Notes under the pieces: model-generated
Databases searched by the model: none
What the model was told of the DNA's origin: nothing
The model's input: the letters and a program-made list of their open reading frames with translations, nothing else
Shown here: positions 1-64,000 of the stretch, in pieces
Position numbering within the stretch: position 1 is the stretch's first letter
Layout of the letters: the number at the start of each line of letters is the position of its first letter
Translations under genes and position numbers: made by a program
Source: Tolypothrix sp. PCC 7910
Lineage (GTDB): Bacteria > Cyanobacteriota > Cyanobacteriia > Cyanobacteriales > Nostocaceae
DNA length: 64,000 bases
Assembly (NCBI RefSeq): GCF_011769525.1
Contig: NZ_CP050440.1
Coordinates: 8,108,001-8,172,000, forward strand
Direction of reading: 5' to 3'

Positions 1-2
1 CA

Positions 3-314
3 TCAGTCTTGATTTGGGTAGGGCGATTAACCGGATTATTTGACCTAATTATTCGGGCAATTGAACCGCTAACTTTTGCTTTAGGAATGCCCAAACAAGC
101 AGCACCGATATTCCTTTATGGCTTCTTCCGGCGTGATTATGGTGCCGCAGGACTGTTTGACTTACAGCAACAAGGAAGCCTCACAGGTAATCAGGTTGTA
201 GTTGCTGCCATTGTCTTGACATTGTTCTTACCCTGTATTGCCCAATTGCAAATGCTGATTAAGGAACGGGGAGCTAAAACTACTTGGCTAATAGTACTGT
301 TTATTTATGGGTAA
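3..314 (+). CDS. feoB: FeoB ferrous iron transporter, C-terminal fragment (5' end outside window)
   Basis: The reading frame is open to the left edge and encodes the last ~104 residues of a membrane protein. It contains the segment [18 protein letters not shown] and then a hydrophobic helix with [10 protein letters not shown] followed by KERG. This pattern is typical of the C-terminal gate and core region of FeoB, the GTP-dependent Fe2+ importer of the inner membrane; the GTPase domain lies outside the window. A ferritin gene follows 133 bp downstream on the same strand, which fits an iron uptake and storage neighbourhood. A heptamer repeat array separates the two, so co-transcription is uncertain. 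The assignment rests on recalled family motifs and only a short stretch is visible. Confidence 0.8.
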
Positions 315-350
315 TGGGTGGTAGGTAATAAAAAATTTCTCCCTCATCTT

Positions 351-423
351 CCCAGTCCCCAATCCCCAATCCCCAGTCCCCAATCCCCAGTCCCCAGTCC
401 CCAATCTCCAGTCCCCAATCCCC
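351..423. repeat. Heptamer repeat array (CCCCAGT/CCCCAAT)
   Basis: About ten tandem 7-bp units of the form CCCCAGT or CCCCAAT fill the gap between feoB and the ferritin gene. Short tandemly repeated heptamers of this kind are characteristic of heterocystous cyanobacteria. The array ends about 12 bp before the ferritin ribosome binding site. Confidence 0.9.
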
Positions 424-447
424 TGCAATTCAGAAGGAGCAGAAATT

Positions 448-984
448 ATGCTGTCGCAAGCTATGACTGATCGGTTGAACGAACAAATCAACCTGGAAAT
501 GTATTCTTCCCATCTTTATTTGCAAATGAGTTCTTGGTGTGCTTACAAAGCTTTAGATGGATGTGCAACATTTCTCAGTCAACACGCAGATGAAGAGATG
601 ATGCATATGCGCCGCTTAGTTAATTACTTACATGAAACAGGGGCGCTGGTAGTGTTAGGTGGAATGCAGGCTCCACCAATTCATTTCGCTTCGCTTACAC
701 AATTGTTTGAACAAATCTACGAACACGAACAGAGCATAACTCGTAAAATTAATGAGTTGGTACACTTAGCTAATACAGAACCAGATTATTCTACACTTCA
801 GTTTCTCCAATGGTATGTTGCAGAACAACATCAAGAAGAGTTTTTGTTTAAAGGGATTCTCGATAAAATTCACCTGATTGGTACTGAAGGGCAGGGGATA
901 TTCTTCATTGATCGAGAAATTGCTACTTTAGCAGCCACAAAAGGCAAAGAAGCAACTGCAATGACTGCTACCCCAGCAGCTTAA
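448..984 (+). CDS. ftnA: Non-heme ferritin (FtnA type)
   Basis: This 178-aa four-helix-bundle ferritin oxidises Fe2+ and stores it as a ferric mineral core in the cytoplasm. All ferroxidase-centre ligands of the E. coli FtnA type are present at the same numbering: E17, E50, H53, E94, Q127 and E130. No heme-binding Met of bacterioferritin is evident. The ATG at 448 has a GGAG ribosome binding site about 10 bases upstream (AGAAGGAGCAG), which supports this start over the internal ATG at codon 6. The C-terminal tail after about residue 165 is Ala/Thr-rich and probably disordered. It lies directly downstream of feoB, coupling uptake to storage. No Fur box could be assigned by eye. Confidence 0.93.
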   Translation: MLSQAMTDRLNEQINLEMYSSHLYLQMSSWCAYKALDGCATFLSQHADEEMMHMRRLVNYLHETGALVVLGGMQAPPIHFASLTQLFEQIYEHEQSITRKINELVHLANTEPDYSTLQFLQWYVAEQHQEEFLFKGILDKIHLIGTEGQGIFFIDREIATLAATKGKEATAMTATPAA

Positions 985-1032
985 GTCAAATCTAGCGGGA
1001 GGGCGCTTGCTCAATCAGGGTCTTAGGTTTGT

Positions 1033-1065
1033 GACTAAAGTCATGGTGCATTCATGACTTTAGTC
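1033..1065. terminator. Perfect 13-bp inverted repeat downstream of ferritin
   Basis: GACTAAAGTCATG and CATGACTTTAGTC form a perfect stem with a 7-nt loop, 49 bp after the ferritin stop. There is no T tract, so it may be a factor-dependent terminator, an mRNA-stabilising hairpin or a dispersed palindromic repeat. Confidence 0.45.
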
Positions 1066-1263
1066 GGTATGATTTTTAGAGCAAAAACGTTTTAATAATC
1101 AATAGGGACTGGAAGCAGTTACTACTTGATAATGGGTCAGGTCATTAAAAAGTATTAGCTGTAAATTCCCTGGTAAAAGCTAGTTTACTCCTCAATGCAA
1201 ATATAGTTGGCATAGTCACACCTATGTTTGCAGAATCAACAATCATTTCTCATTGATGATCAC

Positions 1264-1293
1264 AAAGAAGCTACCAGCAAGTAGCTTCTTTTT
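1264..1293 (+). terminator. Rho-independent terminator
   Basis: AAAGAAGCTAC and GTAGCTTCTTT form an 11-bp stem with a 6-nt loop, followed by T residues. It lies 280 bp after ferritin and beyond another hairpin, so it could end a read-through ferritin transcript or a separate short RNA from 1100-1290. No convincing gene is visible in that interval. Confidence 0.7.
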
Positions 1294-1590
1294 ATATTTG
1301 TGTAATCAGCAATTTTAAAACTTATTCTAATTTGAGGATGCTGGTTAACGCTTGGTAGTCATAGCGATCGCGCTCTAAAGTCAATAGTCCAGTGGTGAGC
1401 CTGACACCAATTCACAAAAAATCTGATACAGATGCAAACCCTAAAAAGTATGCTGAGTCTCACTTTCTTCATTTTGAATTTTGCGGAAAGTCTGAGCGGA
1501 GGTTTCCTCCGTACACCGAAGGGGTTGCCGCAGGCATCAGAACTTTACAAGAGAGAATTTTGAATTTTGAATTGGTATGATACAAGGTCA

Positions 1591-1800
1591 TTATCTTCCA
1601 GAAGCAAACCAAACAATTAATTTAATAATTAAACAAACCAATGCTATAGAAAAGAAATTAAAAGGAGATATATTTGAAGTTGCTACAGCAATACATGAAG
1701 CTGTTAGAAATATAATATTAGATACTAGAACAAATCCTGACCTTACAGTAAAGTTTAAATCTTTAATAGCCCTAATCAACTCCTCATTTTCATTAGGCAT
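1591..1800 (-). CDS. Possible small two-helix membrane protein
   Basis: From the ATG at 1800 the minus strand encodes about 69 residues. The N-terminus is short and charged, beginning MPNENEELIRAIKDLNF, and is followed by two hydrophobic segments, one containing IIFLTASCIAVATS and one containing FFSIALVCLIIKLIVWF. An AAAGGG element lies about 10 bases upstream of the start. The opposite strand (1577-1816) is also open and would encode a 79-aa soluble peptide, so only one of the two, or neither, is real. The membrane-protein reading is preferred for its regular topology. No family is recognised. Confidence 0.35.
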   Translation of the reverse strand: MPNENEELIRAIKDLNFTVRSGFVLVSNIIFLTASCIAVATSNISPFNFFSIALVCLIIKLIVWFASGR

Positions 1801-1816
1801 AAAGAACACCCTTTAA

Positions 1817-2312
1817 TTGTTAAATAAGTACTTTACAACGAATATCACCTTTAAAATAGACAGCATTAGGCTACTTTATACACTGTCTACTCATGCATCT
1901 AGCACTCATAGCTGCTTTATTTCTCAACAAGAATATTGCACTTTGAATAAGTAGGTGGGTATAAAAGCGTTGAAAAAGCTTAAATATAACAGTATAAAAA
2001 ACAGTATAAAAATAATTATCTTTAAAGCGTGTATAGATGCAATATAACTGGATAAAGCGTTTATAAGTGGCATGAACCTGCCAATTTGAACTATCAGTCC
2101 CAGCAGTAAGGCTAATGTAAGTGAAATTTAATTTGAAAATAACAATAAATATTACAATGTCATCCTAATAAACTGATTCATCAGTTAAATAAGTAGAAAG
2201 GCTAGAGAATTACAGATCCCTATACACAAGGCTGCCCGAACAGAGGCTGGCAATGTCCGCTTTACACATTGAATGTTGAAGTGGTGATTTCTCTTGTAAA
2301 TCAACTTGGCTT
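1817..2312. other. AT-rich intergenic region, no gene seen
   Basis: No credible reading frame was found on either strand. There are short direct repeats of ACAGTATAAAAA around 1990-2015. The region must hold the promoter of the downstream sensor kinase, but no consensus box stands out. Confidence 0.5.
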
Positions 2313-4264
2313 ATGGAATTGCTAAATAATTTTTTTTTCCTCAGCAATATATCCCTCATGGGCATTGCTATCTTTGGCAACCACAATTAGTTGGATTGCA
2401 TATAGTCTCTGATTTGCTTATTGGGCTGGCTTATTATTCGATTCCCATAATTTTGGTTTATTTTGTCCACAAGCGAGAAGATTTGCCTTTTAATTGGATT
2501 TTTTTATTGTTTAGCACATTCATTATTGCTTGCGGCACAACCCACATCATGGAAGTGTGGACGCTTTGGCATCCTATCTATTGGGTATCCGGCTTGATTA
2601 AAGCTATCACTGCTATTGTTTCTGTATACACAGCCATAGAATTGGTACCATTAGTTCCAAAAGCGTTGGCTTTACCTAGCCCTGCCAAACTAGAAGCTGC
2701 AAATGCTCAATTAGCGAAAGAAATTGCTGAACGCAAACGTACTGAAGCGGTATTAAGAGAAAGTGAACAACGTTGGCAATTAGCTTTACGTGGCAACAAT
2801 GATGGGATTTGGGATTGGAATTTGACAACGAACGAAGTATTCTTCTCACCTCGCTGGAAAGAAATGCTTGGTTATCAAGAAGATGAGATTTCTCATAATT
2901 TAGATGAAATTATCAACCGCATACATCCAAATGATTTTGGCAGGGTGAAAAAAGCAGTTAAAAGTCATTTTGATAAATTAACACCGTTTTACATGAATGA
3001 GTATCGTGTATTATGCAAAGATGGTAGCTACAAATGGATTTTAGACCGTGGTCAAGCGTTGTGGGATGAGAATGGTAAAGTAGTGCGAATGGTAGGTTCG
3101 CAAACTGACATTACTGAGCGTAAAAAAGCAGAAGAAAATCTTAATCAGCTACTCGACAGCCTAGAAAATATAGTTGCAGAACGTACAGCAGAGTTAACCA
3201 GAATTAACGCCTCATTACAAGTAGAAATTACAGAACGCCAGCGCATAGAGGAAGCCTTAAGAGAAAGCGAACAGCAATTTCGGGCAACATTTCAACAAGC
3301 GGCTGTTGGTATTGCTCATGTAGGAATAGATGGACGATGGTTATTAGTTAATCAGAGATTTTGTGATATTGTTGGTTATACATTTGAAGAACTGCAATTA
3401 TTAACTTTTCAAGATATTACTTACCCAGATGATTTAGAAGCTGACCTCAACTATGTTGAGCAGATATTAGCTGGTGATATTCACACCTACACTTTAGAAA
3501 AGCGCTATTTTTGCAAAAACAATTCTCTCGTCTGGATTAATCTGACTGTGTCTTTAGTCCGGGATAGCTTTGGTAAGCCCAAGTATTTTATTTCTGTCAT
3601 TGAAGATATTAGCGATCGCCAGCGTTCTCAAGAACAGATTCGAGCATCATTACGAGAAAAAGAAGTTCTATTAAAAGAAATTTACCATCGAGTTAAAAAT
3701 AATTTTCAGGTGATTTCTAGCCTATTAAACTTGCAATCAGAATATATTAAAGATCAGGATGATATGCAGATATTTCAACAAAGCCAGCAGCGGATAGCAT
3801 CTATGGCTTTGGTTCATGAAAAAATGTATCAATCAGGAGATTTGTCCAGAATTAATTTTCGTGAATATGTTCAGGAATTAGTGGCAAGTTTATATACATC
3901 ATACAAAGTATATGATGGTGCGCTTACTTTACACATTAATATTGATGAGCATATTTTACTTGGTTTAGATACAGCAATCCCCTGTGGGTTAATTATTCAT
4001 GAACTTGTTTCTAATTCGTTAAAATATGCTTTCCCTGAAGCTAGAAATGGTGAAATAAATATTGCTATCAGTGAAATGGCAAATAATAGAATCGCCCTAA
4101 CCGTTAGTGATAACGGTATTGGTTTACCTCCAAACTTCAATTTTACAGAGACAGCATCATTGGGTTGGCAGTTAGTAGAAGCTTTAGCCTCTCAGCTTAC
4201 AGGAGACATCACAATTAAGAGCGATATCGGGGTAGAGTTTTTAATCATATTTTCTCTAGCGTAA
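2313..4264 (+). CDS. Ethylene-receptor-like sensor histidine kinase (frame broken at a 9-T tract near the start)
   Basis: The protein is a membrane sensor kinase. Numbered from the in-frame TTG at 2396, it has an ETR1-like ethylene-binding domain of three membrane helices (about 1-95), with D6 in ISD-like context and the putative Cu(I) ligands C46 and H50 in ACGTTH. Two PAS domains follow (about 120-250 and 285-415), then a HisKA_2-type phosphoacceptor (H431 in [10 protein letters not shown]) and a HATPase domain with VSDNGIGLP. The frame is open upstream to 2330 and encodes the conserved segment [19 protein letters not shown], but it has no ATG. An ATG at 2313 (MELLNN) joins this frame only if the run of nine T at 2330-2338 had ten. 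The true start is therefore probably 2313, with slippage, a sequencing error or a mutation. The response regulator gene begins 18 bp downstream. Ligand (ethylene, light or other) is not deducible from sequence. Confidence 0.85.
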
Positions 4265-4282
4265 TATATATAGGTTTATTAA

Positions 4283-5824
4283 ATGACTAACGCCAACATT
4301 TTAATAGTAGAAGATGAAGCAATTGTTGCTAAAGATTTACGTAATCGCCTGACAAGATTTGGTTACACCGTTCCAGCCATAGCTTCTTCAGGACAAGAAG
4401 CTATTAATAAAGCACTCGAGCTATCTCCAGATTTGGTACTAATGGATATCAAATTAAAAGGTCAAATGGATGGGGTACAAGCGGCTGACGAAATTCATAA
4501 GCATTTAGATATACCAATTATTTATCTTACCGCTTATGCAGACGATAATACTTTAGAAAGGGCAAAAGTTACAGATCCATTTGGCTATTTACTCAAACCT
4601 TTTAAAGAAAGAGAGCTACAAACTAATATTGAAATAGCTTTAACTAAGCATCAGCTGGAAAGGCAATTAAAAAATAGCCAAAAATGGTTATCAACATTGC
4701 TAAAAAGTATCACCGATGGAGTGATTGCTAGTGATATGCAAGAAATAGTAAATTTTATGAATCCTGTAGCAGAAACCTTGACAGGCTGGCAAGAATCAGA
4801 AGCTATGGGCAGAAATTCATCAGAAATATTAAATATTGCTCATGGAGAAACTCGTCAGCCCATAGAAAATCCGATCAAAACAGTTCTCCAAGATGGTAGA
4901 GTTGCTAAATTACCAGAAAATACTATTTTAATAGGAAAAAATGGTCAAGAAATCCCCATAGATGATAGTACTGCGCTTATTAAAGATGAGAAAAATAATA
5001 TTATGGGTGCAGTGTTGGTATTTCGGGATATCACCGAGCTGAAAAAAGCTATAGAAATTCGTAAAAAGCAAGCAGAACAAGCGGATCTAGTAGCGCAATT
5101 GCAAGCAGTTAATCAAATAAAAAATGATTTTTTAAATTTAGTTACCCACGAATTACGCTCACCTCTGAGTAATATGAAAGGCATAATTCAATTACTAGAG
5201 GTTTATCCCCTATCTGAGGAATTTCAGCGTTATCTCGAGATTATAAAAGCAGAGTGCGATCGCGAGATGGAATTGATCAATGATTTGTTAGATTTACAAC
5301 GGCTCGAAACTTCATCGTATTTGCCTCTCGCCCCTGATGTTTTAGTATTAGAGCAGTGGTTACCTTTATTGATCGAGCCGTTTCAAGCCCGTGTTCAGGA
5401 ACACCAGCAAACTCTACAGTTAAATCTGCCCCCAAATCAAGTAACAGTAATATCAGACCGTACCAGCTTGGAACGTATTTTAATAGAATTGCTCAATAAT
5501 GCCTGTAAATACACACCTGCTGGTGGTGAAATTATCATAAATCTGCCTCAAAACACTTCCTTAACAGCCTCACGAACAATTATTACTGTCAGCAATACAG
5601 TAGAAATTCCTGCTTCCGAGTTACCGCGTATTTTTGAAAAATTTTACCGCATCCCTAATGCTGATCTCTGGAATCAAGGCGGTACAGGCTTAGGACTCGC
5701 CATAGTGCAGAAGTTAGTTGAACAACTGCAAGGCAGCATTCAAGTAGAAAGCGGCAATGGAAGAACAAGATTTATCCTCTCTCTTACTGATTTAGCACCT
5801 ACTAGCACAACACAGCAAAAGTAG
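4283..5824 (+). CDS. Response regulator-PAS-histidine kinase hybrid
   Basis: This 513-aa cytoplasmic protein begins with a receiver domain: acidic pocket E10-D11, phosphoacceptor D55 in LVLMDI, and K105 in LLKPF. A PAS domain (about 135-255), a HisKA domain (H289 in VTHELRSPL) and a HATPase domain follow; the last has NNACKYTPAGG and the G-box TGLGLAIV. With a receiver in front of a complete kinase it can take phosphate from the upstream ethylene-receptor-like kinase and pass a signal through its own kinase. The 18-bp spacing and same strand support an operon. No DNA-binding output domain is present, so the next step must be another regulator encoded elsewhere. Confidence 0.92.
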   Translation: MTNANILIVEDEAIVAKDLRNRLTRFGYTVPAIASSGQEAINKALELSPDLVLMDIKLKGQMDGVQAADEIHKHLDIPIIYLTAYADDNTLERAKVTDPFGYLLKPFKERELQTNIEIALTKHQLERQLKNSQKWLSTLLKSITDGVIASDMQEIVNFMNPVAETLTGWQESEAMGRNSSEILNIAHGETRQPIENPIKTVLQDGRVAKLPENTILIGKNGQEIPIDDSTALIKDEKNNIMGAVLVFRDITELKKAIEIRKKQAEQADLVAQLQAVNQIKNDFLNLVTHELRSPLSNMKGIIQLLEVYPLSEEFQRYLEIIKAECDREMELINDLLDLQRLETSSYLPLAPDVLVLEQWLPLLIEPFQARVQEHQQTLQLNLPPNQVTVISDRTSLERILIELLNNACKYTPAGGEIIINLPQNTSLTASRTIITVSNTVEIPASELPRIFEKFYRIPNADLWNQGGTGLGLAIVQKLVEQLQGSIQVESGNGRTRFILSLTDLAPTSTTQQK

Positions 5825-5951
5825 AGAAGGGAAGCCAAAGATAAATAGAAAATATGTAATTAATTTTGTCTAGGTACAGAAAAAATTAATTAGGTGTATG
5901 ACGTTTTTACATATTTTGAAGCTACCTACTAAATAATATAATATCTGTCAA

Positions 5952-6052
5952 CCCCAAATAGAAAGATGATATATCAGCCCAGTATGTCTAAATTAGCTAT
6001 ATATGGTAAACACCTGGTATATCTGGAGGCTTGGTTTTAACCGAGCCTTTTT
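5952..6052 (+). ncRNA. Candidate small RNA unit 1 of a tandem pair (with promoter-like region)
   Basis: The unit has ordered blocks: CCCCAA (5952), GATGAT (5965), GTCTAAATTA (5986), then GAGGCTTGG (6026), a stem formed by GGCTTGGT/ACCGAGCC and five T. The same blocks at almost the same spacing recur at 6168-6270. TAAATT in the third block could be a -10 element, giving an RNA of about 55 nt ending at 6052. No reading frame fits. Alternatively the first hairpin only terminates the kinase operon that ends at 5824. Confidence 0.5.
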
Positions 6053-6167
6053 CATAGCTTTTCTTATTGATTCATATAGGTAAATAACTATAAAAGTATG
6101 GTTTTTAACCAATTAAGTTTATCTGGTAACTATATCCACAAGCAGTTTTTGGCATATTTGGATACAT

Positions 6168-6270
6168 CCCCAAGGATGATGATCTGTAATGAGACTAGGT
6201 CTAAATTAATTTAGTACGTTGTTAAGCACAGCAATGATCGAGGTTTGGCTCGCGACCAAACCTTTTTTTT
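6168..6270 (+). ncRNA. Candidate small RNA unit 2 of a tandem pair (with promoter-like region)
   Basis: This is the second copy of the ordered blocks CCCCAA (6168), GATGAT (6178), GTCTAAATTA (6199) and GAGGTTTGG (6240). It ends in a strong terminator with stem AGGTTTGG/CCAAACCT (6241-6263) and eight T (6263-6270). The predicted transcript starts near 6209 and is about 60 nt. The stem differs from unit 1 by paired changes that keep base pairing, which argues for a functional RNA hairpin. No known family was recognised. Confidence 0.55.
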
Positions 6271-6506
6271 CAAAACTTACAAGTTGATTTTTAATTGCTC
6301 TTCATTAGATATTATGCTAAATCTCATTCGCAATTATCTTACTGGTGCTGTGCCTTACCCATCTGTCTTTTTTATCTTTTGACCTTTTACAGCCTTAGTC
6401 CAAAATATGCAATTCTAGAGTTTTAGTCTTAATTAACGGCGACTAAATCGTAGAGGGCGCTGCTTTAATGCAGAGATATACCAATCTAATTTGATTTTTG
6501 ATGATT

Positions 6507-7655
6507 AGACACGTCCGGAATATGAATTGGGTACAAAAAAATGGTAGAAAGTAAAATTGACCCTCTACCAAAATTTAATTAAATGATTAGTATATTTGAT
6601 TATATACAAAAGTATCCACGAAGAGCAAAGCAACTTTTGGGGATTAGTTATGACCAATTTACTGACCTTGTAAACTATGCTAAAAACAGTCATGAAGAAG
6701 AACAACTCAAATTGGAACAGAAGAAAGTTAGAATACATCGTCGTGGAGGTGGACGCAAAGAATTATTATCCATCCCAGAACAAGTATGTTTGTGCTTGTT
6801 TTATCTGAGACAAATACCCACATTTGAAGTTTTAGGAATAATGTTTGGTATATCAAAAACTTTATCTAATGATACTTTTCATTACTGGAGAAAAATATTA
6901 CGTAAGATTCTCCCTTCTAGTTTAATAGAGCAAGTAGAAAATAAAGAAGGAGATTTGCTCATTATACAAGAAATATTAACGAATTTTAAGTTGCTAGTTG
7001 ATAGCGTAGAACAGCCTATAGATAGACCATCTGACAACGAAGAACAGAAAAAGTTCTTTTCGGGAAAGAAAAAACAGCATACTATAAAAAACCAGATAGT
7101 TTCCTTGCCAGAGGGAAAAGATATTATTGATGTTACAGTAGGCTCTCCAGGGCCAACAGCAGACATAAAATTATTTAGAGAGCAACAAACAAAATTTGAT
7201 GAAAAACAAGAATTTACGGGAGATAAAGCGTATCAAGGTGGGAATAATATTACTACCCCTCATAAGAAGAAAAGAAAACAACAATTAAATGAACAACAAA
7301 AAGAAGAAAATAAAGCTCTATCAAGTAAGCGTATATTTGTTGAGCATTTAATACGTATTGTAAAAATTTTCCAAGTGGCATCACAAAGATTTAGATTAAA
7401 TGCTGATGTTTATAATGAAATAGTTTTGTTAGTTTGTGGTCTAGTAAGACTGCGAATTGGCACTTTCGTATTACCGAATAGCGCCATAAATTAGTATCAA
7501 TTAAAAATTGTGTTTGCGTTAGGCAAGATTATGTATTTTTCTGCTCTAAACTATCAGTAACTATATCAAACACTTATTGTTCCATTGCAACAGAATCTGC
7601 AAGGACTGGTCTCAAAGCCTTGTAAATATAGGCTTGCGAGTTTTCGGACGGGTCT
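6507..7655 (+). mobile_element. IS5-family (ISL2-like) insertion sequence, copy 1
   Basis: The element is 1149 bp. Its ends are imperfect inverted repeats: the left begins AGACACGTCCGGAA, and the right, read inward, begins AGACCCGTCCGAAA. It is flanked by a 3-bp ATT direct repeat (6504-6506 and 7656-7658), as expected for ISL2-type elements, which duplicate ANT. It carries one transposase gene. It appears identical to the copy at 30771-31919, so movement was recent. It sits in noncoding DNA here. Confidence 0.93.
6583..7494 (+). CDS. IS5-family DDE transposase, copy 1
   Basis: The 303-aa transposase has an N-terminal helix-turn-helix-like region (IPTFEVLGIMFGISKTLSNDTFHYW) that binds the element's ends and a C-terminal DDE nuclease domain of the DDE_Tnp_4 type. 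The acidic triad is visible in the contexts LLVDSVEQPIDRP, FTGDKAYQG and IFVEHLIRIVKIF. The gene fills the element apart from about 75 bp on the left and 160 bp on the right. It reads as intact and its translation equals that of the second copy, so this element is probably still active. Its codons are strongly AT-biased. Confidence 0.93.
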   Translation: MISIFDYIQKYPRRAKQLLGISYDQFTDLVNYAKNSHEEEQLKLEQKKVRIHRRGGGRKELLSIPEQVCLCLFYLRQIPTFEVLGIMFGISKTLSNDTFHYWRKILRKILPSSLIEQVENKEGDLLIIQEILTNFKLLVDSVEQPIDRPSDNEEQKKFFSGKKKQHTIKNQIVSLPEGKDIIDVTVGSPGPTADIKLFREQQTKFDEKQEFTGDKAYQGGNNITTPHKKKRKQQLNEQQKEENKALSSKRIFVEHLIRIVKIFQVASQRFRLNADVYNEIVLLVCGLVRLRIGTFVLPNSAIN

Positions 7656-7818
7656 ATTCTAGAGTCAAAAGTCAATAGTCAAAAGTTTCCCCTTGTCCCC
7701 AGCCCCCAGTTCCCAATCCTCCCTTCAACAAGACAGGCTTTTGCTGCAACTATTTGCCTAGTCCCTAACTGATTCGCTAGGCTATTGATAATTCTAGTTA
7801 CTCAGAAAATTGCTGTGT

Positions 7819-8325
7819 ATGGATTTTGAAGGCGAAGCTACTACTACATCTGCTACAGACAACAAAGAATTGCCACAGTTAGAGACTACTCCTAAGCCTT
7901 TGGAATTGCTACGAGATACTGAGGCTTTGCTACGTCGCCCAGCGGTAGAATCTCTCACACCAATTTTACCTCCTAAGTTGAGTAGCAAATTACAAACAGC
8001 CTCATCCCTAGCCGATCAATCCTTAAAGGAACTAGCAGAAATTGATTTAGAGGAAATTGGCGACTTTGATTTGCGACCTGCAAGGATTCGTGTTGGTTTA
8101 AGCTTTGTTGGTTTTGCAGCGTTAATGACAGTTATACTGTTGCTGCATTTCAGCACTCTACATTTAGAATTACGCACAGTTGAGCAGATAAGACAATATT
8201 GGTATCAATATGTCTGGTTTGTTTGCTTAGGTGTAGCGGGATTGTTTGTCTTAGGACGAGAAGCGATGCGTCCTATCCGTAAGCCCGCAAAGCGGAATTC
8301 AAAATTCAAAATTCAAAATGAATAG
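7819..8325 (+). CDS. Conserved two-helix membrane protein of unknown function
   Basis: The frame encodes about 168 residues from the ATG at 7819; a TTG nine bases earlier is a less likely start. The first ~95 residues are acidic and rich in Leu, Thr and Pro, without a signal peptide. Two membrane segments follow (about 100-120 and 140-158), joined by a loop containing RTVEQIRQYWYQY. The tail KRNSKFKIQNE is encoded by the AATTCAAA heptamer repeat that occurs throughout this genome, so the last ~10 residues are probably a repeat-derived extension. No family is recognised. No operon partner is visible; the next gene is convergent. Confidence 0.7.
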   Translation: MDFEGEATTTSATDNKELPQLETTPKPLELLRDTEALLRRPAVESLTPILPPKLSSKLQTASSLADQSLKELAEIDLEEIGDFDLRPARIRVGLSFVGFAALMTVILLLHFSTLHLELRTVEQIRQYWYQYVWFVCLGVAGLFVLGREAMRPIRKPAKRNSKFKIQNE

Positions 8326-8506
8326 ATTGTCAGCATTTCGTTCGTTGAGAATGGGTAGTTTATTACGCTATGCTGCGATCGCGATTTGCAGCCATATAGT
8401 GCCTTGATAAAAGCTGTTCTCTGGAGAGATTGACTATTGTTGATAATTTTGCTAATCTTATATTGATAAGGAAGATGTATGTTAAAAATGTTTATACCGA
8501 AACAAT

Positions 8507-8533
8507 AAACCGCTTGCTGGCAGCAAGCGGTTT
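8507..8533. terminator. Bidirectional terminator between convergent genes
   Basis: AAACCGCTTGCT and AGCAAGCGGTTT form a perfect 12-bp stem with a 3-nt loop, with T-rich flanks on both strands. It lies between the + strand membrane protein gene and the - strand DUF1517 gene, 27 bp beyond the latter's stop. Confidence 0.85.
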
Positions 8534-8559
8534 TATGCTGTTTTACCAAATAGATGGAA

Positions 8560-9534
8560 TTAAACAAGTTTCAAGTCGGGATACTCAGCCAATAAATCAT
8601 CAGAAGTCAAAGTATCACCTTCAGCTTGAGGAGTCCAAAGTACCTCTATAGCTAAGAGTTGATCGCTAGGAATGCCACCAATTTGTCGCAAAGCTTGACG
8701 CAAATCATCAGCACTGTTTACCTGAGGAATTGCAGACTTACCCAGAGTTGCCACTAACAAGGTGACGATAATATATTCTCCAGGCCCAGAGGTAATTAAA
8801 TCAGTGGGATTTTCAGGAATTTCAGCACCAGGTAGAGCCTCTTTAGCCAGTGCTGCTCGGAGTTGGTTGTTAACGTTAGATAATGTTTCTTCGCTAAATT
8901 TGCTGCGTTCTGCTAGTGAGAGACGGTTGAACTGAGCTTCAGCTGAATTCAACTTAGCTTGTTGTGTACCACCACCAACATATACCCAGTATTCTGGATG
9001 GCGAAGTAAAGCTAGGCTAGTTTCTTGCAGAATTTCTGCTCTTCCTTGTGGGGAGTTAGTATCAGCAATTTCAGCAATGCGGTCAAGTTCGCCTTGTAAA
9101 CCACGTGCTTGAGCTAATAAACCAACTTGCAAGCGAGTCACAGATACTGCGGGATTGCTGCTGTAACCTCCATCGTCGGTGATAGTGTCTCCACCGCTAA
9201 CTCGGCGGAAGGCTTGAAGTAAGAAATTAGCGATCGCAATAAAGATTAAGATGCTAAACAATCCGCCAAATCCTCCCCCAATACCCCAAAAAGGAATGAG
9301 AAAAGGAAATCCAAAACCACCACCACCAGGATAATATCCTCCACCAGGAGGCGCATAGGTACGAGGTGTATAGGTGCGGCTAGAAGGTACTCTAAAGGAA
9401 CCGCCACCGATTCGTCCACCACTACGGGCGGCTAACGCTCCATCGGCGTGACCAAGTGCTAAAGTTAACACCAGGCTCAGGACAAAGACAGTTTTTAACA
9501 GCGGTTTGATGGCTAGTTGTAGTTTTTTACGCAT
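8560..9534 (-). CDS. DUF1517 family envelope/thylakoid protein
   Basis: From the ATG at 9534 the product is 324 residues; the frame extends 15 codons further to a TTG at 9579, but the ATG places a basic N-terminus (MRKK) directly before a signal-peptide-like helix (VFVLSLVLTLALG) with a probable cut after ALA. A Gly/Pro/Tyr-rich low-complexity stretch follows, then a second hydrophobic helix (about 95-120) and a folded C-terminal domain typical of DUF1517 proteins of cyanobacteria and plastids. The biochemical role is unknown. It is monocistronic and ends at a strong bidirectional hairpin. Confidence 0.85.
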   Translation of the reverse strand: MRKKLQLAIKPLLKTVFVLSLVLTLALGHADGALAARSGGRIGGGSFRVPSSRTYTPRTYAPPGGGYYPGGGGFGFPFLIPFWGIGGGFGGLFSILIFIAIANFLLQAFRRVSGGDTITDDGGYSSNPAVSVTRLQVGLLAQARGLQGELDRIAEIADTNSPQGRAEILQETSLALLRHPEYWVYVGGGTQQAKLNSAEAQFNRLSLAERSKFSEETLSNVNNQLRAALAKEALPGAEIPENPTDLITSGPGEYIIVTLLVATLGKSAIPQVNSADDLRQALRQIGGIPSDQLLAIEVLWTPQAEGDTLTSDDLLAEYPDLKLV

Positions 9535-11004
9535 AATAACAGTTGCTTGAAAAACGGTATTGGTGATGATTTCTCCCAACGCTGCTAGGAGAGATTTGCT
9601 TGGTCAGTAACGCCAGCCCGTAGCAAGCAAGCGAGTTTTTGATTGGCAGTAGCTCTCTTTAATATTCATCTTTCTGGGCTACATATTCAATGTACCGCGT
9701 CATATCTTGCCTAGACAGCAAGCTTAGGGGGGATTTCTTGAGTAGATAACCGTACCTCAGATTCTTTTGCTATCGTCGGAATTTTGGGATCAATTAATCA
9801 TTGGGGGATTGGGAAAGAGCTGGGGGGACAAGGGGAAATTACTATTACCTATTAGCAAATATCCTATGGCCCATGTCCACTACACCTTGATTGGTATAAA
9901 ACCTAGCCAGAGAATACAATCAAGGGACAGACGCAATTATACGCGTCATTAGTAACTTTTATCAGATTTATGATGGTTTTTTGAAATTAGTTATCTAAAT
10001 TACAGTAATTTGCCTTAATAATTATCAAAATTGATTTATCTGGCAAGTAATTATGGTATTTACTTTTCAAATTTCTTTAACTACCATAATTCCTTAGGAA
10101 TTATTTTGCTTACTGCATCTAGCCTTTGGGGTATCTCTTAACCTAGAGGTACAGAATTTTTGATGCTCATAAGCAGCTTGGTTAAGTCATGGAAATGACT
10201 CTAATCTTTTGGCATTTTGGCACAATCTAAATTAGTTCCAAGATATTCTATTGATATAAACTAGCTTTAGTGATTCCCACAAAAGTCTATGAGCAATTGA
10301 TTTCGCTGGTAGTTCCAAATTTCAATGCTTGTTAATTAAATAGACACAATTTCAGTGGTGAAAATTTGATAAAGAAAATTAACAATTTTAAATATCTAAT
10401 ATTTCCAAATACTCTTTCAAAAAAATACTGGCATTAGTATACTGCAAGCTCTCAAATAAGGATGAAAAAATATGCTTTTCTAAACAATGTATTAAAAGTT
10501 AATCAGTATTAGTGTAAATACTCTTGCCATGATGGAATTAGTTACTAATGCTAAAAACCTAATGTTAAAAAAAATATAGAGATTAGAGGTTGTTACAGGA
10601 TAGCTGTTGGCGAGAATGATAAAACAGTGGAAAATTAGATACAGAGGAGGAAAATTCCCTATTGGTATTACCCAAAGGAATTTTTGCTCAATTTCCAGTG
10701 GAGGCTGCACCTTAGGCAAGTTTCCCACGCTACTTCTTACCACGGAGGAAGGTAACCGTACAGGTGACGCACCAAAATGTAAAAGTCACTGCTTTGTTCT
10801 TGCAGAATTGAGGAGAGTTAAGATGTGAACAGCGTCAAATAATTATGCTTTCTGCTTCATCTTTGAGTTCACACCGAAGCGAAAAAATTTTTCAATAAAG
10901 ATAATTTATGCTCAAGGAGAGCAGTCGATTATCACTCATTTCTGCGCTCTAGTTGATAGTATGAAAAATTAAAATTTTTTAAACTATACTTATCACAATT
11001 TCTT
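9535..11004. other. Long intergenic region without a convincing gene
   Basis: About 1.47 kb with only short, unconvincing frames (for example 9767-9952, 10492-10743, 10607-10828). Two structured zones are visible. AATTATGGTA and TACCATAATT pair across about 10050-10090. At 10640-10680 AAAATTCC pairs with GGAATTTT around a TTGGTATTACCCAA core. The stretch 10695-10790 is GC-richer, with GGAGGCTGCACC and CGGAGGAAGG, resembling dispersed palindromic repeats of Nostoc-type genomes. No riboswitch class could be matched. Confidence 0.5.
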
Positions 11005-12198
11005 ATGGAACATATTTCACAACTGGCGGGAAATGTTAGAGAACAAACTGCATTACCAGACATTCTAGTAATATCCCGCAGTTTCTTACCAAAAGAAGCA
11101 ATTATTGGTGAATATATATATAATCGCTGTCTCCAAGACCCAGAGCGGGTAATTGTTTTAGCAGCTAGTTGTTCAGGTGATAAAGCATTTGATCAAGCTC
11201 AAAAATTTCCTATATATCGCTGGCCAATTTTGAGAGATTGGAGTTTTTTCAATCCTTTTATCAACCTTATCTATTCATTTTCACTAGCAATCAAACTTTA
11301 TTTTCGCTATCGTTATCGCTATATTGAATGGGGTCATGGGTACGAATTTCCCTCACTATTACTACTAAGTTATTTTTTACCGATTCGCTTTTTTATCTAC
11401 CTCCACGGGAATGATATTGTCTGTAGCTTACGTAATCCTGTATGGCGATCGCTATTTAAATTGACACTCAAACGAGCTGAGGGAATCGTCTGCAACAGTT
11501 CCTTCACCCAGGATTATCTCAGAACCAGGTTAAGATTAGAGACTCCTACCCATGTCATCAACCCAATGGTGAGGGCGGAGAAATTTAGCCATGTGATCAA
11601 TCCAGGGAATTTAGGCGAGTTACGTGCAAATGTTCGCCACATGTATAACATTCCCGAAACAGCAGTAGTTATTCTTTCTGTGGGACAGCTTGTCAAGCAC
11701 AAAAGCTTTAATCGCGTCATTGACAACTTACCACTACTACTAACCGTTGGCGTGGATGTTCACTATATAATTTGTGGTCAAGGCCCTTGTGAATCAGAAC
11801 TTAAATCTCTGGCTAATCGCTTACGAGTTGACCAAAGGGTACACTTTGCCGGAGAAATAAGCGATCGCGAATTAGCTGGTTATTATGCGGCCTGCGATAT
11901 CTTTGCCATGCTGAATTTAGTCGATAGCAAAGCTAGTAGTATGGAGGGTTTTGGTATCGTCTATTTAGAAGCGAGTTATTTTGGTAAACCTGTAATTGCT
12001 TCTCGTTTAGGCGGAGTCATCGATGCTATTCACCACGAAGAAAATGGCATCTTAGTTAATCCTTATTCTGGCTATGAAGTTTTTCAAGCTTTCAATCGCT
12101 TGTGCAAAGACCAACAGCTACGGGAACAACTTGGCCGCAAAGGCAAAGAGTTAGCCAAGCGCAAAACCCTTCACCGTTCGCTGTATAAGTTGGAGTAG
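11005..12198 (+). CDS. Glycosyltransferase family 4 (GT-B fold)
   Basis: This 397-aa cytoplasmic or membrane-peripheral enzyme transfers a sugar from a nucleotide donor to a lipid, polysaccharide or protein acceptor. The N-terminal half (about 1-190) is the acceptor domain; the C-terminal Rossmann domain has the family signature EGFGIVYLEASYFGKPVIA followed by GGVIDAIHHEENGILV. VILSVGQLVKHKSFNRVID marks the start of the donor domain. No signal peptide is present, but hydrophobic Tyr/Phe-rich stretches near residues 80-135 suggest membrane contact. It stands alone between a long intergenic region and a heptamer array, so the acceptor cannot be inferred from neighbours. Confidence 0.85.
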   Translation: MEHISQLAGNVREQTALPDILVISRSFLPKEAIIGEYIYNRCLQDPERVIVLAASCSGDKAFDQAQKFPIYRWPILRDWSFFNPFINLIYSFSLAIKLYFRYRYRYIEWGHGYEFPSLLLLSYFLPIRFFIYLHGNDIVCSLRNPVWRSLFKLTLKRAEGIVCNSSFTQDYLRTRLRLETPTHVINPMVRAEKFSHVINPGNLGELRANVRHMYNIPETAVVILSVGQLVKHKSFNRVIDNLPLLLTVGVDVHYIICGQGPCESELKSLANRLRVDQRVHFAGEISDRELAGYYAACDIFAMLNLVDSKASSMEGFGIVYLEASYFGKPVIASRLGGVIDAIHHEENGILVNPYSGYEVFQAFNRLCKDQQLREQLGRKGKELAKRKTLHRSLYKLE

Positions 12199-12248
12199 GG
12201 ATTGGGGACTGGGGACTGGGGACTGGGGACTGGGGATTGGGGATTGGG
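12197..12248. repeat. Heptamer repeat array (GGGGACT/GGGGATT)
   Basis: Tandem GGGGACT and GGGGATT units begin at the stop codon of the glycosyltransferase gene. This is the reverse complement of the CCCCAGT/CCCCAAT arrays elsewhere in the window. The array lies between convergent genes. Confidence 0.9.
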
Positions 12249-12325
12249 AAAAAGCAGGGGAGCGGGGAGCAGGGGGAAAAATAACAAACACCAATTACCA
12301 ATTACCCATTACCAAATGACAAACC

Positions 12326-12538
12326 TTATCCACCACCAACAATAGTGACAACTTCTAGGCGATCGCCTGGTTGCACTTTTGTTTGCTCCCAAAATTGGCG
12401 ATGTAAAATTTCGCCGTTGTACTCTACTGCTACTAAGCGGGGGTTGAAACCTAGTTTTTGAAGTAATTCGGGTAAAGGTGTTTGGGATGAACAGCTATGC
12501 TTCTCCCCATTTACCTGAAGTGTGATTTCGTTAGACAT
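12326..12538 (-). CDS. thiS: ThiS sulfur-carrier protein
   Basis: The 70-aa protein has a ubiquitin-like beta-grasp sequence ending in VVTIVGGG; the terminal Gly-Gly is adenylated and thiocarboxylated to deliver sulfur for the thiazole ring of thiamine. It begins with ITLQVNGE, the usual first strand. It lies 43 bp downstream of thiE on the same strand, and that thiE-thiS order supports co-transcription. ThiF, ThiG and ThiO are not in this window. Confidence 0.95.
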   Translation of the reverse strand: MSNEITLQVNGEKHSCSSQTPLPELLQKLGFNPRLVAVEYNGEILHRQFWEQTKVQPGDRLEVVTIVGGG

Positions 12539-12581
12539 AAAATGTCACAAATTTGGGAAATTTTTTTGATTTTGGAATTAT

Positions 12582-13700
12582 TTAAGATTCTGGTTTAATG
12601 CGATTGAGTTGGGAGAGCAGATATTGAGTCACAAGGGTGGGTTGTTCTGCTTGCATGAGCGATCGCACTACCGCCACGCGTTGCGCGCCAGCATCAATCA
12701 CGTCATTGATATTATTGGCATCTATGCCGCCAATAGCAAACCAGGGAATAGCACAATTTTTGGCAGCATAGCTGACATATTGTAAACCTGCTGCTGGCTT
12801 ACCTTCTTTGGTGGGTGTTTCATACACTGGCCCTACACCAATATAATCAGCACCTTCCGCGAGAGCTGCTTGCATTTCTTCCAAATTTGTGGTTGAGCGA
12901 CCAATTATCCGATGGGAACCAAGTAATTGTCTGGCAATCTCAATTGGCATATCTTGCTGTCCCAGATGTACGCCATCAGCATCTACTGCTAAAGCCAGAT
13001 CTATACGGTCATTAATAATGAACAGCGCGCCGTAGAGGTGACATAGTTGCCGCAGCTTTCTTGCCTGTTCCAGACGAACACCATCATCAGCAGTTTTGTC
13101 ACGGTACTGTACCAAAGTCAATCCGCCTTTGAGAGCAGCTTCTACCGTTGAGAGCAAATTTTCGGCTGGTGAGGTTACCAAATACAGACGCGATCGCCAT
13201 AATAGTTGATGGCGTTGATAACCCAATAAATTGCTTTCTAAGGTATAAACTTGATACCGCATCTGCTTAAAAGCTTTACCCATATTAGGATCATGCAGCT
13301 TGCCATATTCTTCTAGCACCCGCATTGCTTCTTGTACACGGCAAAAGTTAGCTTGCAACACAGATTTGATGCTAGTGCGTTTTTCCTCATGAGGATGTGT
13401 TAAGTCTGTACCAGCATCACCCGGTGTATCTCGCGCTGCTCGCAATTCAGCTGTATGCCAATGAGCTATGTCTTGCCGCAAGCGTTTACACTCTCCAGTG
13501 AACTGAGCATTATTCAGTCCAAAGCGACACCACTCCTCAACAATTCGCAAGCCTTCACGAGCGCGATCTAAATTGGCATCTAAAATGCGGTAAACAACTT
13601 GCTGCATTTGCTCTGATTGGCTGTGTGGCTCGACCATTACAACAACCCCATTCCTGCTTTCATCAAAAGACGGAAAATCAACTATTCTAGTAATTGTCAT
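12582..13700 (-). CDS. thiE: Thiamine-phosphate synthase with N-terminal ThiD2 domain
   Basis: The C-terminal ~205 residues form the TIM-barrel ThiE enzyme that joins HMP-pyrophosphate and thiazole phosphate to make thiamine phosphate; LVQYRDK, DGVHLGQQD, GRSTTN and GVGPVYETPTKEGKPAAG are the conserved ligand loops. The N-terminal ~150 residues (RILDANLDRAREGLRIVEEWCRF onward) match the ThiD2-like extension typical of cyanobacterial ThiE. The longest frame starts at 13700; the ATG at 13637 (MVEPHSQ) is an equally plausible start because the first 21 residues look unconserved. It is divergent from the integrase gene with only 33 bp between and is followed by thiS. Confidence 0.93.
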   Translation of the reverse strand: MTITRIVDFPSFDESRNGVVVMVEPHSQSEQMQQVVYRILDANLDRAREGLRIVEEWCRFGLNNAQFTGECKRLRQDIAHWHTAELRAARDTPGDAGTDLTHPHEEKRTSIKSVLQANFCRVQEAMRVLEEYGKLHDPNMGKAFKQMRYQVYTLESNLLGYQRHQLLWRSRLYLVTSPAENLLSTVEAALKGGLTLVQYRDKTADDGVRLEQARKLRQLCHLYGALFIINDRIDLALAVDADGVHLGQQDMPIEIARQLLGSHRIIGRSTTNLEEMQAALAEGADYIGVGPVYETPTKEGKPAAGLQYVSYAAKNCAIPWFAIGGIDANNINDVIDAGAQRVAVVRSLMQAEQPTLVTQYLLSQLNRIKPES

Positions 13701-13733
13701 TGATAAAATTGCTATTTTTACTAGAAATTTACT

Positions 13734-14996
13734 ATGTACTCAAATCGTAAGAGTAGCAAGGATTCTATCAAATTAGCAGATATACGTGTCGGTTCGGATA
13801 AAGGTAATTTAAGGCTACAATTCAGCACTCGTATTAGCCAGCAGTTTTATCGCAAGCGACAAGCTTATAAAGGACTGGGGAGAACTGACACGCCAGAAAA
13901 TCTAAAATGGGCTAATCAACTAGCAGCCAGAATACAAGCTGACATCGATCATCCTGATGGTGGTTGTTTTGACCCAACACTTGCTAAATATTTAACGATT
14001 AAGCAATTAACCACAATTAGTCAGTTACAAAATTTGATAAAACCACCTCTGCTGGGTGAATTATGGCATGAATTTGTGGATTGGAAATTGCAAACAAAGC
14101 AGATTCAAAAAAGTACTTATAAAAAAAATTTTGTTGTTTATACTAACTTAATTAAAGACTTTTTAGATGCAGAGCTAAATTTGGATGCAGCTAATAATTT
14201 AATTGAGCAGCTTTCAGCCAAACAGAGCAATCAACAACAAATTAAAAAGCTATTTAGTTTGTTGAGTAATATGTGCCAACGAGCAATCAGCAATCAGCAA
14301 TTGACACAGGACTATTTTTTTGAAATCAAAAAAGCTTACAATATCTCGAAAAAGCCTCAAAAAATTGCAAATGTTGAAGATTATAGGGCATACAGTCTAG
14401 AAGAGAGAGATTTAATCATTCAAGCATTCAGAAATTCTGAACAACCATCTATCAAGCATGGTGCCGATTTAATTGAATTTTTGTTTCTCACTGGTTGTAG
14501 ACATAGTGAAGTATTCGCTTTGAAGTGGAGAAATATTAAACTCAATGAAGGTTGGATAGTTTTTAAAGAGGCGTTTGATAGCAGGACTGGCATGACTAAA
14601 AGCAATAAAAATAGGCTTTTTAAAATGCAAGGTATGAGCAGATTAATTAACTTATTAATTAAACTATATAGTAATGGTAAAAGAGACAATGAATTAGTGT
14701 TTGAAACTATTTCAGGAAAACAATATTCAAGTAATACTTTAACAGATATCTGGGCGGGTAATACCGTTGAGGTTAACGGTAAAGTTTACCACTATCCGGG
14801 GGTAGTCAAAAAGTTAGCAGAAGATAAGCAACTTGAATATTTAAAACCATATTCTACTCGTCATACTTTTATTAGTATTCAAGCTAATAATGGTGCTGAC
14901 CTTAAGTTGCTAGCTAATAGCTGTGGTAACAGCGTAGAGCAGATTATCAAACATTACTTACAGTTCGATAATCATGCCACATTGAAGGATATTTAA
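13734..14996 (+). CDS. Tyrosine recombinase / phage-type integrase
   Basis: This 420-aa site-specific recombinase has an N-terminal arm-binding and core-binding part (about 1-210, with LGELWHEFVDWKLQTKQIQKSTYKKNF) and a C-terminal catalytic domain. Visible catalytic residues are R256 in TGCRHSE, then R376-H377 in YSTRHTF, and the nucleophile Tyr in KHYLQF near the end. The usual His two positions before the second Arg is a Ser/Tyr context here, as in some phage and cyanobacterial integrases. No excisionase, att core or phage genes are adjacent. The family is also used for developmental excision elements in heterocysts, but nothing here shows such a role. Confidence 0.85.
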   Translation: MYSNRKSSKDSIKLADIRVGSDKGNLRLQFSTRISQQFYRKRQAYKGLGRTDTPENLKWANQLAARIQADIDHPDGGCFDPTLAKYLTIKQLTTISQLQNLIKPPLLGELWHEFVDWKLQTKQIQKSTYKKNFVVYTNLIKDFLDAELNLDAANNLIEQLSAKQSNQQQIKKLFSLLSNMCQRAISNQQLTQDYFFEIKKAYNISKKPQKIANVEDYRAYSLEERDLIIQAFRNSEQPSIKHGADLIEFLFLTGCRHSEVFALKWRNIKLNEGWIVFKEAFDSRTGMTKSNKNRLFKMQGMSRLINLLIKLYSNGKRDNELVFETISGKQYSSNTLTDIWAGNTVEVNGKVYHYPGVVKKLAEDKQLEYLKPYSTRHTFISIQANNGADLKLLANSCGNSVEQIIKHYLQFDNHATLKDI

Positions 14997-15062
14997 GAAT
15001 ATTATTTGTGTGCGCTTAAGAAATCAGGATATTTATTTAACTTCCTGACATAACTCACCTAA

Positions 15063-15110
15063 GGAGAAAAGAAAATGGTAATTCAAACCTTTACCATTTT
15101 TCCTCTCTCC
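15063..15110. terminator. Terminator between convergent integrase and sbpA genes
   Basis: AAAATGGTAA (15072-15081) pairs with TTACCATTTT (15091-15100), extended by GGAGA/TCTCC at the base. It lies between the stop codons of convergent genes and has T-rich or A-rich flanks, so it can serve both. Confidence 0.7.
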
Positions 15111-15127
15111 GTTAACAAAATATCGAA

Positions 15128-16225
15128 TTAGCGCCCACTTTGGATTTTATCGAAGATTGCGCCATCGTCGAAAAACTTCTTCTGGACGGTATTCCAACCA
15201 CCCAAATCTCCAACTGTATAGAGGCGTGAAATCTTGGGGAATTTACTCTGTACTTCTTTAGCTACACTAGAGTTCACTGGACGAAACCCTACTTTCGCAA
15301 ATTCACGTTGTGCTTCGGGAGTGAACAGAAACTTAGTAAAAGCTTCCGCAACTGCTCTGGTACCGTGTTTATCAACATTTTTATCTACAACTGCTACTGG
15401 AGCATCTATAGAAATGTTGGTTGCGGGAACTTCGTAAGAAGTGTCTGTCTTACCTTGTTGGGCTGCTAAAATGACTTCGTTTTCGTAGTTGAGTAAAACA
15501 TCTCCTTGGCCTTTCTTATAAAAAGCATCGCTGGATTCCCGTGCATCTTTAGGTAACACAACGACATTTTTAAAGACCTGGGTGACAAAATTCCGAGCTT
15601 GAGTTTCATTACCACCATTTTTGGCGATCGCTCCCCACAATGCTAAGAAATTCCACCTAGCACCACCTGAGGTTTTGGGGTTAGCGGTGACAATTTTTAC
15701 CCCTGGTTTGGCTAAATCAGACCAAGTCTTAATCTTTTTGGGATTCCCAGCACGGGTTTCTAGCGCCACAACGGAGCGAGTCACAATCGAATTATTGGGG
15801 TTTTCTTTTTCCCAACCAGGTTGAATTAAGCCAGCTTGCTCTATTTTTTTTGTATCGAGAGCCAATGCTAAAGCCACAACGTCTGCGTCTAAGCCATCAA
15901 TGACAGCACGAGTTTGTGAACCAGAACCACCATAACTTTGACGAACAATCACATCCTGTCCTTTCTCCCGCTTCCATTTAGCTACAAACTGGGGAATGAT
16001 TTTTTCATAAGCAGCCTTAGTAACTGCGTAGGAAACCAGCGTGATTTCAACTTTCTTGTTTTGGCTAATTAATTGAGTTTTCTGGTTCACAGATGCAGTC
16101 TGGGAAGCTTTACTGGCTGCATAAACAGGGAGCAAAGCACTAATACCCAAGCCTGCTGCTAGCAATAAAGCAGATGTTTGCAGTGAGGGTAGTGTGAAAG
16201 ACTTCTGAGATTCCTTGTGCGTCAT
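15128..16225 (-). CDS. sbpA: Sulfate-binding periplasmic protein (ABC importer)
   Basis: The 365-aa precursor has a basic N-terminus and a hydrophobic helix (ALLLAAGLGISALLPVYA) with a probable signal peptidase cut after residues VYA. The mature part has the sulfate-binding family motifs VTKAAYEKIIPQF, QSYGGSGSQTRAVIDGLDADVV, NPKTSGGARWNFLALWG and QGDVLLNYENE. It captures sulfate (or thiosulfate) in the periplasm and hands it to CysTW. It is divergent from a second paralogue at 16649, the two sharing a 423-bp control region. Unlike the paralogue it has no lipobox. Confidence 0.93.
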   Translation of the reverse strand: MTHKESQKSFTLPSLQTSALLLAAGLGISALLPVYAASKASQTASVNQKTQLISQNKKVEITLVSYAVTKAAYEKIIPQFVAKWKREKGQDVIVRQSYGGSGSQTRAVIDGLDADVVALALALDTKKIEQAGLIQPGWEKENPNNSIVTRSVVALETRAGNPKKIKTWSDLAKPGVKIVTANPKTSGGARWNFLALWGAIAKNGGNETQARNFVTQVFKNVVVLPKDARESSDAFYKKGQGDVLLNYENEVILAAQQGKTDTSYEVPATNISIDAPVAVVDKNVDKHGTRAVAEAFTKFLFTPEAQREFAKVGFRPVNSSVAKEVQSKFPKISRLYTVGDLGGWNTVQKKFFDDGAIFDKIQSGR

Positions 16226-16648
16226 GGTAACTTTAATGCCTGGTATCTATTGAAACACCTAAAATACTATCGAAATACAGTATTTGATTGGTAAAAATTA
16301 GATTATCAGAATGGTGCAAAGCGAATCAAGGGTTTTACACAAAAAATACTATTTATCTATCGATTAATGCATGTATTGTTAGTGCGTCTAACAGTTAGCA
16401 ATCTTATGAATGAGTAGCGATCGCCCAATCAAATGAGCTGAGGTGATGTTGCTGTGAAAAATATCTAGCTTTTAAGTAAAAATAGCTTGAATTTTCTACA
16501 CAAAATATCAAAAACACCATATTCTCGATAGAGAATTCGCCGTTTACCTATTGCCTTTTGCTATCAATACCTGCGATTATCTTATATACCATGTGTATAT
16601 ACGGTATTTCCATAGAATCACCGTAGATATTTTAGAGGAGGATCTGGA
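16226..16648. promoter_or_regulatory. Divergent control region of two sulfate-binding protein genes
   Basis: Each gene has a short inverted repeat near its start: AATACT-N10-AGTATT at 16263-16284 on the sbpA side and ATACC-N12-GGTAT at 16586-16607 on the other. Both have a palindrome size fitting a LysR-type regulator such as a CysR-like protein, but this is inference. A GAGGAGG ribosome binding site lies 7 bases before the ATG at 16649. Confidence 0.4.
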
Positions 16649-17794
16649 ATGAGTCTGTGGCCGCGCCCCCGGAAGCGATCGCAACTGAGTATTGAGCGAA
16701 TCATCACTCGGTTCAAACTAAATTCGCTCAAAGGCTTTGTATCGATGTTTTTGGTAGGGACAATATTGAGTGTGGCCCTCGCCGCTTGCTCTGGTGGTAG
16801 TAATAATAATACTGCTACGGAAACCCCTGCGGCTAGTAACGTTGCTGCTAACAAACAAAATGTTGAATTAACTCTTGTTTCTTTTGCAGTTACCAAAGCA
16901 GCACACGAAGCTATTATTCCTAAGTTTGTAGAAAAATGGAAGCAAGAACATAACCAAACTGTTACCTTTAAACAAAGTTATGGTGGTTCCGGTTCCCAAA
17001 CTCGTGCTGTAATTGATGGCTTAGAAGCAGACGTTGTTCACCTAGCGCTAGCTGGAGATACCCAAAAGATTGAAAAAGCGGGACTAATTCAACCAGGATG
17101 GGAAAAGGAAGTTCCCAATGATGGTATTGTCTCTAAATCTGTAGCAGCACTAGTAACTCGTCCAGGTAATCCTAAAGGTATTAAAACTTGGGCTGATCTA
17201 GCAAAAGATGGTGTCAAGTTAATTACCGCCGACCCCAAAACCTCAGGTGTTGCCCGTTGGAATTTTCTGGCACTATGGAATTCAGTAATTAAAACTGGTG
17301 GAGATGACGCTAAAGCTTTAGACTTTGTCACCAAAGTCTATAAAAATGTGCCCATCTTAACTAAAGATGCCCGTGAAGCTACAGATGCTTTCTTTAAACA
17401 GGGTCAAGGTGATGCTCTGATCAATTACGAAAACGAAATTGTCCTAGCAGAACAAAAAGGTGAAAAAGTCACTTCTATTATCCCTGATGTCAATATATCT
17501 ATCGATAATCCAGTTGCAGTTGTTGATAAAAACGTTGACAAACATGGTAATCGTGAAGTCGCTGAAGCTTTTGTGAAATATTTGTATACTCCAGAAGCGC
17601 AACAAGAATTTGCCAAATTAGGATTTAGACCTGTAGATGAGACAGTAGCAAATACTAAAGAAGTTGCAGACAAGTTTCCTAAAGTGAAAACTTTAGGTAC
17701 AGTTAAAGACTTTGGTGGTTGGGATGCAATCAATAAGAAATTCTTTGCTGATGGTGCAGTTTTTGACCAAATTCAAGCCAAAAATAAAAAATAA
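16649..17794 (+). CDS. sbpA: Sulfate-binding lipoprotein (ABC importer)
   Basis: This paralogue of the divergent sbpA encodes 381 residues. After an unusually long basic N-region (about 30 residues) comes the helix FLVGTILSVALAAC with a lipobox ending at C47, so the mature protein is membrane-anchored, followed by a Gly/Ser/Asn linker. Motifs VTKAAHEAIIPKF, QSYGGSGSQTRAVIDGLEADVV, DPKTSGVARWNFLALW and QGDALINYENE are those of sulfate-binding proteins. The strong GAGGAGG site fixes the start at 16649. It precedes cysT and cysW on the same strand and is probably the cognate receptor of that permease. Confidence 0.92.
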   Translation: MSLWPRPRKRSQLSIERIITRFKLNSLKGFVSMFLVGTILSVALAACSGGSNNNTATETPAASNVAANKQNVELTLVSFAVTKAAHEAIIPKFVEKWKQEHNQTVTFKQSYGGSGSQTRAVIDGLEADVVHLALAGDTQKIEKAGLIQPGWEKEVPNDGIVSKSVAALVTRPGNPKGIKTWADLAKDGVKLITADPKTSGVARWNFLALWNSVIKTGGDDAKALDFVTKVYKNVPILTKDAREATDAFFKQGQGDALINYENEIVLAEQKGEKVTSIIPDVNISIDNPVAVVDKNVDKHGNREVAEAFVKYLYTPEAQQEFAKLGFRPVDETVANTKEVADKFPKVKTLGTVKDFGGWDAINKKFFADGAVFDQIQAKNKK

Positions 17795-17867
17795 ACACTA
17801 GGGATGAGGAGCTAGGGAGCAGAAAATAACTTTTGAGCCTTGACTCTTGACCCTTAAATTTTGAGTA

Positions 17868-17891
17868 CAGACGCGATTAATCGCGTCTCTT
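17868..17891. repeat. Dispersed palindrome AGACGCGATTAATCGCGTCT
   Basis: A perfect 20-bp palindrome between the sulfate-binding gene and cysT. Related copies or halves occur at about 20150-20172, 45957-45980, 49053-49131 and 58050-58085. It is an intergenic repeat, possibly a REP-like element; as RNA it would form a hairpin within the sulfate operon. Confidence 0.75.
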
Positions 17892-17921
17892 GGACTTTTT
17901 GAGCCTTTTGCATTCTTGACT

Positions 17922-18791
17922 ATGGCTATATCTCCTTCTTTTGAAGTTGACCGCGAAACTCCGGGCTGGAAAAAGTTTTTCAATAAGTTGCGTCAGATTC
18001 CCTGGACTTGGCGAATCACCTTCGGCTACCTCACAGTAATGTTATTTCTCCCGATCGCGGCGATGTTTCTGAAAGCGAGTACGGAACCACCTGCGAAATT
18101 TTGGGAGATAGCTACTAGTCCTCTAGCACTAGCTACTTATAACGTTACATTTGTTACCTCATTGTTGGCAGCTTTGCTCAATGGATTTTTTGGGACTCTG
18201 ATAGCATGGGTATTGGTGCGCTACGACTTTCCCTTAAAACGGATCATTGATGCTACCGTAGATTTACCATTTGCCCTACCAACTTCGGTAGCAGGTTTAA
18301 CATTAGCGACAGTATATAGTGATAATGGCTGGATTGGTTCACTGTTAGCACCATTGGGGTTGAAGGTATCATTCACCCGTACAGGGGTAGCAGTAGCAAT
18401 GATTTTTATCTCGCTACCATTTGTCGTGCGGACAGTGCAGCCTGTACTTCAGGAAATGGAACATGAAATTGAAGAAGCCGCTTGGTCATTAGGTGCTTCT
18501 CAATGGCAGACTTTTTGGAAAGTAATTTTACCGCCTTTATTTCCCACAATTCTGACTGGCATTGCTTTGGGTTTCTCCCGTGCAGTTGGGGAATATGGCT
18601 CTACTGTAATTATTTCTTCTAATACACCGTACCAAGATTTAATTGCACCAGTACTGATTTTTCAACGCTTAGAGCAGTATGACTATTCTGGCGCAACTGT
18701 CATCGGTATGGTTTTACTGATAATTTCCTTGGTGCTGCTTTTAGCAATTAATATCTTACAAGCCTGGTCAAGAAGATATGACAGTAAATGA
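17922..18791 (+). CDS. cysT: Sulfate ABC transporter permease CysT
   Basis: The 289-aa inner-membrane protein has six predicted helices and the binding-protein-dependent transport signature [21 protein letters not shown], the loop that contacts the ATPase. [24 protein letters not shown] is typical of CysT (CysU). The ATG at 17922 is preferred over a TTG six bases upstream; no strong ribosome binding site is visible. Its last 14 bases overlap the start of cysW, so the two are translationally coupled. It forms the heterodimeric channel with CysW. Confidence 0.95.
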
Positions 18792-19653
18792 GCCAAGTTT
18801 TCACTCTACGCCTTCTGGAAAAGCTACAGTCAAGCCTAAACAAACTAAGAGTTGGGTACCAGCGCTTTTAATTGGGATTGCGATCGCCTATTTAGCGCTG
18901 GTGCAATATATCCCAGCACTTAATGTTTTTATTCAAGCTTTTAGCAAAGGTATAGGCCCGTTCTTTGCCAACTTATCTAAACCCGCCTTTCTCCATGCAG
19001 CTTGGCTGACCCTGTTATTAGCGCTGATATCTGTGCCGCTAAATACAGTATTTGGGCTTTGTGCAGCTTGGGCGATCGCGCGTCATAATTTCCCTGGGAA
19101 GGCCGTAGTTTTGAGTATTATCGACTTACCCTTTTCAATCTCGCCAGTAGTAGCAGGATTAATGATTGTGCTGCTTTATGGGCGCAATGGCTGGTTTGGC
19201 CCTTGGCTACAAGCACATGATATCCAAATTATCTTTGCTTTTCCAGGGATGGTATTAGCTACATCATTTGTAAGTATGCCCTTTGTCGCCAGGGAGGTAA
19301 TTCCCGTTTTAGAAGAATTTGGCAGCGATCAAGAAGAAGCCGCTAGAACATTAGGTGCAAATGATTGGCAGACATTTTGGCGTGTTACCTTACCTAGTAT
19401 TCGTTGGGGTTTACTTTACGGCTTAATCCTTACTAATGCCAGAGCAATGGGCGAATTTGGTGCAGTTTCGGTTGTATCTGGCAATATCGCTGATAAAACC
19501 CAGAGTTTACCGCTGTTTGTAGAAGATGCCTACAAACAGTATGAAACTGAAGCGGCATTCTCTGCTGCTGTACTTTTGGCACTGCTAGCAGTTGTTACCC
19601 TGGTATTGAAAGAAATTCTAGAACGCAAGACCCGCATTAAAGATGTGGAATGA
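18778..19653 (+). CDS. cysW: Sulfate ABC transporter permease CysW
   Basis: The 291-aa partner of CysT has six predicted helices, [25 protein letters not shown] and the coupling-helix signature [46 protein letters not shown] near the end is typical of CysW. It overlaps cysT by 14 bp. A cysA ATPase gene normally follows in cyanobacterial sulfate operons but is absent here; a NIL-domain gene follows instead, so the ATPase must be encoded elsewhere. Confidence 0.95.
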
Positions 19654-19735
19654 ATTGGTTGGGGATTAGAGGTAATGGGGACTGGGGAGGGAACAGGGGA
19701 GAAATTCTTAATTCCAAATACCAATTACCCATTAC

Positions 19736-19768
19736 CAAATGACAAATGACAAATGACAAATGACAAAT
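19736..19768. repeat. Tandem ATGACAA repeats spanning a start codon
   Basis: Four to five copies of the 7-bp unit ATGACAA lie directly before and over the start of the NIL-domain gene. Every unit offers an ATG, in shifting frames; only the last, at 19760, opens the gene. Confidence 0.8.
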
Positions 19769-20023
19769 AAAAATTCACTTACCAAACGTATTAGACTGAG
19801 AATTCCTAAGGACTATCACCAAGAACCTGTGATTTCTCGCCTTGTTTCTGAATATGGTGTAACTGTGAATATTACTGCGGCAATTTTGGGAGCTAATGCT
19901 GTTGGGGATGGTTGGTTTGACCTAGAACTACAAGGAACAGATACACAAATTCAAAGTGCCCTGTCTTATCTTGATGAATTGTCTTTACAAGTCTGGGATG
20001 ATACAAACCAAGGTAATTGGTAA
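19760..20023 (+). CDS. NIL-domain protein
   Basis: The 87-aa protein is a single NIL domain, a ferredoxin-like small-molecule-binding fold otherwise found at the C-terminus of methionine ABC ATPases and in some ferredoxins. The pattern KRIRLRIPKDYHQEPVISRLV, VTVNITAAILG and GWFDLELQGTDTQIQSALSYL is characteristic. Its position after cysT-cysW suggests a role in sensing or gating sulfate or S-compound transport; this is inferred from context only. The start lies in a tandem heptamer (see repeat), so ribosome recognition may be unusual. Confidence 0.85.
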   Translation: MTNKNSLTKRIRLRIPKDYHQEPVISRLVSEYGVTVNITAAILGANAVGDGWFDLELQGTDTQIQSALSYLDELSLQVWDDTNQGNW

Positions 20024-20095
20024 GGTCTTCCATAAACAGCACTGTTCGTGCAAGTTTTAGCAGTTACAGCAATTTTACGTAAATGAAGTACACAA

Positions 20096-20126
20096 GTAAG
20101 GGCACAATATATTATTGTGCCCTTAC
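20096..20126. terminator. Strong hairpin after the sulfate genes
   Basis: GTAAGGGCACAAT and ATTGTGCCCTTAC form a perfect 13-bp stem with a 5-nt loop, 70 bp after the NIL gene stop. It lacks a long T tract. It likely ends or protects the 3' end of the sulfate transcript, or is a dispersed repeat. Confidence 0.5.
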
Positions 20127-20385
20127 GATTATCTATAAATTGCCTGAGTAAAGACGCGTAAATCGCGTCTCTCCAACTCTTGACCTTTGACTCAACCAAA
20201 TTTTCTCTTGCTAAATCAATTTAATATTGCCAGTAGTAACTTCATTAAGAGGTATTAATTTAAATTAAATATGCATAATTAGTAAAAGGTAGCAACCTCC
20301 AGCGATGGTAAAGCGTCTCATCTTTAGTTGTGGATGCGATAACTCCAAAGCGTCAAAAAGATACTAATGTGATTAAACCATAGGC

Positions 20386-21534
20386 ATGAAATTTAAAGTT
20401 TTACTTGGCTCTTTACTTTCCCCGATTAAAGGACGACATTGGTGGGTAACTTTGCTGTTGTGGGTAGCTTTGGTTGCACCAGCACAAGCATCTGTAATTC
20501 TACGCGTCGCCATTGAAAGAGATGTTAATCAGGTAAAAGTTGGCAGTTCCACACCAGCAACCGTCAAAGATAGTACTGGTAGGACTTTAGGGGAATTACC
20601 AGCAATGAATTCATTCTATGCCCAAGCTGTTCCTGGGGGAGTAGCTTTGGATAAATGGCAAGCTGGTTTATTTTGGATTGAGCCGACAGGTAAAGGATAC
20701 GTTTATATTGGCGATCGCTGGTATCGTGGTAGAACTTTAGTTGTTGCTACAGAAAAAGGCTTAAGTGCGGTCAACTGGGTAGATATGGAAGAATATCTCT
20801 ACAGTGTGATTGGTGGTGAAATGGATGCCCAATGGCCCCAAGAAGCACTCAAAGCCCAAGCGATCGCAGCTCGTACCTATGCTCTCTACGAACGTGAAAG
20901 ACAACGTAATCGCAATCCCATCTACGATCTAGGTGATACTCCTGATCGCTGGCAAATTTACAAAGGTGTTAGTAGCGAAACTCCTACTACTTATGCTGCA
21001 GTTGATGGTACAGCTGGACAGGTACTAACCTACCAAAACCAAATTATTCTGTCCGTATTCCATGCTTGTTCTGGCGGACATACCGAGAATGTTGAAGATG
21101 TTTGGGGTAGCAAGGAACCTTACCTGCGTGCTGTTCAAGACTACGATCAAAATATCAGCGAATGTAACTGGGTGAAAACCTTCTCACCAACTGAAATTAG
21201 TTCCCGGATTTCTGGTGTTGGCAATGTCAAAGATGTAATTACTGAGGCCTTTTCACCATTTCAAAGTGTCAAAGTCCTCAAAATTATTGGCGATAAAGGT
21301 ACAAAAGTTCTACAGGGTGAAGATGTACGTACTGCACTCAGGCTGAAAAGTACCCGTTTTCGTGTAACAAGAGGTGCAGACGGTAGTTTTATTCTCCAAG
21401 GTTTAGGCTATGGTCATGCTTTAGGGATGAGCCAGTGGGGAGCTTACAATTTAGCTCGACGTGGAGCAAACCACCTACAAATTTTAGGACATTATTACCA
21501 AGGTGTGGCCTTAACACCGATTCAAGCGAAGTAG
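20386..21534 (+). CDS. SpoIID/LytB-domain secreted cell-wall protein
   Basis: The 382-aa precursor has a basic start, a hydrophobic helix (WVTLLLWVALVAPAQA) and a probable cut after AQA. The mature protein has the SpoIID/LytB domain with MEEYLYSVIGGEM, WPQEALKAQAIAARTYALY, a central VFHACSGGHTENVEDVWG and the C-terminal GYGHALGMSQWGAY motif. SpoIID is a lytic transglycosylase that cuts glycan strands; LytB-type proteins enhance amidases. In cyanobacteria such proteins are proposed to act on septal peptidoglycan. It is preceded by about 350 bp of noncoding DNA and followed by a hairpin, so it appears monocistronic. Confidence 0.88.
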   Translation: MKFKVLLGSLLSPIKGRHWWVTLLLWVALVAPAQASVILRVAIERDVNQVKVGSSTPATVKDSTGRTLGELPAMNSFYAQAVPGGVALDKWQAGLFWIEPTGKGYVYIGDRWYRGRTLVVATEKGLSAVNWVDMEEYLYSVIGGEMDAQWPQEALKAQAIAARTYALYERERQRNRNPIYDLGDTPDRWQIYKGVSSETPTTYAAVDGTAGQVLTYQNQIILSVFHACSGGHTENVEDVWGSKEPYLRAVQDYDQNISECNWVKTFSPTEISSRISGVGNVKDVITEAFSPFQSVKVLKIIGDKGTKVLQGEDVRTALRLKSTRFRVTRGADGSFILQGLGYGHALGMSQWGAYNLARRGANHLQILGHYYQGVALTPIQAK

Positions 21535-21579
21535 TTCTCTTCAAGCCAATATCTTTATATTACTCGTTGTTCAATTAGT

Positions 21580-21606
21580 AGGGGTGCAAAACTTTGTACC
21601 CCTTTG
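21580..21606 (+). terminator. Terminator of the SpoIID-like gene
   Basis: AGGGGTGCAAA pairs with TTTGTACCCCT with one mismatch and a 2-3 nt loop, about 45 bp after the stop and followed by TTG and T-rich DNA. Confidence 0.55.
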
Positions 21607-21733
21607 TACATTTTAAAAATTACACCAATTTACAGTAGTTTTCACCTATGTACTCCACATCTGTTTGGTATTACTAATAACAAATTTTTTATGCCTTTTG
21701 CCAGATGTTTCAAACATAGTAATACATAATTAG

Positions 21734-21767
21734 AAAAAAGCTTCTAGTAGGTCTGGTACTAGAAGCT
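21734..21767 (-). terminator. Terminator facing left with no obvious gene
   Basis: AGCTTCTAGTA and TACTAGAAGCT form an 11-bp stem with a 7-nt loop. The A-run at 21734-21739 becomes a U tract for a minus-strand transcript. No minus-strand gene lies between this point and the + strand gene at 22007, so a small RNA from about 21770-22000 is possible. A related CTTCTACTAGAAGC sequence occurs near 21822. Confidence 0.45.
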
Positions 21768-22006
21768 CGTCAAACTATTGCTTGGTAATTGCAGTATATG
21801 CATTTATGATTAACTGTCTCTTCTACTAGAAGCATTAGGCTCAACGTTTAACGACTGCTTCTAAAGAAATGGAATTGCCAAAAAAGAGTTTGACTTCTCC
21901 TTTACGGTATTAATCTACTTTCAACTTAGGGTAGAAGCACAATATTTAATTCCTATCTACTATTAAGAGCGTAGCAACAAACTGCAGTCTATCTGCTTTT
22001 TAACTT

Positions 22007-22225
22007 ATGGACTTTAAGTACAGGTGGAAAAATGGTAGCCCGCCAAGTCGAGATCAAGCAGCGAAGAGCGAGCATTTGTTAGATGAAAGCCAGTTTGAGA
22101 ACGAACAAGACCGTTCATTAGCTGAAGACATGGCAAGGAAACATTTGAACGTACCTTTATCCACTGCCGATCAAGACCTATCTATATTGCCACAAGCTGC
22201 TCCACCAGAACAGAGGCAGAAGTAA
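22007..22225 (+). CDS. Small conserved hydrophilic protein, unknown function
   Basis: A 72-aa acidic, Gln/Glu/Ser-rich protein without membrane segments or cysteines. It contains ENEQDRSLAEDMARKHL followed by a Pro/Gln-rich tail, and appears largely disordered. It follows about 230 bp of noncoding DNA and is followed by a convergent HAD gene. The family is not recognised; the clean start and codon use resemble those of neighbouring genes, so it is probably real. Confidence 0.55.
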   Translation: MDFKYRWKNGSPPSRDQAAKSEHLLDESQFENEQDRSLAEDMARKHLNVPLSTADQDLSILPQAAPPEQRQK

Positions 22226-22349
22226 TATTCATTGGCGAGCAAAATTAATTTCCTTTAGCAAGCTTATCCGGTAATTAATTTTTAAAGCAACTCGCCTTTG
22301 TTTGTTATTTGTTGAAGCGGTGGAATGCTCACTATCCTTAGAAGAATCA

Positions 22350-23156
22350 CTAACTCCTAGGCTCTACCTCCTTATACCAATTTGAGAAGCTATTGCCAAA
22401 CCGAGAAAGAGATATTAGCTGAATGCGTTGGTCATTTTGGGCTGCTTCTTTTTCTGATTGGGTATTATAACCCCAGTCTGCCAAGAAAAGTTTGACATCT
22501 ACAAGGTCTGATTGCTGTTGAACTAATTGCAATGTTTTGAGCCTATCTTCTACAAACCAAAGGCTTACTGGCTTTTGGTTGGCTGTCTGAATTAATTCGC
22601 GGAGAATTTCGTATTTAGGACGTTTTTCTTCTTTACCAAAAATTTCTTGGGAAGATAAATCTACTCCTTCTTGTTGCAGTAATTGCTGCACAAAACGTCC
22701 TTCTTTGGTAGTGACAATATATAAGGTGACAGCACTAGCAATAGTTGCTTTGATTTTGTCGATTACGCCAGGATAAAATCTATGCAGACTTAACCAGCCA
22801 TTCAAATCAGTCTCAATCCATTCATCGCGGATATTATCTAGTGCAGCAGCAATTTCTCTGGCTTGAAGCTTGTGGTCTAACAATATTTTTGGGGCAATAG
22901 TTACCCATCCTTGCAGAATATTGTCATCTGCAATTCCTTCTACTAATGCTTTGATTAAAACAGGCATTTCCCAGCCTGTTTCAATTACAGGTCTTAGCCG
23001 ATAAAATCTCGAAGCTAAATCATCGGCTGGTGTATTGCTAGCAGGCGACCAGATTTGACAATAGGTGCGCCATGCTACCTCAAAATATTCAATTAGTCCA
23101 TCGCAAATCACTCCATCAAAGTCTAAGGCTAAAATTGTGGGACTACTTGCGGTCAT
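22350..23156 (-). CDS. HAD-superfamily hydrolase
   Basis: The 268-aa cytoplasmic protein starts with HAD motif I, LALDFDGVICDG, with the nucleophile Asp and general acid Asp two residues later. Motif II corresponds to YIVTTKEGRF (Thr), and the motif III/IV region includes KEEKRPKYEIL and LWFVEDRLKTLQ. The fold suggests a phosphatase or phosphoglycolate-phosphatase-like enzyme, but the substrate cannot be named. The large helical insert (about 25-140) between motifs I and II is the cap. A small gene lies 66 bp upstream on the same strand and may be co-transcribed. Confidence 0.82.
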   Translation of the reverse strand: MTASSPTILALDFDGVICDGLIEYFEVAWRTYCQIWSPASNTPADDLASRFYRLRPVIETGWEMPVLIKALVEGIADDNILQGWVTIAPKILLDHKLQAREIAAALDNIRDEWIETDLNGWLSLHRFYPGVIDKIKATIASAVTLYIVTTKEGRFVQQLLQQEGVDLSSQEIFGKEEKRPKYEILRELIQTANQKPVSLWFVEDRLKTLQLVQQQSDLVDVKLFLADWGYNTQSEKEAAQNDQRIQLISLSRFGNSFSNWYKEVEPRS

Positions 23157-23222
23157 GGTTTTGAGGATGAAAACTGCTTTGGTAAGCTTATCCGATCCTG
23201 CAACGATTTTTCTGTATCAATA

Positions 23223-23408
23223 CTAGTTGTCATTTTTTTCTGACCAGTCCACAGGTTCTTCTTGCCTCACTTCCTTTGATTGCAGAATGTCTAGCGCATC
23301 TTGATCTGCCATTTCAATAATTGCTGCCACATATTGCCGTACCTGTTCAGCAACATCGGGTTTCCATTGACGCAATTTTGTATCTAGAGTTTCCGCTAAA
23401 GCTTCCAT
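23223..23408 (-). CDS. Small conserved protein, unknown function
   Basis: A 61-aa acidic helical protein starting MEALAETLDTKLRQWKPD and continuing QVRQYVAAIIEMADQDALDIL. The pattern resembles small cyanobacterial proteins, some of which partner with toxin-like proteins, but no family was identified. It ends 66 bp before the HAD hydrolase gene on the same strand, suggesting one transcript. No membrane segment. Confidence 0.55.
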   Translation of the reverse strand: MEALAETLDTKLRQWKPDVAEQVRQYVAAIIEMADQDALDILQSKEVRQEEPVDWSEKNDN

Positions 23409-23779
23409 AGATACCTCTACGATGAATGAGTGTGGTGCCTAGTACCATGTTAGAGTATCTAAGCCAGAGGTTGCTGAAAGGTTAACTTTTTAGTTAGCAA
23501 ATTGGGTAATTCAAATAGTCAAGTTACAGAATATACAAGTATTAGAGTAAATTTTGAGTTGTTCGGATGGGCAGTATTCAATATATTCGCTGCAATTAAG
23601 CTAATTTGTTAAAGTATACACTCCTCGCATATTTCAATGTGCTATCTACTGTAGTTAAAAATTACGAGATAAAGGGTTAAAATTTTTCTCTGAGTGGGAT
23701 AAGGAAAATAATATTTGAAAGGTGATAGTGGCAAAATTTTAGCCGTTAATAATTGTGTGTTTTCCAACAATTAATCTTG

Positions 23780-24612
23780 CTTATTTACTGTATTCATGGC
23801 CGAAAAATTAAAATCACTAGTTTGGTTGTAGCTTTGGCTATGCGTCAGGCAATTTTGCCAAAGCAGTACTCCTCAGAATACAAACTCCATTGTGAATGGG
23901 GAACTTACGGCGTTCCAGAAAACTTATTCACTGACGGTGGAAAGGATTTTCGCTCGGAGCATTTAAAACAAATTGGATTTCAACTGGGGTTTGAATGTCA
24001 TTTGCGCGATCGCCCCAGTGAAGGTGGCATTGAAGAACGCAGTTTCGGTACTATCAACACAGATTTTTTATCTGGGTTTTATGGCTATTTAGGTTCCAAT
24101 ATTCAGCAACGTCCAGAGAATGCCGAAGAAGAAGCTTGTATTACGCTGCGAGACTTACAACTACGAATTGTTCGCTACATCGTTGATAACTACAATCAGC
24201 GACTTGATGCTCGTAGCGGACAAACGCGGTTTCAACGTTGGGAAGCGGGTTTACCTGCACTACCAAGTTTAATTGACGAGCGGCAATTAGATATTTGTTT
24301 GATGAAAAAGACGCGCCGCAGTATTTACAAAGGTGGGTATGTAAGTTTTGAAAACATTATCTACGGGGGGGCGTACTTAGCAGCTTATGTGGGTGAGAGT
24401 GTAATACTGCGATTTGACCCTAGAGATATATCAACTGTTTTTGTATATCGTCAAGATTCGGGTAAAGAAGTGCTGTTGTCTCAGGCACATGCAATTGACT
24501 TAGAAACCGAACAGATTTCCTTGGAAGAAGCGAAAGCAGCAAGTCGAAAAATTCGTGATGCTGGTAAGCAAATAAGTAATAAATCTATTTTGGCAGAGGT
24601 GCGGGATAGAGA
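23780..24612 (+). pseudogene. TnsB-like (Tn7/Mu-type) transposase remnant, truncated at both ends
   Basis: The open frame (23753-24700) encodes the C-terminal part of a retroviral-integrase-fold transposase. From VVALAM (23825) onward it is collinear with TnsB of cyanobacterial type V-K CRISPR-associated transposons as recalled: EYKLHCEWGTYG, FTDGGKDFRS, CHLRDRPSEGG, RYIVDNYNQ, RFQRWEAGLP, DICLMK and LRFDPRDIS. The second catalytic Asp (TDGGKDF) and the Glu region (PSEGGIEERSF) remain, but the first Asp and all DNA-binding domains are missing. The frame runs into an IS4-family element after RDRD at 24612, and the tail after that is IS-derived. No TnsC, TniQ or Cas12k gene is in the window. 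Confidence 0.8.
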
Positions 24613-26068
24613 CCATTGGTGTCAACTTAAGCTTAAAGGAAGCATAAGATGTAATCTAAGAACATCAATATTGATGTTCTTAGTGATACATCATGAGTAG
24701 AAAACGCCCAGCGCGAACAGGAAACCCAGATCTGCGGCAGCAAAAGCATGTACCAGCACCGCCGATTGCGGAAATCGAGCAAGAAATATTTTCATTACTA
24801 TCTCCTAGGAACTTTAAACCACTAAAGTTGCATAAAACCGAAGACAAGAAAAAATTTCGAGACAGAATCTTGACTTGACCAGTGATGATGGCGAGCGTTG
24901 TAAGTTTAGTGTATCGTCAGATTCCTGGCTTAAGAGAAGTGCAAAGGGTATTGCCACAAGAAGGATTGTTATGGGTGGAGCGAATCGAAGTAAGTGCCCA
25001 AGCAGTTTCCAAAAGATTGCAAGCACTACCAATTGAATTATTTGCACAAATTTTTGAGCAAGTAATGCAAACAACCATTACCAAACCAAAACATCAAGCA
25101 ATTCCAGAGAATTGGCAGTTAGTATGTGGTAGATTCACAGCCATTTGGATCGCTGACGGTTCGACCCTGGAAGCATTGAGAAGGAAGCTAAAAGCACTAC
25201 AAGAACAAGAAAAAACACTGACTGGAAAAATCATGATGGTGGTAGAAGCGTTTACCCATCGCCCAGTCACAACCTGGCATACAACAAACAGCAAAGCCAA
25301 TGATAAAACTTGGTGCGATCAATTACTTGAACGCCTACCAATTGGTGGATTGCTGATTTTTGATTTAGGATTTTTCAAGTTTCCTTGGTTTGATGCGTTC
25401 ACAGAAGCTGATAAGTTTTTTTTGACAAGACTGCGAGAAAAAACTTCTTACAAAGTGATTCGTTGTTTGACCCATGCCCCATTCTATCGTGATGAAATTA
25501 TATCTATGGGGGAATATCGCTCTCATCCTGAAGAGCGCCAGGTAGGTTTAGTTTCTGTTTTATGGGGTTCAACTTGGTATTACTATCTGACAAACGTACT
25601 TGATCCTCAAATCTTATCTGCCCAACAGGTATGTGAATTATATCGTCGTTGGCGTGTTGAAGATGCTTTTCTGCTCACAAAACGGCTTTTGGGTCTGGCT
25701 TATATCTGGGTGGGTGATACAAACGGCGTACAAATCCAAATTTTTGCCACTTGGATTTTTTATGCTGTTCTCAATCAATTATGCATCGATGTAGCGTTCG
25801 CGTTGGCAAAGCCTCTGGCAGAGAAGCGTGTGCGAAGCACTCTCGCTCTTCAGCAGCCTTTAGACCGAATTTCTACAGAGATGGTTTTCCTTAGTTTATA
25901 CCATTTCTCCCAAGCTGTTCTCCGTGGTGATGCCAATGAAGTTGTGACCTATCTTGTCGAACATCAAAAGCTGTTTGGATTTGTCAAAACAAGGCGTAAG
26001 CGCCATCGTGAGATTGACGCTTACACCCAACAACTTTGGGCAAAATCTTCTTAAGTTGACACCAATGG
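24613..26068 (+). mobile_element. IS4-family insertion sequence, copy A (inside tnsB remnant)
   Basis: The element is 1456 bp with perfect 19-bp inverted repeats CCATTGGTGTCAACTTAAG / CTTAAGTTGACACCAATGG. Inside the left end is a 26-bp perfect palindrome (24657-24682) just before the transposase start. The left end abuts tnsB coding sequence, whereas the right end continues into GGGCACTGCCTTGCCC and a MITE-like arm. It is nearly identical to copies C (46044-47499) and D (56516-57971) and more diverged from copy B. Confidence 0.92.
24693..26054 (+). pseudogene. IS4-family transposase, copy A, split by an in-frame TGA
   Basis: The frame runs from MSRKRPARTGNPDL to ILT, stops at a TGA (24876-24878), and continues in the same frame from 24882 (MMASVVSLVYRQIPGL) to 26054. 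IS4 catalytic parts are present: Asp in WIADGSTLEAL and Asp in LLIFDLGFFKF. The YREK motif, however, reads YRRWRVEDAFLLTK, one Arg shorter than in copy B, which breaks the Y-x2-R-x3-E spacing. A 17-residue segment FALAKPLAEKRVRSTLA is encoded by a dispersed palindromic repeat. Stop-codon read-through or re-initiation at 24882 is possible, but the protein is likely inactive. Confidence 0.88.
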
Positions 26069-26176
26069 GCACTGCCTTGCCCCTACAGTATGTCGCATTC
26101 TTTTTTGAAATTGCTATAAGTAGCTTGGTATTAAAAATTATGAAAATCTGCCATGCCCTATGCCCTATGCCCATTT

Positions 26177-27298
26177 TCAATTTATAGGTAAGGCAATATG
26201 TACCGTTGTTTCCTGTTGATAAATACTGGAAATTGAGAATTGTCCACCAAAAATTTCGACGATTTTTTTCACTAGTTTTAAGCCCATGCCTATGCCTTGT
26301 TGTTCATAGGTTTTGCGTTCAAATTGCATGAAAGCACCGATTTTGGAAATTTGTTCTGCTGTCATCCCTCTGCCTAAATCATGGATATAGAGATTCAGCA
26401 TTTCTTTGTTTACCTGAGTGCTAATTTTGATGGCTGTGCCAGTTTGGGAGAATTTGAGGGCATTATCGATTAATTCATGGAGGATAATTTCTAGATATTG
26501 CTCTGAGATGGATACTTCAGCTTCCTCAATTGCAAATATTAAATCTTCGCTACGATGAAAAATTTGGGCATGAGATTGCAAAGCTGTTGCGATCGCATTT
26601 TGGGAAAAGTAGCTTGATTGCGGTTTGAGGTTTTGCGGCTGCTGTGCTAATAACTCTAGTTCTAAATAAATCAGGAATTGTTTGGTTAATTTTTCTAAGT
26701 TACGGGCGGATTGATCTGCTAAGCTTAAAAATTCGCGGATTTCGGCAAGATTCATGTTCTCAAAATCATCCATCAGTAACCCGATGATGCCAACAATGCC
26801 ATTGAGTGGTGTATTCAGTTCGTGGGGTAAAGCCGTGACTAAGTTACCGCGTAGTTCATCAAGAGTTCTTTCTAAAACTTTGATGGTATTGGCTTGGGCA
26901 TAAGATAAACTTTGGATTTTGTCGTATTGTTGCTTAATTCTCAGCATTGCATGAACGCGGGCGCGCAGTTCCACCGCGTTGACAGGTTTGCTAATAAAGT
27001 CTTCAGCACCAGCTTGTAAGCAACGCGCTAGGTCTTCTTTGCCTGTGAGAGCTGTCACCATAATAATGGGGACTGGTTGCCATTGCGGCATGGCTTTAAT
27101 TTGTTTACAGACTTCTATACCATCTGTTCCCGGCATCATGACATCGAGCAAAATTAGATCTGGCTGGAATAGGTTGAGAGATGCGATCGCTTCTTTCCCA
27201 CTAGCCGCATAATGCAGTATGTAATCTTTTTGACTTAAAAATGCTTCAATCACATCAAAGTTATCGGGTTCATCGTCAATGACTAAAATCGATGCCAT
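26177..27298 (-). CDS. Receiver-histidine kinase hybrid
   Basis: The 373-aa cytoplasmic protein has an N-terminal receiver domain (D8-D9, phosphoacceptor D52 in LILLDVMMPG, K104 in FISKPV), a coiled linker, a HisKA domain with H159 in LPHELNTPLNGIVG, and a HATPase domain (HELIDNALKFS, HDLGRGMT, GIGMGLKLVKKIV). It probably takes phosphate from the upstream giant kinase and feeds a downstream partner. It lies 31 bp after that kinase gene on the same strand, clearly in one operon, which is now interrupted far upstream by an IS element. Confidence 0.92.
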   Translation of the reverse strand: MASILVIDDEPDNFDVIEAFLSQKDYILHYAASGKEAIASLNLFQPDLILLDVMMPGTDGIEVCKQIKAMPQWQPVPIIMVTALTGKEDLARCLQAGAEDFISKPVNAVELRARVHAMLRIKQQYDKIQSLSYAQANTIKVLERTLDELRGNLVTALPHELNTPLNGIVGIIGLLMDDFENMNLAEIREFLSLADQSARNLEKLTKQFLIYLELELLAQQPQNLKPQSSYFSQNAIATALQSHAQIFHRSEDLIFAIEEAEVSISEQYLEIILHELIDNALKFSQTGTAIKISTQVNKEMLNLYIHDLGRGMTAEQISKIGAFMQFERKTYEQQGIGMGLKLVKKIVEIFGGQFSISSIYQQETTVHIALPIN

Positions 27299-27329
27299 AA
27301 AGGGAACAGGGTAAAAATTATGTAATTAT

Positions 27330-30300
27330 TTAGGTACTTAATAGTTGTTGAATAGTGGTAGCCAATTGCTTGAGTTTAACAGGTTTACTTAAGTAGTCGT
27401 TGGCTCCGGCGGCAATGCAGCGATCGCGATCGCCACTCATGGCTAATGCGGTGAGTGCCACAATCGGAGTATTAACTAAGTTGGCATCGAGACGAATCAG
27501 TTTGATGGCTTCTAAACCATCCATAAAGGGCATTTGAATATCCATCAAAATTAAGTCAGGATGCTGAGTCGTCGCCAATTCTATAGCTTCTCTACCATTA
27601 TTTGCTAACAGAATACGATAGCCTTTAGCTTTGAGATAGCTAGAAACTGTACTGATATTAGCTTCGTTATCTTCAGCTAGCAAAATCAGGGGCGATGCTT
27701 TGTCAAGGTTTGAGGAAACAAATTCTGGAGTAGCAGCTGGTTGAGTATCTGCAACAACGGGAGCAACTGGGGTATAGGGTAACTCAATGGTAAAACAACT
27801 ACCTATACCTAATTCGCTACTTAACCCCACCCTACCACCGTGCAGTTCTACAATTCGCTTCACTAATGCTAGCCCCAAGCCTGTACCAGCGTATTGACGA
27901 TTTAAGGCGCTATCGATTTGGATGAATGGCTTAAATAATTTGTTGATATTTTCTTGGGCGATACCGATACCTGTATCTTTCACGGCAATTTGCAAAAAGT
28001 GTTGCTCAAGAGAATTATTAGCGATGTCGAGGGAAATTTTGTTAACTTCTAGGGTAATTCGTCCCTGTTCTGGGGTAAATTTCAGGGCATTGTTGAGTAA
28101 GTTAATTAATACTTGACGAATGCGCCGTTCATCTACTAATAGGTTTGGTAAATTTTGCGGAATTTTAGTTTCTAACTGGATGCGTTTTTGCAATGCTTGT
28201 TGTTTGATAAATGCCAAACTAGATTGACACAAATTTGTTACAGAAATTGCGGTGCAATCAAGCTTAATTTGTCCGGATTCAATTTTTGCTACATCCAAAA
28301 TATCATTGATCAACTCCAGTAAATGAGAGCCGCTGCGTTCAATGGTTTCTAAAGCTTTCAGTTGTTGCGGATTGATGCTGCCAAAAACTTCTTCTTGTAG
28401 CCCTTCAGTCATCCCCAGAATGGCATTGAGAGGGGTACGAAGTTCGTGACTCATGTTAGCTAGAAATTCATCTTTGAGGCGGGTAGCGCGGGCGAGTTCT
28501 TCGTTAGAAAATGCTAGCTGTTGATTGATTTCTGTGAGCTTGGCTTCTGCTTGCTGGCGTTCAGCGAGTTCTTGCTGTAATTGCTCAAACAGACTCGCTT
28601 GCTGAATTGCGATCGCTAACTGGTTGGCAATTTGTTGCAAGATTTCGGCTTCCGAGTTTTTCCAGACTCTTCTTTCTTGGCAAGCATGAACAACTATAAT
28701 TCCCCATAGCTTATTTGTTGCCCAAGGCGCAACCCAGCGATGATTCTGGTTGTGCGCTTCTTGTAAGATGGGTGCCACAATTTTAGATTGGATTTGTCCT
28801 TCCTGGGAATATTCCACTAAGCAATTCGTCCAGATATCATTCATGACATCGGGGACGATGCGAGGCTTACCTTGCCAATAGCAATCAAGGATTTCTTGAG
28901 ACCAAACTTCGTTTTCCCAGTGGCGATGTTTGAGGCTGACAAATTCAGGAGATACAGCTTCTTCCGCAATTTGACTTCTACCATCTGCAAACAGCTGAAA
29001 CACAATGACGCGATCGCAGTGCATCAAATCTTTTACTTGCTGAGTTACCGTTGCTAGAATTTCTTTGAGATCCAACGACTTGCGAATTTGTTCAACAATT
29101 GCCCCCAAAGTTTGCTGTCGCCGCAGTTGCAGGGCAATTCTCGCTTCCGCCTGCTGCCGCACCAACAGTTCCGACTGAATTTGCTTGTAGAGACTCGCTT
29201 GTTGAATTGCGATCGCCAACTGGTTAGCAATTTGCCGCAATAATTCGATTTCCCATGTTGTCCATGAATGAGGCTGATGATTTTGGTACATCCCCAACAA
29301 ACCCCAAAGTGATTCATTCACGAATATGGGAGTAATGACATAAGCTTTGGCTTGAAATTGCTCTAAAAGTTCAATATGGCAAGGCTGTAAACCAGTTTGA
29401 TAAATATCAGCAACCGCTAGGGTTTCATAGTTTTGGAACCGGCCGCCTTGAGTTTCTTGGAGATAAGTATCTTCCCAAACTTTTTTGACATCAGATCCCA
29501 CAAGTTTTACCCAATTAGCAGCTACAGATTCCGCGATAAACTCACCACTCCAATCTGCTTGAAAGCGGTAAAGCGCTACCCGATCTACTCCTGATATTTG
29601 TCTCACCTCAGTCACTGCTGCATTGATAATGACCTCAATATCTAGGGATTGGCGAATAGTTTGGGTAATATTCCACAGCAACTGTTTGTGTCTAGCTTGC
29701 TGTTGCAGTTGCATTTGTGCTTGTTGGCGTTCCCGCAATGCAGCTGTTTGTTCGCTAATATCTACCACTACACAAATAGTTTGATTCTCTGAGCCTGGAA
29801 GCATAGCTGCTCCCAGCAATACAGGAATTTTGCTGCCATCCTTACGATAATATTCTTTCTCCCAGGGATTCATCGCGCCATATTGCATCAAATGCTCTAT
29901 CGCTACAACATCGGCGGAGGCGTATTCGGTCGGTGTTATGGCTTTCCAACTCAACACCCCAGCATTGAGTTCTTCCCTGGTGTAGCCTACCATCTGCAAG
30001 AAGCGATCGTTAGCATCGGTAATATTCCCTTGAAAGTCGGCAAATATCATCCCAACCACATTGGAATCAAACATTCGCCGGAAGCGAACTTCACTATTTT
30101 GCAGGGCTAGCTCTGTGCGCTTGCGATCGCTAATATCAAAGTTGACCCCTATCATGCTTTGGGGTTTGCCCTGGGCATCTCTAACCACTACCCCATAGGC
30201 TTTGATGTAGTAGATGCTGCTATCAGAATGTACAACTCGAAACTCAGTATTGTATTCTTCTTGCCCTAAAACGGCTTGCTGGAGCAATGCTATGGTCGGG

Positions 30301-30770
30301 TTACGGTCATCTCGATGTAACCTATTTGCCCAAGTTTCGTAGACTATATGGGAATCAGATTGTGGAGTAACTCCATACAGTTCGTACATCCGTTCATCCC
30401 AAAGAATGGTGTTCTGTAAAATATCCCACTCCCAACAACCAATTCCCCCAGATTTAAGGGACAATGCCAGGCGTTCCGATATTTTCTGGAGTTCTAATTC
30501 TCGCGCTTGTAATTCTTGAGTTCGCTGTTCTACCCTTGCTTCTAAGTCTTGATTTAACCGATGTAGTTCATCGTTTGCTGTCTGGCGCTGCAATTCTGCG
30601 GCGGCTCGTGCGGCAAATACTTGGAGAATGGCAAGTGCTTCGGTATATTTATGGAGTGGTAAAGACTGCCCATCTAAAATACAAAGGCTACCAATTGCCT
30701 TACCGAACTCGTCTTTTAAAGCAATACCCAGATAGCTTTCGGCCTGCATTCTCACCAAGTCTAAATTATT
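27330..30770 (-). pseudogene. C-terminal part of a CBS-GAF-PAS hybrid kinase cut by an IS element
   Basis: This is the distal two-thirds of a gene whose 5' part is at 31920-33728. A frame of 1142 aa can start at a GTG (30758) just beside the IS. It holds the end of a GAF domain (AESYLGIALKDEFGKAIGSL), coiled coil, two PAS domains (about 90-330), two phytochrome-type GAF domains (about 370-540 and 570-720), HisKA with H771 in NMSHELRTPLNAI, HATPase (LLNNALKFTPEQG, GTGLGLALVKRIV) and a C-terminal receiver with D1073 in LILMDIQMPF. All kinase residues are intact, so this half could work if expressed from a promoter at the IS end. Confidence 0.9.
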
Positions 30771-31919
30771 AGACCCGTCCGAAAACTCGCAAGCCTATAT
30801 TTACAAGGCTTTGAGACCAGTCCTTGCAGATTCTGTTGCAATGGAACAATAAGTGTTTGATATAGTTACTGATAGTTTAGAGCAGAAAAATACATAATCT
30901 TGCCTAACGCAAACACAATTTTTAATTGATACTAATTTATGGCGCTATTCGGTAATACGAAAGTGCCAATTCGCAGTCTTACTAGACCACAAACTAACAA
31001 AACTATTTCATTATAAACATCAGCATTTAATCTAAATCTTTGTGATGCCACTTGGAAAATTTTTACAATACGTATTAAATGCTCAACAAATATACGCTTA
31101 CTTGATAGAGCTTTATTTTCTTCTTTTTGTTGTTCATTTAATTGTTGTTTTCTTTTCTTCTTATGAGGGGTAGTAATATTATTCCCACCTTGATACGCTT
31201 TATCTCCCGTAAATTCTTGTTTTTCATCAAATTTTGTTTGTTGCTCTCTAAATAATTTTATGTCTGCTGTTGGCCCTGGAGAGCCTACTGTAACATCAAT
31301 AATATCTTTTCCCTCTGGCAAGGAAACTATCTGGTTTTTTATAGTATGCTGTTTTTTCTTTCCCGAAAAGAACTTTTTCTGTTCTTCGTTGTCAGATGGT
31401 CTATCTATAGGCTGTTCTACGCTATCAACTAGCAACTTAAAATTCGTTAATATTTCTTGTATAATGAGCAAATCTCCTTCTTTATTTTCTACTTGCTCTA
31501 TTAAACTAGAAGGGAGAATCTTACGTAATATTTTTCTCCAGTAATGAAAAGTATCATTAGATAAAGTTTTTGATATACCAAACATTATTCCTAAAACTTC
31601 AAATGTGGGTATTTGTCTCAGATAAAACAAGCACAAACATACTTGTTCTGGGATGGATAATAATTCTTTGCGTCCACCTCCACGACGATGTATTCTAACT
31701 TTCTTCTGTTCCAATTTGAGTTGTTCTTCTTCATGACTGTTTTTAGCATAGTTTACAAGGTCAGTAAATTGGTCATAACTAATCCCCAAAAGTTGCTTTG
31801 CTCTTCGTGGATACTTTTGTATATAATCAAATATACTAATCATTTAATTAAATTTTGGTAGAGGGTCAATTTTACTTTCTACCATTTTTTTGTACCCAAT
31901 TCATATTCCGGACGTGTCT
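30771..31919 (-). mobile_element. IS5-family (ISL2-like) insertion sequence, copy 2
   Basis: An 1149-bp copy of the element at 6507-7655, inverted, with the same ends and an ATT direct repeat on each side (30768-30770 and 31920-31922). The transposase translations are identical. Removing the element and one ATT restores one uninterrupted kinase reading frame, so this is a clean, recent insertion. Confidence 0.95.
30932..31843 (-). CDS. IS5-family DDE transposase, copy 2
   Basis: A 303-aa transposase with the same translation as copy 1: helix-turn-helix-like N-terminal region, then DDE_Tnp_4-type catalytic residues in LLVDSVEQP, TGDKAYQG and IFVEHLIRI. It is transcribed in the same direction as the kinase gene it interrupts, so read-through from the kinase promoter may raise its expression, and read-out may reach the downstream kinase fragment. 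Confidence 0.93.
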   Translation of the reverse strand: MISIFDYIQKYPRRAKQLLGISYDQFTDLVNYAKNSHEEEQLKLEQKKVRIHRRGGGRKELLSIPEQVCLCLFYLRQIPTFEVLGIMFGISKTLSNDTFHYWRKILRKILPSSLIEQVENKEGDLLIIQEILTNFKLLVDSVEQPIDRPSDNEEQKKFFSGKKKQHTIKNQIVSLPEGKDIIDVTVGSPGPTADIKLFREQQTKFDEKQEFTGDKAYQGGNNITTPHKKKRKQQLNEQQKEENKALSSKRIFVEHLIRIVKIFQVASQRFRLNADVYNEIVLLVCGLVRLRIGTFVLPNSAIN

Positions 31920-33728
31920 ATTAGGAAAGGATTTTTGAACTTGGCTTTCGCAGTAAAATTCTCCGTATTTTAAGGTAGATTCGCAAGGAGTGCCAGTGGG
32001 ATTGTAGGACATTTCAGGCGCTAAGGCTCCATTCGCCCAAAATCCTAGGGTATTAATTTTATCACCTACCATTTCAGTAACAATGGCATAGCGCACATTC
32101 AAGGCTTCGGCAATGTGGCGCACTAGGGCGGGAAAAAAGTCATCACCTGTAACAGCCGCAGTTCCAGTTACCAATTTTTGCAGCGTCATTTCTGCCCGTT
32201 GGCGATCGCGCAGTTGCTCTTGCAATTGTTGGTGGGTGGTGGCTTGTTGAAGGGCAATTTCTAAATGTACTGATAAAGCTTGCAGCAGTTCAATTTCTGA
32301 CTGTTGCCACTCACGAGGCCGCTGAGTTTCAGTAACATTAAGTAAGCCCCAGAGTTCTCCATTACACAACAGTGGTATCAAAATTTTGGCGCGAATCTGG
32401 AGGTCGATCAGCATCTCCCGATGACAATCAGCCATTTCGATGGTGTAAATATCTGGTACAACACGAATATGTCTCTGGCGATAATTCTCTCTGTAATTTT
32501 CGTGGAAACAGGTATCATTAACGCGTCTGCCCATTAAAGATAGGGAGGAGGTAGTAGATTCTGCCACAACGGTGGCTGGCCCATCTTCTTCAAATCGCAA
32601 AATAATCGCGCGATCGCAACCTAAAAATTGCCGTACCTGCTGCACAGTAGTTTCGAGAATGGTTTGCAAGCTCAAGGACGAGCGAATCTGCATGGCAATA
32701 TCAGATACCAGTTGCGCCTGTTCTACTTTAGTCTTGAGGGCGGCTGTCCGGGCTTCTACTTGCTGTTCTAATTCCGCAGTCCTAGCTTCTAGGAGTTGCA
32801 CCTTTTCCGTCTCTAGCTGTACTACTTTCTTTTCCAACACCTCTGCTAGCTTGTATAATTCCAAGGGGTTGAGGGCTTGTAGTAAACTAGTTTGAGTCAC
32901 AATCCCTAATAGTTCTCCTTGCTCACCTGTAACCGCCAAGCGCCGAATTAAGCGCTGTTCCATCATCTGCTGCACTACCAACAGCGAATCTTCAGGTTTT
33001 ACAGCAAAAATCGGCGTACTCATCACCATGTGAGCGAGACAGGTTTCCAGGTTCATACCCAAGGAGTGAAACTGCACAATATCCCGCTCAGTCACAATTC
33101 CCACAGCTATTTTAAGTGGTGCGTCTTCGCTACCACCGGGTTGCACAATCATCACAGAACTGACACGATGGGCTGTCATCAGTTGTGCGATCGCCAATAT
33201 CGAACTATCTGGCGCTGCACAAATCACCTCACGAGTCATCACCTCAAATGCCAAACGCAAACGCAAAAGATTCACAGTGCGAGAAGATTGTCTCAGACTT
33301 TCATTTGTGAGCAAGCCCACAACGCAATCCTGCTCATCGAGAAGAGGTAAATGGCGAATGTGGTACTGTTGGAGTAAATTCACCACAAAAAATACATCAG
33401 TAAAGTCAGACTCATGCAGAGTGATGACTGGATGAATCATCACTTCCCGAATCGTCAAATTCTTCAAAGGACGCTGTTGGGCGCACAGACGTACCACATC
33501 TCTTTCTGTGAAAATACCTAATAATTTGTTATTATCTACTACTAAAATACAGCTAGCTCTGGCATCAAGATGGAGTTCATCAACTTTAGTGGCATCACAA
33601 ACAGCCCGCACACTGCTCATGAGAGCGATCGCGTCCATCACTAGAGTATCTAGTCCAACTATCAAGGGATCGCGGACAATTGCGGATTTTAATTCTGAGG
33701 AAGTGAGAGCTGTTGTGTGCTTAAACAT
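31920..33728 (-). pseudogene. N-terminal part of the CBS-GAF-PAS hybrid kinase cut by an IS element
   Basis: From the ATG at 33728 this encodes about 603 native residues before the IS, which adds a short foreign tail (RHVRNMNWVQKNGRK) and a stop at 31872. It contains two CBS pairs (four repeats; for example LLGIFTERDVVRL and AVGIVTERDIVQF; about 10-290), a coiled coil rich in Glu/Ala (about 295-345), a phytochrome-type GAF domain (about 350-500) and the first half of a second GAF ending VQKSFPN. CBS pairs usually bind adenine nucleotides, so the intact protein may have sensed energy state plus a GAF ligand. Joined across the IS, the gene is about 1748 codons. Confidence 0.9.
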
Positions 33729-33897
33729 TTATGCCTTGGCTTGCACCTTATTCAATTGAGCAATATATTTACGTTTCGTTGTACCAGTATATTTTTAGAT
33801 ATAAAAATATACCAATAAATTTACGAACAAATTATAATTACTCTATTGAAAATGGGAATGGGGCATGGGGCATTGGGCATTGGTTAACAGTCAACAG

Positions 33898-35166
33898 TCA
33901 ACCGTTAACCGTTAACCGATAGAGTATCTCACCAGCTTTGGGTACAAGTAAAATGCCTTCATCTTCGCGGTTTGCCCATTCTGCTGGTTGAATAGTAGCC
34001 GGATCGCGATAGTTCAAGTTATGAGCAGCGCAGCGTTTTGGGGAAATACCAGTGGCTAGAGTTACACGAATCCGCGCTTTTTCTCCTTTAATTGGATCGA
34101 AAGTACCCATACCTTTTAAGTGAGTACTATGGGCTAAAACTCCACCGGGATAGTCTTGAAATTTATTCCATTGTTTCAGAAAATAATCTCGCACATGGTA
34201 GCCAATTTGGGCAAGAATTTCTCCATGTGTATAGCTAAATTCTGTAATATGAGGTGCATAGATAATTACCTCACCACCATCAGCAACAACTGGCTCTAAT
34301 TTGTACATTCCTTTAGCGGCTGTCCAAATGTCATCATACATTTGAGGCATCACGGAAAGCACTTGTTTAAAAGGCTGATCTACATATTTAATATGCAATT
34401 TGGCAGATAATTTCGCCGCAGCTTCCCAAGCTGGTTCTGGTTTATCTATATAAAGTCCCGCCAACTGATTTGTTCCTGGTGCAACCACCATTGCCAAGCA
34501 CAGTTTCGGGGTAGGAATCAGACTAGCAGCGCGGTTAATCAAGCGCCGTACAGGTGTAACTCCTGGCGTACCGATAATTTCATAACAAGTAATTAAAGCC
34601 CCTAACCAGTGTGATAAATCAATTACTTCTTGCCCACCAATCCCAGGAAAAAAATATTTATTTCCGCCAGAAAAGCCAACAACTTCGTGGGGAAATACTG
34701 GCCCACAAATCATAATCAAATCATACTCAGTGACCAGCTGATTAACACGTACTTCTACTTCTTGATGTAGCATTCCATTGCTAATTTCTGCGATTTCTGC
34801 AGATGAAATTACTCCACAAGAAATAAAAGTATCTGGTAGATGCCAAAGGTGGTTAAAAATCTGCACTTTTTTAAAAGTTGTCTCGCGTTCCTGCGGTGTG
34901 ATACCCACCAAGCGATTGATTTGTGACTCACTCATGGGATTATGTGTACCCAGAGCAATCAAATAATCTAAAGCCGCCACCCGCTTACCCAACTCCTGAT
35001 GCAGCAAGCGAAACATTTGGGGAATCGGTGCAGTACGAGTTCCATCAGGAATTAATACTAGGATGCGCTTTCCATCCAATTGAGGATTTGCTAAAGCCGC
35101 ATGAACTAATTCGGAAACTTGCTCATCTGCAAGCGTCCCGTGAGTTACATCTAGTGAATACATCAT
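33898..35166 (-). CDS. LarA-family (nickel-pincer) racemase/epimerase homologue
   Basis: The 422-aa cytoplasmic protein matches the lactate racemase LarA family (DUF2088). LIALGTHNPMSESQ carries one catalytic-type His, and PHEVVGFSGGNKYFFPGIGG carries the second His and the Lys that in LarA binds the nickel-pincer nucleotide cofactor. VLIPDGTRTAPIP near the start is typical. The family racemises or epimerises 2-hydroxy acids; the substrate here is unknown and need not be lactate. The cofactor-making larB, larC and larE genes are not in the window. It lies downstream of, but in the same direction as, an IS4 copy's flank and stands alone. Confidence 0.85.
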   Translation of the reverse strand: MMYSLDVTHGTLADEQVSELVHAALANPQLDGKRILVLIPDGTRTAPIPQMFRLLHQELGKRVAALDYLIALGTHNPMSESQINRLVGITPQERETTFKKVQIFNHLWHLPDTFISCGVISSAEIAEISNGMLHQEVEVRVNQLVTEYDLIMICGPVFPHEVVGFSGGNKYFFPGIGGQEVIDLSHWLGALITCYEIIGTPGVTPVRRLINRAASLIPTPKLCLAMVVAPGTNQLAGLYIDKPEPAWEAAAKLSAKLHIKYVDQPFKQVLSVMPQMYDDIWTAAKGMYKLEPVVADGGEVIIYAPHITEFSYTHGEILAQIGYHVRDYFLKQWNKFQDYPGGVLAHSTHLKGMGTFDPIKGEKARIRVTLATGISPKRCAAHNLNYRDPATIQPAEWANREDEGILLVPKAGEILYRLTVNG

Positions 35167-35264
35167 ACAATTTTGGATTTTAAATTTTGGATTTTGGATT
35201 GCGTTCTGTCAATCCATCTGTTGCAATTATTTTTTGAATTGGGATGATTCAAAATTCAAAATTA

Positions 35265-35313
35265 ATACCAATTTGAAAAAAGAATGCGACAGATTGTAGG
35301 GGCAAGGCATTGC
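35265..35313. repeat. MITE-like repeat, left half, split by IS4 copy B
   Basis: Begins ATACCAATTTG, contains GAATGCGACA and GTAGGGGCAAGGCATTGCC, and stops at the IS. The matching right half (36774-36831) starts GGCACTGCCTTGCCC and ends AATTGGTAT, so the two halves have terminal inverted repeats ATACCAATT/AATTGGTAT. An uninterrupted relative is at 62419-62484. Confidence 0.75.
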
Positions 35314-36773
35314 CCATTGGTGTCAACTTAAGCTTAAAGGAAGCATAAGATGTAATCTAAGAACATCAATTCTGATGTTCTGAGTGATACATCATGAGTA
35401 GAAAAAGGCCAGCGAGAACAGGAAACCCAGATTTGCGGCAGCAAAAGCATGTACCAGCACCGCCAATAGAAGAAATCGAGAAAGAAATATTTTCATTGTT
35501 ATCTCCTGTGAGCTTTAAACCCTTGAGATTCTATGAAAATGAACAAAACAAGAAATACTGGGACAGAATATTAACACTACCGATGATGATGGCGAGCGTG
35601 GTGAGTTTAGTATATCGGCAGATTCCTGGCTTAAGAGAAGTTCAAAGGATATCATCACAAGAGGGATTGTTATGGGTGGAACGAATAGAAGTAACAGCCC
35701 AAGCAGTGTCAAAAAGATTGCGAACATTACCAATTGAATTATTTGTACAAGTTTTTGAGCAAGTAATCGCCAGAATTAATCATCAACCAAAAAATCAAGC
35801 AATTCCAGAGAATTGGCAGGCAGTCTGTCATAGATTCCCAGCGATTTGGATTGCAGATGGTTCCACCCTAGAAGCATTGAGAAGAAAGCTCAAAGCACTG
35901 CAAGACAAGGAAAAAATACTGGCTGGCAAAATTATGATGGTGGTAGAAGCATTTCACCATCGCCCAGTCGCAACCTGGTATACAACAAATAGCAAAGCCA
36001 ATGATAAGACTTGGTGCGAGCAATTACTCGAGCGCTTACCAACAGGTGGATTGCTAATTTTTGATTTGGGATTTTTTAAATTTCCTTGGTTCGACGCATT
36101 CACCGAATCTGATCAGTTTTTTGTCACAAGATTACGAGAAAAAACTGCTTACAAGGTGATTCGTTGTGTGACCTGCGCCCAATTTTACCGCGATGAAGTT
36201 ATATCTCTGGGAGAATATCGCTCCAATCCTTGTCTGCATCAGGTACGTCTGGTTTCTGTACTGTGGGGTTCAACTTGGTATTACTATCTCACTCATGTGA
36301 TTGACCCGCAAATTTTATCTGCACAGCAAGTTTGTGAGTTATATCGTCGTCGTTGGCGAGTTGAAGATGCATTTTTGCTGACCAAACGGCTTTTAGGTCT
36401 GGCTTATATCTGGGTTGGCGAGCGCAATGGTTTGCAAATTCAAATTTTTGCCACTTGGATTTTCTACGCTGTTCTCAATCAATTATGTCTTGATGTTGCG
36501 TTCGCGTTGGCAAAGCCTCTCGCAGAGAAGCGTGTGCGAAGCACTCTCGCTCTTAATCAACCTTTAGACCGAATTTCTACAGAGATGGTCTTCCGCAGTT
36601 TATACCATTTCTCCCAAGCTGTTCTCCGTGGTGATGCATCTGAGGCTATTCCTTATCTTGTGGAACATCAAAAGCTCTTTGGATTAGTCAAAGCCAGGCG
36701 TAAGCGCCACCCTTGATATTGACGCTTACACTCAACAAATTTGGGCAAAATCTTCTTAAGTTGACACCAATGG
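35314..36773 (+). mobile_element. IS4-family insertion sequence, copy B (nested in a MITE-like repeat)
   Basis: The element is 1460 bp with the same 19-bp inverted repeats as copies A, C and D, but its internal sequence is noticeably diverged. The palindrome before the transposase start is imperfect here. Both outer flanks are halves of one MITE-like palindromic repeat, showing insertion into its centre. Confidence 0.92.
35394..36716 (+). CDS. IS4-family transposase, copy B (nearly intact; C-terminus frameshifted)
   Basis: A 440-aa transposase with DDE-type catalytic residues: Asp in WIADGSTLEAL, Asp in LLIFDLGFFKF and the complete YREK motif YRRRWRVEDAFLLTK (Y-x2-R-x3-E-x6-K). Where copies A, C and D have a TGA this copy reads LTLPMMM. 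An extra C in CACCCTTGATATTGACG (about 36709-36713) shifts the frame and replaces the last ~16 residues (ending QIWAKSS, stop at 36757-36759) by a stop after RKRHP. It also carries the repeat-derived insert FALAKPLAEKRVRSTLA. It is the only copy with an intact catalytic core and might still act, also on the other copies. Confidence 0.85.
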   Translation: MSRKRPARTGNPDLRQQKHVPAPPIEEIEKEIFSLLSPVSFKPLRFYENEQNKKYWDRILTLPMMMASVVSLVYRQIPGLREVQRISSQEGLLWVERIEVTAQAVSKRLRTLPIELFVQVFEQVIARINHQPKNQAIPENWQAVCHRFPAIWIADGSTLEALRRKLKALQDKEKILAGKIMMVVEAFHHRPVATWYTTNSKANDKTWCEQLLERLPTGGLLIFDLGFFKFPWFDAFTESDQFFVTRLREKTAYKVIRCVTCAQFYRDEVISLGEYRSNPCLHQVRLVSVLWGSTWYYYLTHVIDPQILSAQQVCELYRRRWRVEDAFLLTKRLLGLAYIWVGERNGLQIQIFATWIFYAVLNQLCLDVAFALAKPLAEKRVRSTLALNQPLDRISTEMVFRSLYHFSQAVLRGDASEAIPYLVEHQKLFGLVKARRKRHP

Positions 36774-36831
36774 GCACTGCCTTGCCCTCTAGAATATATT
36801 GATGTGTCGCAAACATTATTTGAATTGGTAT
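36774..36831. repeat. MITE-like repeat, right half, split by IS4 copy B
   Basis: Starts GGCACTGCCTTGCCC and ends TGAATTGGTAT, the inverted complement of the left half's ATACCAATTTG end at 35265. Very similar sequence follows the 3' end of IS4 copy D. Confidence 0.75.
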
Positions 36832-36973
36832 TACTTTATAAATATCCTCTAACTGCGGAAACGCTATATAAATTTGTAGTAGCACTGCCAGCTAAAACAG
36901 TGCTACTACTAAAGTTTTTTATTGATATATGACTGTCTCTAGCCCCTAGTCCCTAGCCCCTAGTCCCTAGTTC

Positions 36974-37084
36974 CTAGTACAACACGGCGTAAATAAACAG
37001 ACCATTCAAAATTCGCAAAACGCTTACTCTGTCTTAATTTTGAATTTTGAATTTTGAATTTTGAATTCCGCCTTGCGGTACTAG
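36974..37084. repeat. 111-bp MITE, CTAGTAC...GTACTAG family, copy 1
   Basis: Ends CTAGTAC and GTACTAG, with longer imperfect inverted ends (left CTAGTACAACACGGCG; right, read inward, CTAGTACCGCAAGGCG). The interior has CGCTTACTCTGTCTTAATTTTGAA followed by four TTTTGAA units. A 97-bp copy is at 47862-47958; the size difference equals two 7-bp units. It lies just beyond rpsU. Confidence 0.8.
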
Positions 37085-37177
37085 CCTCTTCTCCTGTTTG
37101 GGCTTTGTGATAGTAAAGCTACCAACATGGTAGTTAAACACAGCAATCGGAGTCGAAGAGCAAATTTCTAAGAAATG

Positions 37178-37372
37178 TTATCTGTAGCGAGAACGTTGTC
37201 TACGACTTTGCTTGTGTCTTGCAACTGCTTTGCGCTTCTCTTTCTCTAAAGGCGTTTCAAAGTGACGCTTTTTACGCATATCTTGGAAAATTCCTGCTTT
37301 GGAAACTTCCCGCTTAAATCTTCGTAAAGCTGATTCAATACCTTCATTCTCTCCTAAAACTACTTGGGTCAT
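37178..37372 (-). CDS. rpsU: Ribosomal protein S21
   Basis: From the ATG at 37372 ([21 protein letters not shown]) the product is 64 residues of the small-subunit protein S21, a very basic protein ending RQRSRYR that contacts the 16S 3' domain and the anti-Shine-Dalgarno region. An AGGAGG site lies 7 bases upstream of this ATG and overlaps the in-frame ATG at 37378, so the longer frames are not the start. It follows an RRM-protein gene, a known cyanobacterial arrangement, with a hairpin between them. Confidence 0.95.
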
Positions 37373-37411
37373 TCTCATTCCTCCTGAATGTGGATGAATA
37401 GACAAAAATAA

Positions 37412-37452
37412 AATTTTCCAGCAGAATTGAGCCTTTGGCCTTATCTGCTGGA
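37412..37452 (-). terminator. Terminator/attenuator between rbp and rpsU
   Basis: On the minus strand CCAGCAGA and TCTGCTGG form an 8-bp stem enclosing a GCC/GGC inner pair, followed by AAAATTTTATTTTTG. It lies in the 110-bp gap of the rbp-rpsU pair, so it can release most transcripts after rbp and leave rpsU at a lower level. Confidence 0.75.
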
Positions 37453-37483
37453 GACTCTAGATTTTAAGTTTTCAGCGCCAGGC

Positions 37484-37789
37484 TTAGTAGCGACGATTAT
37501 TACGGTTATTGTTATTCCAGCCACCACGAGAAGCAGGGCTTCTTTCTTCACGAGGTTTAGCTTTGTTGACTTTCAAATCACGTCCCATCCACTCTGCACC
37601 ATCTAGAGCTTCAATTGCAGCTACTTCTTGAGCATCTGTGTCCATTTCCACAAATGCAAAGCCACGTGGACGGCCGGTTTCACGGTCTGTAGGTAGTTGA
37701 ACGCGATTAACCGTTCCGTATTCAGCGAAAGCTCTCTTCAGGTCATCTTCTGTAACCTGATAGGACAAATTCCCAACATAAATAGACAT
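37484..37789 (-). CDS. rbp: RRM-type RNA-binding protein (cyanobacterial Rbp)
   Basis: From the ATG at 37789 the protein is about 101 residues: one RRM domain with RNP2 IYVGNLSY and RNP1 RGFAFVEM, then a short Gly/Asn/Arg-rich tail (GGWNNNNRNNRRY). Such proteins bind single-stranded RNA and are often cold-induced in filamentous cyanobacteria. The frame is open 21 codons upstream, but that part (MISLSVSPNLSLYTIWIRRQ) is not RRM-like and is probably 5' leader. rpsU follows after a hairpin. The glycine-rich tail places it with the RbpA class rather than tail-less RbpD types. Confidence 0.92.
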   Translation of the reverse strand: MSIYVGNLSYQVTEDDLKRAFAEYGTVNRVQLPTDRETGRPRGFAFVEMDTDAQEVAAIEALDGAEWMGRDLKVNKAKPREERSPASRGGWNNNNRNNRRY

Positions 37790-38253
37790 GATTTGTCTCC
37801 GAATCCAGATAGTGTAGAGACTTAAATTCGGAGAGACGCTTAGAGAAATCAAAACGAATAACTCAACCGAAAATAATCTTTATATCCACAAGTATAGCAC
37901 AGCATTTGAAAATTCACTCCTACGGAGTGTGATTCTCAATATATAAATTTAGAGCCCAGCAACGAAAGCTTTTATTGATAAAGATATTTTTATAAGTAAT
38001 ATAAGATTACATTTTTGGTGAATTTTTCAACATAATTATTATTTAGATTTTCAATGCTTATCGCTTTGCATTGTTGCAATACTGAAATTGGGCATGAACT
38101 GGCGATCGCCTGTAATTACAAAGAGGTGACTATATGCTAGAAAAGTGTAACTTGACTGAAGATTAGGCAAGATTTTTGTTGAGGATAGTCTCACTAGTGA
38201 GTAAATTAAAAGCCAAATTTTGCTGATATTTATTGATTAATTTTTTATAAAAT
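37790..38253. promoter_or_regulatory. Upstream region of rbp; no gene seen
   Basis: About 460 bp without a credible frame, AT-rich. Cold-regulated rbp genes usually have a long untranslated leader, and part of this region may serve as one. One HIP1-like GGCGATCGCC occurs at about 38100. Confidence 0.4.
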
Positions 38254-38278
38254 TAAGGTGGATATATTACCCACCTTA
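38254..38278 (-). terminator. Terminator of the class I aldolase gene
   Basis: TAAGGTGG and CCACCTTA form an 8-bp stem with a 9-nt loop; on the minus strand it is followed by ATTTTATAAAAAATTAAT. It lies 28 bp after the aldolase stop. Confidence 0.65.
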
Positions 38279-38305
38279 CTATTTTATTTGACTATGTTTT
38301 CAGTA

Positions 38306-39388
38306 TTAAGCTATGGTTACATCTGGTGATAAGTAAACATCTTGAATGGCGTGAAATAGTTTCACCCCTTCTTCAAATGGACGTTGAAATGCCTTCCTTC
38401 CAGAAATTAAACCAGTACCACCTGCACGTTTATTAATAACCGCAGTGCGAACTGCTTCAGCAAAATCATTTTTACCAGACGCACCACCAGAGTTAATTAA
38501 TCCTGCGCGTCCGCAGTAGCAATTCAGTACTTGGTAGCGTGTCAAGTCAATGGGGTGGTCGGTTACCAAGTCTGTGTAAATTCGCTCGTTGGTTTTACCG
38601 TAAGACTCACCTGTTGCTTTGGCTACCGCAGCATAACCATGATTATTTTCTGGTAACTTCTGCTTAATAATGTCTGCTTCGATAGTGACACCCAAATGAT
38701 TTGCTTGTCCTGTGAGGTCAGCTGCTAGATGATAGTCTTTATCTTGCTTAAAAGCGTTATTTCGCAGATAGCACCAGAGAATAGTTGCTAATCCTAATTC
38801 ATGGGCATATTTAAAAGCTTGGCTAATTTCCTGAATTTGTCGAGTTGATTGTTCAGAACCAAAATAAATTGTCGCGCCAACAGCTGCTGCACCCAAATTC
38901 CAAGCTTGTTCGACATCAGCAAACAATATCTGATCGAATTGATTGGGAAAAGTCAAAAGTTCGTTATGATTTATTTTGACTATAAAGGGTATTTTGTGAG
39001 CATATTTCCGCGAAACACTGCCTAAGACACCTAAAGTTGTAGCAACAGCATTACAACCTCCAGCTATTGCTAAACGAACAATATTTTCTGGATCAAAATA
39101 AATCGGATTAGGCGCAAACGATGCTCCGGCGGAATGTTCAATCCCTTGGTCTACTGGCAGAATTGAGAGATAGCCAGTATATGCTAAACGACCAGTAGAA
39201 TAAAGTTGCTGAAGATTACGCAATACTTGCGGATTGCGATCGCTGTTTAGCCAAACTCGATCCACAAAGTCTGGCCCCGGTAAATGCAATAAATCTTGAG
39301 AAACTTTTGCTTTATAGGTGAGCAGGTCTTCTGCTTCTTTACCTAAAAACGACTCGATAGAACTACCTGCTAAAAGCGTTGCAGTCAT
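38306..39388 (-). CDS. fbaB: Class I fructose-bisphosphate aldolase (FbaB/DhnA type)
   Basis: The 360-aa cytoplasmic enzyme cleaves fructose 1,6-bisphosphate reversibly to DHAP and glyceraldehyde 3-phosphate through a Schiff base with Lys; no metal is needed. [15 protein letters not shown], the [11 protein letters not shown] segment and C-terminal [12 protein letters not shown] and [12 protein letters not shown] (phosphate loops) identify the archaeal-type class I family. Cyanobacteria usually carry a class II enzyme as the main aldolase, so this is an accessory form. It ends at a hairpin and is monocistronic; the ATG at 39388 has AGGAATAA upstream as a weak ribosome site. Confidence 0.9.
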
Positions 39389-39682
39389 GATTTATTCCTC
39401 AAAAATTGAGTAAATGACCTTGCTTTTAAGATAACACTCTTATTATTTAGAACTTATTACGCAAGTGTGAATTAAATATACTTTTAATTCTAGAATTTTT
39501 CTATTTCTTAAGAGCGATCGCATCTATTTATGATATAAAGAAATTGACTTTTGGCAATAGGCCTTTAGGTATATATTCTTCGCAATAATTATTAATCGCA
39601 CATATCACCATCATCTCTGATGTACATCAATAAGGATAAAAACTTTCTATAATTTCCCCTCAGCTTTTCCCAACTCATTCAT

Positions 39683-39807
39683 TCCCCAATCCCCAGTCCC
39701 CAATCCCCAGTCCCCAATCCCCAGTCCCCAATCCCCAGTCCCCAATCCCCAGTTCCCAGTCCCCAGTCCCCAATCCCCAGTCCCGAGTTCCCCAATCCCC
39801 AATCCCC
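39683..39807. repeat. Long heptamer array touching a start codon
   Basis: About 17 units of CCCCAGT/CCCCAAT, with a few CCCGAGT variants, run to the base before the ATG of the STAND-WD40 gene. The 5' untranslated region of that gene therefore consists of repeats, and no Shine-Dalgarno sequence is visible. Confidence 0.92.
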
Positions 39808-42800
39808 ATGAATGACAACCACCCACCAGAAAATAACGATCGCACTTTGCAACAACTAGCTTGGGCGCTAGAAGCTTCTGTGGGGCAGTTTAAGCTAATT
39901 TTGGCAAAGTGCAACTATACTAACTTGCGCGATCGCCTCCTGGTGCAATTACCAAAAATCTGTCGGGTGGAAATCAGCATTTTAACTATCCAGCAAACTA
40001 ATAGAACGCTGTACAGCGCTATCCGCGAGGAATTTGGCGAAAAATTACCAGCTTGCTTAATGGTGGTGGGCTTAGAGGATGTGCAAGATTTACCGCAGAT
40101 GCTGAGTTCTGCAAATCAGGTGCGGGAAGAATTTCGCAAGCATTGTCCTTTCCCTTTGGTGCTGTGGATTAACGATGAAGTTCACAAGCAACTGATGCAA
40201 GTTGCGCCTGATTTGGAAAGTTGGGCTATCACCAGAAACTTTGCTATTTCCAAACAAGATTTAGTTGCTTTCTTACAAAAAACTGCCGATCAGTGGTTTA
40301 GGAATAACTTGTCATTGAGTTTAGCTGGATATCGCAGGTTAGAAACAGAACTCCAAGCCGCCCAGAGAGATTTGCTGGATGATACCGAATTTAACAGCTT
40401 AGAAATTCAGGCTGATATCGTATCATTGCTGGGGTTAATCAAACAAGTTAATCATCAATTAGATGCGGCATTAGAACATTATCAAACAGCGCTCACACTT
40501 TGGCAGAAAACTAATAACTTAGAACGGCAAGTTAAGATTATTGGCAATATAGCTTTGTGTTATTACCTCAAAGCTGCTAAATATTTAGATATTAATAATT
40601 ATAATTGGCAAAAAACTCAAGATTATTTACAACAATATATAGACTTACTCGCTCAAATCCAAAATCCGCAGTTAATTGCTGATGCTATCGAACAATTAGG
40701 TGATATTCTTCGTGATGTGAGGATTTGGCAGCAGTTTCAGAACTTGGCAGACCAACTAAAAAGTTTCGCCCAGCAAGCTTTAGTAATACATCAAGTCAAC
40801 AATCAACCAAGAGAATTAGCCAAAGATTATGGTTTTTTAGCCGAAGTAGCCCTTGTGCAAAAATCTTGGCAGGATGCGAATGATTTCATTCAGCAAGCAT
40901 TGCAAATTTGGTCAGCTATTCCTCATGTAGAATCGGGTTTATTCTCTGAATTACCAGAAAAATTGATTGCTGCTCATGATTTCAGCTTATATCAATTTAT
41001 CCTGGCGCTTTCTCAATATCATTTAGGGCAAATTCAAGACGCAATTACTAGCTTAGAAACTGCTAAAAAGCATACTAATCCCCTCAAAGACCTCAAACTT
41101 TATATCCAAATTCTCGATTATCTCCAACGACTTTATTTTGAACAGCAAGAATATGCCCAAGCTTATGAAATTAAACAGCAGCAGCGTTCCGTTGAGCAAC
41201 AATTTGGCTTACGGGCGTTTATTGGTGCTGGACGTTTAGGCTCAACCAAGCAAGTATTTGCAGAAACAGTCGCCTCAGCCACCTTAAAAGAAAATATTTC
41301 CCCAGAAATCGCCGCCTCTGGTCGTTTACTTGATGTCGAACGCTTAATTGAGCGCATCGGTCGCCCCGATTATAAGTTGATAGTCATTCATGGGCAATCG
41401 GGTGTAGGTAAAAGTTCCTTAATTAACGCAGGATTGGTTCCAGCTTTAAAACAAAAAGCCATCGGTATTCAAGATAACTTACCTGTTGTCATGCGTTTTT
41501 ATAGCCACTGGGAAGAAGAGTTGGGGCGAGTGATGTTTGAGGCGCTGCGGGAGAGGAGGGATGGGGAGGATCGGGGAGATGAGGGAGATGAGGGGGATGA
41601 GGGAGGGGAAAGTTTGAGTTTGGAAGTTCAAGCTTTAGCTTCAGAACAAGAAATTTCTCATTTGGAACATGAAAGGCCGAGTTCTAAACGAGAAATTTCT
41701 CATTTGGAACATGAAAGGCCGAGTTCTGAACATGACACTCCGAGTTTGGAACATGAAAGACCGAGTTCTGAACATGACACTCCGAGTTTGGAACATGAAA
41801 GACCGAGTTCTGAACATGACACTCCGAGTTTATATGCTCAAACTTCTTCCTCATCTCCCTTATCTTCCTCATCTCGTCTCAACTTACTGGCTCAATTGCG
41901 GGAAAATGAAGCAAAAAACCTCCGCACTGTGTTAATTTTTGACCAATTTGAAGAATTTTTCTTCACTTATCCTGAACCAGCGCAGAGGCGACAATTTTTT
42001 GAGTTCTTGGGAGAATGTTTTAATGTTCTCTCTGTGAAAGTAATCCTGTCGTTGCGGTTAGATTACTTGCATTATTTGCTGGAATGTAACGATTTGCCGA
42101 ATATGCAGATTATTAATAATGATATTCTCAGCAAAAATGTGCTTTATAAGTTGGGCAATTTCTCGCCTAGCGATGCGAAATCAATTATTCAGCGCTTAAC
42201 TGAGAATACTAGCTTTCGCTTAGAACCTACGTTAGTTGACCAACTAGTGCAAGATTTAGCCAGCGAACTAGGGGAAGTGCGCCCAATTGAATTACAAGTG
42301 ATAGGCGCACAATTACAGACTGAGAATATTACAACTTTGGCAGAATATCGGCAACGAGGCACCAAAGAACAACTAGTAAAGCATTATTTAAATGAAGTTG
42401 TTCATGATTGTGGTGCTGACAATCAGCAATTGGCAGATTTATTACTATATTTACTCACAGATGAGAAAGGAACTCGACCTCTGAGAACTTTGGTGGAATT
42501 AGAACGGGATTTACAAGCCTTTGTTAAGGAAGAGAATGAGACACGTAAGCAAAGAAATAGAAGGCGAAGGCTGAGAAAAAGTCAAAAATATCTCAATGAA
42601 ACTCATAATTTACCGAAGGAATCATCTCTGAGCCAAAAATTAGAGTTAGTTTTAGAAATTTTTGTGAAATCAGGCTTGGTGGTTTTGTTAAAAGAAAACC
42701 CCGCAGGGCGTTATCAACTGGTACATGACTATTTAGCCGCCTTTATCCGCCAGCAACAAGAACCGAAGCTAAAAGAGTTAATGGCGGAACTCGAAAACGA

Positions 42801-45303
42801 AAGGAAGCAAAGAAAACTAGGTGAAGCAAAGCTAAATCGCTTACTCAAACTTGCTTTAATTGTTTCCGTTACCGCAGGATTAGTCTTCGGTAGTTTGGCG
42901 ATTATCTCATGGCGATGGGCATTAGAGGCGGAAGCACAAAAAAAACAAGCGGAAATCAACGAAATTAACTCTCTGGTTAACTCCTCGGCTACTTTTTCCG
43001 CCTCTGGTCAAACCAGAGATGCGATTATTGAAGTCTTGAAAGCTGTGAAAAAACTGCAGAAATTAAATCCACCACCAGCCATTACCCAAATGCACGTTGT
43101 AGGAAGATTGCGGGAGGCTGTGTATTTACAACCCCAGAATAAATTTCAAGAACTGCAAACTCTCAGCGATCATAATAGTCCAGTCAATGGTGTCGCCTTT
43201 AGCCCAGATGGTCAACAATTAGCTTCTGGAAGTAATGACAGTACCATTAAAATCTGGGATGTCTCCACAGGTAAAGTTATACAAACTATTCCCCATCTAA
43301 GAGATGCTACGCCAACAGCAAGCTATATAGATAGCAGCTATCAAGACTCTGTTACTAGCATCGCTTTTAGTAGTGATGGCAAAAAATTAGCTTCAGGAAG
43401 TGAAGACAAGACCATCAAACTCTGGGATATTTCCAGCGGGAAACTACTGCAAACTTTTAATGGTCATAGCGGTTTAATCAAAACCATTGCTTTGAGTAGT
43501 GATGGTCAAAAATTAGCTTCTGGGAGTGAAGACAAGACCATCAAACTCTGGGATGTCACCACTGGAAAACTACTGCAAACCTTTAGCGGTCATAGCGATG
43601 TGGTTAATAGCGTCGCCTTCAGCAGTGATGGTCAAAAATTAGCTTCTGGGAGTAAGGACAAGACCATCAAACTCTGGGATATTAGCACCGGGAAAGTACT
43701 GCAAACATTTAATGGTCATAGCGATGCGGTTAATAGCGTCGCCTTCAGCAGTGATGGTCAAAAATTAGCTTCTGGAAGTGATGATAATACCATCAAACTC
43801 TGGAATTTCAACAACAGCAAAGTACCGCAAACTTTGAGCGGTCATAGCAATCCGGTGAATAGCGTTGCTTTTAGCAGGGATGGTAAGCAGCTGCTTTCTG
43901 GGAGTAACGATAAGACCATCAAACTTTGGGATGTCTCCACCGGCAAACTACTGCAAACTCTTAGCGGTCATCGGGAGGCGGTGAATAGCGTCGCCTTTAG
44001 AGGTGATGGTCAACAGTTAGTTTCTGGAAGCAACGATCACACCATCAAACTTTGGAATGTGACGATTGGGAAGGTACAGCAAACTCTTCCTTCCGACACT
44101 AACGCCAATAGCGGACATGAGGCTTGGGTCAATAGTTTCGCTTTTAGCAGTGATGGTAAACGGTTGGTTTCTGGGAGTAACGATTACGCCATCAAACTCT
44201 GGGATGTCACCACTGGTCAACTGCTGCACACATTTAGCGGTCATCGGGGGGCTGTAAATAGCGTCGCCTTGAGTAGCGATCGCAAAAAATTAGCTTCTGG
44301 AAGTGACGACAAGACGATCAAACTCTGGGATGTCAGCACTGGTCAACTCCTGCAAACCTTTCCTTCTGAAACCAACGCTAAAAATGGTCATCGCGATTGG
44401 GTCAAAAGCGTCGCCTTTAGCCCAGATGGTAAACAATTAGCTTCTGGTAGTAAAGATAAAACCATCAAAATTTGGGATGTCAACACTGGCAAAGTTCTGT
44501 ACAATTTCCGTGGGTTTTTTGTATTTTTGAATAGTGGTCATCGCGACTCTGTTAATAGCGTTACCTTTAGCCCAGATGGAAAACAGTTGGCTTCTGGGAG
44601 TAGTGACAACACCATTAAAATTTGGGATGTCACTATTGGTAAACTGCTACAAACCCTACCAGGGGAACGCTACGCCAACAGCGGTCATCTCGATTGGGTT
44701 AATACTGTTGCTTTTAGTCTAGATGGAAAACGGTTGGCTTCTGGGAGTAATGACAACACCATCAAAATTTGGGAACTCTCCACAGGTAGAGTTTTGCAAA
44801 CCCTTAACGGTCATAGCGATTTAGTTAATAGTATTGCCTTTAGCCCAGATGGGAAACAGTTGGTTTCTGGGAGTGATGACAGCACGATCAAACTCTGGGA
44901 TGTCTCCACTGGGAAAGTTCTCAAAACCATAACTAGCAACTATGGTAATTGGGTGAGAAGTGTCGCCTTTAGTCCAGATGGAAAACGGTTAGCTTCTGCA
45001 AGTACAGACAACAAAATCACTCTGTGGAATTTCAACTTAGATGAGTTGGTGAAAGATGGTTGTGGCTTGATCAATAATTACTTAATTGTGCACCCGGAAA
45101 CTTTAGCCGAACTCGACTCCTGTCAAAATCCCTCTCTGCTATTACAAGCAGCCACAGTCTTAATCATGCAAGGTGAGAAGTTAGCGCCAGTAGGCGATAC
45201 CGATGGTGCGATCGCTAAATTCCGCCAAGCCCAAAAGTGGAATGCTAATTTAAAATTTGACCCAGAAGCGAAAGCCCAAGATTTAGCCGGGAGAGGAAAA
45301 TAA
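39808..45303 (+). CDS. Giant TPR - STAND NTPase - WD40 protein
   Basis: The 1831-aa protein has a helical, TPR-like N-terminal region (about 170-500), a novel-STAND-type NTPase with P-loop GQSGVGKSS at 529-537 and Walker [12 protein letters not shown] near 708-718, a winged-helix/helical part, one membrane helix ([20 protein letters not shown], about 1013-1035) and 14 WD40 repeats (about 1111-1748), enough for two seven-bladed propellers. A linker between P-loop and Walker B (about 585-685) is encoded by dispersed repeats: GDE tripeptides and three 14-residue units [19 protein letters not shown] proteins act as ligand-triggered switches in signalling, cell death or phage defence; which one applies here is unknown. 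The start is directly after a heptamer array. A small acidic protein gene follows. Confidence 0.9.
41655..41832. repeat. 42-bp in-frame tandem repeat inside the STAND gene
   Basis: Three near-identical 42-bp units combine GAACATGAAAGACCGAGTTCT and GAACATGACACTCCGAGTTTG, preceded by two diverged units. The CGACACTCCGAGTTTGGAA core also occurs between genes at about 53305-53365, so an intergenic repeat has expanded inside a coding region. 42 is a multiple of 3, so the frame is kept. Confidence 0.9.
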
Positions 45304-45469
45304 TGTGGTTCGGTGACTGTTGACTGTTGACTGTCCTGGTGAATGTTAGGATGTTGAAGTAGGTGCTTGACCAAAGAAGAAAAGTATACAAGCCCATAAA
45401 TATTTATGGGAATTGTAATTGTGAAGTTTGAATTTTGAATTCCCCGCAGAGGTTGACTTCTTTTTATCG

Positions 45470-45934
45470 ATGAATAAACCATTGGATGAAGCGCTTTCGG
45501 TTGAAATTTCTCAACAGATTAAAAGCAAGGCTAAAAAAACCTTTGATAATGCTTATAAAGCAGCGCTGGCGACTGATCAAGCCCAGTATGTCCAGGGATT
45601 TTTAGTGTTCCCTGGTAAGCCATATCAACCTATTGAACACGCTTGGATTGAATTAGCAGAGTCTATTGTCGATCCCAATCTACCGTTTCTGAAAAAAGAC
45701 CCGCAGCAGCTTTACTATTTTCCAGCCGCAAGTTTTAATGTCACTGAACTCAAGGAAATTATCGAAGAATCAAAGGAAGATTATCCCGAAGATGACCCGC
45801 TACCCATCTATGGCGATGCACCTTATGAGTATTATGGTGATGTGATGTTGGGCGGTAAAAATTACTTGGATGCATATCAAGCCGCAGAAGCTAAATCCAA
45901 AGAAATTAATCAACCAAACTTTGAAAATAATTGA
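45470..45934 (+). CDS. Small acidic protein of unknown function
   Basis: From the ATG at 45470 (MNKPLDEALSVEISQQI) the protein has 154 residues. The frame continues 14 codons upstream, but that part is encoded by the TTTGAATTTTGAATTCC repeat and is not native. A region with QYVQGFLVFPGKPYQPIEHAWIEL suggests a mixed alpha/beta fold; the C-terminal half is acidic and Tyr-rich (EEDYPEDDPLPIYGDAPYEYYGD-like). No family is recognised. It lies about 165 bp after the STAND-WD40 gene on the same strand; a functional link is possible but unsupported. Confidence 0.6.
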   Translation: MNKPLDEALSVEISQQIKSKAKKTFDNAYKAALATDQAQYVQGFLVFPGKPYQPIEHAWIELAESIVDPNLPFLKKDPQQLYYFPAASFNVTELKEIIEESKEDYPEDDPLPIYGDAPYEYYGDVMLGGKNYLDAYQAAEAKSKEINQPNFENN

Positions 45935-45994
45935 CTGAATAAGTCAAAAGTTACAGAGACGCTATTAATCACGTCTGTACAAAAGTCAAAAGTA

Positions 45995-46043
45995 ATACCA
46001 ATTTGAAAAAAGAATGCGACATACTGTAGGGGCAAGGCAGTGC
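45995..46043. repeat. MITE-like half beside IS4 copy C
   Basis: ATACCAATTTG ... GAATGCGACATACTGTAGGGGCAAGGCAGTGCC, abutting the 3' end of IS4 copy C. It matches, inverted, the sequence after the 3' end of copy A (26069-26135). Confidence 0.75.
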
Positions 46044-47499
46044 CCATTGGTGTCAACTTAAGAAGATTTTGCCCAAAGTTGTTGGGTGTAAGCGTCAATC
46101 TCACGATGGCGCTTACGCCTTGTTTTGACAAATCCAAACAGCTTTTGATGTTCGACAAGATAGGTCACAACTTCATTGGCATCACCACGGAGAACAGCTT
46201 GGGAGAAATGGTATAAACTAAGGAAAACCATCTCTGTAGAAATTCGGTCTAAAGGCTGCTGAAGAGCGAGAGTGCTTCGCACACGCTTCTCTGCCAGAGG
46301 CTTTGCCAACGCGAACGCTACATCGATGCATAATTGATTGAGAACAGCATAAAAAATCCAAGTGGCAAAAATTTGGATTTGTACGCCGTTTGTATCACCC
46401 ACCCAGATATAAGCCAGACCCAAAAGCCGTTTTGTGAGCAGAAAAGCATCTTCAACACGCCAACGACGATATAATTCACATACCTGTTGGGCAGATAAGA
46501 TTTGAGGATCAAGTACGTTTGTCAGATAGTAATACCAAGTTGAACCCCATAAAACAGAAACTAAACCTACCTGGCGCTCTTCAGGATGAGAGCGATATTC
46601 CCCCATAGATATAATTTCATCACGATAGAATGGGGCATGGGTCAAACAACGAATCACTTTGTAAGAAGTTTTTTCTCGCAGTCTTGTCAAAAAAAACTTA
46701 TCAGCTTCTGTGAACGCATCAAACCAAGGAAACTTGAAAAATCCTAAATCAAAAATTAGCAATCCACCAATTGGTAGGCGTTCAAGTAATTGATCGCACC
46801 AAGTTTTATCATTGGCTTTGCTGTTTGTTGTATGCCAGGTTGTGACTGGGCGATGGGTAAACGCTTCTACCACCATCATGATTTTTCCAGTCAGTGTTTT
46901 TTCTTGTTCTTGTAGTGCTTTTAGCTTCCTTCTCAATGCTTCCAGGGTCGAACCGTCAGCGATCCAAATGGCTGTGAATCTACCACATACTAACTGCCAA
47001 TTCTCTGGAATTGCTTGATGTTTTGGTTTGGTAATGGTTGTTTGTATTACTTGCTCAAAAATTTGTGCAAATAATTCAATTGGTAGTGCTTGCAATCTTT
47101 TGGAAATTGCTTGGGCACTTACTTCGATTCGCTCCACCCATAACAATCCTTCTTGTGACAATACCCTTTGCACTTCTCTTAAGCCAGGAATCTGACGATA
47201 CACTAAACTCACAACGCTCGCCATCATCACTGGTCAAGTCAAGATTCTGTCTCGAAATTTTTTCTTGTCTTCGGTTTTATGCAACTTTAGTGGTTTAAAG
47301 TTCCTAGGAGATAGTAATGAAAATATTTCTTGCTCGATTTCCGCAATCCGCGGTGCTGGTACATGCTTTTGCTGCCGCAGATCTGGGTTTCCTGTTCGCG
47401 CTGGGCGTTTTCTACTCATGATGTATCACTAAGAACATCAATATTGATGTTCTTAGATTACATCTTATGCTTCCTTTAAGCTTAAGTTGACACCAATGG
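46044..47499 (-). mobile_element. IS4-family insertion sequence, copy C
   Basis: A 1456-bp element with the same 19-bp inverted repeats as copies A, B and D, inserted on the minus strand. It differs from copy A by only a few bases. Its 5' side joins the end of an antitoxin-like gene through a degenerate repeat; its 3' side joins a MITE-like half. Confidence 0.92.
46058..47419 (-). pseudogene. IS4-family transposase, copy C, split by an in-frame TGA
   Basis: It has the same structure as copy A: MSRKRPARTG to ILT, TGA, then MMASVVSLVYRQ in the same frame to WAKSS. The shortened YREK motif (YRRWRVEDAF) and the repeat-derived FALAKPLAEKRVRSTLA insert are present. Minor changes are V to I (QAISKRL), M to I (EQVIQTT) and P to R (APRIAEIE). 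Confidence 0.88.
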
Positions 47500-47860
47500 G
47501 CACCAGTAAGATATTGGATATGCCAAAAGATTGTGGATGCCGTGCCCCTACCCATCTGTGGCGTTCTTGTTTCACAATGCTATAACTACTCCAGAAAATG
47601 CGATCGCTTTTCTGATTTGATCGGTTAGCAAGATATTCATCGATAGTTATTGATTCGCCGTCCCTATACTCAGCGCGCACTGCTTGAACTTCTGCGAGTG
47701 TTTCTGCATCGTCTTCATACAATGCTTCTTCCGCTTCAAAAATCTGTTGCTCAATTAGTTCTTGAAGTTGACGTTTTTCTTGTAAATCAAGGGAAGATAT
47801 TGCTTCTGCTAAAGCTTCTAAAGAGAGTTGTAGTTTAACAATAGCTGGCATTGTTCTCAT
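47465..47860 (-). CDS. Antitoxin-like small protein with repeat- and IS-derived C-terminus
   Basis: From the ATG at 47860 (MRTMPAIVKLQLSLEAL; a second ATG is at 47851) the first ~85 residues form an acidic helical protein with LDLQEKRQLQELIEQQIFEAEEALYEDDAETLAEVQAV and ITIDEYLANR. This layout resembles short cyanobacterial antitoxins placed before RelE/ParE toxins, but the family is not certain. After about DRIFW the codons lie in a degenerate MITE-like repeat, and the last residues (PIGVNLSLKEA) are encoded by the left end of IS4 copy C. The native stop has been lost or bypassed, and no toxin gene follows. Confidence 0.55.
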   Translation of the reverse strand: MRTMPAIVKLQLSLEALAEAISSLDLQEKRQLQELIEQQIFEAEEALYEDDAETLAEVQAVRAEYRDGESITIDEYLANRSNQKSDRIFWSSYSIVKQERHRWVGARHPQSFGISNILLVPIGVNLSLKEA

Positions 47861-47861
47861 A

Positions 47862-47958
47862 CTAGTACACCAAGGCGTAAATATACATACCATTCCAACT
47901 CAGCGAAACGCTTACTCTGTCTTAATTTTGAATTTTGAATTCCGCCTTGCGGTACTAG
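47862..47958. repeat. 97-bp MITE, CTAGTAC...GTACTAG family, copy 2
   Basis: Same ends and interior as the copy at 36974-37084, but with two rather than four TTTTGAA units. It starts one base upstream of the antitoxin-like gene's first codon, so it has replaced or contributes that gene's promoter region. Confidence 0.8.
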
Positions 47959-48022
47959 GTGCGTTTTTTCGCATTTTGGCTCATGATGCTGATTTTAACA
48001 GTTATGTTTTTGCCAAGGCGAA

Positions 48023-48596
48023 ATGGGGTTGTCGTCTTTTCTAGAGAATAGTAGGCGATTTCTACCACCAGCCGATGTAGCATCTACACAAAATCAGCCT
48101 TGTTTACCAAAATTACCTCATCCATAGAGAACTAGATCTCATTCACAACCAACGAGATCAAGTTGTCTATCAATCAGTACTCATCCATAGAGAACTAGAT
48201 CTCATTCACAACCAACGAGATCAAGTTGTCTATCAATCAGTACTCATCCATAGAGAATTAGATCTCATTCATAACCAACGCGATCAAGTTGTCTATCAAT
48301 CAGTACTCATCCATAGAGAACTAGATCTCATTCGTAACCAACAAGTTAATTTTTTGTGCCAAGTAGCTGCACTAGGTGATGAAAAATTGCGCCGCTACAA
48401 GCTGGGCTATATTAAGGGCGATCGCTCAAGATTACGCATAATTACAGAATTAAAATCCAAAATTTTGTTAAAAAAAGCTAAAAATTTGTTATTTTTGCTG
48501 AACCAGAATACACCTATTTTGAGACAAGCTAACAGTAGCACCGCAAAGCAAAATTCAAAATTCAAAATGAATCAACGTCAGCATTTTGATTGTTGA
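48023..48596 (+). pseudogene. Frameshifted gene with four in-frame 21-aa repeats
   Basis: An ATG at 48023, with AAGG five bases upstream, opens MGLSSFLENSRRFLPPADV and runs to about QNQ. Skipping one C of CAGCCTTG (about 48097-48099) joins the frame LVYQNYLIHRELDLIHNQRDQ, which is then repeated as VVYQSVLIHRELDLIHNQRDQ to give four units. A non-repeated tail follows (NFLCQVAALGDEKLRRYKLGY ...), ending at 48596 in repeat-encoded residues. Without the shift the repeat frame has no start codon. The encoded repeat is helical and amphipathic. No family is recognised. It may be a decayed gene or depend on frameshifting. Confidence 0.45.
48099..48344. repeat. Four tandem 63-bp repeats
   Basis: Units two and three are almost identical, the first diverges in its first 21 bases, and the last is cut short. 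The unit CTCATCCATAGAGAACTAGA ... ATCAGTA is 63 bp, exactly 21 codons. It lacks the spacer structure of a CRISPR array. Confidence 0.92.
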
Positions 48597-48651
48597 GAAT
48601 AATAAATTTACGCGCTGCTGTAGTAGCAAAGTTCATCAGGAGTATATCTAT

Positions 48652-49047
48652 GTGGCCCTACTCAAACGTTCATCTCGTATTCTCGAAAAAGCTCAACAGA
48701 GAGTTTCTGGAATGCAAGCTATCGATCCAAATCTTGATTTTGGCAATTCTACTAACTTGCAAACTATGAGAGAACAAATTGAGCAATTACGCGCTAAGCT
48801 TAACAGCCACAACACCGCTTTGGCTGTAATTGATGCTTCTAAAACTGATATTAAACAGTTAGAAAAAAGCTTGAGTGTTTTATGTGAAAATATGCTGATG
48901 TCTGTTGCTGGCAGATACGGAAAAGAAAGCACCGAATATGTGCAAGCTGGTGGAGTACTAAAGAGCGATCGCATCCGTAAAGGTACTATTACCCGCATCA
49001 AATCAGGTGTAGATAAACCACCTGTTGAGCCGGTAGAAACAGCATAA
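48652..49047 (+). CDS. Conserved coiled-coil protein of unknown function
   Basis: The GTG at 48652 follows AGGAG by nine bases and is the best start, giving 131 residues; the open frame 22 codons upstream overlaps the preceding gene and is not needed. The protein is hydrophilic, with a helical coiled-coil stretch (TMREQIEQLRAKLNSHNTALAVIDASKTDIKQLEKSLSVL-like, about 30-75) and a conserved-looking block RYGKESTEYVQAGGVLKSDRIR. No signal peptide or membrane segment is present. The family is not recognised, though the regular composition and good ribosome site support a real gene. Confidence 0.65.
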   Translation: MALLKRSSRILEKAQQRVSGMQAIDPNLDFGNSTNLQTMREQIEQLRAKLNSHNTALAVIDASKTDIKQLEKSLSVLCENMLMSVAGRYGKESTEYVQAGGVLKSDRIRKGTITRIKSGVDKPPVEPVETA

Positions 49048-49052
49048 GTTAA

Positions 49053-49131
49053 GGAGACGCGATCAATCCTTGGAGACGCGATCAATCCTTAGATCAATCC
49101 TTGGAGACGCGATCAATCGCGTCTCTACAAG
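49053..49131. repeat. Tandem GGAGACGCGATCAATCCTT repeats
   Basis: Three direct copies of GGAGACGCGATCAATC followed by the closing half GCGTCTC. This is an expanded form of the GAGACGCGAT...ATCGCGTCTC palindrome seen at 17868 and 58050, and it lies between convergent genes. Confidence 0.85.
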
Positions 49132-49180
49132 ATTTAAAGGTCAATCGATTTATTTTATCCGAACTGGATTGCCTCATCTT

Positions 49181-50257
49181 TTATCGCACAGTCTCTCGTG
49201 TTAACTCCGCATCTATGGGTTTGACGAGGTAAATTCGCAACATATGCCAGATGATAGCGGTAATGACTGGTAATTTTTGCCAAAACTTGACAAACTTAGA
49301 GCGATCGCTGTTGTTAATCTCGGTAAGTTTCTGATTATTCTGGTAACACTGCTCTAAGCGCCAGAAAAACGCTGGGTGGCTTGTATCTAAAATTATGGGA
49401 AATGCTCTAGAGGCGGTGTTGTTTGTCTCTGCGATCACTTGGTTATTATACTTGCGTGGATGAATCCCGATAGATTCATAAAAACTGGCGCGTTCAAATA
49501 CCGTAATTGTGTGGGTAACAAACACCGTCAGCAAGAAGAAACGCACCCACAACCTTGCTCTCCAGTTATCCCATAATTTTGGTTGCGACCTGAGCAACGC
49601 TTTAAAGAAATCTCCATGTCGGTTTTCATCTTGACACCAACTCTCAAATTTCCTGAACAGGGGATAAAACTGATAGTCAGGGTTTTTCTGCAAATGGCGA
49701 TACATCAATATATAACGCCAATAGCCAATTTTCTCCGATAGGTAGACTGTATAGATAATCCACTCTGGCGGGAAAAACGTATAAGTACGGCTTTTAGTTA
49801 AGTAGCTCAAGTCTAGGGAAAGGTTAAAATCTGCCATTGACTTGTTTAAAAATCCCGCATGACGCGCTTCATCCCTGGCCATAAAATTAAAAGCATCCGC
49901 CAAAATCGGGTTTCTGTCTTTGAGACGGCGTGATATTTCCTTAAATAGTAGAAACCCGGAAAACTCGGAAGTACACGAACGTTCCAAAAAGTCAATAAAA
50001 GAATGCCGTGTTTCTCCTTCAATATGCTCCCAACTTTGCTTAAATTCTTCATCACGCACAAAATGATGGCGATTGTAGTCAGCCCGCAGCTCCTCTACAA
50101 TTGCCAGTAACTCAGTCTCATGGGCTGAAATATCTAACTTTGCGATCGCCTCGAAGTCAGTAGTATAAAACCGGGGTGTTAATAATGTTTCTTTCACAGG
50201 CGCTTTTACACCTGGCTTTAGTAACTGAGGCTCCGGAGTTTCAACAGACTTCACCAT
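49181..50257 (-). CDS. acsF: Mg-protoporphyrin IX monomethyl ester cyclase, low-oxygen form
   Basis: The 358-aa diiron enzyme forms the fifth (E) ring of chlorophyll from Mg-protoporphyrin IX monomethyl ester using O2. Diiron ligand motifs are visible: EEF... in DEEFKQSWEHIEGETRHSF, and EARHAGF and DENRHGDFF, typical of AcsF/ChlA. Cyanobacteria often have two paralogues; the one beside heme oxygenase 2 and hemN (ChlAII) works under micro-oxic conditions. Here it is divergent from ho-hemN across 537 bp rather than in the same operon, so the low-oxygen assignment rests on neighbourhood. Start at the ATG 50257, preceded by AGAAGGATTCTC (GAAGGA) as ribosome site. Confidence 0.92.
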   Translation of the reverse strand: MVKSVETPEPQLLKPGVKAPVKETLLTPRFYTTDFEAIAKLDISAHETELLAIVEELRADYNRHHFVRDEEFKQSWEHIEGETRHSFIDFLERSCTSEFSGFLLFKEISRRLKDRNPILADAFNFMARDEARHAGFLNKSMADFNLSLDLSYLTKSRTYTFFPPEWIIYTVYLSEKIGYWRYILMYRHLQKNPDYQFYPLFRKFESWCQDENRHGDFFKALLRSQPKLWDNWRARLWVRFFLLTVFVTHTITVFERASFYESIGIHPRKYNNQVIAETNNTASRAFPIILDTSHPAFFWRLEQCYQNNQKLTEINNSDRSKFVKFWQKLPVITAIIWHMLRIYLVKPIDAELTRETVR

Positions 50258-50794
50258 GAGAATCCTTCTCTCGCTCTATCCTTCAATAGCTATATAAGCA
50301 TAATATATTGTTGAGAACAGTTAAGTTGTGCGAAGGGATTAGGGACTGGGGACTGGTGACTGGGTACTAAGGATGGGGTACTGGGGATGGGGATGAGGGG
50401 AAATAACAAAGACCCAATGACCAATGCCCTATGCCCCATTCCCAATGCCCATTTCAAAATGTGCCTTCCCTGACAGACAAAAATAAAGAAATATTAATAC
50501 TTTAATAGTTATACAAATATAAATAGTTAAATATTTTTGGGAGAGATAAAAAGAGCAGGAATGAGCATTGAGAGTATATTTGCCGTAATACTGATGCTAA
50601 TGCTGCTTAAACCCAAAATTTGGTGTTTGGTAATGGGTAATGGCTAATTGGTAATTGCTATTCTCCCCTTGTCTCCCTCATCCCCCTAATCTCCCCAATC
50701 CCAGTCCCCAATCCCCAGTCCCCAGTCCCTCTTTAGCAGACATCCTGAGTCGGTGGCTGTACAGAAATCTGGCGCTTGAAATTAAGGAAACAAA
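50258..50794. promoter_or_regulatory. Divergent region between acsF and ho-hemN
   Basis: It holds promoters for both directions. It contains two heptamer-type arrays (about 50338-50400, GGGGACTGG; and 50690-50729, CCCCAGT) and an AT-rich centre at 50470-50560 with ATTAATACTTTAATAGTTATAC. In Synechocystis a MarR-type regulator (ChlR) activates this set of genes at low oxygen, but no operator could be recognised here. Confidence 0.5.
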
Positions 50795-51487
50795 ATGAGT
50801 AGCAATTTAGCTGTCAAACTACGCTCTGGAACTGAAAAAGCTCATACAGCAGCAGAAAATGTAGGCTTTATGAAATGTTTTCTCAAAGGAGTTGTAGATA
50901 GAGACTGCTTTGCGAAGTTTTTGAGTAATTTGTATTTTGTTTATAGCGAACTAGAAGCGGCAATTGTAACTAATGTTAACAATCAGGCGATCGCAGCTGT
51001 TTACTTTCCAGAACTGAATCGGCAAGCTGCTCTAGAAAAGGACATGATGTTTTACTATGGAAAGCAATGGCGAAAGCAAATTGCCCCTGCAACTGCCACT
51101 CAAACATTCGTCGCCAGAATTCGGGAATTATCTGCTACTGAACCTACCCTATTGTTAGGACACGCCTATACACGCTACATGGGCGACCTTTCTGGTGGTC
51201 AGATGTTGCAAAAAATTGCTCAATCAACTTTGCAATTATCTGGCTACGAAGGTACAAATTTTTATAATTTTGACCAAATACCCGACAAAACGGCATTTAA
51301 ACACAAATACCGTCAGGCTTTGGATGCATTACCCATCGATGATGCAACCGCCAACCAAATTGTCGCAGAAGCTAACAATGCCTTTCATTTGAATATGCAA
51401 ATGGTGCAAGGCTTAGAGGCGAATTTAATTCAAGCCATCGGTCAAGCCTTATTTAACAGCCTAACTAAATTAAAGGGTGAAGGGTAA
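50795..51487 (+). CDS. ho2: Heme oxygenase (low-oxygen neighbourhood)
   Basis: The 230-aa soluble enzyme opens heme to biliverdin IX-alpha, CO and Fe2+, feeding phycobilin synthesis. The proximal ligand is H17 in EKAHTAAEN, and the distal helix is YTRYMGDLSGGQML. Length and sequence are those of cyanobacterial HO1/HO2. The location next to hemN and acsF suggests HO2, the micro-oxic form. The terminal residues KLKGEG continue into a GGTGAAGGGTAAAGG repeat. hemN follows after 138 bp that include a heptamer array. Confidence 0.92.
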   Translation: MSSNLAVKLRSGTEKAHTAAENVGFMKCFLKGVVDRDCFAKFLSNLYFVYSELEAAIVTNVNNQAIAAVYFPELNRQAALEKDMMFYYGKQWRKQIAPATATQTFVARIRELSATEPTLLLGHAYTRYMGDLSGGQMLQKIAQSTLQLSGYEGTNFYNFDQIPDKTAFKHKYRQALDALPIDDATANQIVAEANNAFHLNMQMVQGLEANLIQAIGQALFNSLTKLKGEG

Positions 51488-51540
51488 AGGGTCAAGGGTG
51501 AAAGGTCAAGAGTGAAAATAATTCTCCCTCATCTCCCTAA

Positions 51541-51611
51541 TTCCCAGTCCCCAGTCCCCATTACCCCTTATCCCCAGAGGGGGCCCCGAGTTCCCCAATC
51601 CCCAGTCCCCA
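51541..51611. repeat. Heptamer array between ho2 and hemN
   Basis: CCCCAGT-type units, degenerate in the middle (CCCCAGAGGGGGCCCCGAG), end 5 bases before the hemN ribosome site. An open frame through it would add a 38-residue repeat-encoded extension to HemN, which is unlikely to be native. Confidence 0.85.
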
Positions 51612-51625
51612 AACCGGAGGTTTTA

Positions 51626-53008
51626 ATGGTCTTTCTCTTACCTGGTGTCAAGTTTGATTTGGAGATGATTCAAAAGTATGATTCTCCAGTACCTAGATAC
51701 ACTAGTTATCCACCTGCTACTGAGTTAAGCGAAGCATTTACCACCACCGATTTACAAAATGCGATCGCAGCCTCGAATCAACGTAAAACTCCTCTGTCTT
51801 TATATTTCCACATTCCTTTTTGTCAGACGGCTTGCTATTTTTGCGGCTGTAATACGGTAATTTCTAACAATAAGAATATTGCCAAACCTTACTTAGAACA
51901 TTTAGCTCAAGATATTAAACAAACAGCCGCTTTAATTGATTCCGATCGCCAAGTTCTGCAAATTCATTGGGGTGGCGGTACACCTAATTATTTAGACCGT
52001 GAGCAAGTTGAGTTTGTGTGGCAACACATTACTCAAAATTTCACTATTGACCCAAAAGCAGAAATTTCTATTGAAATCAACCCCCGTTATGTAGATAAAG
52101 ATTACATTTTATTTCTCAGGGAATTAGGATTTAATCGCATTAGCTTTGGCATTCAAGATTTTAATCACCAAGTACAAGTGGCGATTAATCGTATCCAACC
52201 AGAAGAAATGCTCTTTGATGTCATGAGTTGGATCAGAGAAGCAGAATTTGAAAGCGTAAATGTAGACTTGATTTATGGTCTTCCCTATCAAACTCGGCAG
52301 AGCTTTCGAGAAACAGTCAAAAAGACAATCAAGTTAGACCCAGATAGGATTGTGGTCTTTAACTTTGCTTATATTCCCTGGATTAAACCTGCACAAAAAA
52401 ATATTCCTGAAGAGGCGTTACCGAAGCCACAAGAAAAGCTAGACATCCTCAAAATGACCATTGAAGAACTCACAAATAATGAGTATCTGTTCATTGGTAT
52501 GGATCATTTTGCTAAATCTAACGATGAACTAGCGATCGCGCAACGTAATGGCACTCTGCGGCGTAATTTTCAAGGCTATACCACCCACGCTGAAACAGAA
52601 TTATTTGGTTTTGGAGCGACATCTATCAGTATGTTAGAAGATGCGTATTTCCAAAACCACAAACAATTAAAAGAATATTATCAGGCAATTTCTACAGGGA
52701 GTTTGCCATTGAGTAAAGGCATTAAATTAACTCAAGATGACATTATTAGACGCGATGTCATCATGGGTATTATGTCGCATTTTCAATTGCACAAGCAAGA
52801 TATCACAGATAAATATCAAATCTGTTTTGACGAATACTTCGCCCATGAGCTAGAGATGTTAAAACCTCTAGAAGCCGATGGACTGGTTAGCTTATCAAAA
52901 AATTACATCCTAGTTACAGACATTGGCAGATTGCTGGTAAGAAATATTGCCGTCATCTTTGATAACCACATGAGAATCAAAGAAAAGCATTTCTCGAAGG
53001 CAATATAA
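51626..53008 (+). CDS. hemN: Oxygen-independent coproporphyrinogen III dehydrogenase
   Basis: This radical-SAM enzyme decarboxylates coproporphyrinogen III to protoporphyrinogen IX without O2, replacing HemF at low oxygen. The 4Fe-4S motif CQTACYFC (C-x3-C-x2-C) lies in HIPFCQTACYFCGCN; WGGGTPNYL, EINPRYV and GIQDFNHQVQ are further HemN signatures. From the ATG at 51626 (MVFLLPGVKFDLEMIQKYDSP) the product is 460 residues, the usual HemN length, with CGGAGG six bases upstream; the longer frame to 51512 passes through a repeat array. Together with ho2 and acsF it forms a micro-oxic tetrapyrrole set. Confidence 0.95.
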   Translation: MVFLLPGVKFDLEMIQKYDSPVPRYTSYPPATELSEAFTTTDLQNAIAASNQRKTPLSLYFHIPFCQTACYFCGCNTVISNNKNIAKPYLEHLAQDIKQTAALIDSDRQVLQIHWGGGTPNYLDREQVEFVWQHITQNFTIDPKAEISIEINPRYVDKDYILFLRELGFNRISFGIQDFNHQVQVAINRIQPEEMLFDVMSWIREAEFESVNVDLIYGLPYQTRQSFRETVKKTIKLDPDRIVVFNFAYIPWIKPAQKNIPEEALPKPQEKLDILKMTIEELTNNEYLFIGMDHFAKSNDELAIAQRNGTLRRNFQGYTTHAETELFGFGATSISMLEDAYFQNHKQLKEYYQAISTGSLPLSKGIKLTQDDIIRRDVIMGIMSHFQLHKQDITDKYQICFDEYFAHELEMLKPLEADGLVSLSKNYILVTDIGRLLVRNIAVIFDNHMRIKEKHFSKAI

Positions 53009-53123
53009 ATGGGGCGGCTATTTATATAAGTAAAAATAGAATGACTGTAGGGTGGAATGCAACTCACTTGAGCGAGATTTAGATCCTCGCAGTAACTTTT
53101 GCTTAAGTCAGTGCCATTCGACT

Positions 53124-53271
53124 GTAGGGTGTGTTAGGCGCTTATTTTCGATATGATTTGCCACGAAATAACTATCATAGCGCCTAACGCACCATCCACG
53201 CGGCGGTGCGTTACGGCTAAATTTAATTGTCTCTTAGTCCCAAATTCTTTCATAGCCGTAACACACCCTAC
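53124..53271. repeat. MITE-like double hairpin, GTAGGGTGTGTTA ... TAACACACCCTAC
   Basis: The 148-bp segment has inverted ends GTAGGGTGTGTTA/TAACACACCCTAC and internal pairs GGTGCGTTA/TAACGCACC, giving two nested or side-by-side hairpins. A shorter relative, AGGGTGTGTTG...CAACGCACC, is at about 62358-62388. It lies between hemN and aspS. Confidence 0.75.
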
Positions 53272-53538
53272 TGGGCTAACACAGATGGGGAGATATAGAA
53301 CCCGACACTCCGAGTTTGGAAGGCGATAATTTCATCTTTTTACTCGACACTCCGAGTTCGGAACCTCACCTTTTCCCCTGCTCCCTGCCCCCTGCCCCTT
53401 GCCCTCCTATTGACCCAAACCTAAGATTCAACAGATAATATGCCATCTTGACTTCAATTAGATACTATTGATGCTAGATAATGGGAAAGCTTTGACATTT
53501 TACTGCCCATCTAGAGCTGAAGAACACAATTAACTACT
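53272..53538. other. Region between repeat and aspS
   Basis: Contains two copies of CGACACTCCGAGTTTGGAA/CGACACTCCGAGTTCGGAA (about 53305-53365), the same core as the tandem insert in the STAND gene, and CCCCTGC/CCCTGCC repeats at 53375-53405. The aspS promoter should lie in 53410-53538; no gene is seen. Confidence 0.5.
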
Positions 53539-55326
53539 ATGCGAACTCACTATTGCGGCGCGCTCCGAAAAGAACATATTGGAGAAACTGTTACCTTGTA
53601 CGGATGGGTAGACCGTCGCCGCGATCATGGGGGCGTGATATTTTTAGATTTACGCGATCGCTCTGGTATTGTCCAGATTGTTAGCGATCCGCAACGTACT
53701 CCAGATTCCTACGAACAGGCTAATACGATCCGGAATGAATACGTTGTGGAAATCACTGGTAAAGTGACACAACGTCCCGACGAATCCCTCAATTCCCGCA
53801 TTCCCACAGGCGAGGTAGAAATTTACGCCGAGAAAATTAATTTACTGAACAGTGTTAGGAAACAGTTACCTTTCCAAGTTTCCACAGCTGACACTGAAAA
53901 CGTGCGAGAAGAATTGCGATTGAAATATCGTTATTTAGATTTACGCCGGGAACGCATGGCGCAAAATATTCAATTGCGTCATCAAGTTGTGAAAGCTATG
54001 CGGCGCTACTTGGAAGACGTGGAAGGTTTTATCGAAGTTGAAACCCCCGTACTAACTCGTTCTACCCCAGAAGGGGCGCGGGATTACATTCTCCCCAGCC
54101 GTGTTAACCCTGGTGAATGGTTCGCTTTACCGCAGTCACCGCAATTATTCAAACAATTGCTGATGGTATCTGGTTTGGACAGATATTATCAGATTGCTCG
54201 TTGCTTCCGCGATGAAGACTTACGCGCTGACAGACAACCAGAATTTACCCAGTTAGACATGGAAATGAGTTTCATGTCTCAAGAAGAAATTATCGAACTC
54301 AACGAGAAGTTAGTTTCTTACATCTTCAAAACTGTTAAAGGAATTGAGTTACATCATCCCTTCCCGCGTATTACCTATGCTGAAGCGATGGAACGCTACG
54401 GTAGTGACAAACCAGATACCCGCTATGGTTTGGAACTAGTGAATGTTTCTGATGTATTGAAAGATTCCGGTTTTAAAGTTTTCCGCGATGCGATCGCTCA
54501 CGGTGGTATTGTGAAAATCCTACCGATTCCCAACGGTAACGATGCGATTTCTAATGTCCGCATCAAACCAGGCGGAGACTTATTTAAAGAAGCTAGCGAA
54601 GCTGGGGCGAAGGGTTTAGCTTATATCCGCGTCAGAGAAAACGGCGAAATTGACACCATCGGTGCAATTAAAGACAACCTCACTGCTGAACAAAAACAGG
54701 AAATATTAGAGCGTACAGGCGCAAAAGCAGGCCATTTACTGTTATTTGGGGCTGGTGATACAGTTACCGTTAACAAAACTTTAGATAGATTACGGCAAGC
54801 GATCGCTAAAGAATTTGCGTTAATAGATCCAGATAAAATCAACTTGCTGTGGATTACCGATTTCCCCATGTTTGAGTGGAATGCTGACGAAAAACGCTTG
54901 GAAGCATTACACCACCCATTTACCGCACCTCATCCCCATGACTTGGATGATTTAAAAACCGCCCGCGCCCAAGCCTACGACTTAATATTTAACGGCTTTG
55001 AAGTTGGCGGTGGTAGTCGCCGGATTTATCAGCGAGAAGTTCAAGAACAGGTGTTTGAAGCCATCGGCTTGTCACCGGAAGAAGCTCAAAATAAATTCGG
55101 CTTTCTCATGGAAGCCTTTGAATATGGTACACCGCCGCATGGTGGCATCGCCTATGGTTTAGATCGGTTAGTGATGTTGCTAGCTGGGGAAGAATCGATT
55201 CGTGATGTCATTGCTTTTCCGAAGACACAACAAGCCCGTTGCTTGTTAACGGATGCACCTTCCAGCGTTGATGCTAAACAGTTAAAAGAATTGCACGTGG
55301 CTTCCACTTACAAGCCCAAGGCTTAG
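53539..55326 (+). CDS. aspS: Aspartyl-tRNA synthetase
   Basis: The 595-aa class II synthetase charges tRNA-Asp (possibly also tRNA-Asn in the indirect pathway). An N-terminal OB fold for anticodon binding ([23 protein letters not shown], about 20-130) precedes the catalytic core with motif 1 [19 protein letters not shown], motif 2 [20 protein letters not shown] and motif 3 [14 protein letters not shown]. The bacterial-type GAD insertion (about 290-420) is present. The length is normal for bacterial AspRS. It is monocistronic, with a HIP1-containing terminator after the stop. Confidence 0.97.
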
Positions 55327-55357
55327 TAGTGACGAAGTAGAATTTGGTTCTGCATTC

Positions 55358-55400
55358 AAAGAAGCGATCGCTATTTTAACAAGCGATCGCTTCTTTTATG
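55358..55400 (+). terminator. Terminator of aspS built from HIP1 sites
   Basis: AAAGAAGCGATCGCT and AGCGATCGCTTCTTT form a 15-bp stem with a 9-nt loop and T-rich tail, 32 bp after the aspS stop. Both arms contain the HIP1 octamer. Confidence 0.88.
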
Positions 55401-55835
55401 ATTCACATAACTGTATAAGCAGCACGAGTATCGTGTTTGCAAGCGATAACCTTGCGTTATAGGAAGTTTCTCAGCCTTGAAGCCTAAACTTGGACTTTTG
55501 ACTCTGGACAACTATTCAAGAGTCTGAAGCAGCATTTTGTCTATTGTATGTAGAAGAATATTTTTTATAAAGTCTCGTAAATCTATCGGAATTATGTATA
55601 ATTACTAAAATACGGTTTATCGCTAGACTTGCCGTATTTAATAAACACGAATAAAAGTAACCTAACAAAGCAAATTTCACAGCCGTAAATCGGGATATGT
55701 AGATATTTGCTGGATTTGGTTTGCTTATTTGCAAAGCTTCTCAAACCTGACTCAATACCAGAGTCACGGGGATTCTCTGTCGAATCCTGACTCTTTGTGT
55801 TGCAAAAGTACTATTTACAGTTCAAAGGAGTGAAC

Positions 55836-56318
55836 GTGATCAACGCTATACGGATTAATGACCATTTGACAACAACAGGACAAGTTGTACCACACCAGTT
55901 AAAGCAAGCAAAGCAAGAAGGTTTTAAGTCGGTTTTGAATTTGCGATCGCCTGATGAATTAGGATTTTTGAAGGATGAGCAAAAGGTTGTGGAAGAGTTG
56001 GGACTACATTATGTCAATGTGCCCCTGAAGCTAGAAAATTTAAATGAAGAGCTAATTACTAAAATCCTGACCACACTAGACCAACTTCCTAAACCCACCG
56101 TCATACATTGTGCAGCAGCTATGCGCTCAACGGGAATTGCATTGTTGAGTGTAGCAATTCAAGAGGGATTAACTCCAGAGCAAACTTTAATGAAAGCAAA
56201 GAGTCTGGGTTTTGGATTCTTTGAACATGCTGGTGTAAGTCCTCAGTTGAAACAATTATTTGTCAACTATCTCAATAAACATACCAAGGTAGATGTACCT
56301 TATGCATTAAGCGCTTAA
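55836..56318 (+). CDS. Beta-lactamase-hydrolase-like / dual-specificity-type phosphatase
   Basis: The GTG at 55836 lies five bases after GGAG and gives 160 residues (MINAIRINDHLTTTGQV...); the upstream frame from 55797 is probably leader. The fold is that of the tyrosine-phosphatase-like domain found in BLH proteins: EGFKSVLNLRSPDE near the start and the P-loop VIHCAAAMRSTG with catalytic Cys and Arg separated by four residues, as usual for this group. The substrate is unknown. It is alone between aspS and IS4 copy D. No membrane segment. Confidence 0.82.
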   Translation: MINAIRINDHLTTTGQVVPHQLKQAKQEGFKSVLNLRSPDELGFLKDEQKVVEELGLHYVNVPLKLENLNEELITKILTTLDQLPKPTVIHCAAAMRSTGIALLSVAIQEGLTPEQTLMKAKSLGFGFFEHAGVSPQLKQLFVNYLNKHTKVDVPYALSA

Positions 56319-56466
56319 GGGTTGCTATCATCAAGCTTTAGCTATCAACAATAGTTGCATAACTTCACCCTACCAATCAATGCATAGGGAAGCAGAAATG
56401 CTGTTTTGGTAGGTTTTGAAAAAAGGGAAAGGTTGAAATTAGCCTTCCCTATTTTCCCATGAAATT

Positions 56467-56515
56467 ATACCGATTTTCAACAATAACGCGACAGATTGTA
56501 GGGGCAAGGCAGTGC
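56467..56515. repeat. MITE-like half beside IS4 copy D
   Basis: ATACCGATTTTC ... GCGACAGATTGTAGGGGCAAGGCAGTGCC, abutting the left end of IS4 copy D. It matches the left half beside copy B. The right-hand half follows the IS (57972 onward: GCACTGCCTTGCCC ... GTGTCGCAAA). Confidence 0.75.
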
Positions 56516-57971
56516 CCATTGGTGTCAACTTAAGCTTAAAGGAAGCATAAGATGTAATCTAAGAACATCAATATTGATGTTCTTAGTGATACATCATGAG
56601 TAGAAAACGCCCAGCGCGAACAGGAAACCCAGATCTGCGGCAGCAAAAGCATGTACCAGCACCGCCGATTGCGGAAATCGAGCAAGAAATATTTTCATTA
56701 CTATCTCCTAGGAACTTTAAACCACTAAAGTTGCATAAAACCGAAGACAAGAAAAAATTTCGAGACAGAATCTTGACTTGACCAGTGATGATGGCGAGCG
56801 TTGTGAGTTTAGTGTATCGTCAGATTCCTGGCTTAAGAGAAGTGCAAAGGGTATTGTCACAAGAAGGATTGTTATGGGTGGAGCGAATCGAAGTAAGTGC
56901 CCAAGCAGTTTCCAAAAGATTGCAAGCACTACCAATTGAATTATTTGCACAAATTTTTGAGCAAGTAATGCAAACAACCATTACCAAACCAAAACATCAA
57001 GCAATTCCAGAGAATTGGCAGTTAGTATGTGGTAGATTCACAGCCATTTGGATCGCTGACGGTTCGACCCTGGAAGCATTGAGAAGGAAGCTAAAAGCAC
57101 TACAAGAACAAGAAAAAACACTGACTGGAAAAATCATGATGGTGGTAGAAGCGTTTACCCATCGCCCAGTCACAACCTGGCATACAACAAACAGCAAAGC
57201 CAATGATAAAACTTGGTGCGATCAATTACTTGAACGCCTACCAATTGGTGGATTGCTGATTTTTGATTTAGTATTTTTCAAGTTTCCTTGGTTTGATGCG
57301 TTCACAGAAGCTGATAAGTTTTTTTTGACAAGACTGCGAGAAAAAACTTCTTACAAAGTGATTCGTTGTTTGACCCATGCCCCATTCTATCGTGATGAAA
57401 TTATATCTATGGGGGAATATCGCTCTCATCCTGAAGAGCGCCAGGTAGGTTTAGTTTCTGTTTTATGGGGTTCAACTTGGTATTACTATCTGACAAACGT
57501 ACTTGATCCTCAAATCTTATCTGCCCAACAGGTATGTGAATTATATCGTCGTTGGCGTGTTGAAGATGCTTTTCTGCTTACAAAACGGCTTTTGGGTCTG
57601 GCTTATATCTGGGTGGGTGATACAAACGGCGTACAAATCCAAATTTTTGCCACTTGGATTTTTTATGCTGTTCTCAATCAATTATGCATCGATGTAGCGT
57701 TCGCGTTGGCAAAGCCTCTGGCAGAGAAGCGTGTGCGAAGCACTCTCGCTCTTCAGCAGCCTTTAGACCGAATTTCTACAGAGATGGTTTTCCTTAGTTT
57801 ATACCATTTCTCCCAAGCTGTTCTCCGTGGTGATGCCAATGAAGTTGTGACCTATCTTGTCGAACATCAAAAGCTGTTTGGATTTGTCAAAACAAGGCGT
57901 AAGCGCCATCGTGAGATTGACGCTTACACCCAACAACTTTGGGCAAAATCTTCTTAAGTTGACACCAATGG
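56516..57971 (+). mobile_element. IS4-family insertion sequence, copy D
   Basis: A 1456-bp element with 19-bp inverted repeats CCATTGGTGTCAACTTAAG, flanked on both sides by halves of the MITE-like repeat. Internal sequence is almost the same as copies A and C. Confidence 0.92.
56596..57957 (+). pseudogene. IS4-family transposase, copy D, split by an in-frame TGA
   Basis: MSRKRPARTG to ILT, then TGA (56779-56781), then MMASVVSLVYRQ from 56785 in the same frame. It shares the shortened YREK motif (YRRWRVEDAF) and repeat-derived FALAKPLAEKRVRSTLA insert with copies A and C. In addition the second catalytic motif reads FDLVFF, with Gly changed to Val, where the others read FDLGFF. Confidence 0.88.
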
Positions 57972-58051
57972 GCACTGCCTTGCCCTCTAGAATATTATTC
58001 ATGTGTCGCAAAGATTATTTAATTTTCCATAAGAGACAAGATAAATCAAAA

Positions 58052-58085
58052 AGACGCGATTTGAAGACGCGATGAATCGCGTCTC
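58052..58085. repeat. GACGCGAT...ATCGCGTC palindromic repeat
   Basis: GACGCGATTTGAAGACGCGATGAATCGCGTCTC, a partly duplicated copy of the palindrome at 17868. It lies just after the SDR gene's stop (minus strand) and could act as its terminator. Confidence 0.75.
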
Positions 58086-58089
58086 TACT

Positions 58090-58926
58090 TTAAACGCCGC
58101 TGTAGATGCTAAAACCACCGTCTACAGGTACAACTACGCCGTTGATGAAACTAGAACCAGTGCTGCATAACCAAATCACTGTACTGAGTAATTCTTCTGG
58201 TTCGCCAAAACGTCCGGCTGGGGTATGTTCAATAATTTTTTGTCCGCGATCGCTTAAACTACCATCAGGATTTAACAGTAAATCTCGATTTTGCTCGCCA
58301 ATAAAGAAACCAGGTGCGATCGCATTCACCCGTAATCCATCTCCATATTTTTGTGCGAGTTCTACCGCTAGCCAGCGCGTAAAGTTATCTATCCCAGCTT
58401 TAGCCGCTGAGTAACCCACCACCCGACTAATTACACGGATAGCAGACATCGAAGAAATATTCACGATACAACCCCGAGGCAGATTTTTTTCTATCATTGC
58501 TTCGCCAAACACCTGGCTAGGTAATAAAGTCCCTACCAAATTTAGACTTACCACCTGCTCAAAAGCTGCGTGTGGCATATCAAAGAAAGTAGCATCAGGT
58601 GTAATTGTGGCAGCCGGGACATTACCACCAGCCGCGTTAATTAAAATATCTATCTGCCCCCAACGCTGTAAAATTGCATCTCTAGCGATTTCTAATTGCG
58701 CGCGATCGCTAACATCTGCCAGCACCGCCACACTTTCCCCACCATTACCGATAATATCCTTAACTACCGTCTCTGCCCTTGCCTCATTGCGCCCCAGAAC
58801 CGCCACCCGCGCCCCAGCCATACCCAAACCCCGTGCGATCGCACCACCCAACACACCCGATCCACCTGTAATTACTGCTACCTGGCTTTGTAGACTAAAA
58901 AGCTTATCCAATATTAAATTCGGCAT
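58090..58926 (-). CDS. SDR oxidoreductase, probable D-mannonate oxidoreductase (fructuronate reductase)
   Basis: The 278-aa short-chain dehydrogenase has the NAD(P)-binding motif ITGGSGVLGGAIA, NAAGG, catalytic Ser in NISSMSA and YSAAK. It ends GVVVPVDGGFSIYSGV, a tail common to SDRs annotated as D-mannonate oxidoreductases. Its place directly downstream of uxaC, 90 bp away on the same strand, suggests that it converts D-fructuronate to D-mannonate in place of the classical UxuB. The substrate is inferred from context. A 31-bp perfect inverted repeat lies between the two genes. Confidence 0.85.
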   Translation of the reverse strand: MPNLILDKLFSLQSQVAVITGGSGVLGGAIARGLGMAGARVAVLGRNEARAETVVKDIIGNGGESVAVLADVSDRAQLEIARDAILQRWGQIDILINAAGGNVPAATITPDATFFDMPHAAFEQVVSLNLVGTLLPSQVFGEAMIEKNLPRGCIVNISSMSAIRVISRVVGYSAAKAGIDNFTRWLAVELAQKYGDGLRVNAIAPGFFIGEQNRDLLLNPDGSLSDRGQKIIEHTPAGRFGEPEELLSTVIWLCSTGSSFINGVVVPVDGGFSIYSGV

Positions 58927-58972
58927 TAATAATTCCCCTGAGAATTACACAAAAACTCTTTCTGGAGATTTA

Positions 58973-59003
58973 GATCCCCGACTTCTTTAAGAAGTCGGGG
59001 ATC
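58973..59003. repeat. 31-bp perfect inverted repeat between uxaC and the SDR gene
   Basis: GATCCCCGACTTCTT and AAGAAGTCGGGGATC around a single T. It forms a strong hairpin in either strand's RNA and is probably a dispersed repeat; in this 90-bp intercistronic gap it may stabilise or attenuate the operon mRNA. Confidence 0.85.
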
Positions 59004-59016
59004 TGGACAATAGTCC

Positions 59017-60459
59017 CTAGCCTCTAGCCCCTAATTTATAAGCATCCTTAGCGAGGTCGTAAGCTACAGCCACAGCCATGTCATAGCCTTCCTCTTCCTC
59101 AATCAAACCGCGTACTACCAACCCCGCCAACCAATTACAAGCTACACGCCGCCAAACAGCGTGACGGGCGGGAATGGAAACAAAAGCCCGTGTATCATCA
59201 TTAAATCCAGCCGTATTGTAAAGTCCCGCAGTTTCCATTACCTGATTGAAGTAGCGCTCCATACCATTAACGCTATCGTGAAACCACCAGGGCGGCCCAA
59301 GCAATACAGCCGGATAATGCCCAGCTAGCGGCGCTAACTCCCGGCTATATGTGCTTTCATCCAAGCCAAACAAAATTAGATGGAAGTCTTTATTGTTACC
59401 GTAAGCACTTAACAACGGACGCAGATTTTGCGTCCACTCAATTTGTAAAGGAATATCTGCACCTTTATCAGACCCAAACCGCTCAAAGATAGCCGGGTTA
59501 TGGTTACGGATAATACCGCAATGCATCTGCATAACTAAGCCATCTTCCACACTCATCCGCGCCATTTCCATGAACATATGACCAGTAAACTGCCCGGCAT
59601 CACTGGGATTGAGCTTTTTATTTAACGCTCTGGCAAAGATAGCTTCGGCTTCTTGCTCAGAAAGACGTGCGGTATAAGGTGTAGCAGCACTGTGGTCAGT
59701 AGCTGTTGCGCCCATCTTTTTAAAGAAAGCCCGACGTTCTTCTAAAGCTTGGATAAAAGCAGCGTAAGTGCTAATTTCTCTACTAACAGCCCTTTCCAAC
59801 TGAGCAAGATTTTCCCGCCATCCAGGAACGTCTAAGTTGACAACTGCATCTGGACGAAAAGTCGGTCTAATTTGGGTAAAATGCTCTTGGTGCAAAGATT
59901 GGTGGTGTTCTAGATTATCGCTAGCCGCATCGGTGGTACAAAGTACTTCTATATTGAAGCGTTTGAATAAAGCACGGGGTGAAAACTCCGGTAAAGCTAA
60001 CTGCTTTTCTAAATAATCGTAGATATTACCAGCATTGCGCGAATTTAAAGGTTCATCCACACCAAAGACGTTGATTAGTTCATCTTTCAGCCACAAACCA
60101 GAGGGTGTACCGCGAAATAGATAAAAATGGTCTGCAAATAGTTGCCAAATTTTGCGATGGTTAGTTTCTATCGGTGTACCATCTTTGGTAGGTATGCCGA
60201 GGGCTTCTAAAGGTATGCCCCGACTATAAAGCATTCGGAAAATATAGTGGTCAGGAATAATCAATAATTCCGTTGGCGAACCAAATCGGGCTGCGGGATT
60301 CGCTAACAAAGCTGGCTCGACATGACCATGTGGACAGACTAGGGGTAGAGTGGAGATGCTGTCAAAAAATTGACGCGCGATTTGTCTTTGTACTGGTTCT
60401 GGAGAAAAACAGCGATCGCTTGATAAACTACGTTTTTTAGTTAACATCTTGTTATTCAA
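59017..60459 (-). CDS. uxaC: Glucuronate isomerase
   Basis: The 480-aa TIM-barrel enzyme of the amidohydrolase superfamily interconverts D-glucuronate/D-fructuronate (and galacturonate/tagaturonate). The motif LVCPHGHVEPALLA carries the metal-binding His pair; further family blocks are CTTDAASDNLEHH, MQMHCGIIRNHN, GFNDDTRAF and RHAVWRRVACNWLAGLV. Length agrees with the family. The start codon region has two ATGs (60459 and 60447) after a GGTAATT heptamer array. It is the first gene of a two-gene operon with the SDR; the mannonate dehydratase and KDG kinase needed to finish the pathway are not in the window. Confidence 0.93.
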   Translation of the reverse strand: MNNKMLTKKRSLSSDRCFSPEPVQRQIARQFFDSISTLPLVCPHGHVEPALLANPAARFGSPTELLIIPDHYIFRMLYSRGIPLEALGIPTKDGTPIETNHRKIWQLFADHFYLFRGTPSGLWLKDELINVFGVDEPLNSRNAGNIYDYLEKQLALPEFSPRALFKRFNIEVLCTTDAASDNLEHHQSLHQEHFTQIRPTFRPDAVVNLDVPGWRENLAQLERAVSREISTYAAFIQALEERRAFFKKMGATATDHSAATPYTARLSEQEAEAIFARALNKKLNPSDAGQFTGHMFMEMARMSVEDGLVMQMHCGIIRNHNPAIFERFGSDKGADIPLQIEWTQNLRPLLSAYGNNKDFHLILFGLDESTYSRELAPLAGHYPAVLLGPPWWFHDSVNGMERYFNQVMETAGLYNTAGFNDDTRAFVSIPARHAVWRRVACNWLAGLVVRGLIEEEEGYDMAVAVAYDLAKDAYKLGARG

Positions 60460-60470
60460 TAAAGTTTATT

Positions 60471-60507
60471 TTGGTAATTGGTAATTGGTAATTGGTAATT
60501 GGTAATT
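60471..60507. repeat. GGTAATT heptamer array before uxaC
   Basis: Five GGTAATT units lie 12 bp upstream of the uxaC start. The same unit is repeated after gntK (about 62318-62361). Confidence 0.88.
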
Positions 60508-60715
60508 AAATGTTTCTGGCATAATCTATTTTTTAGAGTTTATATTTGCTGCTGAATTTAAAGAAATTGATATTAGTATTGATGAGACAAAATGGTTTCC
60601 AATGGATTAGCACAGCAGTGAAAAATTGAATACAACGTAGGGCTTTACTTGTCTAATAAGTGATTGCCTATTTATGCCAGAATCTACTATATACATCGGA
60701 TTTTTCAACTACCCA

Positions 60716-61756
60716 TTACCCATTACCCATTCCCAATTTCCTCACCGTACTTCCTCGCTCAATTAAATAAGGAGATAAAACGCGATTTTCTACAGTTTTG
60801 TCCTGTAATAAATTAAGTAACATTTGCATAGCAGCACGACCAATTTCTAACATTGGCTGGCGAATTGTTGTTAATGGCGGCGTAATATAACCGCCTAAAG
60901 CAATACCATCAAATCCTACTAAACTTAAATCTTGAGGTACAGAAATACCTAATTTTTTACAGGCTAAGAGCGCGCCCACTGCTACCATATCGTTGTAACA
61001 AAAAATTCCTGTTACGCCAGCTTTGACTAACTGAGGTAGCATCTGTTGTCCGGTGACAACATCGCTGGTTCTAGTATTATCTTCTTCTCTAATTGCTATC
61101 CAATCCTCTATCTGTGGTAGATTAGCCTCACTCAGAACTGTTTGATAACCTTCTAGGCGTAACTGATTTGATAAACTGCGATCGCCTACACCCAAGTAAC
61201 CTATAGAAGTGTGTCCTAAACTGACTAAATGCTCTACAGCTAATCTCGCACCTAAAAAATCATCTATTGTGACTGAGTGAAAGATTTCTGGTTTGTCTTC
61301 AGTTTGGCTATTAATAAAAACTGTGGGTGCAGCTATTAGCCCTATTTGCTTGGTATGGTATTTACTAATTCGGGAATCGGCTACTAAAATACCGTCTACT
61401 CTCCGACGATAAAAGTTATCAATAGCTGCTATTTCTTGCTCAACATTTCGGTGGGAAGTGCTTAACAAAACACTCAAACCTGAGGTTCTAGCTATCTGTT
61501 CTATTCCTTCTACTACCTCCGCAAAAAAGGGATCTGCGATTGAAGTTACTACCACCCCAATGGTATTAGTTCTTTGAGTTTGTAAACTTTGAGCAATCCC
61601 ATTGGGAACATAGCCCATTTCCCGCGCTAGTAGTTTAATTTCTTCTCGCACTTTGGGGCTAATTAAGGGACTATCTCGCAAAGCACGTGAAACCGTGGTA
61701 TGCGAAACACCTGCTTTCCGAGCAATATCTTCTATGGAGATTTTTCTTTTGCTCAT
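60716..61756 (-). CDS. LacI-family transcriptional regulator
   Basis: The 346-aa repressor has an N-terminal helix-turn-helix and hinge (ISIEDIARKAGVSHTTVSRALRDSPLIS ... VPNGIAQSLQTQ) and a periplasmic-binding-protein-like effector domain (about 60-335) with IGVVVTSIADPFFAEVVEGIE, DGILVAD and GFDGIALGGYITPPLTTIRQP. It should bind a palindrome as a dimer; a perfect 16-bp palindrome lies 20 bp before its own start. Neighbours suggest that the effector is gluconate, a hexuronate or a derived sugar acid. It is divergent from gntK, so one operator could control both genes. Confidence 0.93.
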   Translation of the reverse strand: MSKRKISIEDIARKAGVSHTTVSRALRDSPLISPKVREEIKLLAREMGYVPNGIAQSLQTQRTNTIGVVVTSIADPFFAEVVEGIEQIARTSGLSVLLSTSHRNVEQEIAAIDNFYRRRVDGILVADSRISKYHTKQIGLIAAPTVFINSQTEDKPEIFHSVTIDDFLGARLAVEHLVSLGHTSIGYLGVGDRSLSNQLRLEGYQTVLSEANLPQIEDWIAIREEDNTRTSDVVTGQQMLPQLVKAGVTGIFCYNDMVAVGALLACKKLGISVPQDLSLVGFDGIALGGYITPPLTTIRQPMLEIGRAAMQMLLNLLQDKTVENRVLSPYLIERGSTVRKLGMGNG

Positions 61757-61776
61757 TTATTATTTTACTACATTTT

Positions 61777-61792
61777 ATGCACACGTGTGCAT
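61777..61792. promoter_or_regulatory. LacI-type operator, perfect 16-bp palindrome
   Basis: ATGCACACGTGTGCAT is perfectly symmetric with a central CG, the typical form of LacI/GalR operators. It lies 20 bp from the regulator's start and 39 bp from gntK, in the only gap between the divergent genes, so it can autoregulate and control gntK. No second copy was found upstream of uxaC. Confidence 0.82.
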
Positions 61793-61831
61793 GATAATAT
61801 TAATTATTAGGAAAATTGAGATATTTGTCAA

Positions 61832-62317
61832 ATGATTATTCTGGTAATGGGTGTTTCTGGCTCTGGTAAGACTACCATCGGAAAACTGCTAGCCGACTCT
61901 TTACACTGGACATTTAGCGACGCTGACAGTTTCCACTCATCAGAAAATGTAGAGAAAATGCGGAGTGGTAACCCCTTAACGGAAGCGGACAGAACACCTT
62001 GGTTGCAAAATTTGCAAACAGCTATTAAAAATTGGCTACAAGAAAATCAAAATGTAGTCCTAGCGTGTTCAGCCTTAAAAGACAGCTATCGCCAATTTTT
62101 GTTAGTGGATAGCAACCTCATCAAAATAGTCTACCTCAAAGGGTCTTACGAGTTAATCCAAAAGCGCTTGCAAGAACGCCAGAATCACTACATGAGTGCA
62201 ACCCTACTGGATAGCCAGTTTCACACTCTGGAAGAGCCATTAGACACTATATATATGGATATTGCAGAGACACCACAAGTAATTGTGCAAAATATTAGAA
62301 CAGCTTTGGGAATTTAG
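61832..62317 (+). CDS. gntK: Gluconokinase
   Basis: The 161-aa P-loop kinase phosphorylates D-gluconate to 6-phosphogluconate, feeding the pentose-phosphate or Entner-Doudoroff route. Walker A is MGVSGSGKTTIGK; DADSFHSSENVEKMRSGNPLTEADRTPWL holds the gluconate-binding and lid region; VVLACSALKDSYR and ERQNHYMSATLLDSQFHTLEEP are typical GntK blocks. The length is normal. The start is 39 bp from the LacI operator. Confidence 0.95.
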   Translation: MIILVMGVSGSGKTTIGKLLADSLHWTFSDADSFHSSENVEKMRSGNPLTEADRTPWLQNLQTAIKNWLQENQNVVLACSALKDSYRQFLLVDSNLIKIVYLKGSYELIQKRLQERQNHYMSATLLDSQFHTLEEPLDTIYMDIAETPQVIVQNIRTALGI

Positions 62318-62418
62318 GAATTGGTAATTGGTAATTGGTAATTGGTAATGGGTAATTGGTAGGGTGTGTTGTCGCGTAGCGCAACGCACCGATATACATT
62401 ATAGGAAGCCTTAATTTT

Positions 62419-62484
62419 ATACCATTTATACCCAGACAATGCCATGTCCCTACAATCTGTCACATTCTTTTCTCAAATTGGTAT
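62419..62484. repeat. MITE-like repeat, uninterrupted short copy
   Basis: Ends ATACCATTT and AAATTGGTAT. In reverse it reads ATACCAATTTGAG, GAATGTGACAGATTGTAGGGACATGGCATTG, matching the left halves found beside IS4 copies B, C and D. It shows that the repeat exists without the IS. Confidence 0.78.
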
Positions 62485-62510
62485 GAAATTTTTAATCATA
62501 AATGACCCAT

Positions 62511-63047
62511 CTAAGCTAATCGCAAAGCAGGACATTTTTGTAAAAAACTAGAGGCTTTTTGATGGGCATTATCATTATCAATATTTACAGGTGTAGGTCG
62601 AATAATCCCATTAAATAAATCATCCAAGCCATAGGGAGTGAAAAATTGCCATTCTCCTTGTGCATTTAGCCGCACTCCCACAGCCGTTGCAGTATGTAAC
62701 CATTGCGTAATACCATCTTCTGTACTATTGTAGGTTCTTTCGCCATCACGCCAACGGGCAAAACTAGCTTGATTTTTAACATCAAACTCGTGGTGAGGAA
62801 ATTGTGCCGTGAGGGTAGCTTTTGCTGCTAGTTCTTGGGAACGGTTTCCCTGGATATCAAAAAATGCAATATCAAAGTCTTTGATTACTAAAGCACAATC
62901 ATCACCAAAAATTGCCCGCCAAACAGTATTTCGCACCGCACCACCGGCTAACCACCAATCAGGTAGGTTAAGTTGTGCGATCGCAGGTAAAATCATCCCC
63001 ACAGGTGAATCAGCCAGGATCATCTGTAAGCGAATATTACTGTTCAT
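62511..63047 (-). CDS. Nucleotidyltransferase-like family protein (DUF925/COG3575 type)
   Basis: The 178-aa protein contains WWLAGGAVRNTVWRAIFGD, resembling the GG...N start of nucleotidyltransferase folds, followed by KDFDIAFFD, whose acidic residues could bind metal, and by ARWRDGERTYNSTEDGITQW and TPYGLDDLFNGIIRPTP. These are characteristic of a family of predicted nucleotidyltransferases with unknown substrate. No membrane segment. The next gene is divergent, 157 bp away. Confidence 0.82.
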   Translation of the reverse strand: MNSNIRLQMILADSPVGMILPAIAQLNLPDWWLAGGAVRNTVWRAIFGDDCALVIKDFDIAFFDIQGNRSQELAAKATLTAQFPHHEFDVKNQASFARWRDGERTYNSTEDGITQWLHTATAVGVRLNAQGEWQFFTPYGLDDLFNGIIRPTPVNIDNDNAHQKASSFLQKCPALRLA

Positions 63048-63204
63048 ATCAAATTCAGAAAATTTTTAGCTAGCAAGCGAAAATATTACCATTCATCTTC
63101 GCCAAAGTTTGTTTAATTATTTATTCGTAGTATAAATATCAAATAATTGTACGATAGCCCAAAAACAAAATTTAATTTTTTAATTCAATTTCTATTTTTG
63201 AATT

Positions 63205-64000
63205 ATGGAAGACTTATTCGCCAGCATCAACCTGACTCTAAATCAGGAACTACCAGCCATCACAGAGTTACAGCAAGCACTTTTCACAGAACTCAGCATA
63301 GATGAAAATCAACCAGGGACAATTCTGCGCGACTTCCAAACTTTAATAGATTTTATCCAGCCAAAAGGTGTGGAAGTTAGTAGCGTTAATCATCTTCTAC
63401 CTCTAAAGGTATTATCAGAACTGAATTTACAGTTAAGTCACCCAATTGATACTAAACTGAAACGTCCTGTACAAAAATCCTATCCTTATATCAATGGGCT
63501 TTATCTGTTATTACGCAGTTCTGGAATTGTTCAAATTAAATCTCAAGGTAAAAAACAATTTTTAGTATTAGATGAAGCTGTTTTAGAATCTTGGTCTAGG
63601 CTCAATTTAACAGAACGTTATTTCACCTTACTAGAAGCCTGGTTAATTTGGGGAAACAACGAAATTTTAGGTGAACGTCAAGATACATGGAACAATTTAT
63701 TTAAATGTATTCAATTTTGGGCGCGAATTCCCGATCCAGGTTTAAAGTTTGCTAAATATGACGACCAACAAGTTCTTGGTTATTATCCTGGGCTACATAA
63801 TATTGCTTTATTAGAGTTATTTGGTTTATTAACTATTAAACAGGGAAAAGCCCAAGAAGGTAAGGGATGGCGTATTACCAGTGTAGAACGTTTACCGCTT
63901 GGTGATGCGATGTTTAGGTTACTATTCCCAGTTGGAATTATAGGCAAGTTTGAAGAAGAGATTAATATCAACTTTGGGCAATTACAACCTCATTTTCAGC
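63205..64000 (+). CDS. Unrecognised protein, 3' end outside window
   Basis: An ATG at 63205 opens a frame with no stop for the remaining 796 bases (265 codons). The product starts MEDLFASINLTLNQELPAI and includes LPLKVLSELNLQLSHPID, KSYPYINGLYLLLRSSGIV, LDEAVLESWSRLNLTERYFTLLEAWL and GYYPGLHNIALLELFGLL. These phrases resemble the N-terminal region of long proteins linked to the plasmid pRiA4b ORF-3 family, but the defining domain would lie beyond the edge. It is soluble, with regular helical composition, and probably a complete gene. Function unknown. Confidence 0.7.
   Translation, partial: MEDLFASINLTLNQELPAITELQQALFTELSIDENQPGTILRDFQTLIDFIQPKGVEVSSVNHLLPLKVLSELNLQLSHPIDTKLKRPVQKSYPYINGLYLLLRSSGIVQIKSQGKKQFLVLDEAVLESWSRLNLTERYFTLLEAWLIWGNNEILGERQDTWNNLFKCIQFWARIPDPGLKFAKYDDQQVLGYYPGLHNIALLELFGLLTIKQGKAQEGKGWRITSVERLPLGDAMFRLLFPVGIIGKFEEEININFGQLQPHFQ

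Follow-up and report, generated by a model that had tools for sequence, protein, structure and literature searches.

Yfr2 is a cyanobacterial sRNA family that occurs in several copies. The closest known counterpart of the genes analysed here is very probably an sRNA of Nostoc PCC 7120, where, according to PMC4734099, the 51-nt sRNA 4547237r starts 319 nt from the start of NsiR8, a HetR-dependent RNA of ~170 nt. That paper proves 4547237r by primer extension as well as Northern blot, finds it conserved in 12 of the 27 heterocystous genomes compared and reports its induction in stationary phase and under prolonged nitrogen starvation; it also refers to a Table S3 of 327 predicted sRNAs of PCC 7120, a list that may hold further members of the family described below. 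Sibling sRNAs with partly different targets and one promoter per copy are described for NsiR1 in PMC9045159. No description of an ordered array of the kind presented here was found in a search of mostly open-access literature. We analysed a window of 64,000 nucleotides from Tolypothrix sp. PCC 7910, and we read two neighbouring units within it, at a probability of about 0.75, as part of a co-regulated cluster of trans-acting sibling sRNAs with one promoter logic and different seeds.

The initial annotation had noticed two tandem paralogous sRNA-like units, each with its own terminator, that share ordered sequence blocks. All of the named blocks were found where they had been placed. CCCCAA starts at 5952 in the first unit (unit B) and at 6168 in the second (unit A), GATGAT at 5965 and 6178 (with an extra copy at 6175), GTCTAAATTA at 5986 and 6199, and the GAGGYTTGG block occurs as GAGGCTTGG at 6026 and as GAGGTTTGG at 6240. 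The start-to-start spacings of 21/21 and 40/41 bp were borne out, and the offset of 213 bp between the units is true for GTCTAAATTA (for CCCCAA it is 216 bp). Local alignment of the two units scored 25, a value reached by 0 of 1000 dinucleotide shuffles (best 18), and in both units a hairpin precedes a T run, with z-scores of -3.8 for unit B and -2.95 for unit A in a fold of 62 nt. The short transcripts predicted to end near 6052 and 6270 agree with these terminator folds. A consensus terminator scan detected unit A's terminator alone of the two, and a sigma-70 consensus scan of the window detected neither unit's promoter. One part of the original description has to be corrected: CCCCAA, GATGAT and GTCTAAATTA, described there as blocks of the sRNA-like units, are promoter elements, the RNA holding only the GAGGYTTGG block, which forms part of the terminator stem. 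Judged on sequence, both window units are almost certainly complete sRNA genes with a promoter, a predicted RNA of 53-58 nt and an intrinsic terminator (Table 1).

Table 1 Features of the window and further family members in the Tolypothrix genome and one relative (G110); simple coordinates are window positions, except for types D and E, which are given as genome positions.
Feature	Position	Strand	Basis
ETR1_N (ethylene-receptor-like) PAS histidine kinase, HisKA_2	2396..4264	+	Pfam; neighbour survey
Receiver-PAS-histidine kinase	4283..5824	+	Pfam; neighbour survey
Unit B promoter	5926..5999 (-74 to -1)	+	344-unit promoter profile, alignment, promoter-only model match
sRNA type B, predicted, ~53 nt	6000..6052	+	Start 5 nt past -10 box; subtype alignment
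Intrinsic terminator hairpin and T run, unit B	6025..6052	+	Fold; family helix with two-sided changes
Unit A promoter	6139..6212	+	344-unit promoter profile, alignment, promoter-only model match
sRNA type A, predicted, ~58 nt	6213..6270	+	Homologue search, subtype alignment
Intrinsic terminator, unit A	6240..6270	+	Fold, consensus terminator scan, subtype alignment
DDE transposase, downstream of array	6583..7494	+	Pfam
Type C, own genome	G000:C1:6967126-6967237 (L002:1442-1553)	-	Covariance model match
Type D, own genome	8073231	-	Covariance model match
Type E, own genome	1973308	+	Covariance model match
Type H, own genome	G000:C1:2552476-2552586 (L268/L269 pair)	-	Match inspected by eye
Type H counterpart, G110	G110:C1:1522021-1522131 (L268/L269 pair)	-	Match inspected by eye

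After the window pair, a third copy of the unit was found elsewhere in the Tolypothrix genome. BLAST with unit A gave matches at E<=0.1, some of them weak, in 22 of 58 relatives' genomes (own genome included); its closest counterparts in other genera were 80-87% identical, a few over partial length, and a profile run over the same loci revealed additional copies alongside. A simple gapped pattern was discarded as a search tool, being swamped by chance in the own genome (189 matches vs 318 for the reversed control). We then relied on a full-unit covariance model of 113 positions and 51 units that covers promoter and RNA. The first unit set left out L029, L052 and L056 as duplicate places; for model R1, seven of 58 units were dropped, six as near-identical and one G unit as divergent, and the identical window unit took the place of one row. 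This search, which the initial annotation had suggested, found homologues in which the block order is kept. At E<=0.01, 136 of the 217 genomes in the host's family had 1-11 model matches each and 81 had none; an order-wide sample gave matches at E<=0.001 in 57 of 388 genomes, all 57 inside the host's family. The comparison shows a predicted sRNA family found in one family of heterocyst-group cyanobacteria, Nostocaceae going by the named loci. The own genome holds six matches at E<=0.01, units B and A of the window among them. The type H unit is solitary and combines the family promoter and terminator with a new 5' domain, GAGTCTTTCACTTCTnTTGACA, common to the own genome and G110.

An exact search for the type A core in named genomes yielded 66 named loci, of which 63 hold at least two units and none is a mixed-strand array; Nostoc PCC 7120 is absent among these 66. 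Adjacent typed pairs number 197, and every one agrees with the order F-G-B-A-C-E (three units untyped), under typing rules that were drawn up after the sequences had been inspected. Type B is sometimes doubled within an array, and arrays reach seven units. The pair first noticed is real and, going by the relatives, part of a longer ordered array; the earlier observation is confirmed and is larger than first reported. In the own genome type C sits 1.15 Mb from the window on the opposite strand, and in G003, of the same genus, it lies directly after A, which points to an inversion that has one breakpoint between A and C. At one further locus PsrR1 (RF02701, L113:3290-3369) lies ~670 bp downstream of an array running from F to C. 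It is most improbable that the units are mobile repeats, MITE or REP-like, that happen to carry a terminator: there are several copies per genome and a transposase starts 313 bp past unit A, but genomes have just 1-11 matches, the 66 named loci keep one strand and one order, and the types are conserved across genera.

The types are set apart by a 5' stretch of ~22 nt that is almost invariant within types A, B, C, D and F and looser in E and G; in the window it reads TATATGGTAAACACCTGGTATAT in type B and AGTACGTTGTTAAGCACAGCAAT in type A. Since loci L088-L153 were fetched by the type A core, the presence and invariance of type A there is by construction. Outside the exact-core fetch the 22-nt core was kept in 44 of 44 distinct units, under a typing rule that itself demands part of the core and that excluded a near-A unit in L086 with one change. 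In type C, GGTGTAGTAAATGCTTGGTATA was kept in 48 of 49 units. With type A left out, the identity of 5' domains was 0.93 for units of one type at different loci (1341 pairs) and 0.58 for different types at one locus (67 pairs), and that of the promoters was 0.70 and 0.66 in these two comparisons; with type A included (in a sample) the corresponding values were 0.93 and 0.51 for the 5' domain and 0.70 and 0.65 for the promoter. Because the 5' domains are kept per type while the promoters drift, the types look like old paralogues, each of them apparently under separate constraint.

Each predicted RNA was taken to begin 5 nt past the -10 box, the distance at which the RF02596 model begins in type D, which gave median lengths of 48-59 nt across the types. 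The terminator helix of the family is 98.2% paired and carries two-sided changes in 33 of 455 cells, neither value being reached by any of 500 shuffles; 25 of these 33 changes stem from one base pair that differs by type.

The units had been said to match no recognised family. Rfam gave zero matches in the window at the gathering cut-off (35.7 bits for RF02596), and here the statement holds; a permissive scan of the paralogue loci nevertheless identified the own type D as RF02596 (cyano_het_sRNA), with RF02593 (NsiR8) upstream, so that the window units are paralogues of an Rfam family and score under its cut-off. Type D reached 72.5-86.2 bits against RF02596 in 11 of 11 D loci, five of which have NsiR8 upstream. 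Window unit A scored 24.4, own type C 28.1 and own type E 34.7 bits, all under the cut-off, and window unit B had no match at E<=1. Across nine array loci the cut-off was passed by four of 47 units (three A and one E, 36.8-42.4 bits), the present Rfam model missing the other 43 and hence most array members. Type D and the other types fit one alignment and one model and have the same promoter. From its length, its Rfam name and its synteny with NsiR8, type D is very probably 4547237r.

As had been noted, the pair in the window lies behind a sensor-kinase operon. Of the 42 named loci that include 1.8 kb or more of upstream DNA, only five (L115, L121, L129, L141 and L146) have orthologues of both kinases beside the array, at 72-97% identity except for one N-terminal piece in L115 (48%); the second kinase also lies, in part, by the arrays L113 and L151, where less upstream DNA is available. 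The widest flanking protein cluster, a mixed kinase cluster, reaches 15 of 67 loci. With the kinases beside a minority of arrays and no widespread flanking cluster, array order is kept while the neighbours change; the kinase operon was rejected as a conserved partner, and the kinase genes are outside the conserved system. These counts bear equally on a cis-acting origin, in which the units would act as attenuators or leader RNAs for the genes that follow, or be products of the kinase operon's 3' UTR. The short distance between operon and array (~120 bp in the window, 123-329 bp in some relatives) would suit this, but neither the kinases nor any other flanking protein cluster accompanies the arrays widely and each unit brings a promoter-like block and a terminator of its own, which makes such an origin improbable. 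Independent sRNA genes remain our reading of the units. In Synechocystis, ethylene sensing is reportedly linked with the sRNA CsiR1, so that the neighbourhood with an ETR1_N kinase may merit attention. On the other side of the array, a hairpin with a T run lies on the minus strand at 6542-6570 and may mark where the transposase element (6583-7494) ends. The hexamer TCCGGA, presumably the DIF motif hexamer of HetR-dependent promoters, occurs at 6514-6519, downstream of the array and beside the transposase, where it may be due to chance.

In 344 units aligned on the -10 box (four of 348 distinct units lacked this anchor and were left out) the promoter has strong TAAATTA at -11 to -5 and AGGAAGATGA at -40 to -31; further upstream it resembles ATTTGnACACATCC between -57 and -44 and shows TATCA between -73 and -69. 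Unit B follows this design with an upstream element, AGAAAGATGA at -40 to -31 and the -10 box TAAATT at 5989-5994, its TATCAG-like box being poorly kept; the promoter-only model matched it at G000:C1:8113927-8113995. Unit A carries AGGATGATGA at -40 to -31, the -10 box TAAATT at 6202-6207 and an upstream element with the palindrome CATCCCCAAGGATG (6167-6180), centred near -40. For the promoter-only model, 68 of the 86 picked rows were combined with the two window rows; it was run on ten genomes, six of which were compared with the full-unit matches. In these six, all 34 hits at E<1e-3 overlapped a full-unit match (G000 6, G060 5, G110 8, G187 5, G230 4, G235 6), an overlap that is not wholly independent because the full-unit model includes the promoter. 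All six hits in the own genome were inspected by eye, and a hairpin terminator follows every one. By this comparison, at E<1e-3, the full-length promoter coincides only with the predicted genes of the sRNA family in the six genomes.

The promoter also bears on whether the units are simply further copies of NsiR1, whose tandem sRNA copies lie upstream of hetF and depend on HetR. NsiR1 is alike in its length of ~60 nt, its tandem arrangement, its individual promoters and its organism group, as described in PMC9045159. However, its promoters carry DIF1, and the hexamer of this motif (TCCGGA) occurs between -66 and -1 in 0 of 344 unit promoters; its seven central copies are identical, whereas the present units are differing types in fixed order; and the window array is adjoined by kinases and a transposase, not by hetF. 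We consider further NsiR1 copies a very remote explanation.

In the co-regulated cluster that we propose, one regulator would turn on all copies together through the common promoter design, possibly in stationary phase or when nitrogen starvation is prolonged, the conditions to which the type D member is reported to respond. The 5' domain of each type would then pair with different mRNAs, and with different seeds a single signal could reach several targets. Trans-pairing of the 5' domains with mRNAs is, in our view, somewhat favoured. The wider picture of a regulator-controlled, RNA-only regulon, in which six ordered types plus D and H elsewhere convert a starvation or late-growth signal into several post-transcriptional outputs, is put forward tentatively, at a little under even odds.

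A 16-nt antisense pattern for type A, allowing up to two mismatches, gave 28 hits besides the A genes in 12 genomes vs 27 for the reversed control. Just one of the 28 is exact: in G110, 22 nt inside a sugar ABC permease gene (L252:1394-2386, minus strand) are perfectly complementary to type A, at the protein motif IIAVLNNG. This gene occurs in eight of the 15 genomes searched, and the seven orthologues keep IIAVLNNG with two to five mismatches of 22; the site is therefore not counted as a conserved target and the permease was rejected as one, the likeliest explanation for the G110 complement being chance aided by the protein motif. For type A, this search revealed no long antisense site that is conserved, which would agree with RNAs that bind a protein, as a sponge for an RNA-binding regulator, or one another instead of mRNAs. 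The invariant domain of 22 nt exceeds the usual seed length and could serve protein binding, and among the 28 pairings of type consensus 5' domains A-F alone passes a z-score of -3 (predicted duplex -16.7 kcal/mol, z -3.05, the lowest of the 28). Strongly differing 5' domains would, however, be needless for one common ligand, and one outlier among 28 tests is weak; both variants are unlikely, and pairing with mRNAs is retained as the preferred mode of action.

Already known was one distant member of the family (type D, RF02596); what the present comparison adds is a large ordered cluster of predicted paralogues, so that an obscure single sRNA becomes a cluster in a major group of multicellular cyanobacteria that fix nitrogen. 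The cluster offers ready hypotheses of a common regulator and type-specific targets, and the promoter motif could be used to fish the regulator. RF02596 shares promoter design, terminator and similar length with the array types, but it has been described as a single sRNA, whereas types A, B, C, E, F and G carry other 5' domains. NsiR8 (RF02593) differs in being a separate RNA, absent from the window at gathering level. Yfr2, like the present family, is a multi-copy cyanobacterial sRNA family; it had no Rfam match in the window or the scanned loci. Beside NsiR1, they would give these bacteria a second example of sibling sRNAs in arrays, the present family being meant. By sequence the two systems are alike as tandem ~60-nt sRNAs with individual promoters; NsiR1 has DIF1/HetR promoters and hetF downstream, whereas the window family has another promoter and a fixed series of types.
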